A stretch of DNA of 64,000 nucleotides from Fidelibacterota bacterium (GTDB taxonomy: Bacteria > Pseudomonadota > Alphaproteobacteria > Rhodospirillales > Rhodospirillaceae), in NCBI GenBank assembly GCA_947475295.1, contig CANJLF010000006.1, forward strand, positions 1-64,000, given 5' to 3'. Below are positions 1-64,000 of this stretch, in pieces. Numbering within the stretch: the first letter of the stretch is position 1; the number at the start of each line of letters is the position of its first letter. The position numbers were made by a program, and so were the translations under genes. The notes under the pieces were generated by a model that saw only the letters and a program-made list of their open reading frames with translations, had not been told where the DNA came from and made no database searches.

Positions 1-396
1 CATGGCGAACTCGTCCATATAACTCCACGCCCTTCATCCCTCCGCCTTCCGCCAACCAGGCAAAAGGCTATCTGCTGACGGAGTTTTACTCCGGCGCAAC
101 CAGATTATCCGGCCGCTTCAGTGAGGGATTATTGCTCCGGCGCTTACACCGCCCGCATAAGCCAGCGCATTGTTCGCCCAGGCATCAGCTCGAAGAAGCC
201 AAACGTGCCCAAAGGCAGGTGACTACGCACATTAACCGAAGATTTTTGGAGATTCAAAGCAAGTTTGGCGTGATTCCCTGCCCGCTATCGCTCCTCTGAG
301 GGCCGCGGAATCGACCGCTGCGAGGTCTTCATCGGTCACGTGTTCCGCCGCCGCATCCGCTGCTGCCGGTATGACGCGCGCCCCGATAACCCTGCC
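1..396. other. no recognisable gene
   Basis: No open frame of convincing length or composition is visible on either strand before the 3' end of the minus-strand glycosyltransferase gene. I see no tRNA, repeat array or clear terminator. It may be spacer DNA or the edge of a feature lying outside the window. Confidence 0.5.
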
Positions 397-2850
397 TTAG
401 TTATCCAGTGCGGGCACGCTCAAATGCGCGGGCGATAAACCCGCCTCAGAACGGCTTTGCATCTGGCTATAGGCGTCCTCGATGTGCCGGGCGTAGAGCG
501 CGGCGTTGAACAAGGGCGCGGTGGCGCGGGCGTCGGCGAGTTTTTTCTTGAGCCGCGCATAAGCGGGGCCGTCGCTCGCGAGGCCGACAGCTTTGTCCTC
601 GAACGCGGCGCGCGTTCCGGTGATCAGCTCGGGCAGGCCGGCGGCGGTAAGAATGCTCGCGGCCACACGGGCGGCGAAGGAGGCGCCGGTGCATGTCAGG
701 ACCGGCAAACCGACCCACAGCGCGTCGCTAGCGGTGGTGTGGGCGTTGTAGGGCAGCGTGTCCAAAAACAGATCCGCCGCGCGCTGGCGGGCGAGATTGT
801 CGCCGAAGGGCATGCGCGGCGCGAACACCAGGCGGGCGGGCTCGATCCCGCGACGCTGGGCTTCGACACGGAGATTGGCCGCCGCCGCCGGATTGTCTTC
901 CAGCAGCCACAGCACACTGCCCGGCACGCGCCCGAGGATGCGCATCCAAGAGTCATAGGTCGCTGGCGAAATCTTGAGGTTGTTGTTGAAGCAGCAAAAC
1001 ACGAAGCCCCGCGGCGGCAAGCCCAGCTCAGCGCGCGCGACCATGCGGTCCGAGACAGCGCGTTTAGTGTCATTGGGCTGATAGCAGTGCGGCATGTGGA
1101 CGATGCGCTCGGCATAGTAAGGCTTGGCCGAATCGGGAATCACGATACGGTCTGCGATGAGGTAGTCGTAATACGCAGCGCCCATGGTGCCGGGATAACC
1201 GAGGAAATTGACCTGCAGCGGCGCAGCGCCCAGCGCGAAGACGCCAGTGCGGGGCTGGCCGGTGTAGCCGGCGAGATCGACGGCGATGTCGATCTCCATG
1301 CGGCGCGCGAGGGCCGCGATCTCCAGGTCCGATTGTTCGCGCACATCGATGAACTGATCGAAGGCCTGCTTTATCCGCCGGCGCATATCGTCCTGGGTGT
1401 CGGGGCCGTAGGAGAAGGCGACGGCCTCGAATTTATCGCGGTCATGGGCTTCGATGACTCCGGCCAGCAGTTGCGACACCGGATGGTTGTGGAAGTCCAT
1501 GGAGAAATAGCCGACGCGGATTTTTGCCGCTCTTTTTTCACTGCTTTTTTCACTGGGCGCGCGCTTTGGCATAGGGCCCAAGACGCAGCTCGGCGGTTGC
1601 TCTTCGCGCGCCCAGATCTCGGCGGTCTTGCGCAAGGGTACGGGCGCATCGGTCAGCATGAGCAGTGAAAACGGCGGCGAAGCCGACTCACCGCGCGCAA
1701 TTTCCGCGAGGACCTTGGCGACCTCGGCGTCGAAGTCCCGCCAATCGCAAATGTTGAGCTTGGTGTAGAGCCTAAGGCCGTGCAGGAAGGCGTAAGCAGG
1801 ATTGATTTCAAGCGCGCGGCTATAGGCGGCGACGGCCTCGGCGTAGCGCTTCATGTCGTTGAGAACGACGCCGCGATTGTAGTGCGCTTCGGCCGACGCG
1901 GGCTTCAGTTCGATGGCTTTGTCGTAGCACACCAGCGCGGCTTCAAGCTGACCCGCGTCCTTCAGCGCGACGCCGCTGTTGCTGTAAGCCTCGGAATAGT
2001 CGGGCTTGATGCGGATGGCGGCGTCGTAGCTGGCCAGCGCATCGTCGTAACGCCTGAGCTCGCCCAGCGCCAAGCCGCGATTGTTATAAGCCTCGGCGTA
2101 GTCGGGCTTGGCCGCGATGGCTTGGTTATAGTCGGCGATGGCGGCCTCGAACTGTTTCAGGGACGCCAGCGCGAGGCCGCGGCTGGAGTAGGCCTCGGCA
2201 TAAGTTGGTTTCAGCGCGATCACGCGGTCGTAGCTGGCGATGGCGTCCGCGAACCGCTTCAGGGCGCGCAGGATCACACCACGGTTATAGTAGGCATCGG
2301 CATAGCCGCTGTTGATCGCGATGGCCTTGTCGTAACTCGCCAGCGCCGCATCGGATTGCTTAAGGTCGCGCAAGGCATTGCCGCGATTGTTGTGGGCTTC
2401 GGCGAAATTCGGATGGAGCTGGAGCGCCTTGTCGAAGCTTTCAAGGGCTTCTTGCGGACGTCTCAACGTCCACAAGGCGTTGCCGCGCTGGTTATAGGGT
2501 TCGGCGGCTTGCGCCGGATCAAGCCGGATGGCCTTGTCGAAGCTTTCTATGGCGTCCTGGGGACGGCCCATTTCAAGCTGTGCGTTGCCGCGATTGTAGA
2601 GTGCGGCGGCGTTGTCGGGATCGACCGCCAGGGCGCGGCCCATAAGATCAACCGCTTCCTCAAAATGCCGCGCCTGGGCCGCGATGATTCCAGCGAGGTG
2701 CAATGCATCGAAGTGGCGCGGCGCGAGCGCGAGGACTTCCTGATAAAGCCCCCAGGCCTGGCCGATCTGGCCACGCTGATGATGCGCCCAGCCCTCAAGA
2801 AACTTGGCTTGAGCTTGCTGCAGCGCTGCGGGGTCGGATGAAGATGTCAT
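397..2850 (-). CDS. TPR-repeat O-GlcNAc transferase (SPINDLY/OGT type)
   Basis: An 817-residue protein. Residues ~10-345 are a run of about ten tetratricopeptide repeats with the motif A.AYYNRG...L.R...A..SYD.AI; the later repeats are near-identical. Residues ~445-800 form the SPINDLY/OGT catalytic region (GYFSMDFHNHPVSQLL, VDLAGYTG, LGYPGTMG, LDTLPYNAHTTASDALW). The family transfers a sugar from a UDP-sugar to Ser/Thr of proteins, with the TPR superhelix binding the substrate. No signal peptide is visible, so it should be cytoplasmic. Alphaproteobacterial relatives include flagellin glycosyltransferases, but no flagellar gene lies nearby, so the acceptor is unknown. It ends the minus-strand series that includes the methylase gene upstream. 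Confidence 0.9.
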   Translation of the reverse strand: MTSSSDPAALQQAQAKFLEGWAHHQRGQIGQAWGLYQEVLALAPRHFDALHLAGIIAAQARHFEEAVDLMGRALAVDPDNAAALYNRGNAQLEMGRPQDAIESFDKAIRLDPAQAAEPYNQRGNALWTLRRPQEALESFDKALQLHPNFAEAHNNRGNALRDLKQSDAALASYDKAIAINSGYADAYYNRGVILRALKRFADAIASYDRVIALKPTYAEAYSSRGLALASLKQFEAAIADYNQAIAAKPDYAEAYNNRGLALGELRRYDDALASYDAAIRIKPDYSEAYSNSGVALKDAGQLEAALVCYDKAIELKPASAEAHYNRGVVLNDMKRYAEAVAAYSRALEINPAYAFLHGLRLYTKLNICDWRDFDAEVAKVLAEIARGESASPPFSLLMLTDAPVPLRKTAEIWAREEQPPSCVLGPMPKRAPSEKSSEKRAAKIRVGYFSMDFHNHPVSQLLAGVIEAHDRDKFEAVAFSYGPDTQDDMRRRIKQAFDQFIDVREQSDLEIAALARRMEIDIAVDLAGYTGQPRTGVFALGAAPLQVNFLGYPGTMGAAYYDYLIADRIVIPDSAKPYYAERIVHMPHCYQPNDTKRAVSDRMVARAELGLPPRGFVFCCFNNNLKISPATYDSWMRILGRVPGSVLWLLEDNPAAAANLRVEAQRRGIEPARLVFAPRMPFGDNLARQRAADLFLDTLPYNAHTTASDALWVGLPVLTCTGASFAARVAASILTAAGLPELITGTRAAFEDKAVGLASDGPAYARLKKKLADARATAPLFNAALYARHIEDAYSQMQSRSEAGLSPAHLSVPALDN

Positions 2851-2874
2851 GCACGATACATAATCGATGCCGCC

Positions 2875-3099
2875 CTAGCCCGCCAGCAGTTGGCGTTCGC
2901 GCAGGAAGGCCACGAAATCCTCCCAGTCGCCATCGATCAGCTCGGCCACAAAGGGCTCATGCTCCTGAACATAGGAGAAATAGGCGAAGGCGCTTTCCAG
3001 GGTCGGCGCCGGTTTCGCGTGCGATTCCGTGTGGACCGCGCACCAGGCCCTAAAGCTCGCGCTGACATAGTCGATCTCTTCCGACGTGAGGGTTTGCAT
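2875..3099 (-). CDS. small acidic protein coupled to the methylase gene
   Basis: A 74-residue acidic protein (starts MQTLTSEEIDYVSASF) with no signal peptide or membrane segment. I do not recognise a family. Its start codon lies 3 bp beyond the stop of the upstream DNA methylase gene on the same strand, so translation is probably coupled. The spacing suggests a functional partner of the methylase, such as a small accessory subunit, but nothing in its sequence shows that. Confidence 0.6.
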   Translation of the reverse strand: MQTLTSEEIDYVSASFRAWCAVHTESHAKPAPTLESAFAYFSYVQEHEPFVAELIDGDWEDFVAFLRERQLLAG

Positions 3100-3102
3100 A
3101 GG

Positions 3103-5010
3103 TTACATCCCTAACGCGCGATTTGTGAGCGCGGCGGCCCCATCAAAGCCGGCGGCAGCCTGGTTGCGCGCGGCCTCGGCGTTCCGCACAGCTTTCGCGA
3201 TTTCGGCCAAGGCTTTATCCTCCAGCGCCGGTACGGGCATCTCACCGACATACTCCGGCGTGATTTCGTCGATGACCGAACCGAAGATGCCGCGCGTGAG
3301 ATAGGCTTGGCCATAGGCACTGCGCAAGAGGGCGAGCAGATAACCGGGGTCGATCTTAGCCGGGTCCGGGACGATGCGGATAACGTGCTCTGATATGGCG
3401 GCGTCCTGCCAGGCCGCCGGCACGCTGGCGACAATGCCGGTGGACCCGCTGCGCGTCACCAGAATCCAGCCCTCTTCCACCCGCAGATCCTTGAGCTTTG
3501 GGTCGTCGCCGGCGAGCCACTTGACGCCTGTCGGCATCAACTCGGAGATATTGGCGCCGCCGAGAAAGGGCACGGCGCCCGGGCCAGGGTCCACATAGGC
3601 TCGCTTGAAACGGCCAGGACAGAAAATGCGTTGCACTAGGCTCGCCAAGGGTGGCCCAGTCCTGGGCGAAGCGGGTTGCGCGTAGAACGCAGCGTTGAGA
3701 CGCAAGGACGGCTCTTCGAGAACAGTACGCGCGTTGACGAGAAAACTGCCTTTGTGCCCATCGCCGACATTGCCGTCGGCAAGAAAGTGTTCGAAGGCGG
3801 CCTCGACGTCGGGGAAATCTGTCAGAATATTTTCATCTCGATACACGCGGTTGCCGCGCCGGTCGTGACCGATCCAGCGGGGCACTGACAAGAAGATTTC
3901 GTGGGTATCGTCGATGTCTTCGAGCGCCAACGGCCGCGGCCGCCGTTCGATCAAAACCAGCGAGGCCTTGGTGCCAGTGTGCGGCTGGAAGGTCTCCGCC
4001 GGCAGGTCGACAACGGCTCGCACCTTGCCGTTGCGCAAAAGCCAGTCGCGGACAACGCGGGCCTGAGGGCCCGAGAGCAGCTGATAAGGAATCACCACGG
4101 CCATGCGGCCCCGGCCGGGGCGCAAAAGCCGCAGATTCTTTTCCAGGAAAAGAATATCCGGCGCGCGCGCCGACACGGCAAAGCCCAGCTCAAAATCCTT
4201 CAGGATCGCCGGGTCCTTGATCGTGATCTTGGTGCCGAAGGGCGGATTGGTGGCGATGCAGAGATGGCTCCCTGCGCGGAAGCGGCTGTTGCCGGAAGGA
4301 CTGCGCAAGGAATCGCCCACGGAGACGAGACTGTCGCCCACCGCACCCAGGCGGCTGTTAAGGCTAGCATTGGCGACGGCCGCGACGCCGGCGTCCACGT
4401 CCTGACCCTTGAGGGCCTTGCGCGCCAGCGGCGCGACAAGACCTGCCGAACCGCTCTCCTTCTCCACCAACCTCCGGATATGGTGCAACCCTGCCAGCAA
4501 AAACCCGCCGGTTCCGGCACAGATGTCGACGAGGTCGTCGCCATTCCGGGGATCGAAACGCAGCAACGTCATGGCGAGGCGCGTGACAAACTGGTCGGTG
4601 AAAAATTGTCCGCCCGCCTGTTTCGCCCAATCGGAGCGGAAGATCTCGGTGGCATCGCCAAGGTAGTCGTGACGCGGGTCGGAAATCACCACGCCCGCGA
4701 GACGCGCGCAGGCGTAGGCCAGGTCGAAGTCGGCAAGGTCAATTCGCGCGAGGTGTGGATACAGCGCCCAGGCGTTGTTCATGCGCGCGAAGGCGGCGCG
4801 GGCGCGGGCAATGTTTTCGGCCGCGTTTTCCGCGCCCGCATCAACCGGGAAACCGGGGCTGGCCTCTTCAACCGTCTCGAGATAAAGGCCTGTGTGCAGC
4901 AGCTTGCCGATCTCGGTGCCAATGGCCGCCGGGGTTTTCACCGCGGCGTTGGCATACAGATGATCGTAGAGCTTCCTGATTGCTTGTTCAAACATCGGCA
5001 GATTCTGCAC
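3103..5010 (-). CDS. N6-adenine DNA methylase with fused half specificity domain
   Basis: A 635-residue protein resembling HsdM of type I systems. Residues ~135-185 carry the SAM-binding region (GQFFTDQFVTRLAM, then DLVDICAGTGGFLL); the catalytic NPPF motif is near residue 257. From ~430 onward the sequence resembles one target-recognition half of a type I S subunit (FLGGANISELMP, GWILVTRSGSTG, ISEHVIRIVPD, GYLLALLRS). The fusion suggests one chain that both recognises and methylates DNA, perhaps as a dimer giving a bipartite site. No HsdR-like helicase or nuclease is adjacent, so it looks like an orphan methylase. A second in-frame ATG lies five codons in; I kept the first. Confidence 0.85.
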   Translation of the reverse strand: MQNLPMFEQAIRKLYDHLYANAAVKTPAAIGTEIGKLLHTGLYLETVEEASPGFPVDAGAENAAENIARARAAFARMNNAWALYPHLARIDLADFDLAYACARLAGVVISDPRHDYLGDATEIFRSDWAKQAGGQFFTDQFVTRLAMTLLRFDPRNGDDLVDICAGTGGFLLAGLHHIRRLVEKESGSAGLVAPLARKALKGQDVDAGVAAVANASLNSRLGAVGDSLVSVGDSLRSPSGNSRFRAGSHLCIATNPPFGTKITIKDPAILKDFELGFAVSARAPDILFLEKNLRLLRPGRGRMAVVIPYQLLSGPQARVVRDWLLRNGKVRAVVDLPAETFQPHTGTKASLVLIERRPRPLALEDIDDTHEIFLSVPRWIGHDRRGNRVYRDENILTDFPDVEAAFEHFLADGNVGDGHKGSFLVNARTVLEEPSLRLNAAFYAQPASPRTGPPLASLVQRIFCPGRFKRAYVDPGPGAVPFLGGANISELMPTGVKWLAGDDPKLKDLRVEEGWILVTRSGSTGIVASVPAAWQDAAISEHVIRIVPDPAKIDPGYLLALLRSAYGQAYLTRGIFGSVIDEITPEYVGEMPVPALEDKALAEIAKAVRNAEAARNQAAAGFDGAAALTNRALGM

Positions 5011-5049
5011 GAAATGCAGAGACTGGCAATGTGTGCTGAAAAGGCGCCC

Positions 5050-5092
5050 TAAAAAGACTGCGGCCGTACGGGTTTTTTCACCCGTACGGCCG
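5050..5092 (-). terminator. intrinsic terminator of the cytochrome c gene
   Basis: A perfect 12-bp inverted repeat (cggccgtacggg / cccgtacggccg) at 5061-5092, followed on the minus strand after four bases by a run of five T (5051-5055). It lies 33 bp beyond the stop of the cytochrome c gene and separates it from the methylase gene downstream. Confidence 0.85.
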
Positions 5093-5124
5093 AGAGCCGA
5101 AACCTTATCGGAAGAAGCCGAAGC

Positions 5125-5499
5125 TTACTTCGAAACTTCCTTCAGATAGGCAATGACGTTGGCGCGGGATTCCGGCTTCGGAAAGCCGGGGAACTGCATC
5201 TTGTTGCCCGGAATGAAGTCTTGGGGCTTCGTGAGATACTTTTCGAGCTTCTCTTCGTCCCAGACAAAGCCGGCCTTTTTCATGGCGTCGGAATAGGCGA
5301 AATCGGCCACACTGCCGACCTTGCGGCCGATGATGCCGTGCAGGTTCGGGCCGACTTTCGGCTTTTCGCCGGCGTTGAAGGTGTGGCACGAGGTGCACAC
5401 GCCGGCCTGGCGCTTACCCATGGCGGCGTCGCCCGCGGCTTGCGCCGACACGAACGAGAAGGGGACCAGGATCGCAGCCCACAAAATTGCCTTACGCAT
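5125..5499 (-). CDS. class I cytochrome c (cytochrome c2-like), exported
   Basis: A 124-residue protein with an N-terminal signal peptide ending near AQAAGD. The haem attachment motif CTSCH is at residues ~35-39, and a Met in the segment PGNKMQFPG is the likely sixth haem ligand. VGPNLHGIIGRKVG is the typical cytochrome c2 sequence after the haem site. Role: periplasmic single-electron carrier between respiratory complexes. The gene is monocistronic: it has its own terminator and ~370 bp of upstream DNA without a gene. Confidence 0.93.
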   Translation of the reverse strand: MRKAILWAAILVPFSFVSAQAAGDAAMGKRQAGVCTSCHTFNAGEKPKVGPNLHGIIGRKVGSVADFAYSDAMKKAGFVWDEEKLEKYLTKPQDFIPGNKMQFPGFPKPESRANVIAYLKEVSK

Positions 5500-5869
5500 A
5501 AAAATTCCTCACTGTTGAAGTTGGTCCGTTAGTTGACCGTTGATCTCAAAAAACCAGTTCGGGCCGGCTTCAAGATGCCCTCCCAGATATTCGCCAAGTA
5601 TTCGGCGGTGCGCCGCACGACTGAGGTGGTCCTTTTACCAAGGTTCTCACAGACGCTATTTTGACCAAGAAGATGTCAAAGCGATGGCCGGCTGGAAGCC
5701 CCCCGAAAAGCGATTACAATTAACGCGCGGTGGGATCAGGGCGCAATTAAAACTTTGATTAGTTTTGAGCTGATGGCAGATATGGTAGGGCGCGGCCCAC
5801 CACCCCATAAGCCCTTCATAAGGCTGATATTCCAGCCATCATAATTGCGTCAGATTCAACGCCAGGATG
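5500..5869. other. intergenic region upstream of the cytochrome c gene
   Basis: About 370 bp without a supported gene. It must hold the promoter of the minus-strand cytochrome c gene and the 3' flank of the GtrA-like gene. The part around 5700-5860 is more AT-rich than its neighbours. I see no convincing hairpin or conserved box. Confidence 0.4.
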
Positions 5870-6280
5870 TTATTTCTTAAATACCCAGACCTTGCTGACC
5901 GAGAAATTGAAGGCTAACCCCGCCACGGAGCCGGCGGCCACGCCCAGCACCGGCCAAGCCGCCCCGCGCGCGCTGAAGGTCACGATCGCGGCGTAGACGC
6001 CGTAGTTGACCGCGCCGCCCAAGGCATTTGCGCCCAGAAACTTCGCCCACTGCGCGGGCGCCGGATCGGTGCTCTTAAATGTGAACCGGCGATTCAACGC
6101 CCAGGTGGTCGTAGCGGCAATGAGATAGGAAAAAACCCGCCCGCTATAAACGTCGAGATGCAGTGCCTGAAGCGCGATCGTCAGCGCCGCCATGTCGGCG
6201 AGCAGACCGACCACGCCCACAGCGGCGAAGCGCAGAAATTCGGTAAGGCGTGGATCGAGCTGCAGGGCCAAAGCCGTCAA
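5870..6280 (-). CDS. GtrA-like membrane protein
   Basis: A 136-residue protein with four hydrophobic helices (~15-35, 42-62, 80-100, 107-127) and the family pattern FLRFAAVGVVGLLAD near the N-terminus and WALNRRFTF in the middle. GtrA proteins are proposed flippases for undecaprenyl-linked sugars or helpers of membrane glycosyltransferases. The start overlaps the stop of the upstream GT2 gene by 4 bp, giving a GT2-GtrA pair typical of systems that supply polyprenyl-phosphate sugars to GT-C enzymes, one of which lies just upstream. Confidence 0.88.
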   Translation of the reverse strand: MTALALQLDPRLTEFLRFAAVGVVGLLADMAALTIALQALHLDVYSGRVFSYLIAATTTWALNRRFTFKSTDPAPAQWAKFLGANALGGAVNYGVYAAIVTFSARGAAWPVLGVAAGSVAGLAFNFSVSKVWVFKK

Positions 6281-7230
6281 TGCCGAAAATTCGGCGACGG
6301 CGGAAGCTGCGGCGCAGGATGGGCGAGATAAGCCATGCGCTTCATTTCGCGCCGGCCGCGCGTGACGGTTTCCAAGATCAAGCCGCAGGCCAAGGCCAGG
6401 AACGCGAGGATCATCAAGCCCGTCGATAAAATCGCCGTCGGCAGGCGCGGCACCAGGCCGGTATCGAAATAGGTCACGAACAACGGCCAGGCGAGAACGA
6501 TCGAAAACAAGGTCAGCAGCCCGGCGGCGAGTGAGAAAAATTCCAGCGGGCGCTCCTCCTTCACCAGCTTGCCGATCATGAACAGAATGCGGAATCCGTC
6601 CTTGAAGGTCGACAATTTGCTGACCGAGCCCGCCGGGCGGTCTTTATAGGGCGTCGCGACCTCGGTGATCGGCATGCGCAACTCCAGCGCATGCACCGTC
6701 AGCTCGGTTTCGATCTCGAAGCCGACCACCAAGGTCGGAAAGGATTTCACGAAGCGGCGCGAGAACACGCGATATCCGGAGAGCATATCGGCCGTGCGCT
6801 TGCCGAAAACGAAGCTCACCAGCGCGGTCAGCATAAGGTTGCCGAAGCGATGGCCGGGCCGGTAAGCCGCCTCGACTTGCGTCACGCGCGCGGCGTTGAC
6901 CATGTCCAACTGCTCGGCCAGCAGTTTGTGGATCAAGGCGGGCGCGCTGGCGGCGTGGTAGGTGTCGTCGCCGTCGACCATCACGTAAACATCGGCTTCG
7001 ACGTCGGCGAACATACGGCGCACGACGTTGCCTTTGCCCTGAAGGGATTCGTGACGCACGATGGCTCCGGCTTCGGCAGCCACGGCGGCCGTCTTATCGC
7101 GCGAATTGTTGTCGTAGACGTAAATCGCAGCTTCGGGCAGGGCTGCGCGAAAATCCGCCACAACGCGGCCGATGGCGGCCTCTTCATTGTAGCAGGGGAT
7201 CAACACGGCAATGGAGGGGGACGCGGACAT
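6277..7230 (-). CDS. family 2 glycosyltransferase (polyprenyl-phosphate sugar synthase type)
   Basis: A 317-residue protein. Residues ~1-220 are a GT-A domain: IAVLIPCYNEEAAIGRVV for nucleotide binding, DGDDTYH for the metal-binding DXD, and the later ELTVHALE region. Two hydrophobic segments at ~230-250 and ~270-290 anchor it in the inner membrane. The family moves a sugar from a nucleotide donor to a polyprenyl phosphate. Coupling to the GtrA-like gene supports a lipid-linked sugar supply role. The sugar cannot be told from sequence. Confidence 0.88.
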   Translation of the reverse strand: MSASPSIAVLIPCYNEEAAIGRVVADFRAALPEAAIYVYDNNSRDKTAAVAAEAGAIVRHESLQGKGNVVRRMFADVEADVYVMVDGDDTYHAASAPALIHKLLAEQLDMVNAARVTQVEAAYRPGHRFGNLMLTALVSFVFGKRTADMLSGYRVFSRRFVKSFPTLVVGFEIETELTVHALELRMPITEVATPYKDRPAGSVSKLSTFKDGFRILFMIGKLVKEERPLEFFSLAAGLLTLFSIVLAWPLFVTYFDTGLVPRLPTAILSTGLMILAFLALACGLILETVTRGRREMKRMAYLAHPAPQLPPSPNFRH

Positions 7231-7277
7231 AAGACAAACCGATATTAGGCCAAGGCGCTAGTCATAGCATAAAATCC

Positions 7278-8906
7278 TCACGGGTTGGCACTTTGCGAAT
7301 TTACGCGCGCGAGGGCGCACAGCTCCAGCTCGCTATCAAGATTGGCGCGTATGGGACGACATCCCTCGGGCGCGAGGCGCAAGCCCAGGTCCGGCAGAAC
7401 TTTCTCGGCGGCCCAGGTTTCCCACGTCGCCTGCAGGAGGTAGATCGCGCCGTCATGGGCCGCGACGCGATCATGCAGAACGACGTTGAAGCGCGTCGCG
7501 TGTTCGGGCTCGATGAAATAACTGTGGGGACGTAAGAACGCTGCCGCCGCCGGAAAGGCCGGAATGACAAAGGCCGTGGGCGCGAAGCCGGTCATCAGCA
7601 CCAGAGTCCGCGCCGGATCGGCGATGGAGGGTGCATCGACATCGACAAATTTTCCGTTGGCGGCCCACGGCACGCGGCCCCAGTTGCCCGGCTGAACGGT
7701 AACGACCATGAAACCCAGAAGGCCGAAGGCGAGACTGAGTTGACGCGGCCAAACCAGCGGCCAAAAAGCGATGCAGCCGACGGCCACCAGCGGCGCCAAC
7801 ATCTCCAAGGGAACGATATAGCGGTAAATGCCGAACAGCGCGAGCCAGACGCCGTAGGACAAGGCCGTCGCCGCGACGAGATAACGCACGGCGAAAGCAT
7901 CGGCGGCGGGCGTTTCATTGTTCACTTCGTTCTTGGCGCGCGCGATCATCAGCATGAACGGGGTCGCCAGCAGAACGATATAGGCGCCGAGAACGCGGGC
8001 ATCGCGGAAGGCGATCTCGCCGGCGGCCTTGCCGTCGACGAAAAGCTGGAAAGGCAGCAATAAAGCCTGGGCCGCGGACTTCGGCACAAAGCGGGCATCG
8101 CGGTAGCTCTCAGCCAGTGCCCAGGGCGAGCGGATGATGTCGTTGAAGTAGGGAAACAGCGGGTTTCCGTAGTGCGTCCACAACTCCCACATCCACCAAC
8201 CGCCGAAGATGGCAAAGCCCGCGATCACGCCGAGGCCACAGACGAAGGACAGCAGGAAACGCCGCACACCCGGTCCCGGAATGAACAGAAGTCCGAAACA
8301 CACGCCCACGGCAAAGATCTGTGTGGGCAGTTTGAGCCCGACACCGCAGCCGACCAGAAGGCCCGCGAGCGCCGCCCGGCGCAGTGCGGCCGGCAGATTG
8401 CCGTGCTGAAGGATCGCCGCGCTTTTAAGGACGACCACCATGGCCGAGAACACCAGCAGGCTGATGATATTGTCGTAAAACACCGCGCCCACCAGGGCGA
8501 GGTGACCGCCGCCGATCATGCCTACCAGCGCGATCAACGCGGCGACAAAAACCTGGGGACGCTCGCCGCCGAGACGCAAGGTCGCCGCCGCCAGCAGATA
8601 GAGCGGGATGAAATTACCGCCCTGCAGAACGCCCAACAGGAAGCTGAAAACACGCGCGGGCAGGACATTCGCGGCCAGAAAAAACGGGATATCGAGGGTG
8701 GGGTTATAGAAGGTCGGAATTTGCGCTGGCGCCATATCTTGATCAATGCGGCCGTGCAGCAGGGCGTAAGCGTCGTACCAATGGTAATTGCGCAGATCCC
8801 AATTGCCGTCCTGGCCCAGAACAAGCGCGATCCCGCCGAACAGCAGCGGCACCGCCATGAACATGATCAAAACGAGGCGGCGCAAAGCGCCATCTTGCGG
8901 CAACAA
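7278..8906 (-). CDS. polytopic GT-C-like membrane protein
   Basis: A 542-residue protein with about ten to twelve hydrophobic segments. After the first helix comes GQDGNWDLRNYHWYDAYALL, resembling the acidic first periplasmic loop of GT-C glycosyltransferases that use polyprenyl-phosphate sugars, although no classical DXD or EXD is certain. The C-terminal ~120 residues are more soluble. It lies 47 bp upstream of the GT2 gene on the same strand and probably belongs to the same unit: GT2 makes the lipid-linked sugar, GtrA moves it, and this protein transfers it. The acceptor is unknown. Confidence 0.7.
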   Translation of the reverse strand: MLPQDGALRRLVLIMFMAVPLLFGGIALVLGQDGNWDLRNYHWYDAYALLHGRIDQDMAPAQIPTFYNPTLDIPFFLAANVLPARVFSFLLGVLQGGNFIPLYLLAAATLRLGGERPQVFVAALIALVGMIGGGHLALVGAVFYDNIISLLVFSAMVVVLKSAAILQHGNLPAALRRAALAGLLVGCGVGLKLPTQIFAVGVCFGLLFIPGPGVRRFLLSFVCGLGVIAGFAIFGGWWMWELWTHYGNPLFPYFNDIIRSPWALAESYRDARFVPKSAAQALLLPFQLFVDGKAAGEIAFRDARVLGAYIVLLATPFMLMIARAKNEVNNETPAADAFAVRYLVAATALSYGVWLALFGIYRYIVPLEMLAPLVAVGCIAFWPLVWPRQLSLAFGLLGFMVVTVQPGNWGRVPWAANGKFVDVDAPSIADPARTLVLMTGFAPTAFVIPAFPAAAAFLRPHSYFIEPEHATRFNVVLHDRVAAHDGAIYLLQATWETWAAEKVLPDLGLRLAPEGCRPIRANLDSELELCALARVNSQSANP

Positions 8907-9022
8907 GGGGTGTGTCTCCGGGCGAGAACTTCGAGATGGCGCAGCTTACACCAGCATGTGGTGAGGGACACGCCGGAGTATGGTAGTCTGTGTGCAACCC
9001 CGCTCCTTCCCGAGGTTCTCCC

Positions 9023-10027
9023 GTGACTCAAACACTCCCGACTCATGCCGACGTCGAAGCCGCTGCCGCCCGCCTGCGTGACATGTCTTTGGGCGTCGCG
9101 GTGCTCACGCCCGTGCTCCGCTCCGCGGAATTGGATAAACGCACCGGCGCGACGGTACTGCTGAAGGCCGAGCCCTTGCAGTACACCGGGTCCTTCAAGT
9201 TCCGCGGCGCCTTCAACCGGCTGGCCCAACTCAGTGCCGAGGAGCGCAAAGCCGGCGTCGTATCTTGGTCGTCGGGCAATCATGCCCAAGGTGTGGCGGC
9301 CGCAGCGAAGTTGCTGGGTATTCCGGCCACCATCGTCATGCCCGCCGACGCGCCGACCATCAAGATGGCGAATACACGCAATTTTGGCGCCGAGGTCGTC
9401 ACCCACGACCGTCTGACCGAAGATCGCGAAACCATCGCGCGCGGCATCGCAGCCAAACGCGGAGCGGTCATCGTGCCGTCCTATGACGACCCGCACGTCA
9501 TGGCCGGCCAAGGCACCGTCGGCCTGGAGTTGATGGCCCAAGCAAAGCAGCTCGATCTGACCCTGGACGACGTGATCGTTCCGGCCAGCGGCGGTGGGCT
9601 CATCGCCGGCGTCGGCCTTGCTGTTCACCATGCCAACCCGGCGGCCAAAGTCTATGTGGCCGAACCAGCCGGCTATGACGACCATCGCCGGTCGTTGGCG
9701 GCCGGAGAGCGGCAGCGCAATGCCTCCACGGCCAATGCCCTGTGCGACGCGCTGTTGGTGGCGACGCCGGGCGCGCTGACCTGGCAGGTAAACCGGACGG
9801 CGTTAAGCGGCGGCTATGCGGTCAGCGATGCCGAGGTGCAAAAGGCCATGGCCTTTGCCTTTGAGCACTTAAAGATCGTGGTGGAACCGGGCGGCGCCGT
9901 AGCCCTGGCGGCCCTCCTGGCGGGGCATCACCCCGGCAGCCAAGGCGGCCGGCGGCGGACCGTCGGGATCATATTGTCGGGGGGCAATGTCGATGCCGCC
10001 ACCTTCGCGGCCTGCATAGCGGCCTGA
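9023..10027 (+). CDS. PLP-dependent threonine/serine dehydratase
   Basis: About 334 residues from a GTG start at 9023, preceded by GAGG; an in-frame ATG eleven codons upstream has no ribosome site. Fold-type II PLP enzyme: the lysine in GSFKFRGAFNRL forms the Schiff base, SSGNHAQGVA binds substrate, and PASGGGLIAGVG holds the PLP phosphate. It deaminates Thr (or Ser) to the 2-oxo acid and ammonia. It lacks the ACT-type regulatory domain of biosynthetic IlvA, so it is the short form, either catabolic or a related racemase/dehydratase. It is divergent from the GT-C gene. Confidence 0.88.
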   Translation: MTQTLPTHADVEAAAARLRDMSLGVAVLTPVLRSAELDKRTGATVLLKAEPLQYTGSFKFRGAFNRLAQLSAEERKAGVVSWSSGNHAQGVAAAAKLLGIPATIVMPADAPTIKMANTRNFGAEVVTHDRLTEDRETIARGIAAKRGAVIVPSYDDPHVMAGQGTVGLELMAQAKQLDLTLDDVIVPASGGGLIAGVGLAVHHANPAAKVYVAEPAGYDDHRRSLAAGERQRNASTANALCDALLVATPGALTWQVNRTALSGGYAVSDAEVQKAMAFAFEHLKIVVEPGGAVALAALLAGHHPGSQGGRRRTVGIILSGGNVDAATFAACIAA

Positions 10028-10212
10028 AATATTCCGTTTCATTTGCCAAAAGTGCATTGAATACATAAACTTAGATTGTGGTTTTGAACCGTGCCCGGTA
10101 GGCTGGCGAACTCTGCCGAACGATGGCTTGAGTGCGTCCCGCCCCTCGGATAGTTCTCAACCTTTCCAAGAACTTCGCGTATATCCCTGGAATAGGGATA
10201 GGAATTTCTAAC

Positions 10213-11307
10213 GTGTCGATGCTGAATAAAGACAAGGTAGACCCGGGCCACGACCGCATCTCCATCATGGTGGTCGAGGATAACGAGTACATGCTCGATA
10301 TCCTGTACAACAGCTTGAAACGTATGGGTTTCACCCGCCTTCAAAAGATGAAGAACGGCAAGGAAGCCGTTGAATATCTCAAACTGACCGCCAAAAACTT
10401 CGGCAGCGCCGTCGAGCCCATCGATATCGTCATTTCCGATTTCGTCATGTCGCCGGTGAGCGGCGTGCATCTTTTGCAATGGCTCCGGGACGACAAGGCT
10501 TCGCCCAGCCGGTTTATGCCGTTCATCATGCTGTCGGGCGCCGCCGACCGGGTCAACGTCGAGGCTAGCCGCGATCACGGTGTCAACGATTTCATGGCCA
10601 AGCCGTTCTCGGTGGAGAACATCTATAAAGTGCTTCAGCGCATCATCGACGCGCCGCGCCAGTTCGTGACCACGCAGACCTACTTCGGCCCCTGCCGCCG
10701 CCGGTCCAGCAAGGCCGGTCCGCCCGGGGGCCGGGAACGCCGCAAGCCCGACGAATCCCATGCCACCATCGTTTATTCCAAAGACAAGGTTGAGAAACCT
10801 TCCGCGCCGAGCGACGTCTGGCTTTTCAAGCTGCCCAACTATCTCAAACAGAAGATGGGCTCCAACGCCATGCGCCAGCCCTTCGCGCTGCCGGACGACG
10901 TGCTGTTCAACGCCGAGCAGGCTCTGAAGCGCGAGGCCGACGGCTTCCTGGATTGGGCCAAAGGCTATCTTGATCGGCTGTCGCGGCAAGTCACCGAGGC
11001 CAAACAGGTCAGCGGCGACCGCACGGCGCAATTCGAAGAGATCAACCTGATCGCCCACGAGTTGCGCGGCCAGGGCGGCACCTTTGGCTACCCGCTGATC
11101 ACCGTGTTCGGGAAATCGCTGTACGAAGTCACCAAGCCGCCCTGCCGCCAGGACGACGCCAATCTGGAAATCGTCAAGGCCCATATCGACACCATGCGCG
11201 CGGTGCTGCGCGAAAAAATCGAGGGCGACGGCGGGGAAATCGGCCAAGCGTTGTTTAAGGCGCTGAAGGCGGCGATATCGAAATATGCGCCGACGCCAGC
11301 CGCCTAG
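10213..11307 (+). CDS. response regulator with C-terminal HPt-like domain
   Basis: About 364 residues from a GTG at 10213, nine bases after AGGA; an ATG two codons later is the alternative. Residues ~15-145 are a CheY-like receiver: acidic pair VVEDNE, phospho-acceptor Asp in VISDFVMSP (~76), and conserved Lys in MAKPFS. A basic linker follows. Residues ~240-345 include AHELRGQGGTFGYP, resembling an HPt phosphotransfer helix with His near 282. No DNA-binding domain is seen, so it probably relays phosphate or acts by protein contact. The histidine kinase gene follows ~105 bp downstream. Confidence 0.82.
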   Translation: MSMLNKDKVDPGHDRISIMVVEDNEYMLDILYNSLKRMGFTRLQKMKNGKEAVEYLKLTAKNFGSAVEPIDIVISDFVMSPVSGVHLLQWLRDDKASPSRFMPFIMLSGAADRVNVEASRDHGVNDFMAKPFSVENIYKVLQRIIDAPRQFVTTQTYFGPCRRRSSKAGPPGGRERRKPDESHATIVYSKDKVEKPSAPSDVWLFKLPNYLKQKMGSNAMRQPFALPDDVLFNAEQALKREADGFLDWAKGYLDRLSRQVTEAKQVSGDRTAQFEEINLIAHELRGQGGTFGYPLITVFGKSLYEVTKPPCRQDDANLEIVKAHIDTMRAVLREKIEGDGGEIGQALFKALKAAISKYAPTPAA

Positions 11308-11412
11308 TCGTCGGCCTGCGTCTAAACGTGTATAAAGGGCTGGGGTGACCTTTCTGCTTCTTCAGAGGCCAATCACGATGATGCGTGGCACAATGATCCT
11401 TGGGCAGCCGTC

Positions 11413-13224
11413 ATGAAACCTCTAAGCGGCACATCCACCAAGAAGTTGGGGGCCTCATCGCTGCGCCGTCTCAGGATCGCCACCATATTGCTAGTCTCAA
11501 GCTTCGCCGTCTTGGTGATGGCCGCGGGCGCCTACAATCTTGCCGAACAATATCGCGCGGTCATGGACACCACGACCCGCTCCGCGCTCAGCACGGCATG
11601 GACAATACAGTCTCATGCGACTCAAACATTCGGCGAAACCTTCCGCGTCTTGGAAGGCATTGCCGACGTCTTTCGCCACGCCACGGAACAAGGGGAACTT
11701 GAGGACGGCAGAATCATCAACGAAGCTTATCTGCACGATCTGATGGCGACGAAGTTGCCGAAAGCGCCCGCGGTCATGACCTATTTTTTGCTCGATAAGG
11801 ATTACATAGGCATTGCTGGCGCGCGCACATTTCCAGTGGATGTGGGGCGCGCCTATATGTCCGGCATTTCGTTCGAAGCAATCACCGATATCGGCGGCGA
11901 TCTCCTGGTCGGCGAAGTTTATCGCGACCGTCGTCCGCAAGCGCCGTCCAACAACGCCTGGATATATCCCGTGGGCATCAGGGTCATGGACAGGAACGGT
12001 GCGTTGCAGGGTTTTGTCTTCGCCCTGATACGGCAGGAGTTTTTTGCGAAATATTTCGGCGGCCTCGACGTGGGGCCCCACGGCCGCATCGGCCTGTGGA
12101 CCCCCGACGGGCGCCTGATCGCAGCGACACCCAATGAAACAATCCCCATTGGGGCAATCGATAAATCCCGGGGCGAAACCCCGCAAGTTGCAACGATCGT
12201 CTCGCACGAGTCAGTTACAACGGTCGGCGCAGGGGTCGCAAAGCAGGTTGTGGCTCGCGTCAATATCACGAATGCGCCGCTGCAGGTGTCGGTCACACTG
12301 GATGCCGAGGACTTTCTTGCGTCCTGGCGCACCGCCAGAAATGCCGTCGCCCTAGCGGTGGCCGGAATTGTATTGGCGATGATCGTTTTCGCTTCGATCA
12401 TTCTGCGACAAATCAGGCGCACCGAGGAAAATGAAAGGGCCCTGCGTCAAGCCAAAGCCTCGGCTGAAGAAGCCAATGACGCCAAGAGCAGCTTCCTTGC
12501 GCACATGAGCCACGAATTTCGCACGCCTTTAAATGCTATCATGGGTTTTTCGGAGATCATCAAGAACAAGGTTCTCGGCGAGAGCATTGCCCCGGCCTAC
12601 ACAGCCTATGCCGACCACATTCACAGGTCTGGCGAGCATCTTCTCAACATTGTCAACGATATCCTGGATATGGCAAAAATTGAGTCCGGCGTGCAGCCGC
12701 TCCATCGCGAAGCCATCGATATGGCCGACGTTATTGTGGCGGCGGCGTCCTTCGTTGAAGGTTTAGCCGCGCAGCGGACGATCCGCATACGTGTCGCGAT
12801 TCAGCCCCGTCTGCCGTTGGTGTCGGCTGATCAGCGGTTCAGCCGACAGGTTGTGATCAACCTTCTGTCCAATGCCATTAAGTTCTCGCCGCCCCATAGC
12901 GAAATCGTCATCGGCGCCCGGTACAGTGAAGGCCGGCACCTCGACATCGCCGTCAGTGACCATGGCGCCGGCATTGAGCCGGCCCTCTTGAAACGTCTCG
13001 GTGAACCGTTCTTGCAGGGAAACCCCTCGGTTTCGCATAGCGGACAGGGAACCGGCCTCGGTCTGTCGATCTGCAAACGCTATATGGATTTGCTGGGCGG
13101 AGAACTCTTGATCGACAGCACCGTGGGCACAGGCACCACGGCCACGATACGGTTCCCGGAAACCCTTTTAATCGATCGTCCGCGCGAAGTTCCCATCGAG
13201 CAGGCCACGGCGCTTATGGGATAG
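11413..13224 (+). CDS. membrane sensor histidine kinase
   Basis: A 603-residue protein. One helix at ~22-42, a large periplasmic sensor region (~45-310, PDC/Cache-like by its layout and the PHGRIGLWTPDGRLIAATP segment), and a second helix at ~313-335. The cytoplasmic kinase has an H box FLAHMSHEFRTPLNAI with His367 as phospho-acceptor, an N box NLLSNAIKFSPP, and G boxes DHGAGIEP and GTGLGLSICKRYMD. No receiver is fused. The receiver-HPt gene just upstream is the likely partner. The ligand is unknown. Confidence 0.92.
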   Translation: MKPLSGTSTKKLGASSLRRLRIATILLVSSFAVLVMAAGAYNLAEQYRAVMDTTTRSALSTAWTIQSHATQTFGETFRVLEGIADVFRHATEQGELEDGRIINEAYLHDLMATKLPKAPAVMTYFLLDKDYIGIAGARTFPVDVGRAYMSGISFEAITDIGGDLLVGEVYRDRRPQAPSNNAWIYPVGIRVMDRNGALQGFVFALIRQEFFAKYFGGLDVGPHGRIGLWTPDGRLIAATPNETIPIGAIDKSRGETPQVATIVSHESVTTVGAGVAKQVVARVNITNAPLQVSVTLDAEDFLASWRTARNAVALAVAGIVLAMIVFASIILRQIRRTEENERALRQAKASAEEANDAKSSFLAHMSHEFRTPLNAIMGFSEIIKNKVLGESIAPAYTAYADHIHRSGEHLLNIVNDILDMAKIESGVQPLHREAIDMADVIVAAASFVEGLAAQRTIRIRVAIQPRLPLVSADQRFSRQVVINLLSNAIKFSPPHSEIVIGARYSEGRHLDIAVSDHGAGIEPALLKRLGEPFLQGNPSVSHSGQGTGLGLSICKRYMDLLGGELLIDSTVGTGTTATIRFPETLLIDRPREVPIEQATALMG

Positions 13225-13230
13225 AAGCCC

Positions 13231-13833
13231 TTACTGAATAACCGGCGGATTGGCTCTGGGCTTGATCACCGGCATTTGTGAGTCGGTTTGCGGCGGCTTC
13301 TTGACCAACTCCGTGTCGCCGGTCGGCGGCGGCCGGATAACGCTCTCAGGATCGGCGACAATCGGCGGCGTCTGCGCTTGCGGCACCGTGACCACGGGCG
13401 GAACCGGCGCTGACGGGACACCGGGCCCGCGGCGGGTCAGCCGGTCGCGCTCTTCCACCGTCATCTGCGGATCGCAAGCGACAGCCCGCACGGGCGTGAG
13501 ACCTGCGGGAATCAACAGCGCCATCGGCAGGGCATTTCGCCGCGGTATAGCGGCGGCGGCGACCTCATGGGCGCGGCGTTCGGCTGCCCGACGGACCGCG
13601 CACACCTTCGCCGGTTCCGAAATGCCGCACATCACGCCCGGTGCGAGCAAACTCACTGGCGCGCCACTCGACGTCGCTGCGTCGACCGAGTTCCGCGCTA
13701 TGGCGGGCTGCACCGCCGAAGACGACTGCAAGGAAACGCTGAGTAATTCGACCGGCGAGGCCGCATAGGCCGAGAATGCGGCCGAAAAACCGACCACAGA
13801 GGAGAGTATCATGGCACCAAACAACGTCTTCAT
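13231..13833 (-). CDS. exported proline-rich protein
   Basis: A 200-residue protein. The signal peptide covers residues ~1-24 (MKTLFGAMILSSVVGFSAAF...AYAA). The mature part has two Cys about ten residues apart (GVMCGISEPAKVCAV), then a Pro/Val/Thr-rich C-terminal third with PPVVTVPQAQTPP and PVIKPRANPPVIQ, probably an extended periplasmic or envelope-spanning segment. I recognise no family. It converges with the histidine kinase gene (6-bp gap). A hairpin lies just upstream of its start. Confidence 0.72.
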   Translation of the reverse strand: MKTLFGAMILSSVVGFSAAFSAYAASPVELLSVSLQSSSAVQPAIARNSVDAATSSGAPVSLLAPGVMCGISEPAKVCAVRRAAERRAHEVAAAAIPRRNALPMALLIPAGLTPVRAVACDPQMTVEERDRLTRRGPGVPSAPVPPVVTVPQAQTPPIVADPESVIRPPPTGDTELVKKPPQTDSQMPVIKPRANPPVIQ

Positions 13834-13845
13834 GATGGGCCTCGA

Positions 13846-13890
13846 ACCTTTGCTAAACGGCCCGCGATTTGGGTTTCGCGGCGCAAAGGT
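13846..13890 (-). promoter_or_regulatory. nested inverted repeat in the leader of the Pro-rich gene
   Basis: Outer arms acctttgc (13847-13854) and gcaaaggt (13883-13890) enclose inner arms cgcgaa-type sequence (ccgcga / tcgcgg). It sits 12 bp before the ATG at 13833 on the minus strand, so an RNA hairpin would form next to the ribosome site. It could be a translational control hairpin, an operator, or chance. Confidence 0.4.
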
Positions 13891-13980
13891 GTAATGCCAA
13901 CCCGGGGGCTAAGTTCCCCTTTGCGCGTGCGATTCAACCTTCGCGCGACACAACTTTGCTAAGCCCCCGACGTTGTATTG

Positions 13981-14295
13981 ATGAAACTTGAAGCGTGGAT
14001 TCCGCCCGTAGGCGAGGAGGTCGGCGTGAACAGCATATGGACCGAAGAAGCGTTCAACACCGTGAACATTCTGATGGGGTGTCCGGTCTTGTCGCCTGAG
14101 CTGGCCGGCGGAGAATTGAGCGGCACAGGACACCAAGATAGCGAGGCCCTAGATCCGCAAGAGGGTGAGTCAGAGCCCGATATCAAGCCGCCGCTCCCGC
14201 AGGAAGTTCCCGCGCCGCAATCCCCGCAGCCGGACATCGCGCCCTACCAGGCCCCGCCAGCGGTCACACCCAATCTGCCGCAGCCGGAAGCCTAG
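13981..14295 (+). CDS. small acidic proline-rich protein, doubtful
   Basis: 104 residues from ATG 13981, with a TTG codon directly before it. It is rich in Pro, Glu and Asp; the C-terminal half (PQEVPAPQSPQPDIAPYQ) resembles in style the tail of the exported Pro-rich protein encoded just to the left. There is no signal peptide and no good ribosome site. Two minus-strand frames also cross this stretch and look no better. It may be a small real gene, a decayed relative of its neighbour, or an accident of composition. Confidence 0.35.
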   Translation: MKLEAWIPPVGEEVGVNSIWTEEAFNTVNILMGCPVLSPELAGGELSGTGHQDSEALDPQEGESEPDIKPPLPQEVPAPQSPQPDIAPYQAPPAVTPNLPQPEA

Positions 14296-14312
14296 GCGGC
14301 TATTTCGCCCGG

Positions 14313-15032
14313 CTACTTCGCCTTTGCGAAAATCATCACGTGCTGCCATGGCAGCGTCGTGCTGTCGGTGCTGACCCATTGCAGGCCGAGCGCGGCCATT
14401 TCTTTTTTGGCCTGAGCCTCAGTCATCTTGTGAAGTTCCTTGACCGGCACGCTGGCATCTTCACCGCGGTATTCCACCAAGGCGATGCGCCCACCAGGCT
14501 TCAGCGCGCGCACCATGGCCTGGCCCATTTCGCGGGGATATGAAAACTCGTGATAGACGTCGACCAGCAAAATCAAATCAACGCCGTTCGCGGGCAGCAG
14601 CGGATCGGCGACGCCGCCCAAAACCGTGACGATATTTTTGCCCGCACCCTTCGTCTTGCGGGCAGTGATGAGATCGAGCATCTCCTGCTGAATGTCTTCG
14701 GCGTAAACCCGGCCTTGCGGCACAAGCGGGCTGATGCGAAAACTGAAATAGCCGGTTCCCGCGCCGACATCTGCCACCACGGTGTTGGGTTGAAGCCCCA
14801 GCAGCGGCAGGAGCTTATCGGTGCCCTCTTCCTTGGCGCGCTCGCCGCGCTCAAGCCATTCAGCTCCGGCGATGCCCATCACCGCGGCAATGTCCCGGCC
14901 CATATAAGCCTTGCCGATGCCTTCGAGCGTTATCCCCTTGTTGGTGTAACCGTTCTGGGCAAAGGCCGGCAGCGCGCATAACATCACCGCCGCAAACAAG
15001 GCTTTCAGGGTCGTCCGCGTGACAAGGTACAT
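14313..15032 (-). CDS. SAM-dependent methyltransferase with signal peptide
   Basis: A 239-residue protein. Residues ~1-25 look like a Sec signal peptide (LKALFAAVMLCALPAFAQ). The rest is a class I methyltransferase: motif I VADVGAGTGYFSFRI, then VYAEDIQQEMLDLI, LILLVDVYHEF and LKPGGRIALVEYRGED. The domain normally works in the cytoplasm because SAM is there, so an exported form is odd, but this arrangement recurs in proteobacteria. The substrate is unknown. It faces the divergent DmeF-like gene. Confidence 0.82.
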   Translation of the reverse strand: MYLVTRTTLKALFAAVMLCALPAFAQNGYTNKGITLEGIGKAYMGRDIAAVMGIAGAEWLERGERAKEEGTDKLLPLLGLQPNTVVADVGAGTGYFSFRISPLVPQGRVYAEDIQQEMLDLITARKTKGAGKNIVTVLGGVADPLLPANGVDLILLVDVYHEFSYPREMGQAMVRALKPGGRIALVEYRGEDASVPVKELHKMTEAQAKKEMAALGLQWVSTDSTTLPWQHVMIFAKAK

Positions 15033-15166
15033 CTAAGCCACTCCCGTTACACTTTTCCTGAGCGAATTTTCACGTCAGCATAAGGCAGGCGGCGGAGATA
15101 GAATAGACGCCGCAAGATTGGTATGATTAAGGCACTTGAGTTACTTCGGTGAGGATCGAGAACGCC

Positions 15167-16141
15167 ATGCATAGCGACTCTCTGGCCCCGTGGCTGAAAC
15201 ATCACCGGTTCCTGGCCGAAGGGCATGGCAAAAACGCCCGTCGCACGAAAGCGGTGCTGGTGCTGACGGCGTTGATGATGGTTGGTGAGATCATCGCCGG
15301 CAGCCTGTTTGGCTCCATGGCCCTGCTGGCCGACGGCTGGCATATGGCGAGCCACGCGGCGGCCCTGGGTATCGCGGTTTTCGCTTATGCCTATGCCCAC
15401 CGCCACGCCGAGAATAGCACCTACACCTTCGGCACCGGAAAAGTCGGCGATCTGGCGGCATTTTCAAGCGCCATGCTGCTGCTGGTAATCGCGACCTTCA
15501 TGGTCATCGAGTCCGTCCAGCGGCTGATCGCACCTGTGACCATCGCTTTCAACGAGGCGATTGTTGTCGCCGCATTGGGGCTGGCCGTTAACGTGGTCAG
15601 CGCCTGGATATTGAAGGGCGAAGAGCATGGCCATGATCATGCTCGTGATCACGGCCATTCCCACGCCGATGAGTCACCCGACGTCCATCACCACCATCAA
15701 GATCACAACATGCGTGCGGCCTATGTACATGTGGTGGCGGACGCGGCGACCTCGGTGCTGGCGATCGCCGCACTGGTCGCCGGGCTGTTTTGGGGGCTGA
15801 CGTGGCTGGACGCGGTGATCGGCATCGTCGGCGCGGCGATTATCGCGCAGTGGGCCTGGAGCCTCATGGGCAAGGCGGGACGAATCCTGCTGGACGCCGC
15901 ACCGTCCGGCGACACCACCGAAGCGGTCCGCAAGGCGATCGAAGCGGAGCCCGACAACCGCGTTGCCGACTTGCATGTATGGCGTGTCGGCCCCGGGCAT
16001 CTGGCCGCGGTCGTGACCGTGGTGACCCATCACGCGCGTACGCCCGCCCACTACAAAAGCCTGCTCGCGGGAATTGACTGTCTCAGTCATGTCACGGTGG
16101 AAGTGGAGCGCTGCTGCGACGAGCGGCCGCACGCGGCCTAG
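15167..16141 (+). CDS. dmeF: cation diffusion facilitator, DmeF-like Co/Ni/Zn exporter
   Basis: About 324 residues from ATG 15167, with GAGG twelve bases upstream. CDF family: six membrane helices, metal-site residues in SMALLADGWHMASHAAA and HVVADAATSVLA, and a His-rich cytoplasmic loop at ~150-182 (GHDHARDHGHSH). WHMASH and the CDERPH tail match DmeF-type exporters, which expel Co2+ and Ni2+ in exchange for protons; CzcD-like proteins prefer Zn2+. No dmeR/frmR-type repressor gene is adjacent. The metal is inferred. Confidence 0.85.
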   Translation: MHSDSLAPWLKHHRFLAEGHGKNARRTKAVLVLTALMMVGEIIAGSLFGSMALLADGWHMASHAAALGIAVFAYAYAHRHAENSTYTFGTGKVGDLAAFSSAMLLLVIATFMVIESVQRLIAPVTIAFNEAIVVAALGLAVNVVSAWILKGEEHGHDHARDHGHSHADESPDVHHHHQDHNMRAAYVHVVADAATSVLAIAALVAGLFWGLTWLDAVIGIVGAAIIAQWAWSLMGKAGRILLDAAPSGDTTEAVRKAIEAEPDNRVADLHVWRVGPGHLAAVVTVVTHHARTPAHYKSLLAGIDCLSHVTVEVERCCDERPHAA

Positions 16142-16383
16142 GGTTTATCAGCTGGCGGCAGATCGGCAGGATCGTGGTCGATGACCAAGCCGGGCTGTGA
16201 CCCGGGACGCTGGCCTTGCCGGACGACCCACCATTCCCCCGTCGGCTTACGGCCGAACAGGAAAAACAACAGGAACAGGATCGGCGTAAGGATCAACGCC
16301 GCGACGAAGGCGTAAAAGAACAGGATCGTCACACCCGCCAAAGCCAGGATGACGAGAAAGAGGCGCACGAACGCGCCGAGCAT
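16138..16383 (-). CDS. small two-helix membrane protein ending the ceramide synthase operon
   Basis: 81 residues with two adjoining hydrophobic helices (~5-25 and ~27-45) and a Pro-rich soluble tail. Its ATG overlaps the TGA of the ceramide synthase gene (ATGA), so translation is coupled. I know no function. The position suggests a small inner-membrane subunit or anchor for sphingolipid enzymes. Its 3' end overlaps the convergent dmeF gene by 4 bp. Confidence 0.7.
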   Translation of the reverse strand: MLGAFVRLFLVILALAGVTILFFYAFVAALILTPILFLLFFLFGRKPTGEWWVVRQGQRPGSQPGLVIDHDPADLPPADKP

Positions 16384-17546
16384 CAGAGCGCCCTCTCAAA
16401 CATGCGGTAGGCCTTATAGACCCGCCCGCCGATGGCTTCGATGGAATGGCAGGTCTGGGTATTGGACTCCAGCACCCAGCTCATTTCACAGACCGGCATG
16501 CGTAGCTTGAGCGAAGCCTCGCGCACGGCGCCCACGGTCAGTAGCGCGAGCAAGGAGCCCATAGGCTTGTTCTTGTATTCGGGCACGACGCCCATGAGCG
16601 GCACGCGCGTGCCCGAGACATATGACCGGCGGGTGAGAATACGCCACAACAGCTTCGCCCAGCCGACCGGGAAAAGCTTGCCCTTCAAGTCGCGAATCAT
16701 TTCATTGAGATCAGGCAAAGCCACGCACATGGCGGCCGGCTTGCCGTCGACGGTCGCGATAGAGACCAGTTCGGGGATGATGATCAGCTTCATCTCGTCG
16801 GCCATATGGGCGATTTCGGCGTCGGTCATGGCGATCGAGCCCCAGTTGTCGACCCAGGCCGCCCTAAAAATCTCGCCGATGGCTTTCATTTCCTCGTCAT
16901 AGCGGCTCATATCGATGGGACGCACTTTGAGACTGGGATTGCGATCGAGGGAACGCTTCAGCCACGTGAGCTGCTTGCCGGGCAAGCCGGTATCCATGGG
17001 TGTCAGGTACGCCCGCATGTCCACGACTTTGGTGAAACCGGCGGCTTCGAGCAGGCCGGCGTAATACGGTTGGGCGTGGCCCATCATCATGCGCGGTGGA
17101 CAATTGAAGCCGTCGATCAGCAAACCGGACTCGTCATTGACGTTGAAGCTGAAGGGCCCGAGACAGCGCTTCATACCGCGTTCGCGCAGCCAATCGGCGG
17201 CCGCCTTGAATAGAGCGTCGGCAACGTTTTGATCGTCGATGGATTCAAAGAAGCCGAAGAAGCCGGTCGCGTCCTTGTAACGCGCGAGGTGGCTTTGATC
17301 GACCTGGGCAGAGATGCGCCCTACCGGCTTATTGTTGCGCTCGGCCACCCAGAGCGCCGCCTCGCCGTGTTTGAACCACGGGTTTTTCTTTGGATTCAAT
17401 CGCGGCGCTTCAAGCATGGCGAGCGGCGCGACCCAGTAAGGGTCGTGCCCTTGCGTGACATGGGGCACATGCAAGAAAGCGGCGACGTTTGTATCCGCCC
17501 CGACGCGGCGGATCTTGATATCTGACAGGGGCACAGAGGCATCCAT
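16383..17546 (-). CDS. cerS: bacterial ceramide synthase (GNAT-fold N-acyltransferase)
   Basis: A 387-residue protein with the layout of a GNAT-like acyltransferase: an N-terminal segment with HDPYWVAPL and ALWVAERNNKPVGRI, central GPFSFNVNDESGLLIDGF, and C-terminal VPEYKNKPMGSLLALL and EMSWVLESN. I match it to the bacterial ceramide synthase family described in Caulobacter crescentus, which N-acylates 3-oxosphinganine and is unrelated to eukaryotic ceramide synthases. The ceramide gene set in the same region strongly supports this. It is 8 bp downstream of the hydroxylase gene. Acyl chain preference cannot be read. Confidence 0.85.
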   Translation of the reverse strand: MDASVPLSDIKIRRVGADTNVAAFLHVPHVTQGHDPYWVAPLAMLEAPRLNPKKNPWFKHGEAALWVAERNNKPVGRISAQVDQSHLARYKDATGFFGFFESIDDQNVADALFKAAADWLRERGMKRCLGPFSFNVNDESGLLIDGFNCPPRMMMGHAQPYYAGLLEAAGFTKVVDMRAYLTPMDTGLPGKQLTWLKRSLDRNPSLKVRPIDMSRYDEEMKAIGEIFRAAWVDNWGSIAMTDAEIAHMADEMKLIIIPELVSIATVDGKPAAMCVALPDLNEMIRDLKGKLFPVGWAKLLWRILTRRSYVSGTRVPLMGVVPEYKNKPMGSLLALLTVGAVREASLKLRMPVCEMSWVLESNTQTCHSIEAIGGRVYKAYRMFERAL

Positions 17547-17554
17547 GCGAGGGG

Positions 17555-18478
17555 CTAGCTCGCGCCGACTTGACCGGCGGGTGCTGAACCGCCCGCAGCC
17601 TTGCTCGCGGCAGCAGCGGCTTCCTCGCGTTTGCGCTGCACGGGATTGGTATTGTACGGCCAGTTGGGCGTGAGCTTCGCAACGTAAGGATAGGTCTTGG
17701 CGACCTCTTCATCGTAGCCAAGGTTGAAGACCGTAGCCGAGCGCGGCCGCGCCGCCGCGCCGTCATAGAACGTGCCCAGCACCTTGTCCCACCACAGATT
17801 GGTGATGCCGAAGTTGCCGTTCTCATTGTGGAAGTGGTGGGCCATGTGGAATTTCTTGATCTCGCGCACCCAGGCCCATTTCGGCGCATAGCCCAAATGC
17901 TGGATGCAATGGAAGAATTCATAGAAACACGTCTGAACGACGCCGGTGCACAACGCCGCCAGGGCGCCGGTCCAGCCCGCCAGCCAATAGCCCACCGGCA
18001 TGCTGGCCAAAGCTACCGTCGGCAACGTCGTATAAAGCGCGCCGAACAGGACTTTCAGATTGTTGGGATCGCTGTGGTGGTCGTAATGAATGCGCTTCCA
18101 GGTACCGGCGGTCAGCGGCGACTTCCACATCCATTTGCTGTGCAGGATATTCCGATGCAGCAGATACCACACCACCGGATAGATGAAGAAAGTGGCCGCC
18201 ATTGACAGAAGCACGGGCAGAACCGACGCCGCGCCGCGCAGCACGCCATTGATGGCCGCGGCACCCGAAAGCAGCGCGACCACGAAGTAAGCGGCAATGG
18301 CGTAGTATTGAAAATAGGCCGCCGCCAAGCCCCGCAAGTCCATGCGGTCGAGGTGGTATTCCTTGTCGCTCCAGAAGCCCAGTTTGAAACTCACGGGTAT
18401 CCTGCCCCAAAGGTCGCCGAAACGGCTCAATACCGCCGGTATATAAGGCCGCTCACGTACGCGCGCCAGTGTGTTCAA
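17555..18478 (-). CDS. fatty acid hydroxylase / sterol desaturase family protein
   Basis: A 307-residue membrane protein with about four hydrophobic helices and the histidine clusters of the di-iron hydroxylase family: HRNILHSK, HYDHHSD, QHLGY and HMAHHFHNENGNFG. Family members hydroxylate or desaturate lipid chains with O2 and reducing power. Inside the ceramide operon it probably hydroxylates the sphingoid base or the N-acyl chain; which carbon cannot be told. Its start overlaps the LptG-like gene by 26 bp, indicating tight co-translation. Confidence 0.87.
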   Translation of the reverse strand: MNTLARVRERPYIPAVLSRFGDLWGRIPVSFKLGFWSDKEYHLDRMDLRGLAAAYFQYYAIAAYFVVALLSGAAAINGVLRGAASVLPVLLSMAATFFIYPVVWYLLHRNILHSKWMWKSPLTAGTWKRIHYDHHSDPNNLKVLFGALYTTLPTVALASMPVGYWLAGWTGALAALCTGVVQTCFYEFFHCIQHLGYAPKWAWVREIKKFHMAHHFHNENGNFGITNLWWDKVLGTFYDGAAARPRSATVFNLGYDEEVAKTYPYVAKLTPNWPYNTNPVQRKREEAAAAASKAAGGSAPAGQVGAS

Positions 18479-19535
18479 GATTGAAGATCAACCACAGGCC
18501 GAGGGTGCCGAACAGCGCAATCGGTAGCCAGGCCGCCATGACCGGCGGCAGCGAGCCGAACTGGCCCATGGCGAGAACGATATTGTCGATCACCACGAAG
18601 GAAAAGCCGATGGTCACGCCCCATACCACGGTCACGACCGAACTGCCCTGGCGGTGGTGGGCGAAAGCGGCGATGGCGGCCAGAAGCGGCATTAGCGCCA
18701 GCACGACCGGGCCGGCGATTTTCTGCTGCAACCACGTGTCGTAAAAGTACCCTGGGCGCGAGCCGATCGCCACGGTGCCGATGTATTCGTGCAGGGCGTT
18801 GAGCGACAGCTCGTTGGGATGATTGACGTCACGGCCGAAATGCTCGGGGCGGAGCTGGGTGTCCCACGTCTGTGGGACAGTGCTGTCGTCCTGACCGTCC
18901 TTGCTGCCGACGCGCTTGATATCAAAAACCTTCCAGTGCCCGTCTTCCCACGTCGCCAGGCGGATGCTGAGAATATCGCTGACGTTGCCGTCCTTGTCCT
19001 GCTTGAAGAGGCGCATGTCATTGAGGACGGTGCCGTCGCGTAAAACGTGACCGATACGGATGATGGCATCGCCCTCTCTAATCCAGCTGTTCTCGTCGGT
19101 CGGCGACGGCTGCTCGCCGGTTTTAAAATCGGCGGCGCGCCATTCATCGAGCTGGCTGTTGGCCGGCACGACAACAAATTCCGAGAATGTGAACAGCATC
19201 ACCGACAATAGCAGTCCAACGCTGACCAGTCCGCCGACCAAGCTCAAGACCGAGCGCCCCGCCGCGCGCATGGCAAGGATTTCACTGGTTGTCGCCATGC
19301 CGACCATGGCGGTCAAAGCGCCCAGCAGCGCCGACAGCGGCGCCACGGTCTCGATCAACGACGGCATACGCAGCGAGACATAACGTATGAGGGCCGCTGC
19401 GGGCGGGCCGCCACCGGCGAGCACCTCGTTGGCCTGAGCAAGCAAGTCGAGCGTCTGCAGGAATAAAACCAGCCCGACGAGCAGCATGACGAAGCGTCCG
19501 ATGAAAGCCTGAATGAGATAGCGCGATAGGATCAT
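18453..19535 (-). CDS. LptG-like permease in the sphingolipid operon
   Basis: A 360-residue YjgP/YjgQ-family protein: three N-terminal helices (~12-32, 60-85, 98-120), a periplasmic beta-jellyroll-like domain (~135-260), and three C-terminal helices (~270-345). Family features include LIETVAPLSALLGALTAM, EILAMRAAGRS and FSEFVVVPANSQLDEWRA. LptF and LptG form the membrane part of the LptB2FG ABC transporter that extracts lipopolysaccharide. It follows the LptF-like gene by 10 bp and precedes lipid-modifying genes. It may be the cell's LptG or a paralogue dedicated to sphingolipids; the window cannot decide. Confidence 0.88.
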   Translation of the reverse strand: MILSRYLIQAFIGRFVMLLVGLVLFLQTLDLLAQANEVLAGGGPPAAALIRYVSLRMPSLIETVAPLSALLGALTAMVGMATTSEILAMRAAGRSVLSLVGGLVSVGLLLSVMLFTFSEFVVVPANSQLDEWRAADFKTGEQPSPTDENSWIREGDAIIRIGHVLRDGTVLNDMRLFKQDKDGNVSDILSIRLATWEDGHWKVFDIKRVGSKDGQDDSTVPQTWDTQLRPEHFGRDVNHPNELSLNALHEYIGTVAIGSRPGYFYDTWLQQKIAGPVVLALMPLLAAIAAFAHHRQGSSVVTVVWGVTIGFSFVVIDNIVLAMGQFGSLPPVMAAWLPIALFGTLGLWLIFNLEHTGART

Positions 19536-19545
19536 GCGGGCGTCC

Positions 19546-20808
19546 CTAGGTTGTGCCCGCGGCGGTCCGCTTGGGGCGGAACAGGCGCGCGATGCGGTCG
19601 GTGAAAGAAACCCAGCGGGCTTCCATCAGCAGCACCGGCGGCGTGCCGGCCTTACGCTCGGTCAGGAAAAAGAGATACAGGGTCGCCGCCGTGAAGAGTG
19701 CAAATATCGACCACAGCATGATGCCGGCAGGGGCCCCGGTGGCCGCGGCGTAGGCGGACGTGAACTCGAGCACCTTGTGATAGCTAACGAGAATCAGAAG
19801 GCCCAAGATCAAGCCGAAGGAACGGCTGGCGCGGCTGGTCATGATGCCGAGCGGCGCGGCAAGTACCGGCAGCAATAGCATCGACAGCGAAAACACCAAG
19901 CGGAAGTGGAACTCGGCCGCCACGGCGGACGGCGCGACGATCTCTTCGGCCGGCTTGCCCTCGGGCGGGTTCGCGTCGACAACAGTGGAAGCGCCGCGTC
20001 CGGCCGCGAGGTTGTAGCGGTAGCCGCGCATGAGCTCGAGCAGCGTCAATTCGCTTTTATCGCCGCCCCTGCCCCGGAAGCGCACGAGGTCGGCGAAGTT
20101 GATCGTCCAGTTATAAGTATCAAACTGCAGCGTCGATGCGGCTTTGGTGTTTACGTCCCACACCGAGCGGTTACCCTCGTAGAGGCGCAAGGACACGGTG
20201 CCGTCGAGGCTATCGGTCATCAACTCGCCGCGTTTGGCGGTCATCGTGGTGATGTCGCCGTTGTCCTCCTGCCTATGAGCGAACACGCCATAAAGCTCAC
20301 GGCCGCCACCGCGCGACTGCTCCACGCGCAAGGTATAGCCGTTGGGAAGACTCATGAACACGCCCTCGCCGATGCCCTGTTCGATCACGCCCGAGGTGAT
20401 GTTGAACATGACCGCGTTGAACAGATAGCGCGTATAGGGCTGGACATAGCCGGACAGCAGGAGATTGACGCCGGTCATGAACATGCCCAGCACGAGTGCT
20501 GCGCGGATGAAACGCGAAAGTCCGATGCCGCACGAGTGCACGGCATCAAGTTCCGACTGCGCAGACAGCTTGCGGAAGGCCATCAGCACGCCAAGGAACA
20601 GGGCCACCGGCAGGGCGAGCCCGATATAGAGCGGGATCAGATAAAACAGCATTTGGAAGACAACCAAGGTGGACACGCCGTTGCCGACCGCGATATCCAG
20701 CAGGCGCATTAGCCGTTCCATCAGCAAGATAACGGCGGCAACGAACAGGATCGCCGCGATGGTCGGCAGGATCTGGCGTAGAAGATAACGGTCGATGGCT
20801 TTAATCAT
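19546..20808 (-). CDS. LptF-like permease in the sphingolipid operon
   Basis: A 420-residue partner of the LptG-like protein with the same 3+3 helix layout. Features: IDRYLLRQILPTIAAILFV at the start, PLYIGLALPVALFLGVLMAFRKLSAQSELDAVHSCG for the coupling region, periplasmic domain ~135-300, and HFRLVFSLSMLLLPVLAAPLG in the C-terminal part. It is the first gene of the minus-strand operon that runs through LptG-like, hydroxylase, ceramide synthase and the small membrane protein. The 217-bp region upstream is shared with the divergent lipid kinase gene. Confidence 0.88.
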   Translation of the reverse strand: MIKAIDRYLLRQILPTIAAILFVAAVILLMERLMRLLDIAVGNGVSTLVVFQMLFYLIPLYIGLALPVALFLGVLMAFRKLSAQSELDAVHSCGIGLSRFIRAALVLGMFMTGVNLLLSGYVQPYTRYLFNAVMFNITSGVIEQGIGEGVFMSLPNGYTLRVEQSRGGGRELYGVFAHRQEDNGDITTMTAKRGELMTDSLDGTVSLRLYEGNRSVWDVNTKAASTLQFDTYNWTINFADLVRFRGRGGDKSELTLLELMRGYRYNLAAGRGASTVVDANPPEGKPAEEIVAPSAVAAEFHFRLVFSLSMLLLPVLAAPLGIMTSRASRSFGLILGLLILVSYHKVLEFTSAYAAATGAPAGIMLWSIFALFTAATLYLFFLTERKAGTPPVLLMEARWVSFTDRIARLFRPKRTAAGTT

Positions 20809-21025
20809 GTATCCACAGCCGGGCCATGCCCGCGTTAAAAAGGTGCGCGCAGCGCCCCGCTGGTGCGGAGTTTATGCGACCCGCCCGGAGGGGGCCAGAA
20901 GAGCTTTTTCATACCATTACAAGGCGATAAGGTTATACGGTGCAGCGTCAGATCCTCGTCATTATCCCAAATATACCCGCATTGTCGGCGCCCTAAACAC
21001 GTTTTGACCTTGTAGACAACATCCC

Positions 21026-21982
21026 GTGACCACGCTCGCCATTATCACTAACCGCGGAAGCACCCGCAATCTGCGCGGGGACAATTGGATCGACCCCCTG
21101 CTGGGCGCCGAGACCGATTTGGTGCACTTTAGGATCGACCGCGCCGATCAAATCGCGGACACCGTGCAGCGGTGCGCCGATGCGGGCGCCACGGCCATCG
21201 TCGTCAACGGCGGCGACGGCACCGCCGGACTGGTGTTCGCGGCGCTGCTGAACGGCAACGCCTATCCCATTTTGCCAGCGCTGGCTCTCTTGCCCGCCGG
21301 CAAGACCAACATGACCACGGCGGGCTGGAGTCTCAAAGGCACGCCTGAAGCGGCGCTGGCGGCGGTATTGAAAAGCCGCCGCGACGGCACACTCGCCCGC
21401 TACATTGTTAGCCGGCCGGTGCTTGCCGTGCATCGCGGCGCCGGCATACCGCCCTTGTACGGCGCGTTTTTCGGCGGCGCCGCGTTTGTAGATGGCATCC
21501 GCTTCTGCCGGAAGAATATCTATCCCTTGAACCTGCCCAATGCTGTGAGTCACACCGCTGCCCTCGGCGTGCTGCTGTGGCGTGGCATGCTCACCAAAGG
21601 AACCCGCGGCGCGGCGTCGGTGCGGGAAAACGAACGCGTGCTGGAAAGCGGAAACTTCTTTGTGATCGCGGTGACCGCGCTCGACGAAGTGCTGCTCGGC
21701 ATTAGGCCCGAGCCCGAGGGCCCCAATGCAACCGGCGGCGAGACGACGCTGCACTATGTCAGCCTGCGCGTCGGCGCAGGTCCCATCCTCGGCATGCTTC
21801 CGGGTCTGGTGCGCGGCCAAATCAAGCCCGGCGTCGGCCGCACCGTACGGCGTCTCAATCGCCTGACGCTGAATTTTGGCGGCGCATACACTTTGGACGG
21901 GGAGCTTTACGAGGCGCGCGCCGACGAACCGCTCGTGCTGGACGGCAGCCGCCATCTCAACTTTATCCGGATAGCGTCGTGA
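21026..21982 (+). CDS. cpgB: DAG-kinase-fold lipid kinase, probable ceramide kinase
   Basis: A 318-residue protein from a GTG start. Diacylglycerol-kinase catalytic fold: VVNGGDGTAGLVFAALL holds the GGDGT nucleotide motif, LPAGKTNMTT replaces the usual LGTGN-type loop, and a C-terminal beta-rich domain ends in LDGSRHLNF. In the Caulobacter ceramide locus a homologue (CpgB) phosphorylates ceramide as part of ceramide phosphoglycerate synthesis. Position between the two ceramide operons supports the same role; substrate is inferred. The stop overlaps the next gene by 4 bp. Confidence 0.78.
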   Translation: MTTLAIITNRGSTRNLRGDNWIDPLLGAETDLVHFRIDRADQIADTVQRCADAGATAIVVNGGDGTAGLVFAALLNGNAYPILPALALLPAGKTNMTTAGWSLKGTPEAALAAVLKSRRDGTLARYIVSRPVLAVHRGAGIPPLYGAFFGGAAFVDGIRFCRKNIYPLNLPNAVSHTAALGVLLWRGMLTKGTRGAASVRENERVLESGNFFVIAVTALDEVLLGIRPEPEGPNATGGETTLHYVSLRVGAGPILGMLPGLVRGQIKPGVGRTVRRLNRLTLNFGGAYTLDGELYEARADEPLVLDGSRHLNFIRIAS

Positions 21983-22899
21983 GCGCGGCGCTTACTGAGA
22001 TCATCGCCGCCGAGGCTTCGCGCGAGACCTTTCCCGCGGCCCGGGCTTTTAGCGCCCACCTCGTCCAACACTACGGCCCTGCCGCCGCCGGCGTCATTTT
22101 TTACGGCTCGTGTCTCAGGCAAAATACCGACGCCGGCCTGATGCTGGACTTCTATGTTCTGGTGGACAGCTACGCCAACGCCCTACGCAACACCTTTTCC
22201 GCCGCTTTCGCGCGGGCGCTTCCGCCCAATGTCTATTATCACGAGCTGCCCTTCGAGGGCCGCACGCTACGCGCCAAAGTCGCGGTCATTTCCGTGGGCG
22301 GCTTTCTGCACGGTGTCGGCCTCGAAACTTTTGCGTCGAGCTTGTGGGCCCGCTTCGCCCAGCCGGCGCTGATTCTCTACGCCCGCAACGAGGAACTGCG
22401 CCGCCGCCTCGTGGCCGGCCTTGCATCCGCTGTCACCACCATGATCGCGCGGACGGCCGCCTTGCTAGGTAACACCTTTACCGCGCGCGAACTCTGGGTG
22501 CGGGCGTTCAGCGAGACCTACGGCGCGGAGTTGCGCCCGGAACGGGACAGTAAAAGCGCTGAACTGGTGGATGCCGAGCTTGCGCGCTACGCCGCCGTAA
22601 CTACGGCAGTCTTGGGAGCGCCGGGCCCGGATCAGACCTACCGTCAGGCGACGTCGGAAGCCGACCGGCGGATCGCCGAACACGATTGGCGTTTGCGCCG
22701 CATTCAGGGCAAGACCCTCAACGGATTACGCCTTGTCAAAGCCGCCTTCACGTTCCAAGGCGGCCTCGATTACGCGGTGTGGAAGATCGAACGCCATTCC
22801 GCCGTCAAAATCGAGCTGACGGACCGGCAACGGCGATGGCCCCTCCTGACAGGTGCGCGTTTGCTTGCCAAAATGCTTCAACGTGGCGGCCTGCGCTGA
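21979..22899 (+). CDS. TAM41-like nucleotidyltransferase, probable sphingolipid headgroup enzyme
   Basis: A 306-residue protein starting at a GTG inside the kinase stop region. Residues ~35-65 carry the nucleotidyltransferase-like signature VIFYGSCLR followed by LMLDFYVLVDSY, resembling mitochondrial TAM41 CDP-diacylglycerol synthases (YGSG...D.x.D). I infer that it activates ceramide phosphate as a CDP-lipid or adds a headgroup precursor, as in ceramide phosphoglycerate synthesis. Translational coupling to the kinase supports consecutive steps. The family call is from motif shape only. Confidence 0.65.
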   Translation: MSAALTEIIAAEASRETFPAARAFSAHLVQHYGPAAAGVIFYGSCLRQNTDAGLMLDFYVLVDSYANALRNTFSAAFARALPPNVYYHELPFEGRTLRAKVAVISVGGFLHGVGLETFASSLWARFAQPALILYARNEELRRRLVAGLASAVTTMIARTAALLGNTFTARELWVRAFSETYGAELRPERDSKSAELVDAELARYAAVTTAVLGAPGPDQTYRQATSEADRRIAEHDWRLRRIQGKTLNGLRLVKAAFTFQGGLDYAVWKIERHSAVKIELTDRQRRWPLLTGARLLAKMLQRGGLR

Positions 22900-22909
22900 G
22901 AGAACGCAA

Positions 22910-23341
22910 TCAATGATGCGGCCTATGCCATGTGCCGGGGCGCATGGTGCGGGTGATGCTGACTTGTGTGAAGTAATCGACATTCTTAAAGAATGACTTC
23001 CTCAAAACATCGATATGCTGGGCGAGGCGGTTGATGACCTCGTCGACGGGCGGCGCTTCCTTGCGCAAGTTCATGCGTTCGAAAGAACTCCACCCCATGG
23101 CGACTTCAATGTCGCCGAACCAAAAAAACCGCTTTGGCGCGAGAGCCGTCGCGATTTCCAAATAATCCTCGCCGTCTTCATGCGTGAATTTCAGAAACAA
23201 GCATTCGGAGCGGAAGGTCACGGAGATTTTGCCGGTTTCATCGGAGCGACAGGATAGCGCGACCGGCCGAGCGTGGATCTTGGCAGCGGCCAGACGCGCT
23301 CTGATATGTTCGATGAAGTGATGCATCGCCCGCGTCCCCAT
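22910..23341 (-). CDS. protein of unknown function between sphingolipid gene groups
   Basis: About 143 residues from the ATG at 23341; an ATG at 23326 (MHHFIEHIRARL) is the alternative. The longer open frame back to 23401 runs through a terminator hairpin and is unlikely. Contents: an alpha/beta-looking sequence with VTFRSECLFLKFTHEDGEDYLEIATA and FWFGDIEVAMGWSSFERM, no signal peptide or membrane helix. I know no family. It converges with the nucleotidyltransferase gene (10-bp gap) and lies just beyond the terminator of the spt operon. Confidence 0.6.
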   Translation of the reverse strand: MGTRAMHHFIEHIRARLAAAKIHARPVALSCRSDETGKISVTFRSECLFLKFTHEDGEDYLEIATALAPKRFFWFGDIEVAMGWSSFERMNLRKEAPPVDEVINRLAQHIDVLRKSFFKNVDYFTQVSITRTMRPGTWHRPHH

Positions 23342-23360
23342 CGGAATTGGGGACTCTAAC

Positions 23361-23394
23361 AAAAGAAAAACGCCGGGCCTACGCCCGGCGTTTT
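23361..23394 (-). terminator. intrinsic terminator of the spt operon
   Basis: A GC-rich stem cgccgggc / gcccggcg (23371-23378 and 23383-23390) with a 4-base loop. It is flanked by A-run on the left, which gives a U-run on the minus strand, and T-run on the right, so it could work both ways. It lies 39 bp beyond the spt stop codon and closes the aasR-cerR-acp-spt transcript. Confidence 0.9.
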
Positions 23395-23428
23395 CTGTCA
23401 TAAAACCTTAAAGATCAGCTGATGAAGA

Positions 23429-24676
23429 TCAGCCCACCGCGATACGCTTGCGTTCGGCAACCTGCTTTTCCGGGGAGGACGCTAGGCCGACTTTCGCCGC
23501 GACTTGGGCGAAGATCGCAATGACTTCGTCCAGCTGCTCCTCGGTGTGAGCGGCGCAAAGGCTCGCGCGCAATAGCGAATAGCCATAGGGCGTCGCCGGC
23601 GGCAGGGCCAGGTTGACGTAAACGCCGGCTTCGATCAGGCCGCGCCAGAAGGCCACGGCAACCATCGGATCGGGTGCGACCACGGCCACAACCGGACTAT
23701 TTTCGGATGCGATCTTGAGGCCGATGGCCGTCAAGCCGGCATGCAGCTTCTGGGCATTGCGCATCAGGCGCTTGCGCAGGGCGCCGCCGTTCTTGACTAG
23801 GCCCAGGTTCACGGTCGCGGACGCCACCACCGACGGCGGCAGCGAGGCGGTGAACACATAAGCACGTGTCATCAGGCGCAGGATATCGAACTGCGGATGA
23901 TTGGAAACGCAGAAGCCGCCGACGGTACCGACCGACTTCGAGAACGTGCCGACGATGAAGTCGACGTCGTCTTCGCAGCCAACTTCTTCCGGCAAGCCGC
24001 GGCCGTACTTACCGAGCACACCCAGCGAATGGGCTTCATCGGAAAGCAGGTAGACGTTCTCGTATTTCTTTTTCACCGCGACGATATCGGCCAAGGGCGC
24101 CTTGTCGCCGAGCATGGAGTAGATGCCTTCGATGACGATCAGCTTGTTGCCGGGCTTGTCGGCCAAACGCGCCAGGCGCTTGTCGAGGTCGGCGGCGTCG
24201 TTATGGCGGAAGCGGATGATCTGGGCGGTGCTACCGCGCACGCCGTCATAGATCGAGGCATGGCAATCGGCGTCCATGAGGATGTAGTCCTCGGGCCCCA
24301 TCAACGTCGAGAGAATGCCGAGGTTGGCGAGAAAGCCGGTGGAGAACACCATTGCATGTTCCTTGCCGAAGAATTCGCGCAAGGTGTCTTCGAGTTCTTT
24401 GTGGCCGTAATAGGTGCCGTTGGCGACGCGGCTGCCGGTGGTGCCGGTGCCGCAGGCTTCCAACGCCTCGTGCGCTGCTTTCAGAGCTTCGGGCGCGAAG
24501 GTCAGGCCGAGATAATTGTTGGTGCCGACCAAGATCGTGCGCCGGCCGCCGATCATGGCTTCCGTCTGCGACAGAACTTGATCCATCTTCACCTGAAACG
24601 GATTGACGCCCTCGTCACCGAACAGCGCATCGCGCTGGCTCATGATAGGCGCAAAACGATCTAACAAAGCGGCCAT
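23429..24676 (-). CDS. spt: serine palmitoyltransferase
   Basis: A 415-residue alpha-oxoamine synthase (fold-type I PLP). Key residues: GTFSKSVGTVGG with the PLP lysine (~247), DADCHASIYDG with the stacking His, SDEAHSLGVLG with the PLP Asp, and GTNNYLGLT near the start. It condenses an acyl thioester with L-serine to 3-oxosphinganine, the first step of sphingolipid synthesis. The adjacent acyl carrier protein and acyl-ACP synthetase favour this over the related KBL or BioF, and the gene order spt-acp-cerR-aasR matches Caulobacter. It has no N-terminal membrane helix, so it is soluble. Confidence 0.93.
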   Translation of the reverse strand: MAALLDRFAPIMSQRDALFGDEGVNPFQVKMDQVLSQTEAMIGGRRTILVGTNNYLGLTFAPEALKAAHEALEACGTGTTGSRVANGTYYGHKELEDTLREFFGKEHAMVFSTGFLANLGILSTLMGPEDYILMDADCHASIYDGVRGSTAQIIRFRHNDAADLDKRLARLADKPGNKLIVIEGIYSMLGDKAPLADIVAVKKKYENVYLLSDEAHSLGVLGKYGRGLPEEVGCEDDVDFIVGTFSKSVGTVGGFCVSNHPQFDILRLMTRAYVFTASLPPSVVASATVNLGLVKNGGALRKRLMRNAQKLHAGLTAIGLKIASENSPVVAVVAPDPMVAVAFWRGLIEAGVYVNLALPPATPYGYSLLRASLCAAHTEEQLDEVIAIFAQVAAKVGLASSPEKQVAERKRIAVG

Positions 24677-24695
24677 GAGAGTAGTCCCCTAACGA

Positions 24696-24968
24696 TTACA
24701 ATTTGTCTTCAGCTACGATCTTCTCAACCGCTACGGCCAGGTCCCTAATCGTGGCCACGTCGGGCAAGATGTTGAGGGGCACCGAAATGTCGAAGGCATC
24801 CTCAACCACGGCTATGAACTCCATCACCACCAGGGAATCGAAGTTCAGGTCCTCGCTGAACCGCGTCCCGGGCGCGAGCTCGGCGCCGGTCTTGTTGAAC
24901 GACTTCAGGATTTCGAAAAGAGCCGCCAAGGTATCGGGTGACGGCTCGGCGCCGGTGGGGGCGTTCAT
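24696..24968 (-). CDS. acpR: dedicated acyl carrier protein for ceramide synthesis
   Basis: 90 residues from ATG 24968, with AAGGA close upstream; a GTG nine codons earlier is possible. Acidic four-helix carrier protein with the phosphopantetheine Ser45 in LNFDSLVVMEF. It sits 19 bp upstream of spt and downstream of cerR. In Caulobacter the equivalent AcpR carries the acyl group for ceramide synthesis. Likely acyl donors and acceptors here are the adjacent acyl-ACP synthetase and Spt or CerS. Confidence 0.88.
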   Translation of the reverse strand: MNAPTGAEPSPDTLAALFEILKSFNKTGAELAPGTRFSEDLNFDSLVVMEFIAVVEDAFDISVPLNILPDVATIRDLAVAVEKIVAEDKL

Positions 24969-25076
24969 GTCCTTTAGACCGTTCCTCGTCCGCACCCGCC
25001 GCTACAGGAAATTATGTTGCGGGTGCTAACGGACAGAGTGCGGGAATGACCGAACGGTGACAAATCAACTCAGCCG

Positions 25077-26027
25077 TTACGATGTTAACAGCCCCTGTGA
25101 GGTATACCAGGTGACCGCGTTCTTGAAGCCTTTTTCTATATTCCACAAAGGCTTATAGCCCGGGAAGTACCCCTTGGCGCTGACCCAGTCGGCATGTAGG
25201 AGTTCGGGCACTTTGCCCCAGGACATGACGGTAGGGCGGCGGGTCAGGTAGGCGGAAGCGCTGGCAGCCGCCCCGGCCAGGTAAAGTAGAGGCGCCGGGA
25301 CCGGGATCAGCTGGGGGTTGGTGCGCACCGCCGCCCCGGCGGCCGCGGCGATCTCGGCCCAGCTATAGGCGCCCGGGGTTCCGTCGTCGAATTCGATGGG
25401 GTCGGACGGCAACTCGTCCAAATCCAGGGCCGCCATAACAGCAGCGGCGACATCGTCCACGTGAACCAGGGAAGCCCGCGCGCCATCGACCATGGGCGCC
25501 AGCACAAATCCGCGGGCGGCCATTTGAAATATCTTGAGGGTTTCCAGATCGCCCGGACCGTAGACGGCTGGCGGGCGCAGGATGATGGCGGGCAGATCGG
25601 GTTGAAAGGCGCGCACACCCTGTTCCCCGGCCCGCTTACTCGCAGCATAAGCCGAAAGGCGCGGCTCGCGCGCGGCCAGGGACGACAGATACACAAAGCG
25701 CGGCGGGGTGCTCTGCGCCGCCGCGATCTCGGCCAGCAGGCGCGTGCTGGCGCCGTTGATGGACAGGAAGGCCTCGCGGTCCACGGCCTTGGTAGCGCCG
25801 GCGCAATGCACGACCGCGATGGCGTCTTTCAGCAGAGCGCTCAGAGTCTTCCGGTCGGTCAGCGAACCCAGAACCCAGGAAACGGCGTCCGTGGCGTCGG
25901 CTTGCTCGCCAGCCGGCAGCCGGCGCGCGAGCGCGCGCACAGTGCAGCCGCTTTCCACCAGGGCACGGACGACGCGCCGGCCGATGAAGCCCGTAGCACC
26001 CGTCACGGCCACAAGAGGAAGTGTCAT
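25077..26027 (-). CDS. cerR: NAD(P)-dependent ceramide reductase (extended SDR)
   Basis: A 316-residue extended short-chain dehydrogenase: VTGATGFIGRRVV for cofactor binding, YLSSLAAREP and YAASKRAGE giving the Ser and Tyr-x3-Lys catalytic set, and RPPAVYGPGD. The Caulobacter homologue (CerR) reduces the 3-keto group after N-acylation, giving dihydroceramide. It lies 5 bp from the upstream acyl-ACP synthetase gene and ~110 bp before the acp gene. Order and neighbours make this role likely. Confidence 0.88.
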   Translation of the reverse strand: MTLPLVAVTGATGFIGRRVVRALVESGCTVRALARRLPAGEQADATDAVSWVLGSLTDRKTLSALLKDAIAVVHCAGATKAVDREAFLSINGASTRLLAEIAAAQSTPPRFVYLSSLAAREPRLSAYAASKRAGEQGVRAFQPDLPAIILRPPAVYGPGDLETLKIFQMAARGFVLAPMVDGARASLVHVDDVAAAVMAALDLDELPSDPIEFDDGTPGAYSWAEIAAAAGAAVRTNPQLIPVPAPLLYLAGAAASASAYLTRRPTVMSWGKVPELLHADWVSAKGYFPGYKPLWNIEKGFKNAVTWYTSQGLLTS

Positions 26028-26032
26028 GATAA

Positions 26033-27829
26033 TCAGCCGGCCGGGATGCCGGAATCGAGAGCGGAAATTTCGCCCGCGATGAACATGGCCTTGGCGCGGA
26101 CGCGCGCGAGCTTGCCGGAACTGGTTTTGGGCAGGCTGCGCGGGGGCACCAGCACGACTTCACAAGTGACGCCGACGGATTCCTGCACTTTTGTCCGCAC
26201 TTCAGCCGCAATGCGCGCGCGTTCGCCGGCATCGCTGGGGCGGCATTGCACGAGGATCGCCGGCCGTTCAACACCGTCGGCATCGGTCAGCAAGATCGCG
26301 GCGGCGTCGCCGGACTTGAGGCCGTCGATATGCTCCACGGTCCACTCGATATCCTGCGGCCAGACATTCCGGCCGTTGAAGATCATCATATCCTTGGCGC
26401 GGCCGACGATGACCAGTTCGTCGCCGATCCAGTAGGCAAGATCGCCTGTATCCAGCCAGCCGCTCTTGAGGACTTCGGCAGTGCCCTCGGGATTATTGAA
26501 ATACCCCTCCATGACGCTATCGCCGGAGATAAACAGCCGGCCGACCTGACGTTGACCCAGCACAAAACCCTGCTCGTCGCGGATTTCGCCGCGTTGGCCA
26601 GGAAGAATTTTGCCGCAGACTACAAAAGCGCGGCCATCGGCTTCATTGGCCGCCGGCACGGCGCGGTGACCTTCCAAAGCATCCTTGTCGATGACATCGA
26701 CGTGCAAGCCGGCGCTGGTATCCGAGAAACTGACCGCCAATACGCATTCCGCGAGGCCGTAGCTGGCATTGAACGCCTTCTCCGAGAAGCCATAAGGCTT
26801 AAAGGCTTCAGCGAAGGCCTGTAACACATGCGGCTTGATCATCTCACCGCCGATACCTGCCACACGCCAGGACAATAAATCGAGATCAAGCGCGCCCGGG
26901 GCCATGGTTGAGACACGCCGCGCGCACAGCTCGTATCCGAATGAGGGCGCGTAGGACATGCTGGCCTTATTGTCGCTGATGATCTTAAGCCACGTCAGCG
27001 GACGACGCGCAAAATCTTCCGTCGGCAGATAGTCGATCGACGACTGGCTGGTGACGCCACCGAGCATGAAACCCACAAGTCCCATGTCGTGGAAGAACGG
27101 CAGCCACGACATGGCGCGCTCGCCTTCGCTATTACGTGCGCCGTATTTATTCATGGAATGGCAGTTGGCCATCAGGCTTGCATGAGTCACCATGACGCCC
27201 ATGGGAAAGCGCGTGGAGCCTGAACTGTACTGAATGTAGGAAAGGTCGGCGGCGCTTGCTTGGTTCAGCTTCCCTTGGCCTTCCGGCAGTGCTGTCACGT
27301 CGGCGAGTGTGCCGATTAACGCCAACGAAACGCCGCGCGCAGCCTCTTGCACAAACGGTAGAAACTCTTGCGGCCCCAGCGCCATGCGCGCACCAGACGA
27401 CACCATCTGCCCTTTGATTTGATCGACATAGGCTTCGCGCCGGCCGAAGGCCGTCGGCAACGGCATCGGCACCGGAATAATGCCAGCATATTGGCAGGCA
27501 AAAAACAGGGTCAGGAATTCGGGCGCCGTTGCCGCCAAAAGCGCTATGCGCTCGCCGGGTTTTATCCCAGCCGCCGAGAGGCGAAGGGCATGGCTTACAG
27601 CCTGATCACGCAGATCGCGGAATGTGTGAACCTTTTCCAGGACACCGCGCGCATTATAAAAATTGAAGCCGGTGTCGCTTTTAGCCGCGTAGTCGAGGGA
27701 TTCGGTCAAGGTGGCGAAATCCGCCAACCGCTTCTTTAGGTTGGGGGTATGGCCGGGTGTAGGGCGCAAAATGGGCGCGGCAGCCGCAGTGGACGGATTG
27801 CTCTGTGACATAGGGGGCGTTGTCACCAT
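26033..27829 (-). CDS. aasR: acyl-ACP synthetase (fatty acyl-AMP ligase type)
   Basis: A 598-residue adenylate-forming enzyme: A3-type loop YIQYSSGSTRFPMGV, A5 region NASYGLAECVLAVSF, A7/A8 LDTGDLAYWIGDELVIVGRAKDMM, and a C-terminal Lys in LPKTSSGKL. Its pattern fits fatty acyl-AMP ligases, which pass acyl-AMP to an ACP rather than CoA. It is first in the operon whose ACP lies two genes downstream, so it probably loads that ACP with a fatty acid for ceramide synthesis, as AasR does in Caulobacter. An in-frame ATG six codons in is an alternative start. Confidence 0.88.
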   Translation of the reverse strand: MVTTPPMSQSNPSTAAAAPILRPTPGHTPNLKKRLADFATLTESLDYAAKSDTGFNFYNARGVLEKVHTFRDLRDQAVSHALRLSAAGIKPGERIALLAATAPEFLTLFFACQYAGIIPVPMPLPTAFGRREAYVDQIKGQMVSSGARMALGPQEFLPFVQEAARGVSLALIGTLADVTALPEGQGKLNQASAADLSYIQYSSGSTRFPMGVMVTHASLMANCHSMNKYGARNSEGERAMSWLPFFHDMGLVGFMLGGVTSQSSIDYLPTEDFARRPLTWLKIISDNKASMSYAPSFGYELCARRVSTMAPGALDLDLLSWRVAGIGGEMIKPHVLQAFAEAFKPYGFSEKAFNASYGLAECVLAVSFSDTSAGLHVDVIDKDALEGHRAVPAANEADGRAFVVCGKILPGQRGEIRDEQGFVLGQRQVGRLFISGDSVMEGYFNNPEGTAEVLKSGWLDTGDLAYWIGDELVIVGRAKDMMIFNGRNVWPQDIEWTVEHIDGLKSGDAAAILLTDADGVERPAILVQCRPSDAGERARIAAEVRTKVQESVGVTCEVVLVPPRSLPKTSSGKLARVRAKAMFIAGEISALDSGIPAG

Positions 27830-27952
27830 AAAATGTATGTGAGGGTCAACTCACCGAATGTTACAAATATTGCAGCTTGGGCTACGATGCCGCAATAAGC
27901 AGGGCCCCGATTTAGCACCGTATAAACCTAGCACAGCATAGGAAGAATTTTT

Positions 27953-28261
27953 ATGGACAATAAAATTTTGGCCGTCGCCGTGGTTGGCGCCGCCGTCGTG
28001 GCGAGCGCTGTGACCATGAGCATCGTCAACTCGCCGACCATGACCGCCGATACCGGGCCCGGCAAAGAACAATGTTTCGGCGTTGCCAAAGCCGGCGAGA
28101 ACGGCTGCGCCAATGCCGCCCACAGCTGCGGCGGCCTCGCTGCGGTCGACAGGGGCGGGCAGGATTGGATGCTGGTCGAAGCCGGCACCTGTGTGCAAAT
28201 GGGCGGTCAGCTGACGGCCTTCGACGAGGCGAAGCCTGCAGAGGCCAAGAGCGGCGGATAA
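27953..28261 (+). CDS. bufA: bufferin precursor peptide (DUF2282, BufA1-like)
   Basis: A 102-residue RiPP precursor. Residues ~1-27 are a hydrophobic signal-like leader; the core has four cysteines (41, 52, 59, 80) in the DUF2282 context [20 protein letters not shown] and [10 protein letters not shown]. Bufferins are periplasmic copper-binding peptides whose central Cys are converted to metal-binding heterocycles by the DUF692 oxidase with its DUF2063 partner. Both follow directly (6-bp gap to bufB). AGGAAGAA precedes the ATG, and a TATAAA box lies near 27920. It is divergent from aasR. Confidence 0.92.
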
Positions 28262-28267
28262 CTTCCC

Positions 28268-29143
28268 TTGCCTGGCCCTGATGCAAGCCTTCCCAGCGCG
28301 GCGGGCATCGGGTTGCGGACGCCGCACATGGTGTCCTTCGCCTGCGAAGAGCAAGACGCGGCGTTGACCGCGGCCTGGGTTGAAATTCACAGTGAAAACT
28401 TTCTTTGCGACGGCGGGCCGCGTTTGGCGATGTTAGACGCGGTCGCCGCGCGTTACCCCATGAGCTGTCACGGCGTCGGACTGTCGCTGGGATCGGCGGA
28501 AGGTCTCGATCATGCTCATGTCGCGCGTCTCAAGCGCCTGTTCGACCGCGTGAAGCCGCGTCTGGTATCCGAGCACCTGTCGTGGAGCGTTACGGGCGGG
28601 GTCTATCTCAACGATCTGCTTCCCCTGCCCTACACGGAATCCGCACTGGCTGTGGTCTGCAAGAACGTGGACACGGCGCAGCAGGCTTTTGGCCGGCGCA
28701 TTCTGCTGGAGAATCCATCCGGCTATTTGCGGTTTTCGGACTCGACCATGAGCGAGCCGGAGTTTCTAGGCCGTCTCGTGGAGCGGACCGGCTGCGGCCT
28801 CTTGCTGGACGTCAACAACGTCTATGTCGGCGCAATCAACAACGACTTCGACCCCATGGAATACTTGCACTCCATTCCCGCCGCGGCCGTGGGCGAGATT
28901 CATCTGGCGGGACACACGCAAATCGGCGCCGATGGAACACGCGTGCTCGTAGATACGCACGGCACTAGGATCAGCGGCCCGGTATGGGACTTATATGCCG
29001 GCGTTATCCATCGCATGGGCGCGCGTCCGACGCTGATTGAATGGGACCAAGACATCCCGGAGATTGGCGTTCTGCTGCGTGAGGCGGCCGCGGCGCAACG
29101 CCTCCTCGACGGCGCAGGGCGGAGTGTCGCCCATGTCGGCTAG
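28268..29143 (+). CDS. bufB: DUF692 multinuclear iron oxidase (BufB/MNIO)
   Basis: A 291-residue TIM-barrel enzyme from a TTG start; the conserved beginning AGIGLRTPH lies before the first ATG, which supports the TTG. Metal-site residues typical of DUF692/MNIO proteins are visible: EIHSENF, SCHGVGLSLGS, SEHLSW, LENPSGYL, LLLDVNNVYV, GEIHLAGH and IEWDQDIP. The family modifies precursor cysteines using a multi-iron centre and O2. It lies between the precursor gene and bufC, and its stop overlaps the bufC start. Confidence 0.93.
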   Translation: MPGPDASLPSAAGIGLRTPHMVSFACEEQDAALTAAWVEIHSENFLCDGGPRLAMLDAVAARYPMSCHGVGLSLGSAEGLDHAHVARLKRLFDRVKPRLVSEHLSWSVTGGVYLNDLLPLPYTESALAVVCKNVDTAQQAFGRRILLENPSGYLRFSDSTMSEPEFLGRLVERTGCGLLLDVNNVYVGAINNDFDPMEYLHSIPAAAVGEIHLAGHTQIGADGTRVLVDTHGTRISGPVWDLYAGVIHRMGARPTLIEWDQDIPEIGVLLREAAAAQRLLDGAGRSVAHVG

Positions 29144-29915
29144 GACATCGCCGGGCCTTTCCGAAATTCAGCAACGTTTCCGCGACGCGGTCCTCAGTGC
29201 CGACAACACCGCGCTGACGTCGATGGTGGGCGCGCCGGGGAACGCACCGGGCGCCATCGCCGCGCGCATCGCCGTCTACCGCGCAACGGTTCAAGGCAGC
29301 TTGATCGAGGTTCTTGCCGCCACGTTCCCCGTGGTGAAGCGCGTGGTTGGAGACAGTTTCTTCAAAGGCCTTGCCGGGCGTTTCATTATCGCCGCACCGC
29401 CGGCTGTCCCACAGCTTTCCGCCTATGGCGCGGACTTCGCGGATTTTATCGCGCGGGAGGATGTCGGACATCGCTTGCCCTATTTGGCCGACACCGCACG
29501 GCTGGAGTGGGCCAGAAACGAAAGCTATTTTGCCGCCGACACCGAGCCATTCAATCCGAGCAATCTCGCTGTCCTTTCGCCCGACGCCATGGCGCGCGTT
29601 GTCCTGAGATTGCATCCGGCAACGCGTCTAGTCGCCTCGGACTTTCCGATCTACCGCATCTGGGAGACTAACCAGCCCCAAGTTATAGACGTTCCGCAAA
29701 TTAATATGCGCTTGGGCCAGGCCGCGCTGGTGTCCCGAAAGGGATATCAAGTCATCACCCGCGCCTTGACCCCACCCGACGCCGCCTTTGTAGCGGCCGT
29801 CGCCGCGGGAAAGAATTTGCGTGAAGCTGCCGACGTCGCGCTGAAGGGCGATGCCGCCTTCGGCCTGCAGGCTGCCCTGCAGGCGCACTTCATCAACGGC
29901 ATTTTTCAGAATTAG
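29133..29915 (+). CDS. bufC: DUF2063 bufferin maturation partner (BufC)
   Basis: About 260 residues from ATG 29133, inside the last codons of bufB and preceded by GGAG. The sequence follows the DUF2063 pattern: LSEIQQRFRDAVL, IAVYRATVQGSLIEVLAATFPVVKRVVG and YLADTARLEWARNESYFA. These proteins bind the precursor and present it to the DUF692 oxidase. No DoxX-like bufD gene follows. It is convergent with the next minus-strand gene, 6 bp away. Confidence 0.92.
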   Translation: MSARTSPGLSEIQQRFRDAVLSADNTALTSMVGAPGNAPGAIAARIAVYRATVQGSLIEVLAATFPVVKRVVGDSFFKGLAGRFIIAAPPAVPQLSAYGADFADFIAREDVGHRLPYLADTARLEWARNESYFAADTEPFNPSNLAVLSPDAMARVVLRLHPATRLVASDFPIYRIWETNQPQVIDVPQINMRLGQAALVSRKGYQVITRALTPPDAAFVAAVAAGKNLREAADVALKGDAAFGLQAALQAHFINGIFQN

Positions 29916-29921
29916 CGTGGC

Positions 29922-31142
29922 TTATTTTACGTCGAAGCCGGTTTTCGCCAGCAGGCCGTAAAATTCCTTGATGGCCTTTTCCTTGTCGGAGGGATCGGGG
30001 ATCTCTTCGGTAAGGGCGGCAATAAAGTCCTTCCGGCGCAAGTAAGAGACAACTGTGTCCCGCGCGATAGTGGTGGCGCGGCCGACCGTCAAGACGCCCG
30101 AGGCGCAGAACGTCACCAGCCGCGTCGCGCGGTCGCGGAAGGGCAGGCGCTTGTCGTCGAGCCGCTCAATGACGCCTTGCGAGATGATGTAGTCGGAGAC
30201 CAGTTCGTCGAACTTGCCCGCAACCGGATCGCGCAGGCGGTCCGGCAGCTTGGAGTCCAGCACCAGGCGCTGCATACCGCAGACTTCCTGAAGCCGGGCC
30301 TTTTCAGTGCGCGCCTCGGGCGCGATTTTCTGGATGGTATTCAGCTGACCGGCCAAATCGCGCACTTGGTTCTCGATCAAGCCGCGCATCTCCGGATCGC
30401 TGCTGGGATCGTACATCGCTAGCAAGTAGATGAATTTGCGCTGCCCCGAAGTCAGCTTGTCGCGCACGCCTTCCATGGCGCGCTTGCGTCCCGTGGCGCC
30501 GCCGACATTGCTCAAGCGGCCCCAACGTTCGGTAAGACCCGCCGCCATGGGCCGGCCGCCCAAAACGCCGTGATGGGTGATGACGCGCTCGATAATTGTA
30601 TCGAAGAACAGCTTGTCCGCGTTCTGGTCCTCGCTATTGGTGAGCCGGACAGCGCTGGCCAAATCGCGCTCCAGCCGGTCGAACAGAATGGCCTTAGATC
30701 GCGGCAGCAGGTTCGCCGCGAAAAGCTGATTGAGCAGCGCAACCAATTCCTCGACGGCGAATTTAGTCGGCTTGCACTTGCCTTCCAGTAAATCGAGAAT
30801 CCGCATCATGGCATCGCCAAGATGCTTGGAGACGCCGATCACATCCTTGATAACGGTTTTAGAAACCAGAATGTCGGCCATCATCTCATCGACCATGGCG
30901 CGGGCGCGCTCGTCCTTCTGAGATTGGGCTATAGGCAAAAGCTCGGACATTTTACCGAGCCAGCCGTTCCAATTGACGCTCGTGCGAACAAAGGCTACGT
31001 GAGCGAGATAGTTGCGTTCCTCGACATCACTGACCCGGGCGTCCATGCGGCGCCAGAGCTCGTCGAGGGTGCTGCCTTTCAGTTCGGGCAATTCGCGACT
31101 ATCAACTTCGCGCGCGCTTGGCGATGGCATCGACGGCGGCAT
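29922..31142 (-). CDS. large helical protein of unknown function
   Basis: A 406-residue, mostly helical, charged cytoplasmic protein without signal peptide or membrane helix. I recognise no domain. Readable landmarks are STLDELWRRMDARVSDVEERN, FDRLERDLASAVRLTNSED and TRLVTFCASGVLTVGRA. Its start overlaps the upstream gene by 41 bp in another frame; a nearer start, at MPSPSAREV, reduces this slightly. Together with that gene it probably forms a two-gene unit, perhaps two halves of one functional complex. Confidence 0.7.
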   Translation of the reverse strand: MPPSMPSPSAREVDSRELPELKGSTLDELWRRMDARVSDVEERNYLAHVAFVRTSVNWNGWLGKMSELLPIAQSQKDERARAMVDEMMADILVSKTVIKDVIGVSKHLGDAMMRILDLLEGKCKPTKFAVEELVALLNQLFAANLLPRSKAILFDRLERDLASAVRLTNSEDQNADKLFFDTIIERVITHHGVLGGRPMAAGLTERWGRLSNVGGATGRKRAMEGVRDKLTSGQRKFIYLLAMYDPSSDPEMRGLIENQVRDLAGQLNTIQKIAPEARTEKARLQEVCGMQRLVLDSKLPDRLRDPVAGKFDELVSDYIISQGVIERLDDKRLPFRDRATRLVTFCASGVLTVGRATTIARDTVVSYLRRKDFIAALTEEIPDPSDKEKAIKEFYGLLAKTGFDVK

Positions 31143-31638
31143 AGATCACGTCCTTGCGTTTACGCGCATCACCACCGGTGACGCGCGCATGCAGGCTGGC
31201 AATCTTGTCGACAGCCGAAGGCACCATGGTATCGAGGTTGAGCATCCGCTTAAGATTTTTGTGGCTGTGCAGCAGCTCAAACGGCGTCATCTCGTGCTTG
31301 TCGAGATACTTGGTGAAGATCCGCGCCATCGTCGTGCGCGCTGCCGTCTGATAGTAGTCGGTGACTTTTTCGCACAAGGGGGCTTCGTTCACCGGCGTGA
31401 TGGAGAAGTCCTCGTCCTTGCTGACGTCTTTCAACTGCTTGAAAATTTCGGTCTCGCGGCGCTCGCCGCTGCCGAACTGCGATTCCTTGATAATGCGCAC
31501 GCCTTCGGTGGTCTTCATGGCCAGAAGGTCGGCGGCTTTACGGCGCGCGGTCTCCTCGGTCGGTACGACCTCGAAAATGGCCCACCGTCCGCCCTTGTGG
31601 AGCTGGATTTCAAACTGCGCGCGTCCGAGGACTTCCAT
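31102..31638 (-). CDS. helical protein of unknown function, coupled to the next gene
   Basis: About 178 residues from ATG 31638. The open frame continues 30 codons upstream, but that part looks non-coding. The first ~45 residues look like a beta-rich module (AQFEIQLHKGGRWAIFEVVPTEETARRKAADLL), the rest is helical. I know no family. The 3' end overlaps the following 406-residue gene, which implies coupled translation. Confidence 0.65.
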   Translation of the reverse strand: MEVLGRAQFEIQLHKGGRWAIFEVVPTEETARRKAADLLAMKTTEGVRIIKESQFGSGERRETEIFKQLKDVSKDEDFSITPVNEAPLCEKVTDYYQTAARTTMARIFTKYLDKHEMTPFELLHSHKNLKRMLNLDTMVPSAVDKIASLHARVTGGDARKRKDVIYAAVDAIAKRARS

Positions 31639-31923
31639 TCTGGTTTGTCCCGTGTGCGACCCCGATCCCCCAATGGAAGTGGGCCTTAAGATTAGAAAGG
31701 GTGTAACAAATTCCTTAACGTTCGGCAAAATCCTAAATATCGGCCCAAGCCATACCCATGCATCATTGGCATATAGCGCAGAATCCCCGGTAGGACGTTA
31801 ACCTAAAAGTATCGAAATGGTGGCAGCCTGATTCGACTATTTGGCCGAACCTTGGCCCGAGGGAGCCCCACGGCTATGCGTGCAACACTGTCCACTGACC
31901 CGTTTATTTTGATCGGGCGCCTT

Positions 31924-32634
31924 ATGCGCTTGCTCACCCTGTGCCTGATCGTGGGCGCGACGCTCATGCTCGCGGCCTGCGGCGACGGCGGAAAAGCCGA
32001 AGTCAAAGGTATGAAGGAACAACTGCAGCGGGCTTACGGCAACAAAGACTTTGCCAAGGTTTTGGATTTGTCGCAGAAGGGTTTGACGCTGTCACGCAAA
32101 ACCATGGGGGATAAGGCCGCCGACACGCTGTTCTTCGCGCAAGGCATCTCCGAAGCCAATTTGAATCTGCGCAATGCGCGGGGCGCCATTGCGGCCCTGC
32201 GCCAGGAACTCAGTATGCGCGCCGCGGCCGGTCAGTCGGAAGATAAACTGCAGAAGCGCCGCACGCTGCTGATCAAAATCGCCGAAGAAAACGGCGACAA
32301 GGTCACGGCCGGCGATCAGGCGGTAATCGTCGCCAAAGGCATCAACATGGGTCCCGGCAAAGACCCGCAGCCGGTTTATCAAGCGGATACCGACTATCCG
32401 CCGGACCAATATCGCCAGAGGGTCGAGGGCGACGTTGATATCGCATTCGGACTGGACGCCACCGGCGCGGTGACGGCCGCGCGCGTCGTCAAGGCGACAC
32501 CGCCCATGGTCTTCGATCAGGCTGCGTTGGAAAGCTTCAGGAAGTGGCGCTTCACGCCGATGCTCGATAGCTCCGGTCAGCAGGTCTCCGGTTCCGGATA
32601 TACCTTCACCGTCGCGTTCCGTTTGAGACGTTAG
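31924..32634 (+). CDS. lipoprotein with C-terminal TonB domain
   Basis: About 236 residues from ATG 31924. Signal peptide with lipobox LAAC (Cys19). Residues ~25-120 are helical and TPR-like (FAKVLDLSQKGLTLSRK). The last ~80 residues are a TonB C-terminal domain (GDVDIAFGLDATGAVTAARVVKATPPMVFDQAALESFRKW is its typical pattern, ending FTVAFRLRR). Such proteins are not classical TonB energisers, because they lack the N-terminal helix anchored to ExbBD; they are probably envelope assembly or scaffold factors. It stands alone between divergent neighbours. Confidence 0.82.
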   Translation: MRLLTLCLIVGATLMLAACGDGGKAEVKGMKEQLQRAYGNKDFAKVLDLSQKGLTLSRKTMGDKAADTLFFAQGISEANLNLRNARGAIAALRQELSMRAAAGQSEDKLQKRRTLLIKIAEENGDKVTAGDQAVIVAKGINMGPGKDPQPVYQADTDYPPDQYRQRVEGDVDIAFGLDATGAVTAARVVKATPPMVFDQAALESFRKWRFTPMLDSSGQQVSGSGYTFTVAFRLRR

Positions 32635-32640
32635 CGGCCT

Positions 32641-32949
32641 TTATTGCGCCATGAGGCACACCGTGGCCACGGCGATTACCTTTTCCATGATGGCCGGCGG
32701 CGGCGCTTGTCCGGTTTCACCGGCTTTGCTGTAGATTTCCATTTCCCGCGGCGTCAGGCGGGCTTTGGTTTCACGCACCAGACAGCTGCACAATTTGTTG
32801 CGGTCACCCGATACGGCCTGGCCGGTTTGCTCCATGAAACCGGTGCAAATGTCCTGTAAGGGATCGCCCGAGCTTTTGGGTAGAGATTGCTGGGCGAAAG
32901 CCGGCAGCGCCGTCATGGCAAAAAACGACACAATCAAAATGGACTTCAT
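32641..32949 (-). CDS. small exported protein
   Basis: 102 residues. The signal peptide is ~1-19 (MKSILIVSFFAMTALPAFA). The mature part has four Cys (DICTGF, LCSCLV, VCLMAQ) and a pattern LTPREMEIYSK. I do not recognise it. It could be a small periplasmic or surface protein stabilised by disulfides. Confidence 0.68.
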   Translation of the reverse strand: MKSILIVSFFAMTALPAFAQQSLPKSSGDPLQDICTGFMEQTGQAVSGDRNKLCSCLVRETKARLTPREMEIYSKAGETGQAPPPAIMEKVIAVATVCLMAQ

Positions 32950-32973
32950 GGGTGAGCCCCCGTTGACGCCAGT

Positions 32974-33435
32974 CTACGCGGCCTGAGCTTCCGACTGCAC
33001 CAGCAGCATATAGAGGCCGTCGGCGGTCTCGGCGCCGCGCAACTTTTCGCAGACCGTCGCATCGCGCAACAGGCGTGAGACACGCGCCAAGGCCTTGAGG
33101 TGATCGGCACCCGCACCTTCAGGCGCCAGCAGCAGGAAAATCAGATCGACCGGCTGTTCGTCGATGGCGTCGAAATCGATCGGCTTGTCGAGACGTGCGA
33201 ACACGCCGTAGAGCTTCTTGAACTCAGCCAGCTTACCGTGGGGAATGGCGATGCCGTTGCCGACGCCGGTTGTGCCCAGGCGTTCACGCTCCAGCAGCGT
33301 TTCAAAAATCTTGCGGTCGTTGACGCCGGTGATCTGCGCTGCGTGCCGCGCCAGTTCCTGCAGGGCCTGCTTCTTGCTGCTGGCCTTAAGGCCCGAGATA
33401 ACCGCCTCGGGTTGAAGCAAATCGCTGATTTCCAT
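32974..33435 (-). CDS. ptsN: PTS IIA-like nitrogen-regulatory protein
   Basis: 153 residues of the EIIA-Ntr family. Phosphorylated His lies in GNGIAIPHGKL; PVDLIFLLLAPEGAG and HLKALARVSRLLRD match the family. It accepts phosphate from the PTS-Ntr chain and regulates K+ transport and nitrogen/carbon balance. In alphaproteobacteria it usually follows rpoN-hpf; here it lies 282 bp downstream of rpoN without hpf between. Confidence 0.93.
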   Translation of the reverse strand: MEISDLLQPEAVISGLKASSKKQALQELARHAAQITGVNDRKIFETLLERERLGTTGVGNGIAIPHGKLAEFKKLYGVFARLDKPIDFDAIDEQPVDLIFLLLAPEGAGADHLKALARVSRLLRDATVCEKLRGAETADGLYMLLVQSEAQAA

Positions 33436-33717
33436 GGGGCGCCCTTACACCGCGTTCGCGAAGGCCGCAGCGTGTCCGCCGCGCAAACGTGAACTGGATG
33501 TGCCGATATAAAACGGTGTCGTCATACGACGGGATAATCTCCAGGTGTAAACAAACGCCTTCGAACTTTTCTAAGCTGTCGAATTTTGGTTTTGTCCACC
33601 GCACCTCTCGCGTCACATCCCTTGGATGCATCGCAGGGGCCGCCCAAAAAGGTGGCGGAACATAGGCACGGGTTCCCGCGAAGTCAAGAATTCACCGGTC
33701 TTAATGCCGGTGCCGAA
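33436..33717. other. gap between rpoN and ptsN without hpf
   Basis: 282 bp with no supported gene. Many alphaproteobacteria carry the ribosome hibernation factor gene here. I looked on the minus strand for HPF-like sequence and found none; the only open frame crosses into ptsN and is Arg-rich without family pattern. Confidence 0.5.
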
Positions 33718-35223
33718 TCAACGCCCGGTGTAGCCGGCGGCCTTGTCGCGGCGGCGTTGTACCGAAGAGGGAATATTGAGGGAATCCCGATACTTGGCGA
33801 CGGTTCGGCGGGCCACCTCGATGCCGCCGGTCCTGAGGATGTCTACAATCTTGTCATCCGACAGAACGTCGCTGAGCGGCTCGGCATCGATCAGTGTCTT
33901 GATGCGGTGACGTACCGCTTCGGCTGAGTGGTTTTCCGCGCCGCTGACCGAAGACGCCAATCCTTGTGTGAAGAAATATTTCAATTCGAAGATGCCGCGC
34001 GGTGTGGCCATGTACTTGTTGGTGGTCACGCGGCTGACTGTACTTTCATGCATCTCGATGGCGTCGGCAACATCGCGCAGGATCAGCGGCCGCAAATGCG
34101 TGACGCCCAAGCGAAAGAAAGCGTCCTGCTGTTTGACCAGCTCGGTCGCGACTTTAAGAATGGTTTCGGCGCGCTGATGCAGCGCCTTCACCAACCAGTT
34201 GGCGGACTGAAGCCGCTCGGCCAGAAACTCCTTGTCGGCCTTGGTGACCTTGGCGCGGCTGACGTCGCTGATATAGCTGCGGTTGACCAGAACACGCGGC
34301 AAGGTGTCGGTGTTCAACTCCACGCGCCAGCCGCCGTCGGGCCTAAGCGACATCATGACGTCGGGGATCACGGATTCATTGACTACGCGTTCGAACCGCA
34401 GCGCCGGTTTCGGGTCAAGCGCCCGCACTTCGGCGATCATGTCCTGGATATCTTCCATCGATACGGCGCAAACTTCGCGCAGCTTCTTGATATCGCGTGC
34501 CGCCAGAAGTTCGATGTTGGCGACAAAGGCCGCCATGGCAGGGTCGAAACGGTTGCGATCTTCAAGCTGCAGGCGCAGGCACTCTTTCAGATCACGCGCG
34601 AAAATGCCGGCGGGATCGAAACGCTGTAATAGCGCCAGCACGCCTTCGACGCGCGCGATGTCCGTGCCGAGCTGTGCCGCGGCTTCGGCCAGATCCAAGC
34701 GTAGATATCCGCTCTCGTCCAACTGATCGATCAGATAGATGCCGATGAAACGGTCGGCGGGCACGGTGACGGACAGATTGAGCTGCTGGACAAGGTGGCT
34801 GCGCAAATCGGGCGCCTCGGCCACCGTGCGCTCAAGATCCGGCATATCGCCGCCCAACCCGCCGCCGCCCCAGGTTTCGGCGCTATGCGTATCCATGCCG
34901 CCGCCCTCGTCGCCGCCCAATCCGGACTCGTTGGTTTCGACCGCGGCTTCCACGTCCAGTGGCGCTTCATCCTGACCGTCGACGGAATCGACAACCGACA
35001 ATCCAGCGTCACTGCGGTCGTCGGCATTGCCCGCAGCTTCGGCCAAAGCTCCGCCGTCGCCGGTCTCGTCAGGCTCAAGCAGCGGATTGTCGGTGAGTTC
35101 CTGTTCGACGTATTCGGACAGCTCCACCGCCGACAACTGCAGCAGCTTGATGGCCTGCTGCAGCTGCGGTGTGATAACGAGGCTTTGGCTTTGCCTGAGG
35201 TCTAAGCGCGGCGCGAGAGCCAT
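33718..35223 (-). CDS. rpoN: RNA polymerase sigma-54 factor
   Basis: 501 residues. Region I: LVITPQLQQAIKLLQLSAVELSEYVEQELTDNPLLE-type activator-interaction segment. Region II is acidic (~55-120). The core-binding and DNA-binding parts follow; the RpoN box ARRTVAKYR is near the C-terminus. It directs transcription from -24/-12 promoters that need AAA+ activators. It is 135 bp downstream of lptB, as expected for this conserved locus. Confidence 0.95.
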   Translation of the reverse strand: MALAPRLDLRQSQSLVITPQLQQAIKLLQLSAVELSEYVEQELTDNPLLEPDETGDGGALAEAAGNADDRSDAGLSVVDSVDGQDEAPLDVEAAVETNESGLGGDEGGGMDTHSAETWGGGGLGGDMPDLERTVAEAPDLRSHLVQQLNLSVTVPADRFIGIYLIDQLDESGYLRLDLAEAAAQLGTDIARVEGVLALLQRFDPAGIFARDLKECLRLQLEDRNRFDPAMAAFVANIELLAARDIKKLREVCAVSMEDIQDMIAEVRALDPKPALRFERVVNESVIPDVMMSLRPDGGWRVELNTDTLPRVLVNRSYISDVSRAKVTKADKEFLAERLQSANWLVKALHQRAETILKVATELVKQQDAFFRLGVTHLRPLILRDVADAIEMHESTVSRVTTNKYMATPRGIFELKYFFTQGLASSVSGAENHSAEAVRHRIKTLIDAEPLSDVLSDDKIVDILRTGGIEVARRTVAKYRDSLNIPSSVQRRRDKAAGYTGR

Positions 35224-35358
35224 TGGTCGGGTGTCACCGGTTCACGTTCGAAGCATTAATCCGAAAAGTGCAGCCAAGACATGCACCGGGGCGGGCCCGT
35301 CATGCAAGAATTGGTCCACTTTTCAGGAAAATACTTAAGATTCGGTGAGAGCGCCTAA

Positions 35359-36135
35359 TTAGAGGCTGAAGCGCTCGCCCAGATAAACCCGTCTAACCCC
35401 TTCATGGGCCACGATTTCCGAGGGGCTGCCCTCGAACAGAACCGAGCCTTCGTGCAAGATGTAGGCGCGGTCGATGATGTCGAGGGTTTCTCGGACGTTG
35501 TGGTCGGTGATCAGCACACCCAGCCCACGGTCCTTAAGATGGGACACCATCTCGCGGATTTCGCCCACGGCGATGGGATCGATGCCCGCCAGGGGTTCGT
35601 CCAGCAGGATGAAGCTGGGGCGCGAGGCCAGCGCCCGGGCGATTTCGCAGCGCCGGCGTTCGCCGCCCGACAGCGCCAGAGCCGGCGAGCGGCGTAAGTG
35701 TTCGATAGAAAACTCGCGCAGCAAGGCGTCGACCAGAGCCGCCTGCGCGGTCTTGTCGGGCTCGACTACCTCGGCCACGGCGCGGATGTTGCCTTCGACC
35801 GTCATGCCGCGAAAAATCGAAGCCTCTTGCGGCAAATAACCGATGCCGAGGCGGGCACGGCGATACATGGGCAAAAGCGTTATGTCCTGACCGTCGAGAT
35901 AAATCTTGCCGTGATCGGGGCTGATCAGGCCGGTGACGCAGTAGAACGATGTGGTTTTGCCGGCGCCGTTGGGACCCAGCAGGCCGACCGCCTCGCCGCG
36001 TTTCACGGACAGGCTGACGTCGCGCAAGACCGGGCGGCCTTTAAAGGTCTTGCCGAGGTTGCGCACCACCAGACCCGACTCTGGCGCCGGCGCGGCAGCG
36101 GCTGGACCGGGTTGATTGACCGTATCGGGCGTCAT
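35359..36135 (-). CDS. lptB: LPS export ABC ATPase
   Basis: 258 residues. Walker A GPNGAGKTTSFY, signature LSGGERRRCEIARALA, Walker B FILLDEPLAGIDP, switch His in VLITDHNVRE. LptB powers the LptB2FG transporter. The short Pro/Ala-rich N-terminal extension is usual in alphaproteobacteria. It overlaps lptA by 4 bp. Its LptFG partners are not in this operon; an LptFG-like pair lies 15 kb away in the sphingolipid locus. Confidence 0.95.
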   Translation of the reverse strand: MTPDTVNQPGPAAAAPAPESGLVVRNLGKTFKGRPVLRDVSLSVKRGEAVGLLGPNGAGKTTSFYCVTGLISPDHGKIYLDGQDITLLPMYRRARLGIGYLPQEASIFRGMTVEGNIRAVAEVVEPDKTAQAALVDALLREFSIEHLRRSPALALSGGERRRCEIARALASRPSFILLDEPLAGIDPIAVGEIREMVSHLKDRGLGVLITDHNVRETLDIIDRAYILHEGSVLFEGSPSEIVAHEGVRRVYLGERFSL

Positions 36136-37058
36136 TTTTGTCCTTTGTCTTGAGCCGGCCCAGTCGGCGATGCAGTGGGTGCAGCGGCGTCTTGTTTGGT
36201 TTGCGGCGCGATCAGCGCCGAGACCCGTCCGTTTTCCCGCACACCCGGCATGCCGGCGGCTTTGGCATTGGCGAAGATGCGGCTGGTGCCGCCTTTGACG
36301 TTCACCACGGCAAATCCGCCGCCGAGTTGGCTATTGTTCTGCGTGATCTTAACGCTGCCGTCGAGCGTCGCGAGACCGGTTTCGATGTTATAGGTGCCGC
36401 GTTCGCCGCGCACCGTTTCCTTGGGCGTTTCCATCCTGACGTTGCCGAAGCCCTGCAGCAGGGTTATGTCGCCGCGGCCATGAGGCAGCGCCACCGACGA
36501 GGTCTTCGCGGTACGCGCGGCGGGGTCTTCTCTGAAGAACGCGATCAACTTGTCGGCGTAAAGCCGGCGCTTGTCCTTGTCTTCCGCCATGGCCGAACCT
36601 TCGGCGACGGCGACACGCTCGTTGGACCAGTATTGCAGGGCGCGCTGGGCTGTGACGGAGCCTTCGGGGTTAACCAGCGTGACGACTTTGCCCTCGAGCA
36701 CCAGCACGCCTTTGTCGAAGTCATAAACCGCGCTGTCGCCGGTGGCGGTCTCGCTGGCCGATTTCATTGTCACGTTGCCGCTGACATAGACGCGGTACAC
36801 CTCGTTGCCGCCGTCGGCCTTGGTGCGGTAGTCGGCGGTCAATTCGTCGCCGGCGATCGTGACCTCGCCCTGCACCGCCTTGGCGTTGCCGCGGGCGATC
36901 ACGCGTTTGTTGTCCTGTTGCAGTTCGAAGCCTTGGTCGGCGGTCACGTCGATGGGATTATCGGAGCCTTCCAGCTTCAGCGACTGAGCGCGCGCATTAC
37001 TCGCCGCGGCCAAAACAACCGCCAGCACCGCGATGCGCGTCAATGTGCCAATACTCAT
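36132..37058 (-). CDS. lptA: LPS transport periplasmic protein
   Basis: 308 residues. Signal peptide ~1-24 (ending SNARAQS). The OstA-like beta-jellyroll is seen in VTADQGFELQQDNKRVIARGNAKAVQGEVTIAGDELTADYR and later repeats (AVYDFDKGVLVLEGKVVTL). It forms the periplasmic bridge carrying lipopolysaccharide to LptDE. It is longer than E. coli LptA (185 aa), with an extended C-terminal jellyroll and Pro/Ala tail. Coupled to lptC and lptB by 4-bp overlaps. Confidence 0.9.
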   Translation of the reverse strand: MSIGTLTRIAVLAVVLAAASNARAQSLKLEGSDNPIDVTADQGFELQQDNKRVIARGNAKAVQGEVTIAGDELTADYRTKADGGNEVYRVYVSGNVTMKSASETATGDSAVYDFDKGVLVLEGKVVTLVNPEGSVTAQRALQYWSNERVAVAEGSAMAEDKDKRRLYADKLIAFFREDPAARTAKTSSVALPHGRGDITLLQGFGNVRMETPKETVRGERGTYNIETGLATLDGSVKITQNNSQLGGGFAVVNVKGGTSRIFANAKAAGMPGVRENGRVSALIAPQTKQDAAAPTASPTGPAQDKGQK

Positions 37059-37813
37059 GGCTTGCTTCCTGCTTTGGGGGCTGCGCTTGCCGGAGGAGCC
37101 GAAGCGGACTTGTTTTTGGGGTTCAAGACCAAATGCGCCGGCCCATGGAAATGCACGATTTTGCCGCGGTCGGAAAGATCAAACCCGCCGCTGGCTTGCA
37201 TGGTCCCGAAAGGGCCTTCGCCGCTAACCGGCTGGCGGCCGCTAGCGGTTCCTTCCTTGAGCATGACGACGGCCTGGGACGTGTGTAGCTGATTGCCCTT
37301 ACCCTGAACGACCGTGACTTCGCCGGCCAGATCGAGCTTCTGATTGTCGCGGTCATAAGTGCCCGAAGACGCGGCGGCCGACATGAAGGTGCCGTTGGTG
37401 AGGCTGATCTCGGCCTTGGGCGTGACCAGATCGACGGTGTTGTCGTCTTTGGAGCGCTGACGCACGCCGTCGGCCATCACGGAGTAGGGTTGACCTTTGT
37501 CGTCGGTCCCGAAGTAACGGGCGTTGGTCATGCTGAGCACGTCGCTGTCGGAGCCTTTGATAAGACTCATGCCGATGCGAAAGCGTTCGTCGTCCTGGCG
37601 CAATAGCGGCAGTACGATCACCAGCAGCAGCAGAAATCCGGCCGCCACCGGCAGCGCCCGCTTCATGATCGAGACAAAGTGGCTGTATTGAGCGACGGAC
37701 TGCGCCACGGTCTGGGCCGCGGCGGCACCGCGCGGTTGCCACATGGTCGTGCGGTCGGCATCGGACTCCTGGCTATCGCGGTTAGCCCCGGCTTTGGGCG
37801 GCTCGGCCGTCAT
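37055..37813 (-). CDS. lptC: LPS export protein LptC
   Basis: 252 residues. A cytoplasmic N-terminal tail of ~48 residues, one helix at ~52-70 (PVAAGFLLLLVIVLPLL), then a periplasmic beta-jellyroll (MTNARYFGTDDKGQPYSVMADG). LptC links LptB2FG to LptA. The N-terminal tail and the C-terminal Ala/Pro tail are longer than in E. coli. Overlaps kpsF and lptA by 4 bp each. Confidence 0.9.
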   Translation of the reverse strand: MTAEPPKAGANRDSQESDADRTTMWQPRGAAAAQTVAQSVAQYSHFVSIMKRALPVAAGFLLLLVIVLPLLRQDDERFRIGMSLIKGSDSDVLSMTNARYFGTDDKGQPYSVMADGVRQRSKDDNTVDLVTPKAEISLTNGTFMSAAASSGTYDRDNQKLDLAGEVTVVQGKGNQLHTSQAVVMLKEGTASGRQPVSGEGPFGTMQASGGFDLSDRGKIVHFHGPAHLVLNPKNKSASAPPASAAPKAGSKP

Positions 37814-38736
37814 AGCGCCCCAGCCCGCAAAATGTCGTGCATGCGCAAGATGCCGACCGGCTTTTCGTTCTCGACGACAAAGACGCTGGTGATCTTCCAG
37901 TCGTTCATGCGGCGCATGGCTTCGGCCGCGAGAATATTGGGGCCGGTGGACTTGGGCGATTTGGTCATAACGTCGCCGGCGCCCAGTTTAAACAGATCGC
38001 CGCCGATATGACGGCGCAAATCGCCGTCGGTAACGATGCCGACCAGACGCCCCGCGTCATCGATGACGCCCGCTACACCGAAAGTCTTTTTGGTCATGAC
38101 CAGCACAACGTCCGACATGGATGTTGCCGGTTTGACAAGCGGCAGCTCGTCGCCGCCGTGCATGAGGTCCGCGACCTTATAGAGCTTGCGCCCCAGTTGA
38201 CCGCCGGGATGGAAAACCTTGTAGTCATCGGTGGTGAAACCGTGACGCTCCAGAAGCGCGACCGCGAGCGCGTCGCCCATCGCCAAGGTCATGGTGGTGG
38301 AGGTGGTCGGCGCTTCCAAGCCCATCGCGCAGGCTTCGGGCACCGCCGGCAGCAGCAGCACAACGGTTGCGGCTTTGGCCAAGGTCGAGGCGGCCTTACT
38401 GGTGATGGCCACGACGGGAATATCGAAGCGCTTGGCGTAGCTCAAAATATCATGAAGCTCGCCGGCCTCGCCCGAATTGGAGATCGCGAGCACAGCGTCG
38501 CCTTTGGCGATCATGCCGAGGTCGCCATGGCTGGCCTCGCCGGCGTGGACAAAAAAAGCCGGCGTGCCGGTGGAGGCCAGGGTCGCAGCGATCTTGCGCC
38601 CGACATGACCGCTTTTGCCGACGCCCGTCACAATGACGCGGCCTACGATGCTCGAGAAAATGTCGAGTGCGGCGATGAATTCTGCGCCAAGGCCGGAGGA
38701 CAGCGCATCGAGCCCGACGCGCGCGGTATCGAACAC
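37810..38736 (-). CDS. kpsF: arabinose-5-phosphate isomerase (KpsF/KdsD)
   Basis: 308 residues from a GTG. An SIS sugar-isomerase domain (~20-180; GVGKSGHVGRKIAATLASTGTPAFF) is followed by two CBS domains (~200-308). It converts ribulose-5-phosphate to arabinose-5-phosphate for Kdo synthesis. The GTG has no ribosome site, and the conserved-looking ASARR precedes it; the frame stays open upstream to a stop at 38908-38910 but contains no ATG, GTG or TTG. The true start is unclear. Heads the kpsF-lptC-lptA-lptB series. Confidence 0.92.
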   Translation of the reverse strand: MFDTARVGLDALSSGLGAEFIAALDIFSSIVGRVIVTGVGKSGHVGRKIAATLASTGTPAFFVHAGEASHGDLGMIAKGDAVLAISNSGEAGELHDILSYAKRFDIPVVAITSKAASTLAKAATVVLLLPAVPEACAMGLEAPTTSTTMTLAMGDALAVALLERHGFTTDDYKVFHPGGQLGRKLYKVADLMHGGDELPLVKPATSMSDVVLVMTKKTFGVAGVIDDAGRLVGIVTDGDLRRHIGGDLFKLGAGDVMTKSPKSTGPNILAAEAMRRMNDWKITSVFVVENEKPVGILRMHDILRAGAL

Positions 38737-39005
38737 ACGCCGCGCCGATGCGATGTCCGCCTCGGGATTTGTCTGAGGAGCTGTACGCGGCGGCGTCTTG
38801 GGACCGATGGAGGAGATGGCCGTTATCCTATGTTGCCCCGATTTTGCTTTAGGAGCCGCCGCGTTCCTTAAAGCCTCGCGGAAAGTATCGTCTATAGGCC
38901 CTGGGGGTCAACCCGCCCGGGCCCTAGCCACATTACAATCCGGGTAGAATTCCTAAGACAGGACAAAGGGATAGGCTTAACGTCGGGGGCCTATTTGAGG
39001 CCGCC

Positions 39006-39614
39006 TCAGTGGGCGAAGATATCCTCGTCGGCCCAGCCGGCTAAGTCCAGGGCCGCGCGATGGGGCAGAAACTTGAGGCAAGCCTCGAGCAAGGCCGTGC
39101 GGCCTTCGCGCGCCACCAGTTTCTCCATCTCGGCCTTGAGGCGGTGCAGATAGAGGACGTCGGAGGCGGCATACTCGATCTGCTCGGATGTCAGCGTCGC
39201 GGCCGCCCAGTCGGAGGACTGCTGCTGCTTGGACAACTCGACGCCGAGCAGTTCCTTGCACAGGTCCTTGAGACCATGTTTGTCGGTGTTGGTGCGCACC
39301 AGGCGCGAGGCCGTGCGGGTGCAATAGACCGGCGCGCACTGCACGCCCAGGTACTGCTGAATCATCGCCAGATCAAAGCGGGCGAAGTGAAAGATTTTTT
39401 CAATCTTGGGATCGGCGAGAATGCCTGCGAGATTCGGCGACGGCGTACCGGGGATGATTTGCACCAAATGAGCATTGCCGTCGCCGCCCGAAAGCTGCAC
39501 CAAGCACAGCCGGTCGCGATGCAGGCGCAGGCCCATAGTCTCGGTATCGACGGCGACGCTGCCGGTAAAGGTAACGCCCTTGGCAAGATCGCCGCGATGA
39601 AGCTGATTGGTCAC
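39006..39614 (-). CDS. RNase D-like 3'-5' exonuclease
   Basis: 202 residues: a single DEDDy exonuclease domain without the HRDC domains of full-length RNase D. Catalytic acids are in VAVDTETMGLRL, HFARFDLAMIQ and YAASDVLYLHRL. It trims RNA 3' ends, such as tRNA precursors. The single-domain form is common in alphaproteobacteria. It precedes kpsF with a ~270-bp gap. Confidence 0.9.
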   Translation of the reverse strand: MTNQLHRGDLAKGVTFTGSVAVDTETMGLRLHRDRLCLVQLSGGDGNAHLVQIIPGTPSPNLAGILADPKIEKIFHFARFDLAMIQQYLGVQCAPVYCTRTASRLVRTNTDKHGLKDLCKELLGVELSKQQQSSDWAAATLTSEQIEYAASDVLYLHRLKAEMEKLVAREGRTALLEACLKFLPHRAALDLAGWADEDIFAH

Positions 39615-39798
39615 GTCGGTATCCTCTTAAACCAGCATTTGAAGAAACTATCTATACGACCCTTCACGGTCTGGAAACTCCTTTGTAGTTTGGTCCGAAC
39701 GCGCGCTTACATCAAGTTTTTAGCCCTTTAAGCCCTGTCTCAGGCGAGGCGTACCGGTTAGCTTAGCGACCGGCCAGGTCGCCTTGATGGGGCAATCG

Positions 39799-40761
39799 AT
39801 GAAGTTTCCTTCGATCTTCGGCAAAAAGAACCCGGCTCCGCCCGCGGATGCTTTGGATGCCACGCGGGACTTGTGGTCGCGCCAAGCGGACCCCAAGGAG
39901 CTTGGGCGCCGCAAATACGACAGCTGGATGAATCATCCGCTGATTGCGGCGGACTACATCAATAAAAAATTCGGCGGCGATGCCGAGCGAAATTGGCTGA
40001 CCTATTTTGCCGGGAAATACGCCGTTCCGGGTTTTGGGACGTGCGCGAGTTTGGGCTGCGGAGGCGGCGGCCTGGAGCGGCACGCACTCCATCTTGGCAT
40101 CTGCGAAACCTTCGATGCCTACGACGTCGCCCCAGGCGCCATTGAAATCGCGCGGCGGGAAGCCCAAGCCGCTGGGTTCCACAAACGCATCACCTATGAG
40201 GCTTGCGACATCAATGCGATCAACCTCAAGGCCGGCGCCTACGATGTGGTCTTCGCGTCCCAGTCGGCGCATCACTTTGAGAACATCGAGCACATCTTCG
40301 CCGAGGTGGAGAAGGCTCTAAAGCCCGGCGGGCTGTTTGTGCTGAACGAGTTTGTCGGGCCGACGCGGTTTCAGTGGACCGGCCGCCAACTGGCCTTCGC
40401 CAATGCTTTGCTGGAAACTTTGCCGAAGCGATACAAGCGCAGCGTCACCACGGGAACGCAAAAAGTCCGCGTCGAGCGGCCGACGATAGAAGCAATGATC
40501 AGCTTCGATCCGTCGGAAGCCGTCCGCTCGTCGGAGCTTCTGGGATTGCTGCAGCGGCAGTTCGAGATTATAGAGCGCATCGATTTTGGCGGGACGCTCT
40601 TGCACATTCTGCTGCAAGATATCGTCGGTAATTTCGACGCCGCCTCGCCGGAAGACGCGCTCATCCTCAAACTGCTGTGGGCGTTTGAGGACATGCTGAT
40701 TGCCCAGCGCATTATCGACAGCGATTTTACATTCATTGTCGCAAAGGTGCGCGATAGCTAA
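39799..40761 (+). CDS. class I SAM-dependent methyltransferase
   Basis: About 320 residues from ATG 39799; an ATG at 39787 is possible. SAM fold: SLGCGGGGLERHAL (motif I), DAYDVAPGAIEIARREA, YDVVFASQSAHHFE, and LKPGGLFVLNEFVGP. The C-terminal 100 residues are helical and not typical of the fold. Soluble, no export signal. Substrate unknown. The 3' end overlaps the convergent acetyltransferase gene by 4 bp. Confidence 0.83.
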   Translation: MKFPSIFGKKNPAPPADALDATRDLWSRQADPKELGRRKYDSWMNHPLIAADYINKKFGGDAERNWLTYFAGKYAVPGFGTCASLGCGGGGLERHALHLGICETFDAYDVAPGAIEIARREAQAAGFHKRITYEACDINAINLKAGAYDVVFASQSAHHFENIEHIFAEVEKALKPGGLFVLNEFVGPTRFQWTGRQLAFANALLETLPKRYKRSVTTGTQKVRVERPTIEAMISFDPSEAVRSSELLGLLQRQFEIIERIDFGGTLLHILLQDIVGNFDAASPEDALILKLLWAFEDMLIAQRIIDSDFTFIVAKVRDS

Positions 40762-41297
40762 AGCCCGAGCTTGCTATTGCCTTTTTTGATCTCGAACACG
40801 ACCTGCTTGTTCTCGATGCCGCTGATCGCGCGCGTGTAAAACCCGTCCCGGCGCACACCGCCGATTTTCTCCAAGGCGCGTTGCGAGCGCCAATTCTTCT
40901 CGCCCACCCAAAAGACAACCGTTGGGACAATGGTAAAAGCGTGCGCCAGCATGAGGCGCTTGATCTCGGCGTTCGTCACTCCACCCCAATAGCTGCGGAC
41001 AAGAAAGGTCCAGCCAATCTCGACTTCGCCAAGGGCGGCGTCATGACTATGATAGCGGCTGGAGCCGATGATCTTGCCGATCGCGCGATCAGTGATGGCA
41101 AAAGCCATCTTCGAGGATATCGCGCCATCGAAGTAGGCCTTGAAGACCGGCTCCAGATAGCGGTCTTTGGCGGGATGAAGTTCCCAGATCAAAGGATCGG
41201 AAGCGGCGGCGAACATCTCGGCCCAGTCTTCCGCCCGCAGCGGCCGGAGGATGACCGTTTCGCCCTCTAAAATCGGTTGGAAGTCGGGCGTCAGCAT
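40758..41297 (-). CDS. GNAT-family acetyltransferase (RimJ/RimL type)
   Basis: About 179 residues from ATG 41297; the open frame extends further upstream but overlaps the preceding gene. Features: ETVILRPLRAEDWAEMF, IGSSRYHSHDAALGEVEIGWTFL, and NWRSQRALEKIGGVRRDGFY, the pattern of RimJ/RimL N-terminal acetyltransferases. It transfers acetyl from acetyl-CoA to an amino group; the acceptor is unknown. Confidence 0.82.
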   Translation of the reverse strand: MLTPDFQPILEGETVILRPLRAEDWAEMFAAASDPLIWELHPAKDRYLEPVFKAYFDGAISSKMAFAITDRAIGKIIGSSRYHSHDAALGEVEIGWTFLVRSYWGGVTNAEIKRLMLAHAFTIVPTVVFWVGEKNWRSQRALEKIGGVRRDGFYTRAISGIENKQVVFEIKKGNSKLGL

Positions 41298-41311
41298 GTC
41301 GTCGCCAGAAT

Positions 41312-41680
41312 TTAGGGCGCTCGCGCGCAGACAAAAGCCAGCACCGTGTCGCCCTTGGTGCCCTTTTTGACGGCGCGGCCCTGCTTTTCCCAATCCGGCA
41401 TGGGCTGCATGTGTCCGGCCGAGCCAAATTCGCTCTCAAGGGTATAAAGCTTGCGGCCTTTGCAGTCAGCGGCGCCGTGACTGAGACCAAAGGACGATTT
41501 GTCGGTGTAATAGGCAAGGCCGTGCTCACCCGTACGGATGCTGTCGACGTCGATTTCGACAACGTCGAGGACCTTCGCCGATTTATAGACGACGACGAAT
41601 TGCTCGGCCTTCGCCGCCGGGGAAAGTCCGATTAGCAGAATGCCAAGGCCGATGAGCGTCGAAGATGGAAGTCCGGACAT
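41312..41680 (-). CDS. small exported protein of unknown function
   Basis: About 122 residues from ATG 41680. A signal peptide runs to ~AKAEQF. The mature part (VVVYKSAKVLDVVEIDVDSIRTG...KGRKLYTLESEFG...VLAFVCARAP) looks beta-rich with two Cys, resembling small surface-adhesin-like domains; the match is weak. Stop is 14 bp before the acetyltransferase start, so they may share a transcript. Confidence 0.65.
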   Translation of the reverse strand: MSGLPSSTLIGLGILLIGLSPAAKAEQFVVVYKSAKVLDVVEIDVDSIRTGEHGLAYYTDKSSFGLSHGAADCKGRKLYTLESEFGSAGHMQPMPDWEKQGRAVKKGTKGDTVLAFVCARAP

Positions 41681-41845
41681 AGGGGCAATCTCAACATGTC
41701 GTCCATACGGAGACAATGAACATTCTAACCGGCAATTTTGGAGCTTTTACCATTCAGGCCCCACGTCCCCGCCTGACAGATAACGATTTAGCTGCAATAC
41801 TGCGGCGGGGTACAAACTTGCCAAGGGTCTTCAAGGGAGAGAAAG

Positions 41846-42403
41846 ATGCGATTCGTTCCAACAATCCTTTGCGTTGCATTGTTATCGTCAGTCGCCATGG
41901 CTGCGGACGCGCCACCCCCGCCGCCGGGCATAATCCTTACCAGTTCCGCATTCACCGACGGCGGCGTCATCCCCGACAAGCATACCCAGCAGAGCGCCAC
42001 GCCGGTTTCGCCGGCCCTGTCCTGGGTCAACACGCCAGCAGGTACGGCAAGTTTTGCGCTCATCCTTCACGATCCGGATGCCGCCCCTCAGAAAAAGATC
42101 GATGACGTATTGCATTGGATGGCGTTCAACATCCCGGGTACGGCGACGTCATTGCCGGAAGGCATCAACGACAGCCCACAACTGCCCGACGGCACGGTCC
42201 AGGCGAAAAACTTCGGCGGAAAAGTCGGCTTCATGGGACCCGGCTCACGCACGGTGTATCACCACTACACCTTCGAGCTTTTTGCGCTGGATACTAAGCT
42301 GGCGCTAGGACCCGACGCCACCCGCGCCGACGTGCTCAAGGCCATGGACGGACATATTCTGGGGAAGGGCGTGGTTGTAGGACGCTTTCACCGCAAGCCC
42401 TAG
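41846..42403 (+). CDS. YbhB/YbcL-family PEBP-like protein, exported
   Basis: 185 residues with a signal peptide (~1-20, VALLSSVAMAAD). PEBP/Raf-kinase-inhibitor-like fold: SPALSWVNTPAGTASFALILHDPDA, LHWMAFNIPGTATSLPEG, and YHHYTFELFALD. The family binds anionic ligands; the bacterial role is unknown. GGGAGAGAAAG precedes the ATG. SDR gene follows 43 bp later. Confidence 0.9.
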   Translation: MRFVPTILCVALLSSVAMAADAPPPPPGIILTSSAFTDGGVIPDKHTQQSATPVSPALSWVNTPAGTASFALILHDPDAAPQKKIDDVLHWMAFNIPGTATSLPEGINDSPQLPDGTVQAKNFGGKVGFMGPGSRTVYHHYTFELFALDTKLALGPDATRADVLKAMDGHILGKGVVVGRFHRKP

Positions 42404-42446
42404 CTTTCTGAGCGAGCGTCTGCGATTTCAAAGGGAGGACCCGATC

Positions 42447-43235
42447 ATGGAAATTTCGTTGTTGGGGCGCAATGCGGTCATCACCGGCGCCAGCCGAGGA
42501 CTGGGCTATGCCATGGCGAGCCGTTTCATGCGCTCCGGCGCCAACGTGGCGATCCTGGCCCGTGGCCAAGAAGATTTAGATAAGGCCCGGGCCGCCTTGG
42601 CCAAGGAAGCCGCCGGCCATATCAAGACGGCCAAGGTCATCGCGCTGAGCTGCGATGTCGGTATCGCCGAGCAGCGGGCCGCGACCTATGCCAAGATCCG
42701 CGAGCAGTTGGGACCCATCGACATCATGGTCAACAACGCCGGTGAGTCGCGCGCTACGAACTTTGAGCAAGCGAGCGAAAAATCCTGGCAGGACGATATC
42801 GACCAGAAACTCACCGCGGCGGTTCATTTTTCAAAGCTGTGCTGGGCCGATATGAAGGCAAAGCATCGCGGTGCCATCATCAACGTCCTGGCAACAACGG
42901 CCAAAGCGCAAGCGCCGAATGCCATGCCGACGCAGGTCACACGCGCCGCCGGCATGGCGTTGACCAAAGGCATGGCTTTTGACGGCGGGCCGCACAATAT
43001 CCGCGTCAATGCGCTCCTGGTCGGCCAGATCGTGACCGATCAGATCGCGCGCCGCGTTCCTGAAGAGGCTGCGCGGCAGGCCGCCATCGCCGAAATCGGC
43101 AAGCGCATTCCGCTGGGGCGCATGGGTAATGCCGAAGAGTTCGCGAACATGGCCTGTTTCCTCGTTTCCGATCAGGCGTCATATGTCACCGGCACGGCCA
43201 TCAACGTCGATGGCGGCCTGTCGCCGGTGGTGTAA
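42447..43235 (+). CDS. short-chain dehydrogenase family protein with altered active site
   Basis: 262 residues of the classical SDR fold: ITGASRGLGYAM for cofactor, CDVG, NNAGES, and C-terminal GRMGNAEEFANMACFLVSDQASYVTGTAINVDGG. The catalytic Ser-Tyr-Lys positions read Ala149, Thr162 and Arg166 by alignment with the usual pattern, so ordinary dehydrogenase chemistry is doubtful. GGAGG precedes the ATG. It may be a structural or ligand-binding member, or use other residues. Confidence 0.82.
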   Translation: MEISLLGRNAVITGASRGLGYAMASRFMRSGANVAILARGQEDLDKARAALAKEAAGHIKTAKVIALSCDVGIAEQRAATYAKIREQLGPIDIMVNNAGESRATNFEQASEKSWQDDIDQKLTAAVHFSKLCWADMKAKHRGAIINVLATTAKAQAPNAMPTQVTRAAGMALTKGMAFDGGPHNIRVNALLVGQIVTDQIARRVPEEAARQAAIAEIGKRIPLGRMGNAEEFANMACFLVSDQASYVTGTAINVDGGLSPVV

Positions 43236-43239
43236 AGGA

Positions 43240-43356
43240 ATCTTGAGCCAGATCTCGGACGCAGCCGGGCCGCCAAAGACCATAGCCGTCGCCGCAGTGT
43301 TCACCGTCCGCGGCGGCAAGATTCAGCGGTGGTTTGATCTGGCATTCAGAGACTAA
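43240..43356 (+). pseudogene. C-terminal remnant of an NTF2/SnoaL-like gene
   Basis: In one frame, the 38 codons ending at the stop 43354-43356 read ...TIAVAAVFTVRGGKIQRWFDLAFRD, close to the last strands of SnoaL/limonene-epoxide-hydrolase-like proteins (VFEVRDGKIVRWRDYFD). No N-terminal part is present upstream; the SDR gene occupies that DNA. It looks like the residue of a deletion joining this position to the SDR gene. A TTG at 43243 could start a 37-aa peptide, but I favour a remnant. Confidence 0.55.
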
Positions 43357-43596
43357 GTCCGCGACCGTTTAGGTTGCCGGCATCCGGAATCACGCCGCTA
43401 ACCCCTTGTGATCACTTGCTTTTGAGGCCAGAGCGCCTAATCCCTCCCCCCGGAGGTGTGTCAAGGCTGCCACAAACCCCGCTTTTGTGATGCCCAATAA
43501 ACATTGTTCTCACCTGGGAATATCGCACCGCAGCAGAAACCAGGCACAACCATGCCGGGCAATTGGGTTGCGCTGTGTCATAAATGGGGGTCTTCA

Positions 43597-44907
43597 ATGT
43601 TTAGGCTTCGTCTTTTCCTGGCCGCATGTGCGGTGTTCTGTGTCGCATACATAACGCATGCCGCGCCGGCCTTCGCGCAAGCGGCGTGCTTTCCGGAAGA
43701 TTCCCTGACTGACGATTTCGTCGTCGGCGCCCACTCGGGCACGCTGAACTGCCTCAGCAGCAAGATCAATTACACCGGCACGATCACCGCCGGCCCGCCG
43801 CAATTAGTCTTCAACCCTGTGACCGGTACCAATACCCTCCAAATTGTCAGTTATAACTCGGCATTCACCGGCAATGTGGTGGGCGACGGCACAGTCACCC
43901 TGAACGGCTCCTACAACGAGCTCACCAACCTAGGCTCGTTCACCACGGTGTTCTCATCAGGCGGAAGCCTGCTGACGACCTTCAACGGCAATACCAACGT
44001 CGCACACATCACCGGCACCTACCTCGGGCAAACCCTGAACTGCACCATCGACGGTTCCAGCGGCGGCGTTTACTTCAGCGGCGCTTGCGGTGACCTCGCC
44101 ATCGGCGGGTTCTCCGGCCTTGCCAGCGCCAAGACAAATTCCACCGGCCGCACGCAGGAAGTCGTGTTGAACAATGTTCTCGCGACACCGGTGCAGACCG
44201 AACAGGAAAAACAGGCCGAGCAGGAGCAGCCCAGCCGCGGAAATGCGCCGACGGTGCGTTTGTTCCTTGCCGACCTCTCGGTGCAGAGCAATCAGTTCGC
44301 CGGCCAGAAGTCAGCCATCACCGGCGTGACTATCGGCACGACCATCGAATTCGACAACAACCTGAAAGTCGGCGCGCTGGTCCCGGTGGATCGCCTGTTC
44401 AATCCCGGCACCGATGGTACGCGCGGTGGCGTCCTCGCCTACGCCCAATACAACTATCGCTTCCAAGGCGAATGGAGCGTCAAACCGACCATATTCGCCA
44501 ACTACATGTACACTTCACCCGACAAAGGCTCAGGCATAAGCACCTACGGCGGCGGCGGCGGCGTGTCCTTGACCCGCGACCTCGGCAATCTTGAGCCCTC
44601 GCTCGTTGGTGTTATCAATTACAACAAAGACAGTGGCGCGGGCGGCGGCGCGCAAACGTTGGCGGCGATTGGCCCACGGCTCGGCATCCGGGTCGGCGGC
44701 AACTGGGTTTATGAAATCGGCGCCATGTGGAACCAGGAGGTCACCGGTGCTGCAGCCAACGGCGAGCGGAGTTTCTATGACGCGACCGCGGGCATTTCGT
44801 ATCGGATCAGCGACACATTCCGTGTCAATGCCGCCTACAGCACGACGATTGGCATCACCCAGTTCCACTCGCACCGCTTTAGTTTCGGCGGCCGGTTTGT
44901 GTTCTAA
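43597..44907 (+). CDS. outer-membrane beta-barrel protein
   Basis: About 436 residues from ATG 43597 (GGGGG upstream; an earlier in-frame ATG lacks one). Signal peptide ends near PAFAQAAC. Residues ~30-190 are Gly/Thr/Asn-rich, likely a beta-rich passenger or surface domain. A Gln/Glu linker (TEQEKQAEQEQ) follows, then a ~200-residue barrel (YAQYNYRFQGEWSVKP...FSFGGRFVF) with a terminal Phe, the BamA recognition signal. It resembles autotransporter-type barrels but has no clear helix plug. The next OMP gene follows by 21 bp. Confidence 0.78.
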   Translation: MFRLRLFLAACAVFCVAYITHAAPAFAQAACFPEDSLTDDFVVGAHSGTLNCLSSKINYTGTITAGPPQLVFNPVTGTNTLQIVSYNSAFTGNVVGDGTVTLNGSYNELTNLGSFTTVFSSGGSLLTTFNGNTNVAHITGTYLGQTLNCTIDGSSGGVYFSGACGDLAIGGFSGLASAKTNSTGRTQEVVLNNVLATPVQTEQEKQAEQEQPSRGNAPTVRLFLADLSVQSNQFAGQKSAITGVTIGTTIEFDNNLKVGALVPVDRLFNPGTDGTRGGVLAYAQYNYRFQGEWSVKPTIFANYMYTSPDKGSGISTYGGGGGVSLTRDLGNLEPSLVGVINYNKDSGAGGGAQTLAAIGPRLGIRVGGNWVYEIGAMWNQEVTGAAANGERSFYDATAGISYRISDTFRVNAAYSTTIGITQFHSHRFSFGGRFVF

Positions 44908-44928
44908 TCCCGCATAAGGAATAACATC

Positions 44929-45600
44929 ATGCGTATTCGTTCACTCACCCTCATCGCCGCTCTCGTCACCGCGGGGCTTGGCAGCACAGCACAAGCTCAG
45001 GACGCCCCCCCGGGATTCGCGCTAGGCCTCACCGCCGGCACCACCGGCATCGGGATCAACGTGATCTTCGAGCCCACCAAGTACCTTAACCTTCGTATGG
45101 GCGCGGAATATTTCACGATCTCACACGAAATCTCGACCGATGGCGTTACCTATAACGGCACATTCAATCCGGAATCCTACGCCCTGCTGGCCGACCTCTA
45201 TCCGTTCGACAACGGCCTGCGCGTCACAGCGGGCGGCATGGTCAACCGCAACCAGGTCTCGCTTGGCGCAACGCCTTCCGGCCCGACGCAAATCGGCAAC
45301 GCTACCTATACGCCCGCCCAGATCGGGCGGCTCGATGGGGCTATTACCTTTCGCGATCTCGCCCCCTATGCCGGCATCGGCTACACCAGCGGACGCGCCC
45401 GCCGCGGCTGGGGATTCATCTCCGACGTCGGTGTGATGTTCTCGGGCCCGCCGCGGGTAAGCCTCGTCGCCTCGGGTCCGATCTCCAATGTGCAAAGCTT
45501 TGTCGATGACCTGGAACGCGAACGGGCTGAAGTCCAGGATAAGATCAAGATCGTAAAGTATTACCCAGTCATAAAATTCGGGTTGGTCTATCACTTCTAG
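44929..45600 (+). CDS. small outer-membrane beta-barrel protein
   Basis: 223 residues with a signal peptide (~1-23, GSTAQAQ). Alternating amphipathic strands (ALGLTAGTTGIGINVIFEPTKYLNLRMGAEYF) and the C-terminal GLVYHF with Phe last mark an OmpA-type or 8-10 strand barrel. No peptidoglycan-binding domain. AAGGAAT precedes the start. Likely co-transcribed with the larger barrel gene. Confidence 0.78.
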   Translation: MRIRSLTLIAALVTAGLGSTAQAQDAPPGFALGLTAGTTGIGINVIFEPTKYLNLRMGAEYFTISHEISTDGVTYNGTFNPESYALLADLYPFDNGLRVTAGGMVNRNQVSLGATPSGPTQIGNATYTPAQIGRLDGAITFRDLAPYAGIGYTSGRARRGWGFISDVGVMFSGPPRVSLVASGPISNVQSFVDDLERERAEVQDKIKIVKYYPVIKFGLVYHF

Positions 45601-45740
45601 AATAGGCGTCGGCACAGCCGCGGCCCTGTTCACATATGGGAATATTGGCGTGGCGGCGCTATTGCTGAGAGAGTAGTGCGGCAGCCGACACGTGGGCGTC
45701 GACTGTGACCGGGGTGGGACCCGGTTGGTTGGGGGTGGCG

Positions 45741-46502
45741 ATGCGGTTAAACCGGATCCTGCTGGGATTGGCGTTGTCGGTAGGCTTTGTGCTGGCGGCC
45801 TGGATTGGCGCGCCCGCTTTTGCCCAGACGCGCGACGTCAAAATTGTTGCTGCCGACGGCCGCCGGGTCGCACTGGTCATCGGCAACACTCAGTATCGCT
45901 ACGTCACACCGCTGGCCAATCCCAAAAACGACGCACGCGCCATTGCAGACAGCCTCAAGAAGCTTGGCTTCGATGTTGATGTCGGCCTCGACCTAACGAA
46001 AGCGCAGATGCAAGAAACCGTGCGCCGTTTCGGCACGCGCCTGGAAGGTGCGCAGGCGGCGGTTTTCTATTACTCCGGCCATGGCCTGCAGATTAACGGC
46101 GCCAATTACCTGGCCGCGGTCGATACCAAAATCGCCAGCGACAAAGACATCGAATACGAAGTGCTCGACGTCAGCCAAGTCTTGCGCCAAATGGAAGCGG
46201 ACAAGCGCGTCAACTTGGTGTTCCTCGACGCCTGCCGCAACAATCCTTTCGCCGAGACGCTGCAGCGCTCGATCAAGGTCGGCACCCGTGCGATCAGCAT
46301 CGGCTCGGGCCTGGCGCCTGTGGATGCCGCTGCCGGCACGCTCATCTCCTACGCCACCAAGGACGGTACGGTCGCTTCCGACGGCGTGGGAGATCATAGC
46401 CCTTTCACCCGCGCGCTGCTGGCTGAGATGTCCACACCGGGTCTTGAAGTCGGCCTCATGCTGCGGTGCGGCGTTACGCAAAAGTTTACCTTCGTAGAAT
46501 AA
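45741..46502 (+). CDS. exported caspase-like (C14) protein, truncated at C-terminus
   Basis: About 253 residues from ATG 45741, with GGGGGTGG upstream. A signal peptide (~1-29, ending PAFAQ) is followed by a complete caspase fold: RVALVIGNTQYRYVTPL, catalytic His114 in YYSGHGL, catalytic Cys165 in FLDACRNNPF. Bacterial metacaspase-like proteins of this kind usually continue after LMLRRVR...PWE.GSL; here the frame ends in an unrelated 11-residue tail after LMLR. The protease core is intact, the tail is lost, probably by deletion or insertion. Confidence 0.82.
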   Translation: MRLNRILLGLALSVGFVLAAWIGAPAFAQTRDVKIVAADGRRVALVIGNTQYRYVTPLANPKNDARAIADSLKKLGFDVDVGLDLTKAQMQETVRRFGTRLEGAQAAVFYYSGHGLQINGANYLAAVDTKIASDKDIEYEVLDVSQVLRQMEADKRVNLVFLDACRNNPFAETLQRSIKVGTRAISIGSGLAPVDAAAGTLISYATKDGTVASDGVGDHSPFTRALLAEMSTPGLEVGLMLRCGVTQKFTFVE

Positions 46503-46584
46503 ATCGTGGGATTATAGTTGGGTACCAACCCACTTGAATGGGCAAACGGCTCGGGAGAAAACGCGGTTTTGGGAGGATACGTCG

Positions 46585-47982
46585 TTGAGAGTTTTTCTTA
46601 GCGCGGCTTTTACGCCGATCGTCATGGCAGTTTTGGCATGCGGCAGCGCGCAAGCGCAGTCGGCAAGGCAAACGCCGGTTGATGCCTTCATCCCGGAGCC
46701 GATGCCTCCTTCTGTCCGCGTCGTCCAAACGGAATTAGACGGACCTCTCTTTGCCGACGCGGCGGGGAAGGTTTTTTATATTTGGCCCGCAAAGGGTCAA
46801 CGGGTTGGCCGTACCGGCGACGAAATGGGCAAGGCGCCGAATTGCGAGGATACGGTCATAAAAGTTTCCGCGGGCACAATGCCGCCGTATCCCGCCGGTC
46901 TGGAACTTCCTGAAGCAGACACACGCCCGGCCTGCACGCAAGTATGGCCGCCGTTCCTTGCCGCTAACGATTCCAAACCTGTCGGCCAGTGGAACATCGT
47001 TTCCCGCGCGAATGGCAGCAAACAATGGACGTATGAGGGCTATCCTGTTTATACGTCGGCTTTGGATCGCGAGGCCGCAGCACCCGTGGGCAGCGCGCGT
47101 ATACGGGCCAAAGGCGATTCGGGAAATCTGCGCGAACCGATCGGCCCTCTTGCCGATGTGCCTGCTCAGTTTGTCGTCGTGTCGTCTCAGACCGGCAGAT
47201 TTTTGGCCCGGGTCGATGGCCCAGTGGTTTATACGTCGGACAAAGACGCTCCCAATAAATCGAACTGCGACAAAGCCTGCCTGGGCGAGTGGCAACCCGT
47301 ATTAGCCGCGATGGCGGCGCCGCAGAGCCGCGGCGAATGGGGCGTGATCGAGCGTTCTCCCGGCGTGAGGCAATGGACATTCCGGAAAATGCCGGTTTAT
47401 ACGCGGATCGCGGATTCCGTTGACGACAAATATCGGCCTCACGGCTTTGACGGCAGCGATAAACCCGGGTGGCACATTGCCTACGTCCGCTTAGGTCCAA
47501 ATATTCCCAAGGGATTTTCGATTCAGGATACGACGCGTGGACAGGTGGTCGCTGACCCGCAAGGCCGCACCGTCTACACGCATGCCTGCATCGACGACGC
47601 CGCTGATATGCAGCCCTGCGATCACCCCAATCAGACGCAGGCTTACCGCTATGCCGTCTGCGGTCATAGCGATCCGGTGCGGTGCGTTAAGAACTTTCCC
47701 TATGTGATCGCCGAGAAGGGCGCGAAGAGCGACAACAAGACCTGGAGCGTGGTGTCCATCGATCCCGCGAGCGGCAAGTTTGCGGCGCCGGGGCAAGCGG
47801 GCGCTTTGAACGTTTGGGCTTTCCGCGATCGGCCCATCTACACCTTCATCCGCGATAAGGCGCCGGGCGACCTCGAAGGCGACGCATGGGGTGAGATGAA
47901 CGGCTTCCGCAATGGCTTCCATGCCATTTGGATGCGCGACCAATTCGGCCTTTTCAATGAAGAGACACGGAGAGACCAATGA
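46585..47982 (+). CDS. exported protein with three COG4315-like repeats
   Basis: About 465 residues from a TTG at 46585, eight bases after GGAGG and directly at a signal peptide (VFLSAAFTPIVMAVLACGSAQAQ). The mature protein has three related modules (~45-190, 205-310, 330-460), each with an F/V-A-D-x-x-G-x-x-Y/F strand, a C-x(n)-W-P/QP core (CTQVWPPF, CDKACLGEWQPVL), and an ending KQWTYEGYPVYT or RQWTFRKMPVYT. This is the secreted repeat of lipoprotein_15/COG4315, function unknown. First gene of the four-gene operon; stop overlaps the next start by 4 bp. Confidence 0.78.
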   Translation: MRVFLSAAFTPIVMAVLACGSAQAQSARQTPVDAFIPEPMPPSVRVVQTELDGPLFADAAGKVFYIWPAKGQRVGRTGDEMGKAPNCEDTVIKVSAGTMPPYPAGLELPEADTRPACTQVWPPFLAANDSKPVGQWNIVSRANGSKQWTYEGYPVYTSALDREAAAPVGSARIRAKGDSGNLREPIGPLADVPAQFVVVSSQTGRFLARVDGPVVYTSDKDAPNKSNCDKACLGEWQPVLAAMAAPQSRGEWGVIERSPGVRQWTFRKMPVYTRIADSVDDKYRPHGFDGSDKPGWHIAYVRLGPNIPKGFSIQDTTRGQVVADPQGRTVYTHACIDDAADMQPCDHPNQTQAYRYAVCGHSDPVRCVKNFPYVIAEKGAKSDNKTWSVVSIDPASGKFAAPGQAGALNVWAFRDRPIYTFIRDKAPGDLEGDAWGEMNGFRNGFHAIWMRDQFGLFNEETRRDQ

Positions 47983-49088
47983 CCCGTACGCTTCTGCGTT
48001 CCGCGACCGTTGGCCTTGGCGTAGCTTTAGCGATCAGCGCCGGTTCTTCCGCAAGCGTTGCCGAGACCGCGCTCAAGAACCGCTCGATCGGCTACGTCAT
48101 GTACCACGAGAATCGTTCGATTTATGAGACGCCGGAGAAGAAGGAATGCCCGAACGGATTTAATACGGGCCCCTCTGAGCAGATACCGCTGTGGACTCCG
48201 GGCGGCAACAAAACGGTGCTCGGCACGCAGCTCGACTATGAGGGCGAAGTGCTGTTTCCGGGAACGAGCGAAGACCGCTTTCCGTTTAACTATGTGACAG
48301 GAAACGTCGGGCTGGGTTTGAATCTGGACGGCAAGGTCGGCCCGAACGACTTCACCAGCCCCGATGGCGAGCGCGGCATCGACAACCAGTTCTATCGCGT
48401 GATGGGCTGCGTCTACAATTATCGCCACGATGGAAACACCTCGATCAATTTTCCGCGGTGGCGCTCGCAGTTTCCTTACAACGTCTATGTGATTGAGCTG
48501 ACGGACGTTGATAGTCTCGCCAACGATCCGGATGTGACCGTGACGACCTATCGCGGTACCGACAACCTGCTGACCGACGCGACCGGCATGGGCTATTTGC
48601 CGGGCGGTTCGCAGACCATCGACATGCGGTGGGGCAAGAAATTCATCCAGAAATTCCGCGGCAAGATCGTGGACGGCATGCTCACCACCGAGGCCAAGGA
48701 CTTGATCGTTCCGACAGGTTCCTATTTCACGGCGCGGGACGGCATTCCGGACATCCTGTATCGCGATATGCGTTTCAGCCTGAAGGTGAACGAAACGGAC
48801 GCGGTTGGTTATATGGGCGGTTATGTGGATGTCGAGAACTGGATCATCCACTCCTACAAAACCCGCTCCACGCCGCTCCAGATCTACGGGCAAAGCTTGT
48901 TGCCGTCGATCTACCGCGCCATGCGCAAGATGGCCGACGGCCATCCCGATCCCGAGACCGGGGCTAACACCACGCTCTCAACGGCCTTGGACGTGAAGTT
49001 CAAGCAGGTCTTCGTCAAGCACCCGGACGACGCCGTGGCGTCGGCGGGCACTAACGCCTCGACGACACTGGCCTCCGCCGGCAACTGA
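47979..49088 (+). CDS. exported protein of unknown function in the DUF1592/DUF1552 operon
   Basis: 369 residues with a signal peptide (~1-28, AISAGSSASVAE). No domain known to me. The sequence is beta-rich, with three Cys-poor blocks; readable marks are GYVMYHENRSIYETPEKKECPNGFNTGP, RGIDNQFYRVMGCVYNYRHDGNTS, and QIYGQSLLPSIYRAMRKMADGHPDPETGANT. Start overlaps the upstream stop (ATGA); next gene 21 bp away. Its constant company with the haem and DUF1552 proteins would have to be checked, but operon structure implies a shared process outside the cytoplasm. Confidence 0.75.
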   Translation: MTRTLLRSATVGLGVALAISAGSSASVAETALKNRSIGYVMYHENRSIYETPEKKECPNGFNTGPSEQIPLWTPGGNKTVLGTQLDYEGEVLFPGTSEDRFPFNYVTGNVGLGLNLDGKVGPNDFTSPDGERGIDNQFYRVMGCVYNYRHDGNTSINFPRWRSQFPYNVYVIELTDVDSLANDPDVTVTTYRGTDNLLTDATGMGYLPGGSQTIDMRWGKKFIQKFRGKIVDGMLTTEAKDLIVPTGSYFTARDGIPDILYRDMRFSLKVNETDAVGYMGGYVDVENWIIHSYKTRSTPLQIYGQSLLPSIYRAMRKMADGHPDPETGANTTLSTALDVKFKQVFVKHPDDAVASAGTNASTTLASAGN

Positions 49089-49109
49089 ACAAAATATTAG
49101 AGAACCGAT

Positions 49110-50837
49110 ATGTTTCGTATGAAAGAAAAGACATCGATCTCAAAGCGCAGGCTCACGTTCTTGCGTGGATGCGCCTTTGTCGCGCTGGCCGCATGCGCCA
49201 TCGCAGCATGTTCCGCCCCGACAGGCGTCCAGAACGATGCGGCAAGAGTCGCAACGCTTCAGGAGCCCGACACCAAAGGCGCGCCGACGAGTGTCCGCCT
49301 CGTGACTGGAGCGCAGCTGCTCAATACTGTCGCATATCTGTTCGGCCCGGATGTGAAGACCATCACGCGCTTCCCGCCCATGGAGCGGGTTGAAGGCCTG
49401 CTGCAAATCGGCGCCGGCCGCGCCGGCATCAACGACAATTATCTGGAAATCTATCGCAAGGCTTCGACGGACGTCGCCGCGCTCGTGATGGATGTGCGCC
49501 GTCGCAACTTCTTGATCGGCTGTACCCCTGCCAATCCGAACGCCGCGGACAATGCTTGCGCCACCCAATTTCTGTCGCGGGTTGGGCGCATTCTCTTCCG
49601 CCAGCCCTTGGACAAAGCCAGGACCGACGAAGTGGTGGGCATCGCGAACACCGCCGCTGACACGCTGGGCGATTTCTATTCCGGTCTGGGGATCGCCTTA
49701 GAAACGCTCCTCGTCAGCCCCAAGACGCTGTTCGTCGTGGATCGAGCCGAACCGGATCCGGCACGCCCGGGCGAACAACGTCTCGATGCCTATTCCCTCG
49801 CGTCGCGCCTGTCGTTCTTCCTTTGGAATGCCGCCCCCGACGATACGGTGCTAAAGGCGGCCGAGAGCGGCGAAATCCTGACACCGAAAGGCCGAGCCAA
49901 GATTGTCGACATGATGCTGGCGAGCCCGCGGCTTGAAAAGGGCGTGCGCGCCTTCTTCGACGACATGCTGGCCTTCGATGATTTGGAAGTTCTGGCGAAA
50001 GATCCGCAGATCTATCCGGTCTTCACCGGCAACGCGGTGGGCGACGCGCGCGAGCAAGCGCTGCGCACGATCACGGAGCTGCTGGTCACCGAGAGGAGCG
50101 ACTATCGCGATCTCTTCACGACCCGCAAGACGTTCGTTTCGCCCGCGCTCGCGGCTGTCTATCAAATGCCGACGAACAGCAGTTGGATGGCATACGAGTT
50201 TCCAAAGGACAGCCCCCGCATCGGCATTCTGACTCAGGCGGCCTTCCTCGCCGGCCATTCGCATCCGGGCCGTTCTTCGCCCACCTTGCGCGGCAAGGCG
50301 CTGCGCGAACTGCTGTTTTGCCAGAAGGTTCCGCCGCCGCCGCCGAACGTCGATTTCTCGGCGGTCGAGAACCCCGACCCGAACATCAAGACCGCGCGTG
50401 ACCGGCTGGACGTCCACCACAAGAATCCCGTATGCGCCGGTTGCCACAAGATCACCGACCCGCTTGGCCTCGCGCTCGAGAACTTCGATGGCGCCGGCCA
50501 GTATCGTGAAAACGAGAAAGGCGCGCCAATCGACGCAACCGGCGCTCTCGACGGCGTCCCTTTCAACGACCCGGCCACTTTGGGCAAAGTGCTGCATGAT
50601 AGTCCCGCTTTGACGTCATGCCTCACGCGGCGGGTCTTGTCTTACGCAACCAGCAACGCCAACGCCGATGCCGAGGTGCTCAAATATTTTAACGCGCAGT
50701 TCGGGATGCATGGCTACCGCATCCCGGATCTCCTGCGCGTGATTGCTCTCAGCGAAAGTTTTTCAAGAGTTCGTGCTCCGGAGTCCACAACCAAAACAGC
50801 AGATGCGGGGGCGTTGACGAACGCCGCCGCCAAATAA
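49110..50837 (+). CDS. haem-binding lipoprotein, DUF1595-DUF1592-DUF1588-DUF1585
   Basis: 575 residues. Lipobox-like IAAC after a basic N-terminus. Order of modules: GRILFRQPLDKARTDEV (DUF1595, ~160), LDAYSLASRLSFFLWNAAPDD (DUF1592, ~225-390), RIGILTQAAFLAGHSHPGRSSPTLRGKALRELL through CAGCHKITDPLGLALENFDGAGQYR (DUF1588, ~370-465), and LTSCLTRRVLSYAT...LLRVIALSESF (DUF1585). The c-type haem motif is Cys442-x-x-Cys445-His446. The family is abundant in Planctomycetes and myxobacteria and is always linked to DUF1552/DUF1501 partners; the substrate is unknown. Confidence 0.85.
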   Translation: MFRMKEKTSISKRRLTFLRGCAFVALAACAIAACSAPTGVQNDAARVATLQEPDTKGAPTSVRLVTGAQLLNTVAYLFGPDVKTITRFPPMERVEGLLQIGAGRAGINDNYLEIYRKASTDVAALVMDVRRRNFLIGCTPANPNAADNACATQFLSRVGRILFRQPLDKARTDEVVGIANTAADTLGDFYSGLGIALETLLVSPKTLFVVDRAEPDPARPGEQRLDAYSLASRLSFFLWNAAPDDTVLKAAESGEILTPKGRAKIVDMMLASPRLEKGVRAFFDDMLAFDDLEVLAKDPQIYPVFTGNAVGDAREQALRTITELLVTERSDYRDLFTTRKTFVSPALAAVYQMPTNSSWMAYEFPKDSPRIGILTQAAFLAGHSHPGRSSPTLRGKALRELLFCQKVPPPPPNVDFSAVENPDPNIKTARDRLDVHHKNPVCAGCHKITDPLGLALENFDGAGQYRENEKGAPIDATGALDGVPFNDPATLGKVLHDSPALTSCLTRRVLSYATSNANADAEVLKYFNAQFGMHGYRIPDLLRVIALSESFSRVRAPESTTKTADAGALTNAAAK

Positions 50838-50850
50838 GGGAGATAAAGCC

Positions 50851-52179
50851 GTGACCCATATGAATAGACGTCGCGTACTGCGAGGCATACTGAACGGCGG
50901 CGCCGTGACCGTTGGCTTGCCGCTTCTCGATTGTTTCCTCAATACCAACGGCACCGCGATGGCGGACGGCAAGCCGCTGCCGATCGCATTCGGCACCTGG
51001 CATTGGGGCTTGGGTATCGCGAGAAACGTCTTCGAACCCAAAACAACCGGGCTGAATTATGAGCTGACCCAGCAGTTGCTGCCGCTGAAAGACGTGAAGC
51101 AGCACATCAACGTGCTCACGAATTTCACCGCGTTCCGGGACTCCGCGCCCGCGATCTGTCACCACACGGGCTGGGTTATCGCGCGCTCGGGTAATGCTCC
51201 CAGGACCAACGGCGACGTCGTGGAAACGATCGACGTCACGACGGCCGCCCGTATCGGCCGGACCACACGCTTCAAGATCCTGGCCGCCTCGGCTGTCAAC
51301 AACGTCCGCGAAACGTTCTCCTACGACAATCCGACGACGCCGAATACCGCCGAGACCTCGGCGCTCGGTCTGTATACGCGTATTTTCGGGCCGGATTTCC
51401 AGGACCCCAACGCGCCGACCTTTACGCCGAATCCCGCCGTCATGGTGCGCAAGAGCGCGCTCTCGGGCGTCATGAACGATATCAAGGATGTCGAAAAGGT
51501 GGTCGGCGCCGAAGATAGGGCGCGCATGGATCAGTATTTCACGGCCGTGCGCCAGGTCGAGCGGCAATTCGAGCAACGCCTCACTAAGCCCGAGCCCATC
51601 GCCGCGTGCCATTCTCCGAAGGCGCTTGGCGAAGACATCAAGATCGGCACCGAAGTGGAATTGGTGAGCTCGCGCCACAAGACCATGGCGAGCCTGATGG
51701 CGATGGCCGTGGCCTGCGATCAGACGCGCGTGTTCAACCTGTACTACGGCGGCTTCGATCATACCAAGCTGGGCTACGAGAAGCCCCACCATGCCTGCAC
51801 GCATGAAGAGCCGATCGATGAAAAGCTGGGGTACCAGATCAACCACGCCTGGTTCACCATGCGCTCCATCCAAGCCTGGGCGGAATACGTCAAAGTGCTC
51901 GCCGACTTCAAGGAAGGCGGCGGCTCCTTGCTTGATCGCGTTCTGGTCATGGGCACCACCGACGTGGGCGAAGCGCGCATCCACTCCATCGACCACCTGC
52001 CCATACTTATGGCGGGCCGCGCCGGCGGTAAGGTCAAGACCGGCTACCATGTGGATGGCGGCGGCACGTCTATCGCGCGCATCGGCTACACGGCAATGCG
52101 TGTCATGGGCCTCGACATTCCCAACTGGGGAACCAACAGCAACAACACGTCCAAGGAATTGGGCGAAATCCTCGTCTAG
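50851..52179 (+). CDS. DUF1552 protein with Tat-type signal
   Basis: 442 residues from GTG 50851, with GGGAG nine bases before. An NRRRVLRGILNGG motif followed by hydrophobic AVTVGLPLLDCFL is a twin-arginine signal. The DUF1552 body shows FGTWHWGLGI, HHTGWVIARSGN, SRHKTMASLMAMAVACDQTRVFNLYYGGFDHT and MGTTDVGEARIHS. Tat export suggests folding with a cofactor in the cytoplasm. It is the standard partner of the DUF1592/1588/1585 protein encoded 13 bp upstream. Function unknown. Confidence 0.88.
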   Translation: MTHMNRRRVLRGILNGGAVTVGLPLLDCFLNTNGTAMADGKPLPIAFGTWHWGLGIARNVFEPKTTGLNYELTQQLLPLKDVKQHINVLTNFTAFRDSAPAICHHTGWVIARSGNAPRTNGDVVETIDVTTAARIGRTTRFKILAASAVNNVRETFSYDNPTTPNTAETSALGLYTRIFGPDFQDPNAPTFTPNPAVMVRKSALSGVMNDIKDVEKVVGAEDRARMDQYFTAVRQVERQFEQRLTKPEPIAACHSPKALGEDIKIGTEVELVSSRHKTMASLMAMAVACDQTRVFNLYYGGFDHTKLGYEKPHHACTHEEPIDEKLGYQINHAWFTMRSIQAWAEYVKVLADFKEGGGSLLDRVLVMGTTDVGEARIHSIDHLPILMAGRAGGKVKTGYHVDGGGTSIARIGYTAMRVMGLDIPNWGTNSNNTSKELGEILV

Positions 52180-52194
52180 CTTCAAAGGCGCGGG

Positions 52195-52225
52195 GACCCG
52201 AGCGGATTTCATATTCGCTCGGGTC
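52195..52225 (+). repeat. hairpin after the DUF1552 gene
   Basis: Inverted repeat gacccgagcg / cgctcgggtc around an 11-base loop, 15 bp after the DUF1552 stop codon. No T-run follows directly. It probably protects the mRNA 3' end or assists the strong terminator 18 bp further on. Confidence 0.7.
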
Positions 52226-52242
52226 TTGCCGGCAAAATAACG

Positions 52243-52275
52243 AACCCCCTGCGCCCGTTGGCCAGGGGGTTTTTT
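52243..52275 (+). terminator. intrinsic terminator of the DUF1592/DUF1552 operon
   Basis: Stem aaccccct / agggggtt (52243-52250 and 52264-52271) directly followed by a T-run. It is a canonical Rho-independent terminator on the plus strand and closes the four-gene operon. Confidence 0.93.
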
Positions 52276-52445
52276 ATTTGGCTCGCCCCGCATGCGGCTG
52301 AGCCCAAAACATTCAGTGAGTATGTATGCAATGTCGGCTTAGCCAATCGCGAGCGCAGCGCGTGGCATGAAAGAGCGTTGGGTCGATAGGCAAGCGTGAT
52401 ACTGTGGAGCGATTAGACGCCAGCAATAAATTCGGGGGATTTCCA

Positions 52446-53423
52446 ATGCTGCATCGTCGCACACTTCTCGCTTCCGCATTGACTGTGGCCGCGGCAGCAT
52501 CGGTGCCCAAGGCGACGTTCGCCGCGCAGCCCGCACCGTTCAAGCTGTACGACACACACGCACATTTTTACCCAAGCGATCCGACCAAATATCCCTATCG
52601 GCCCGACGTCGCCGCGGCAGTAAAAACCAGGGTGATGGCCGATCCCCATACGCCGGAAGTTAACTTCAAATTATGGGACGACAACGGCGTCGAGATGGGA
52701 ACCGGCGTGCAGTACAACGCCCTTTACTTCGCCGACAACCGCTATCTGCTCTATGTTGCCGCGCAGAATCCGCAGCGGATCGTACCCGTCGTCATCGTAG
52801 TGCCCGATGATCCGGCGACGCCCGCAGCACTTGCCCGCATGGCGAAGGAAAATCGCATCGCCGGCGCACGCACTTTCCAGTTGCCTGACGCCGAGGGCAA
52901 CATGCAGCTCACGGCCGATGCCTCTAAGGGCATGTGGGAAGCGGCCAACGCATTGGGTCTCACCATTGTGGTCTTCTTGAACCCGGCCAAGGAACCGCAA
53001 GCCCTGCCGGCGGCTTTGACGAAGATCGCGGCTTTTGCCGACCGCTATCCCAACGCCAACATCTGCATCGACCATCTCACCTTGTCGGCGGCGACTAAGT
53101 TTGGGCCGGACTTCGGCCTTGGCCCACAGCATCGCGCGCTGGCGCAGCACAAGAATATCTATTTCAAATACACGACCTTTGTGACCGAAGCGCTTCACGC
53201 GGCCAACGTCCCGGCCAAGGACTTTCTTGAGCACGCGGTCGGACTCTATGGCGCCGATCACATGGTTTGGGGTTCGGATCTCGGAAACACGCAAGGCGCC
53301 TATAGTGAGTTCGTGAAGGTCGCGCGCGAGTCCGCGGCAGGACTGACGGTCGCTCAGCAGAAGGCGCTCTTCTACGATACCGCCAAACGCCTATTCGTCC
53401 CCGGTGGGCATGGCCGCGGCTGA
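52446..53423 (+). CDS. exported metal-dependent amidohydrolase
   Basis: About 325 residues from ATG 52446 (GGGGG upstream). The N-terminus LHRRTLLASALTVAAAASV resembles a Tat signal with one HRR pair. Amidohydrolase_2 TIM barrel: metal-binding DTHAHF near residue 40, HLTLSAATKFGP, YFKYTTF, and GADHMVWGSDLG with the catalytic Asp. Such enzymes hydrolyse or decarboxylate cyclic or lactone substrates. It follows the operon terminator by 170 bp, so it has its own promoter. The substrate is unknown. Confidence 0.85.
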   Translation: MLHRRTLLASALTVAAAASVPKATFAAQPAPFKLYDTHAHFYPSDPTKYPYRPDVAAAVKTRVMADPHTPEVNFKLWDDNGVEMGTGVQYNALYFADNRYLLYVAAQNPQRIVPVVIVVPDDPATPAALARMAKENRIAGARTFQLPDAEGNMQLTADASKGMWEAANALGLTIVVFLNPAKEPQALPAALTKIAAFADRYPNANICIDHLTLSAATKFGPDFGLGPQHRALAQHKNIYFKYTTFVTEALHAANVPAKDFLEHAVGLYGADHMVWGSDLGNTQGAYSEFVKVARESAAGLTVAQQKALFYDTAKRLFVPGGHGRG

Positions 53424-53435
53424 AACCAGCGCGCG

Positions 53436-54008
53436 CTATTCGTTGGATAGCAGACCCATCTTCACAATTCTGTCAGCAATGTCGACGCTTCCGTTATCGA
53501 AACTGTTTCCTTTTCTTATTTGATCAACCACGTTCATGCCTGAGATGACTTCGCCCCAGTATGTGAAGTTGCCTTTGATATGGGGGGAGTCGGCAAGCAG
53601 GATGAAGAACTGGCTATCGCCGGAGTTTATATCCTTCCCATGTGACATGAATACGGCGCCGCGCGTCGTCGGACCCGCATTGATCTCGGCAGGAATCGTC
53701 TGCCCGCTTCCGCCGCCGCCGTAGGTGGCGCCGGTTTGAGCCATAAATCCGTCAATGACGCGGAACCACGGCAGGCTGTTGTAGAAGCCTTGGCTGGCAA
53801 GCTGCTTGATTCGCGCAACGTGCTTGGGGGCGAGCTCGGGATGCATTTTGATGAGAATGCGGCCAAATTTAAGATCAATGAAGAGCACATCCTTTTTGTC
53901 AGACGGCGCGACTGACGATTTTGCGTTCGGCTTGGCATCCGTCGACGCGGCATAGGCCGGCAACGCCGCGAACAACGCTAAGAAGAGGAGCATAATTTTC
54001 TTGGTCAT
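53436..54008 (-). CDS. cyclophilin-type peptidyl-prolyl isomerase, exported
   Basis: 190 residues with a signal peptide (~1-20, LPAYAAS) and a short acidic/basic linker. The cyclophilin domain starts at DVLFIDLKFGRILIKMHPELAPKHV and has WFRVIDGFMAQTGA, SGDSQFFILLADS and YWGEVISGMNVVDQI. Compared with usual bacterial PpiA, the loop after FMAQ is Gly-rich. Role: folding of periplasmic proteins. Convergent with the amidohydrolase. Confidence 0.9.
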   Translation of the reverse strand: MTKKIMLLFLALFAALPAYAASTDAKPNAKSSVAPSDKKDVLFIDLKFGRILIKMHPELAPKHVARIKQLASQGFYNSLPWFRVIDGFMAQTGATYGGGGSGQTIPAEINAGPTTRGAVFMSHGKDINSGDSQFFILLADSPHIKGNFTYWGEVISGMNVVDQIRKGNSFDNGSVDIADRIVKMGLLSNE

Positions 54009-54157
54009 GGCCGGGCCTGCAATGAGGTTTCCTTCGTGGATAATTGTACCTGGTGCATTTTTTCTCGACAGCTCATTAAATCAACGACCTTACGGCAGGT
54101 GCAACAAACCGGCATTTCTTAGTCTGTTGGTTTTTTTTCGCCGCGATTGTGGCACAC

Positions 54158-54946
54158 CTAGACAGTCATTTGGGCTTTCCACACCCGGACAAACTGCTGG
54201 GCTTCTGCTATTTGTGCAGGCGTAAGAAACCCAGCAGCCAGCGCCAGCTTCTGGATTGCATCTTCTCTATCTACTGTAGCGCCGCTGGGATAACCCGCGA
54301 TAGCCAAGCTAATCCATCAGTATGCAATGCCGTAGTCTTGCGGCACTCCCTTACCCGCAAAATACATCATGCCAAGTAAGTATTGCGATTTCGCAACTCC
54401 GCGTTCAGCCGCTTTTGTAAAAAGCTCTATGGCGGTTTTATCGTCGTGTTCGACGCCGCGGCCCGTCGCGTATAAAAATGCGAGCTCAAATTGGGCGTAC
54501 ATGTTTTCTTGATCTGCGGCCTGGCGGAATAGTTTTGCCGCCTCCGTGTCATTCTGCTCTATGCCGTCAGCCGTCGAATACATTTTGCCGAGTTCAAGTT
54601 GCGCGCTCGCGTAACCTTGCTCAGCCGCCTTACGATAGAGTGCAATACTCTGCGCTGTATCCTTTGGTAGCCCTTGACCATGCTGATACATATGTCCAAG
54701 CAAATATACGGCCAGCGCGTTGCCTTGATCGGCACTTTCCCTAATCAGCGGTTCAGCTTTTTTATAGTCCCCCGCGAGAAATGCGTCTTGGCCGTCGGCG
54801 TATGCCTGCAGACCCGCCAACGGGCGGGCAGCGAACCCATATCTCCACAACAAGTCGATGGCCGCTCGGCCTCTGATAGCGATTGCCGCAACACCGACCA
54901 CAAAAATCGTGAGAGCAATGATTGCTATCCGACGCGTTTTTGACAT
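54158..54946 (-). pseudogene. Sel1-repeat protein interrupted by an in-frame TGA
   Basis: From ATG 54946: one N-terminal helix (~8-28), then Sel1/TPR-like repeats (YLLGHMYQHGQGLPKDTAQSIALYRKAAEQGYASAQ...). The frame stops at a TGA (54317-54319) after PQDYGIAY. The same frame stays open without a break for 52 further codons, reading WISLAIAGYPSGATVDREDAIQ... to a TAG at 54158-54160, i.e. the normal end of such proteins. The usual residue at the stop is aromatic or Met, so a TGG-to-TGA change is likely. Truncated 210-aa product or readthrough both possible. Confidence 0.75.
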
Positions 54947-55013
54947 GAGACCCCGACGCTTCCCTCGGAGCACCTTGTCCTGCGATAGGCAAACGCCCAA
55001 TCGACCTGGAAAA

Positions 55014-55155
55014 TGTGACTCTGGCCCCGACTACCACCTTGCTTGATCTTCCTCGACTTTCCGGCGATGAGACAATGAAAAATCCGATGCGCCTGTCGCA
55101 TCGGATTCACACAAACGCGGAACTTCAATTGCTTAAGAAGCGTTGGTGCCCAGGA
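55014..55155. repeat. left copy of a tRNA-Leu-associated direct repeat
   Basis: Homologous to 57187-57314 plus the tRNA 3' end at 57392-57403. Shared parts include ctaccacc, gacaatgaaaaatccg, the hairpin described below, and tcacacaaa. At 55144-55155 it carries tggtgcccagga, 12 bp identical to the 3' end of the tRNA-Leu gene. Interpreted as the far end of an element inserted at the tRNA. Confidence 0.65.
55078..55105 (-). terminator. terminator-like hairpin in the left repeat copy
   Basis: Stem tccgatgcg / cgcatcgga with a T-run on the minus strand (AAAAA at 55078-55082). Compensatory changes relative to the right-hand copy show that the stem is maintained. No minus-strand gene lies immediately upstream, so it probably once served a tRNA-Leu copy. 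Confidence 0.7.
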
Positions 55156-55476
55156 TGGGCGCGCAACAAGCCTTTTGCATCAATAAGTTACGGGGCGAGT
55201 GCAACATTCTTCTTCCCGCAGTTTATTGAAATTTCCCGCTGGAATGTCGCACTCAATCCTCTGTGATTAGCTGTGTCAACCGGGGATCAGCAAGCCATTA
55301 TTCTATGCCTCGAATCGTCAGCAATATATAACAGCAAGTATCTGCTCCGGCATTACCGCCGCACGCGGACTCTCTTCCCAAACTGGTTCACCATCAAGGC
55401 CACGTCACGGCGCCTCCCGATCGAGGCGCTGCGTTCGCGTGGTCGTTTTCCATTGCTTCATCAACAAGGAAATCCC

Positions 55477-56466
55477 ATGCGGAAAATTGCCAATGAAAGT
55501 CCCGAAGCGCTCACAATGGAACAAGCCATCGAACGCGCTAAGGGCATCTATGCTCGATATCGTCGCCTCGCGCCGCAAGCACGCGAGCTCGCGGAACAGG
55601 GGCGCGGCGGCGATACAGAAGTCGCGCACGTGACGTTAGGCGAACTGGTAATACCGCGCGCTCTGCAGAGTGCGGAGGTGCTTGATGCTTTGAAACGTGC
55701 CGCGGCCGCGCATGACATTCCGCTGGAGACCCTCATCATCGGCAGCGCCGCGAACCGCATCAATCCACGCACGGGCGCACCGGAGTTTGCAGGTTTCGAC
55801 CCTAATCAACCGCGCGTTCAGAAAGGACAGGGGGAACACAGCGGAGAGTGGAGAGGCCCCGGTATGGGAACGATGCAAATCCCTATTCCGCAGAATGATG
55901 TAATAATTGATTCAGGTATTGTCCGGCCAAGTGCACGCGTGCGCAAACAGAAGCCTCAACCCTACAATCCAAGGCTAGTCCCTGCTCGAAAGAAAGACCT
56001 CGAACTTCCGGAAGTGAAAGCGTTTCTGGACACCATTTCCCTAACAGAGGGCGCGGGTTTTCATACGGTATTGGGCGACGATCAATTCCCACTGGGAAGG
56101 CTGGCTCCCGACTTCAGCCAATTTCCCAACAGAGGTCCTGACAATGGACAAACCGCCTCCGGCGCTTACCAAATTGAGGAAGATACCTATGACGACCTCG
56201 CCAGTCAGATGGGCTTGGAAGGCTTTGACCCCGAAACGCAGCGCCTTATGGCAGCCCAGCTTCTGCAACGCGCGGTGGCCAAGCCTGGCACTGAAAGTGC
56301 ATTGGAAGCTTTACGGCGCGGCGACTATGACGCTGCGGTCAGGCTTTCGGGCCCGACCTGGGTGTCCTTGCCGGGGGCCAAAGAGGACAAAAAAAGATAT
56401 ACGGCCGATCAGGTGCGGGCTTACTATGATGGACGCTTGAGGCTTTACAAATCGCAACAGCGCTAG
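55477..56466 (+). CDS. protein with C-terminal lambda-type lysozyme domain
   Basis: About 330 residues from ATG 55477, with AAGGA upstream; a start 68 codons earlier has no ribosome site. Residues ~25-125 contain a domain seen in phage proteins, with GEMV-like LGELVIPRAL and INPRTGAPEFAGF. Residues ~178-330 match the lambda endolysin R fold: AFLDTISLTEGAGFH with catalytic Glu191, then SGAYQIEEDTYDDLASQMGLEGFDPETQRLMAAQLLQRA and LSGPTWVSLPGAK. Likely cuts peptidoglycan glycan strands. No signal peptide is visible. It is phage-derived cargo. Confidence 0.85.
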   Translation: MRKIANESPEALTMEQAIERAKGIYARYRRLAPQARELAEQGRGGDTEVAHVTLGELVIPRALQSAEVLDALKRAAAAHDIPLETLIIGSAANRINPRTGAPEFAGFDPNQPRVQKGQGEHSGEWRGPGMGTMQIPIPQNDVIIDSGIVRPSARVRKQKPQPYNPRLVPARKKDLELPEVKAFLDTISLTEGAGFHTVLGDDQFPLGRLAPDFSQFPNRGPDNGQTASGAYQIEEDTYDDLASQMGLEGFDPETQRLMAAQLLQRAVAKPGTESALEALRRGDYDAAVRLSGPTWVSLPGAKEDKKRYTADQVRAYYDGRLRLYKSQQR

Positions 56467-56475
56467 GAACGGTCG

Positions 56476-57150
56476 ATGCGCCGCAGTATGCGTTGGCATA
56501 TTTTAATTTTGGCAATTACGCTGAATTGCGTACTTGGAGACACGGTCGTCGCGGCGCCCAGCCGCTCTCCCCTGCAGCGCCCTCTCGAAAGCATTGAGCG
56601 CGTTCTTGAGAAGGCACTACAATGCACGTGGGAAGAACGTAAGAATATCAGCCTCTGCGTCACCGAAAAGCTTCCACGCTACAAGGTTGAGCTTCTCCAC
56701 GGTGAATACGACGTCGAGCTGCACTTCGGCCCGTTCTTGGTGGACCGTAAACCAATCCCGAGCCTGCACGATGGCAAAGTGACGGAAAGCGATTCAGTCG
56801 ACTTTCAGCAAAAAACCGTAATTGAAGCCATTGCCAGACTGTTCCCATCTTGGAAAAACAGCCGCACTTGGCTTCGCGAAGCGATCGATCACTCGCGGGA
56901 GGACGGCTTTCAAACAAGCCTGCGCGCGAATGATACATCCATCTATGTACGCCACGCCTCTCATCTCACCGGAAGCCTGCCGGAATACACGCTGATCGTT
57001 GTAACGATGAACAAGGACCTGCACGGCTACAAAGAACATCCTTGCTCCGACGATGAGCAAGGATGGGCGGCTTCGTACTGCGGCGACGATGACGGCTATG
57101 TTCTGCAAAACCCGCGCCCGCCGGATAATCCGATACTTCTGCTAAAATAA
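56476..57150 (+). CDS. exported protein of unknown function in the lysozyme cassette
   Basis: 224 residues; a signal peptide lies at ~1-27 (WHILILAITLNCVLGDTVVAA). The mature part has Cys in ALQCTWEERK, SLCVTEKL, HPCSDD and SYCGDDDG, with acidic patches. I recognise no family. It lies 9 bp after the lysozyme gene, so probably co-transcribed; it could be an inhibitor, an immunity protein, or unrelated cargo. GC content is lower than the window average. Confidence 0.65.
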   Translation: MRRSMRWHILILAITLNCVLGDTVVAAPSRSPLQRPLESIERVLEKALQCTWEERKNISLCVTEKLPRYKVELLHGEYDVELHFGPFLVDRKPIPSLHDGKVTESDSVDFQQKTVIEAIARLFPSWKNSRTWLREAIDHSREDGFQTSLRANDTSIYVRHASHLTGSLPEYTLIVVTMNKDLHGYKEHPCSDDEQGWAASYCGDDDGYVLQNPRPPDNPILLLK

Positions 57151-57186
57151 GCTCGGTGACCGATACTCGATCATACTCTCGCCAAG

Positions 57187-57314
57187 TGTGATTCCGCGTT
57201 GGACTACCACCCAATTTGATAATCCACGCGAATTGAGCGGTGCGACAATGAAAAATCCGGCGCGATTGTCGCACCGGACTCACACAAAGTCGGATTTTAA
57301 ATCATTTGAGAAGG
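57187..57314. repeat. right copy of the tRNA-Leu-associated direct repeat
   Basis: Homologue of 55014-55143. In this copy the tail is separated from the tRNA 3' end by a 76-bp inverted-repeat element (57316-57391). The hairpin stem is conserved with compensatory substitutions. Confidence 0.65.
57251..57278 (-). terminator. terminator of the tRNA-Leu transcript
   Basis: Stem tccggcgcga / tcgcaccgga with one mismatch, followed by five T on the minus strand. An alternative longer pairing (ggtgcgacaat / attgtcgcacc) uses the same bases. It lies downstream of the tRNA-Leu gene on its strand. Confidence 0.75.
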
Positions 57315-57390
57315 GTCCACCTCGGCCCTACGGGCCTCGATGGGTCCTCCGTTTTCCTAAGTTCGCTACGCTCACATAAGGAAAACGGGG
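57314..57390. repeat. two-hairpin REP-like element next to tRNA-Leu
   Basis: First hairpin ccgttttcct / aggaaaacgg (57349-57388), second ggtccacctcggcccta...tgggtcc with an inner ggccc / gggcc pair (57314-57347). This pattern looks like a dispersed palindromic element inserted between the tRNA 3' end and its original downstream tail. Confidence 0.6.
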
Positions 57391-57391
57391 A

Positions 57392-57478
<87 letters not shown>

Positions 57479-57707
57479 GCCCAGCCGGCACCCGGGAAAC
57501 CCGGGTGGTCTGAACAAGGCGTGACGGATACAGCGCCCACCCCCGGAATGCAAGCTGAAATGCGAGGCCGATCAAGGCTTTGGCGGGCCGGGCCCGAGCC
57601 TTAAAATCGCCCTCCCGGCCGCCCAACGTGTTGCCAGTGCAGGGCTTTCTATGCGACTGAAGGGAAGGGCGAAAACCACGTAGCATCCATGGGCGGGCGA
57701 CTAAACC

Positions 57708-58688
57708 ATGACTGAGAAACTGGTAACGATTTTCGGCGGTTCGGGCTTCATTGGCCGCTATCTGGTGCGCCATTTGGCGGCCAAGGGCTGGCGCGTGCGA
57801 GTCGCCGTGCGCGACGTGCAAATGGCCAGCTTTTTGCGCCCCGCAGGTAATGTCGGGCAGATTTCCCTGATCCCGGCCTCGGTCACCGACCCCGCCGGCG
57901 TCGCGGCCGCCGTTCATGGCGCCGACGCCGTCGTCAACCTAGTGGGCGTTCTGTACGAGCGCGGCAAACGCAGCTTCCAGGCGATCCATGTGGAAGGCGC
58001 CGAAATCGTCGCCAAGGCCGCCGTGGCCGCGGGCGTAAAGCGCCTGGTGCAGATGTCGGCGCTGGGCGCGGATCCTCAATCACCTTCGGCCTATGCCCGC
58101 AGCAAGGACGCCGGCGAAATGGCCGTGCGCGCAATTTTCCCGGGTGTCACGATTTTTCGCCCCAGCGTCGTGTTCGGTACCGAGGACGGCTTTTTCAACT
58201 TGTTCGGACGCATGGCGCAGCTGTCGCCGGCCCTTGTGTTCTTTACCAACACCAATCCGCACACACCCGCCGGCGGTGGATCGAAGTTCCAGCCGGTCTA
58301 CGTCGGCGACGTGGTGGAAGCCATCGCGCAGTCGCTAGAGGGCGAAGGCCATACCGGCAAGATCTATGAGCTGGCCGGCCCCCGCGTTTACGACATGCGC
58401 GAGATTATGAACATCGTGAACCGCGAAACCATGCGCAAACGCATGGTCTGGGGATTGCCCTATCCCGTGGCCGAACTCGCCGCGGTCTTCCTGCAGTTCC
58501 TGCCTAAACCCCTTTTGACACCCGACCAGGTGAAGCTATTGAAGCTGGGCAGCGTGGCGGGTGGACGCCGGCCGGGGCTCGCTGTGTTCGGCATCACGCC
58601 GACGACGCTGGAAGTTGTGGTGCCGACGTATTTGAAACGCTTCCGGCCGCTGCAGCAGAACAAGCGCTTGCGCCTGCAGGCGCGCTAA
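57708..58688 (+). CDS. NDUFA9-like complex I accessory protein (atypical SDR)
   Basis: 326 residues. NAD(P)-binding FGGSGFIGRYLVRHL, ADAVVNLVGVLYERG, FRPSVVFGTEDGFFNLF and GGGSKFQPVYVGDVVEAI match the NDUFA9 group of extended SDRs, whose mitochondrial members are a complex I accessory subunit. The active-site Tyr is not in a normal YxxxK (YARSKDAGE is the closest). No nuo genes lie in the window. Typical of alphaproteobacteria. Confidence 0.88.
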   Translation: MTEKLVTIFGGSGFIGRYLVRHLAAKGWRVRVAVRDVQMASFLRPAGNVGQISLIPASVTDPAGVAAAVHGADAVVNLVGVLYERGKRSFQAIHVEGAEIVAKAAVAAGVKRLVQMSALGADPQSPSAYARSKDAGEMAVRAIFPGVTIFRPSVVFGTEDGFFNLFGRMAQLSPALVFFTNTNPHTPAGGGSKFQPVYVGDVVEAIAQSLEGEGHTGKIYELAGPRVYDMREIMNIVNRETMRKRMVWGLPYPVAELAAVFLQFLPKPLLTPDQVKLLKLGSVAGGRRPGLAVFGITPTTLEVVVPTYLKRFRPLQQNKRLRLQAR

Positions 58689-58696
58689 CGCGGGCT

Positions 58697-59275
58697 TTAT
58701 AAGTAGCTCACCACGATAAAGCCGCCGATCAGGCCGGCGAGAAACAGCAGGAAGACCAAGGTCAGGCGATTTTCCACAAAGGCCTGGATCGGTGGGCCGA
58801 AGCGCTTGAGCAGCGCCGCCACCAGAAAAAACCGCGCCCCGCGCGTCACCACACAAGCCGCGACGAAGGTCACGATGTCGAAATGCATGGCGCCACTGGT
58901 GATGGTGACGATCTTGAAGGGAATCGGCGTGAGGCCCTTAATCAGGATCACCAGCAAACCGTAGTGATCGTAGAAGCTCTGAAACTGTTCGGCTTTGTGC
59001 TGCAGACCGTAGAGATCGATGACCCAGCGCCCCACTGTCTCGAAAAGATAGAAGCCGATGGCGTAGCCCAAGAGCCCGCCCAGCACCGAGGCGATGGTGC
59101 AAACACCGGCAATCAGCCACGCGCGCTCGCGCCGCGCCAGCACCATGGGAATCAGCAGCACATCCGGCGGTACGGGAAAGAACGAGCTTTCGGTAAAGGA
59201 AACGATGCCGAGCGCGCCCAACGCATTGGGCCGCGCGGCGAGCTTCAGCGTCCAGTCGTAGAGTTTTCTCAGCAT
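58697..59275 (-). CDS. YqaA/DedA-like membrane protein
   Basis: 192 residues with about five hydrophobic segments. VTFTESSFFPVPPDVLLIP-type sequence (here SFTESSFFPVPPDVLL) and KGLTPIPFKIVTITSGAM with a conserved Pro-Gly-type turn mark the SNARE-associated/DedA superfamily, linked to lipid carrier recycling across the inner membrane. It is followed by the UppP-like gene upstream on the same strand, which may mean a joint role in undecaprenyl phosphate handling; inference only. Confidence 0.85.
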   Translation of the reverse strand: MLRKLYDWTLKLAARPNALGALGIVSFTESSFFPVPPDVLLIPMVLARRERAWLIAGVCTIASVLGGLLGYAIGFYLFETVGRWVIDLYGLQHKAEQFQSFYDHYGLLVILIKGLTPIPFKIVTITSGAMHFDIVTFVAACVVTRGARFFLVAALLKRFGPPIQAFVENRLTLVFLLFLAGLIGGFIVVSYL

Positions 59276-59283
59276 GGGGCTCG

Positions 59284-59357
59284 CACTCTAAAGCATGATC
59301 CGGAAAAGTGGGTACCGGTTTTCCGAAAAGATCATGCTCACTCAAAAACCTAGAGTG
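59284..59357. repeat. palindromic intergenic repeat
   Basis: Core agcatgatc / gatcatgct (59292-59300 and 59330-59338) with inner ccggaaaa / ttttccg. Outer arms cactcta and tagagtg lie at 59284-59290 and 59351-59357. This core is a widespread repeat of rhizobial-type genomes. It overlaps the last codons of the UppP-like gene, whose TAG stop lies in the right outer arm. Confidence 0.85.
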
Positions 59358-60159
59358 CAACCCACTCATAAGCGAGCGCCAGGACCGCGCCGCCCAGCAA
59401 AAGGCGGTAAACCACAAAGGGCGTGAAGGTCGAACGCCGCAGCCAGGCCATCAAAATGGCGATGGCGATGAGGCCGGCGAAGAAGCCAGCGACGGCGCAG
59501 AGAATATCGATATTGCTGACGGCGCCCTGCTGAAGCTCGACCAACCGGTAAGCGTCGCGCGCGATAACGACAATTGAGACCGGAATCGACAGCAGGAAAT
59601 AGAACCGCGCCGCGTCGGCGCGCTCGTAACCCAAAAGCCGCGCCATGGTGATGGTGATGGCGGCGCTGCCCATACCGGGCACAAGGGCGATCACCTGGCA
59701 GAGGCCGATGACGATGGCATCCACATAGGTTGCGTGCTCGATGCGTTTGACCGTCATACACATGCGGTCGAACAGCAGCAGAAGAAGCGCGCCGCCGACA
59801 ATCGCCCAGCCCATGACGATGGGGGTTTCCCAGTCGCCGGCGGCGTAATGCTCGAAGGCGAATCCGGCGCCCAGGGTGACGATGGCCGCAACGGCCAGCT
59901 GCAGCGCGAGCTTGGCGCCGGGATCGCGTTTGCCTTTGGCGGCTCGCATCACGCCGGTCGCCATGTCGGCGAGATCGCGCCAGAAATAGGCCATGACGGC
60001 CAAGAGCAGGCCAAGCTTGAGAGCCAGGCGGAACCCGGCGCCGGGATCGGGCCAATGCAGGATTTGGGACAGCAGGGCCAGGTGGCCCTCGGCGCCGACA
60101 GGCAAGACCTCAGTTATGGTCTGTAACACCGCCAGCACAATTAATTGCGTAAGCGCCAC
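59350..60159 (-). CDS. UppP/BacA-family protein with non-canonical active site
   Basis: 269 residues with eight or so helices and the overall pattern of undecaprenyl-diphosphatase. The first motif reads QTITEVLPVGAEGHLAL against EGLTEFLPVSSTGH in E. coli: Glu21 and His30 are kept, Glu17 is Gln and both Ser are Gly/Ala. The second motif reads VPGMGSAAITI instead of PGFSRSGATI, so the catalytic Arg174 is Ser. Likely a divergent or inactive paralogue, perhaps with another pyrophosphate lipid substrate. Confidence 0.82.
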   Translation of the reverse strand: MALTQLIVLAVLQTITEVLPVGAEGHLALLSQILHWPDPGAGFRLALKLGLLLAVMAYFWRDLADMATGVMRAAKGKRDPGAKLALQLAVAAIVTLGAGFAFEHYAAGDWETPIVMGWAIVGGALLLLLFDRMCMTVKRIEHATYVDAIVIGLCQVIALVPGMGSAAITITMARLLGYERADAARFYFLLSIPVSIVVIARDAYRLVELQQGAVSNIDILCAVAGFFAGLIAIAILMAWLRRSTFTPFVVYRLLLGGAVLALAYEWVAL

Positions 60160-60231
60160 GGTGTTCGCCTATCCCTTGCACCCCTGAGTTTTATAACACC
60201 ATGATCATTAAGGCTAAAAGACCCCGTGATC

Positions 60232-60267
60232 ATATAATTTAGTAATCATATGTATACTAAATTATAT
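60232..60267. promoter_or_regulatory. perfect AT-rich palindrome upstream of gltD
   Basis: Arms atataatttagta (60232-60244) and tactaaattatat (60255-60267) pair perfectly over 13 bp around a 10-bp spacer. It lies ~220 bp before the gltD start and ~70 bp before the start of the divergent UppP-like gene, in the only AT-rich patch of the area. Probable operator for a dimeric regulator of one or both genes. Confidence 0.6.
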
Positions 60268-60486
60268 GCGCTGAATCCCGTCAGATCGGTGAATTTGATT
60301 GTCATGAGTCTCTGCCGGATAAATGCGTCAATAGTATTGACATATGACGCCGAATTTGGTGGTTTGCCCTGCGTCCGGCCGTTATTGTGGCCGCAAAACC
60401 CGCTTTTGAAATTTATTGCAACGCAATACGCGCGAATCGGGGCGGATATTTGCTCCGTCGGCGAACCCACGTTGAGGAACGGCCCC

Positions 60487-61956
60487 GTGACCGACGCTCC
60501 CGCCAGACGGAACATGCTGCAATTCCTAAGTCTCGAGCCGGCTCCGCCCGCCAAGCGCGCGGCCGAGGCGCGCCGTAAAGACTTTGGTGAGATCTACGAG
60601 AAGTGGCCCGAGGCCGATGCCGGCGACCAGGCGTCGCGCTGCGAGCAATGCGGCATTCCCTTCTGCCAGGTCCATTGCCCGGTGCAGAATAACATTCCCG
60701 ACTGGTTGAAACTCGTCGCCGAAGGCCGCCTGGAAGAGGCTTACGCCGTGTCGTCGGCCACCAACAACATGCCCGAGGTTTGCGGCCGCATTTGCCCGCA
60801 AGACCGTCTGTGCGAAGGCTCCTGCGTGCTGGAGCAGTCCAAGCACGGCACCGTCACCATCGGCGCGGTCGAGAAGTACATCACCGACACCGCCTGGGAA
60901 CGCGGCTGGGTGAAGCCCGTGACGCCGGAACAAGAGCGCAAAGAATCCGTCGGCATCATCGGCGCCGGCCCCGGCGGCATGGCGGCGGCGGAGGAACTGC
61001 GCAAGCTAGGCTATCAGGTCGAGATCTACGACCGCTACGACCGTGCCGGCGGCCTGATGATCTACGGCATTCCCAATTTCAAGCTCGAGAAAACCGTGGT
61101 GGAACGCCGCGTGACGCTGCTTGAGATGTCCAAGATCAAAATTCATCGCAACGTCGATGTCGGCAAGGACATGAGCTTTGCCGACCTGCGCCGCAACCAT
61201 AACGCGGTGCTGGTGGCGACCGGCGTCTACAAGGCCCGCGCCATGACCTGCCCCGGCGTCGGCGCCAAAGGCGTGTTCCCGGCCATGACCTATCTCACGG
61301 CCTCCAACCGCAAGGACCTGGGCGACAAGGTGCCGGCCTTCGACAACGGATCCTTGAACGCCGCCGGCAAGAATGTCGTCGTCATCGGCGGCGGCGACAC
61401 CGCAATGGATTGCGTGCGCACCGCCATCCGCCAGGGTGCCAAGTCGGTGAAGTGCCTCTACCGCCGCGACCGCGAGAACATGCCCGGCTCCCAGCGCGAA
61501 GTGACCAACGCCGTCGAAGAGGGTGTCGAATTCCTGTGGCTGTCGGCGCCGGAAGCCATCCTCCACGATGCCAACAACACCGCTACCGGTGTGCGCGCCT
61601 TGCGCATGCGCCTCGGCACGCCCGACGCCTCGGGCCGCGCCAAGCCCGAGGAGATCGAAGGCTCGCAGTTCGTCATCCCGGCGGATCTGGTGATCGAGGC
61701 GCTCGGCTTCGACCCCGAGGATTTGCCGGCGATGTTCAACGAGCCGGCGCTGGGCGTCACCCGTTGGGGCACGCTGAAGACCGACTTCCGCTCGCTCATG
61801 ACGACCATGGACGGGGTTTTCGGCGCCGGCGACATCGTGCGCGGCGCGTCCCTGGTGGTCTGGGCGATCCGCGACGGCCGCGACGTCGCCGCCAGCATCC
61901 ACACCTATATCCAGGCCGCGCAAACCATCGACGCGCGCCTTAGAAAAGCATCGTGA
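60487..61956 (+). CDS. gltD: glutamate synthase small subunit
   Basis: About 489 residues from GTG 60487 (TTGAGGA upstream); ATG 60514 also possible. The longer frame back to 60250 crosses the regulatory palindrome and lacks family similarity. N-terminal iron-sulfur Cys clusters CEQCGIPFCQVHCP and VCGRICPQDRLCEGSC; FAD site GIIGAGPGGMAAAEELRKLG; NADPH site VVVIGGGDTAMDCVRTA; GDIVRGASLVVWAI near the end. It feeds electrons from NADPH to GltB. Stop overlaps the possible gltB GTG. Confidence 0.95.
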   Translation: MTDAPARRNMLQFLSLEPAPPAKRAAEARRKDFGEIYEKWPEADAGDQASRCEQCGIPFCQVHCPVQNNIPDWLKLVAEGRLEEAYAVSSATNNMPEVCGRICPQDRLCEGSCVLEQSKHGTVTIGAVEKYITDTAWERGWVKPVTPEQERKESVGIIGAGPGGMAAAEELRKLGYQVEIYDRYDRAGGLMIYGIPNFKLEKTVVERRVTLLEMSKIKIHRNVDVGKDMSFADLRRNHNAVLVATGVYKARAMTCPGVGAKGVFPAMTYLTASNRKDLGDKVPAFDNGSLNAAGKNVVVIGGGDTAMDCVRTAIRQGAKSVKCLYRRDRENMPGSQREVTNAVEEGVEFLWLSAPEAILHDANNTATGVRALRMRLGTPDASGRAKPEEIEGSQFVIPADLVIEALGFDPEDLPAMFNEPALGVTRWGTLKTDFRSLMTTMDGVFGAGDIVRGASLVVWAIRDGRDVAASIHTYIQAAQTIDARLRKAS

Positions 61957-61967
61957 GCGAGCGCGCC

Positions 61968-64000
61968 ATGAACGATATGCAGCCCCCCATTTCCCAAGCC
62001 CCCTTTGATCAAGAGAATGGCGAGACCTTTGTCGCCAACTATCGCGCCAATGCCGCCAAGCTGACAGCCGGCCATGCCTATGATCCGTCCCAGGAGCACG
62101 ACGCCTGCGGCGTCGGTATGGTGGTGGCCGTGGACGGCAAGCCGCGCCGCGAGGTCGTGACCGCCGGCATCGAAGCGCTGAGCGTGCTGTATCATCGCGG
62201 CGCCGTGGACGCGGATGGTAAGACGGGTGACGGCGCCGGCATCCATCTGGAAATTCCGCAAGACTTCTTCCGCGAGCATGTGACGCGCTCGGGCCACCTC
62301 ATCCCTGAATCCGAGACGCTCTGTGTCGGCATGGTGTTTCTCCCCAAGTCCGATTTGGGCGCGCAGGAAACCTGCCGCACGGTGGTTGAGAGCGAAATCC
62401 TCAACGCCGGTTACTACATCTATGGTTGGCGCCAGGTGCCCGTGGACATCTCGATCATCGGGGAAAAGGCCAACGCCACACGGCCCGAGATCGAGCAGAT
62501 CATGATCTCCAACCGCCGCGGCCTCTCGGACGACACCCTGGAGCGCGACCTCTACCTTGTGCGCCGGCGTATCGAAAGGCGCGTGCAGGAAGAGCACATC
62601 CGCGACTTCTATATCTGTTCGCTATCGTGCCGCTCGGTGATCTACAAGGGCATGTTCCTGGCGGGATCGCTGACCGCCTTCTATCCGGATCTGTTGGATA
62701 CGCGTTTTGTGTCGTCCTTCGCGATCTATCACCAGCGCTATTCCACCAACACCTTTCCGACCTGGCACTTGGCCCAGCCTTTCCGCATGCTCGCCCACAA
62801 CGGCGAGATCAATACGCTCTTGGGCAACGTCAATTGGATGAAGGCTCACGAGTGCCGCATCGCGCACCCAGTGTTCGGCGACGCCATCGAAGAATTAAAG
62901 CCCATCATTCAGCCCCACGGCTCAGACTCCGCCGTACTCGACAATGTGTTCGAGCTGATGTGCCGCGCCGGGCGCAGCGCGCCGATGGCCCGCTGCCTGC
63001 TGGTGCCCGAAAGCATCAGCCAGAACGCGGTCATGCCGCAGTCTCACAGGGACCTGTTCGGCTACTGCAACGCCGTCATGGAACCCTGGGACGGGCCGGC
63101 CGCCATGTGCGCCACCGACGGCCGCTGGGTGATCGGCTACATGGACCGCAACGGCCTGCGCCCCATGCGCTACACGCTCACCAGCGACGGTCTACTGATC
63201 GTCGGCTCCGAGACCGGCATGGTGCGGGTCAATAATGCCCACGTCGTCGAGAAAGGCCGCGTCGGCCCCGGCCAGATGATCGGCGTCGATCTCAAGGAAG
63301 GCAAATTCTTCCACGACCGCGAACTGAAGGACAATCTCGCCACCAAGCGGCCCTTCGGCCAATGGATCGAGAACACCACGCACCTCGATACGCTCACCAA
63401 AGCGAGCAAAGGTCCGAAGTACGCCTTCGGCAAGGAGGAGCTTCTGCGTCGCCAGGCCGCCTTCGGCATGACGCTGGAAGACCTGGAGCTGATTCTGCAT
63501 CCCATGGCCGCCGACGCCAAGGAAGCCATCGGCTCCATGGGCGACGACGCGCCCTTGGCCGTGCTGTCCGACAACTATCGCGGCCTGCACCACTTCTTCC
63601 GCCAGAACTTCAGCCAGGTCACCAATCCGCCCATCGACTCATTGCGCGAAACCCGCGTCATGAGCCTGAACACGCGCCTTGGCAATCTCGGCAATATCCT
63701 CGACGAAGCGCCCGAGCAGTGCGAGCTGCTGCAGCTTTCCAGCCCCATGCTGACCACCGCCGAGTTCAACGCCATGCGCAAATACATGGGCGACAGCGCC
63801 GGCGATATCGACTGCACCTTCGAGGTCGACGGCGGCGACAATGCCTTGCGCGCGGCCATCGCGCGGATTCAATCTGAAGCCGAGGAAGCCGTACGCGCGG
63901 GCAAGCGCCACATCATCCTCACCGACGAAAACATCGGCCCGGGCCGCGCCGCCATCCCCATGATCCTGGCCGCCGGCGGCGTGCACACGCATCTGATCCG
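61968..64000 (+). CDS. gltB: glutamate synthase large subunit, 3' end outside window
   Basis: 677 codons are visible from ATG 61968 (GTG 61953, overlapping the gltD stop, is the alternative). The N-terminal amidotransferase Cys47 is in EHDACGVGM, with VLYHRGAVDADGKTGDGAGIHLEIP, YHQRYSTNTFPTWHLAQPFRMLAHNGEINTL and DNGLRPMRYT-type pattern (DRNGLRPMRY). The frame continues into the central domain (NPPIDSLRE, LTDENIGPGRAAIP) at the window edge. It makes glutamate from glutamine and 2-oxoglutarate with GltD. A 46-residue leader precedes Cys47, to be removed to expose the nucleophile. Confidence 0.95.
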   Translation, partial: MNDMQPPISQAPFDQENGETFVANYRANAAKLTAGHAYDPSQEHDACGVGMVVAVDGKPRREVVTAGIEALSVLYHRGAVDADGKTGDGAGIHLEIPQDFFREHVTRSGHLIPESETLCVGMVFLPKSDLGAQETCRTVVESEILNAGYYIYGWRQVPVDISIIGEKANATRPEIEQIMISNRRGLSDDTLERDLYLVRRRIERRVQEEHIRDFYICSLSCRSVIYKGMFLAGSLTAFYPDLLDTRFVSSFAIYHQRYSTNTFPTWHLAQPFRMLAHNGEINTLLGNVNWMKAHECRIAHPVFGDAIEELKPIIQPHGSDSAVLDNVFELMCRAGRSAPMARCLLVPESISQNAVMPQSHRDLFGYCNAVMEPWDGPAAMCATDGRWVIGYMDRNGLRPMRYTLTSDGLLIVGSETGMVRVNNAHVVEKGRVGPGQMIGVDLKEGKFFHDRELKDNLATKRPFGQWIENTTHLDTLTKASKGPKYAFGKEELLRRQAAFGMTLEDLELILHPMAADAKEAIGSMGDDAPLAVLSDNYRGLHHFFRQNFSQVTNPPIDSLRETRVMSLNTRLGNLGNILDEAPEQCELLQLSSPMLTTAEFNAMRKYMGDSAGDIDCTFEVDGGDNALRAAIARIQSEAEEAVRAGKRHIILTDENIGPGRAAIPMILAAGGVHTHLI

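What the first reader, a model, noticed from the sequence alone, without database searches (positions are those of the whole stretch)
46585..52275. Four-gene export operon of unknown role: COG4315 repeats, orphan exported protein, haem DUF1592 lipoprotein, DUF1552 Tat protein
Four tightly packed genes (4-bp overlap, 21-bp and 13-bp gaps) end in a strong terminator and all encode exported proteins: a triple-repeat protein, a 369-aa protein of no known family, a lipoprotein with one CXXCH haem site, and a Tat-exported partner. DUF1592/1588/1585 with DUF1552 is best known from Planctomycetes and myxobacteria and has no assigned function. The addition of a COG4315 multi-repeat protein and the 369-aa protein makes a defined set that may be an extracellular redox or polymer-handling machine.
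Basis: partly seen in the sequence, partly recalled or inferred. Interest (0 to 1): 0.75.

Follow-up and report, generated by a model that had tools for sequence, protein, structure and literature searches.

The report
Amplified TonB-linked haem gene cassette
Four neighbouring genes for exported proteins form one conserved set that some little-known bacteria carry many times over, often beside an outer-membrane import channel, which suggests a poorly understood redox machine for processing and taking up nutrients.

Summary
The four-gene operon is real; its domains, gaps and terminator check out. The set is amplified: four cassettes here, and 20 g2 hits (the scoring cap) in 10 of 18 congeners. 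In 53 of 53 four-gene runs the order is a cyclic permutation of g1-g2-g3-g4. In 24 of 71 loci a TonB-dependent receptor lies nearby on the same strand. A Bradyrhizobium copy has ExbB, an ExbD-like frame, TonB, cytochrome c' and b561 in the same run. DUF1552 is predicted to have an alkaline-phosphatase/sulfatase fold. In other classes some haem-protein relatives carry starch-binding and glucose/sorbosone-dehydrogenase domains.

Best reading: a TonB-coupled, haem-dependent machine that processes organic substrates for uptake. Substrate, electron direction, physical assembly and location are inferred; the window's copy has no adjacent receptor. The DUF1592/DUF1552 pair is known; the amplified four-gene form was not found described.

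The parts
   Evidence: E 1.6e-26; 24 of 24 aligned homologues match PF03640; start context
47979..49088 (+). g2: 369-aa protein with a signal-like start, of no described family; model holds a barrel-like sheet, fold match weak
49110..50837 (+). g3: probable lipoprotein with one c-type haem motif (DUF1595-DUF1592-DUF1588-DUF1585)
   Evidence: CXXCH in 64 of 64 full-length ORFs, duplicates included
50851..52179 (+). g4: Tat-type DUF1552 protein; predicted alkaline phosphatase/sulfatase-superfamily fold
52190..52280 (+). two hairpins and a T-run (52270-52275): intrinsic terminator
   Evidence: sequence; fold z -7.52

Best explanation
g1-g4 encode one envelope redox complex that works with a TonB-dependent receptor to process an organic substrate during uptake. 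g3, a haem-c lipoprotein, passes electrons between the substrate side and periplasmic cytochromes. g4, a Tat-exported protein with an alkaline phosphatase/sulfatase-type fold, is its partner and the probable substrate-site protein; it need not be a phosphatase. g1 and g2 are added exported partners, probably for binding and assembly. The cassette has been duplicated many times, the copies perhaps diverging to different substrates, as SusCD pairs did in Bacteroidetes (recalled). SHOWN: the set, its amplification, near-fixed cyclic order, parallel divergence, frequent receptor neighbour, haem motif. PREDICTED: the g4 fold. INFERRED: physical complex, location, substrate, electron direction, substrate diversification.
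For: Same 32 of 99 relatives hold g2 and DUF1552 (tables compared by eye). 53 of 53 four-gene runs are cyclic permutations of one order, and the four genes' distances correlate at r 0.87-0.93 (about five runs are parse artefacts or ambiguous), and at 0.64-0.81 among 8 copies of one genome. TonB-dependent receptor in 24 of 71 deduplicated loci, all on the strand of the nearest cassette gene, 15 of the 24 within 700 bp (my count), including two of three Steroidobacter/Peristeroidobacter loci. Bradyrhizobium copy: ExbB, ExbD-like frame, TonB, g3, g4, cyt c', cyt b561, g2 on one strand. G173 copy: g2, g3, g4, cyt c', receptor. g3 relatives in other classes: CBM26 plus glucose/sorbosone dehydrogenase in two of five. 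Published: Cellvibrio Cbp2D (CBM2, DUF1587, two cytochrome domains); knock-out of the cbp2D/E genes slowed growth on cellulose, and one haem domain reduces LPMOs (PMC8981238, passages).
Against: The window's cassette has no receptor nearby; the nearest in this contig is about 78 kb away. 47 of 71 loci show no receptor, though many are cut by contig ends; one Peristeroidobacter locus (L116) is among them. In a 5-copy set from one genome g1-g3 and g2-g3 distances did not correlate (one row was a parse artefact). Two divergent copies (L122, L137) lack a detectable g1. No direct evidence of complex formation, haem attachment or substrate. g1 and g2 have no informative fold or sequence match.
Confidence: 0.45

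Rival explanations
1. Periplasmic respiratory dehydrogenase only: g3/g4 oxidise a small substrate and feed the respiratory chain; nearby TonB-dependent receptors supply the substrate but are not mechanically coupled.
For: Cyt c' and b561 beside the Bradyrhizobium copy, glucose/sorbosone-dehydrogenase fusions, no receptor near this window's copy.
Against: Repeated close same-strand receptors in alpha- and gammaproteobacteria-titled records; ExbB/TonB genes ahead of g3 in Bradyrhizobium, the longest TonB and g3 frames overlapping by 4 bp.
Confidence: 0.25
2. Electron donor to a secreted oxidase or monooxygenase, as proposed for Cbp2D: electrons run outward through g3 to break polymers.
For: Cbp2D (PMC8981238, passages), a CBM2-DUF1592 Cellvibrio protein (PMC6004670, one table row), CBM26/PKD fusions.
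Against: No lytic monooxygenase or glycoside hydrolase family was among the neighbours scanned; these were a chosen subset, not all neighbours.
Confidence: 0.13
3. g4 is an ordinary exported hydrolase (phosphatase or sulfatase type) and the haem is structural or incidental.
For: Top VIA matches of the g4 model are phosphodiesterases, sulfatases and phosphatases.
Against: Near the end of the first strand, where that superfamily has a metal-binding Asp (recalled), W50 is invariant; position 371 is D 17, E 6, C 1 of 24. CXXCH is present in every full-length g3 checked.
Confidence: 0.1
4. Cassettes amplified by recombination for surface or adhesion roles unrelated to nutrition.
For: Tandem arrays, lone g2 genes and g1-g2 pairs.
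Against: All four families stay recognisable at mean distances of 0.45-0.58; concordant presence; receptor linkage.
Confidence: 0.07

Closest known systems
PSCyt3/PSD (DUF1595-1592-1588-1585) + DUF1552 gene pair
   Same: g3 and g4 are that pair. PMC5615132 (passages) says PSCyt2 and PSCyt3 genes usually lie next to two families of unknown genes, function unknown.
   Different: Here the pair is joined by g1 and g2, amplified, and often has a TonB-dependent receptor nearby. In five other-class loci fetched the pair stands without g1/g2 hits (in L139 the DUF1552 neighbour comes coordinates, not from my profile).
Cellvibrio japonicus Cbp2D/Cbp2E
   Same: Exported haem protein; Cbp2D has a DUF1587 domain (PMC8981238, passages).
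   Different: [quoted passage not shown] no CBM in g1-g4, and g2 has no profile match to YceI.
SusCD-type utilisation loci (recalled)
   Same: Many divergent paralogous cassettes, TonB-dependent receptor, exported partners, hydrolases.
   Different: No SusD family among g1-g4; haem and Tat proteins instead; receptor not always near.
DUF1501 proteins (PF07394)
   Same: Another exported partner family of PSCyt proteins (recalled); a short aligned stretch with g4.
   Different: Profile comparison not significant (probability 1.7); 3 separate matches in this genome.

Membership tests
PSCyt3/PSD haem protein family | DUF1592, DUF1588 and DUF1585 over Pfam cut-off | tested here: met
PSCyt3/PSD haem protein family | c-type haem motif CXXCH | tested here: met
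   64 of 64 full-length ORFs, one each, duplicates included; haem attachment not testable here
PSCyt3/PSD haem protein family | DUF1587 N-terminal domain | tested here: inconclusive
   14.1 bits, cut-off 23, in the window protein; over cut-off in relatives L137, L138
DUF1552 (PF07586) | match over cut-off | tested here: met
   140.8 bits, cut-off 30
alkaline phosphatase/sulfatase superfamily (g4) | fold | tested here: met
   [not shown]
alkaline phosphatase/sulfatase superfamily (g4) | canonical metal and nucleophile residues | tested here: inconclusive
   no residue-level superposition; W50 near the first strand's end and H104, H314, H318, E320, H378 are invariant in 24 of 24
SusCD-type locus | TonB-dependent receptor next to the set | tested here: inconclusive
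   24 of 71 loci; not near this window's copy
SusCD-type locus | SusD-like lipoprotein | tested here: not met
   no SusD family among g1-g4 at E<=0.1
Cbp2D-like protein | CBM2, YceI-like and haem domains in one chain | tested here: not met
   separate genes, no CBM
YceI (g2) | profile similarity | tested here: not met
   hhalign probability 0.13; no YceI hit in 24 members
PF03640 secreted repeat (g1) | match over cut-off | tested here: met
   92 bits, cut-off 24.4; 24 of 24 homologues

The most novel reading that the evidence does not exclude
A new class of TonB-energised, cytochrome-bearing envelope machine: a redox counterpart of SusCD, expanded to tens of cassettes in genomes of 2.4-4 Mb of an apparently aquatic, apparently alphaproteobacterial group, that oxidatively or reductively processes many different organic substrates during import.
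Probability: 0.33. Interest if true: 0.88.

Novelty: new variant of a known kind. Interest (0 to 1): 0.72.

Why it matters
In the papers found, the PSCyt/PSD proteins and their partner families have no assigned function (PMC5615132, passages). Here the pair comes with a fixed set of partners, often a TonB-dependent receptor and, in one genome, its own ExbB/TonB and cytochromes, plus a predicted fold for DUF1552. That makes an open question testable: delete a receptor-linked cassette and look for a lost substrate. If true, these genomes use a surface or periplasmic redox route to nutrients that annotation now misses.

Tried and rejected
(2) Solved relatives by sequence for g1-g4: no match below E 0.3; for DUF1501 one chance-like match at 0.026.
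(3) DUF1501-DUF1552 homology by profile: not significant, a 41-column stretch only.
(4) Copies of g2 in viral contigs: none.
(5) The amidohydrolase downstream (52404-53423) as part of the set: no other copy in the 20 loci of the first screen; left out.
(6) Gene orders: the three 4123 runs and the 1234 calls at L046 and L092 are tandem-boundary artefacts or ambiguous. They stayed in the 53 rows of the correlation. The 1234 order is safe for the window, L048 and L051-L055; window and L051-L055 form one clade.
(7) The 5-copy within-genome test gave negative correlations for g1-g3 and g2-g3; one row was such an artefact.
(8) The second batch of loci (L137-L156) was partly picked because arrays or receptors were known there, so the 39 of 40 same-strand figure is biased and some loci overlap; one search is the fairer count.
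(9) Eight loci repeat stretches already held and were dropped before counts; they were not dropped.
(10) Literature: searches for DUF1592, DUF1552, DUF1588/1585/1587/1595, PSCyt, DUF1501, COG4315, SCO0930 and Pfam numbers found no paper describing this set, judged from listings and, for seven papers, passages.
(11) Rfam on the window: only a tRNA at 57395-57478.

Full report
OBSERVATION. The four ORFs, their overlap and gaps are as described. g1 carries PF03640, g3 carries DUF1595, DUF1592, DUF1588 and DUF1585, g4 is DUF1552, and g2 matches nothing above cut-off in Pfam or NCBIfam; of 24 g2 homologues scanned singly none reached a Pfam match better than E 0.069. The terminator is two hairpins plus a T-run, fold z -7.5; the consensus scan did not list it.

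CO-OCCURRENCE. In the same 99 relatives (own genome included) g2 was found in 32 and DUF1552 in 32. Comparing the two tables by eye, they are the same 32 genomes, with 67 lacking both. Presence is patchy: in one genus (g3) two of three genomes have both and the third has neither. The concordance is not corrected for kinship. In an even sample of the phylum g2 was in 2 of 398 genomes and DUF1552 in 8 of 398; both g2 genomes have DUF1552.

AMPLIFICATION. The own genome holds 6 g2, 6 DUF1552 and 4 DUF1585 matches: four full cassettes (contigs 4, 13, 9, 6), a g2-g1 pair, a lone g2 74% identical to this one, and a tandem DUF1552 pair. Of 18 congeners, 10 reached 20 scored g2 matches and 5 reached 20 scored DUF1552 matches, the cap; first-look candidates went up to 43 and 31. 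Hits are single genes, not cassettes. A scan of named genomes gave 58 loci: MAGs titled Rhodospirillaceae, Alpha- or Gammaproteobacteria, Proteobacteria, Caulobacterales, uncultured bacterium or "Candidatus Marinimicrobia", plus Steroidobacter agaridevorans, Peristeroidobacter agariperforans and Bradyrhizobium sp. CSA207. One title names Lake Baikal; that other isolate codes are lake samples is my recall.

ORDER AND CO-DIVERGENCE. In 71 deduplicated sources there were 53 runs of four different genes: 3412 (29), 2341 (12), 1234 (9), 4123 (3), all cyclic permutations of one order. Adjacent pairs were 12 (64), 34 (57), 41 (56), 23 (28), others 12. The three 4123 runs and two 1234 runs are tandem-boundary artefacts or ambiguous. 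Gaps inside runs have medians of 3-11 bp, from longest ORFs. Pairwise distances of the four genes correlate at 0.87-0.93, no permutation of 999 as high, and at 0.64-0.81 among eight copies in one genome (one of the eight is an ambiguous run); a five-copy set did not show it for all pairs. The window's copy and L051-L055 form one clade with the 1234 order.

NEIGHBOURS. A TonB-dependent receptor was found in 24 of 71 loci, in each case on the strand of the nearest cassette gene, and within 700 bp in 15 of the 24. The class was confirmed by Pfam for one member and by NCBIfam for five, all below equivalog cut-offs. Nine genomes of this family have 17-57 plug-domain matches each, so chance adjacency should be uncommon, though I did not compute it. 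Two of three Steroidobacter/Peristeroidobacter loci (L112, L114) have receptor-g3-g4-g1-g2 with a creatininase hit (its place is printed for L114 only); the third, L116, has the creatininase hit but no receptor in the stretch held. Creatininase-type genes occur in 8 deduplicated loci, amidases in 6 and NHL proteins in 6; single cases are FMN-dependent dehydrogenase, M16 peptidase, metallo-beta-lactamase fold and amidohydrolase. I scanned a chosen subset of neighbours. The window's own copy has no receptor close by.

DIVERGENT COPIES. Bradyrhizobium sp. CSA207 (L122), one strand: ExbB, an ExbD-like frame (read by eye), TonB, g3, g4, cytochrome c', cytochrome b561, a protein without Pfam match, g2, and a DUF6351 tannase-like protein. 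G173 (L137): g2, g3, g4, cytochrome c', a glyoxalase-fold protein, receptor. No g1 was detected in either. Of the six other-class genomes with DUF1552 I fetched five: the g3-g4 pair stands without g1 or g2 hits (in L139 my g4 profile gave no hit and the DUF1552 place comes). Four of those five g3 proteins carry extra domains: CBM26 and glucose/sorbosone dehydrogenase (two), Big_7 (one), PKD and a cellulose-binding C-terminal domain (one).

LITERATURE. PMC5615132 (passages): PSCyt3 genes of freshwater Verrucomicrobia lie next to an unknown family; nothing known of function; some carry carbohydrate-binding modules. PMC8981238 (passages): Cbp2D has CBM2, a YceI-like domain, DUF1587 and two cytochrome domains; it cites a knock-out that slowed growth on cellulose and shows one haem domain reducing LPMOs. 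PMC6004670 (one table row): a Cellvibrio CBM2-DUF1592 protein. PMC2754498 (passages): a DUF1552 protein among stress-regulated genes, and PSD/PSC domains suggested to act in redox reactions.

JUDGEMENT. Shown: a conserved, amplified, co-diverging four-gene cassette with a haem-motif protein and a frequent TonB-dependent receptor. Inferred: that it is one machine for redox processing of imported substrates. The pair g3-g4 belongs to a known family; the four-gene amplified form was not found described in the searches named.

Noticed in passing
window 45705-46502: Caspase-domain (Peptidase_C14) protein of 265 aa with a signal-like start directly upstream of g1.
   Followed up: no
window 52404-53423: Amidohydro_2 protein downstream of the terminator, weakly similar to L-fucono-1,5-lactonase; no other copy in the first 20 loci.
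   Followed up: partly
L049 2172-3302 (G000 contig 16): Lone g2 paralogue, 74% identical to the window's, near a contig end, without g1, g3 or g4 in the 20 kb fetched.
   Followed up: partly
L050 8113-10854 (G000 contig 14): Two DUF1552 genes in tandem without a g3 hit in the 20 kb fetched.
   Followed up: no
L145/L146 (G008 contig 26), L147 (G012 contig 36): Arrays on one strand: several cassettes with receptors over 36 kb, and five receptor ORFs (two overlapping) around a g1-g2 pair in 20 kb.
   Followed up: partly
L066 and other records titled Candidatus Marinimicrobia: Records with this title match genomes placed in the window's genus (L066 has the length of G013 contig 166), beside others titled Rhodospirillaceae; the titles look wrong.
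   Followed up: no
G000 contigs 1, 2, 7: Three DUF1501 matches in the same genome.
   Followed up: no
L057 16423-18735; L046 8915-10426: Two neighbours with signal-like starts (770 and 503 aa) without Pfam or NCBIfam match at E<=1e-5.
   Followed up: no
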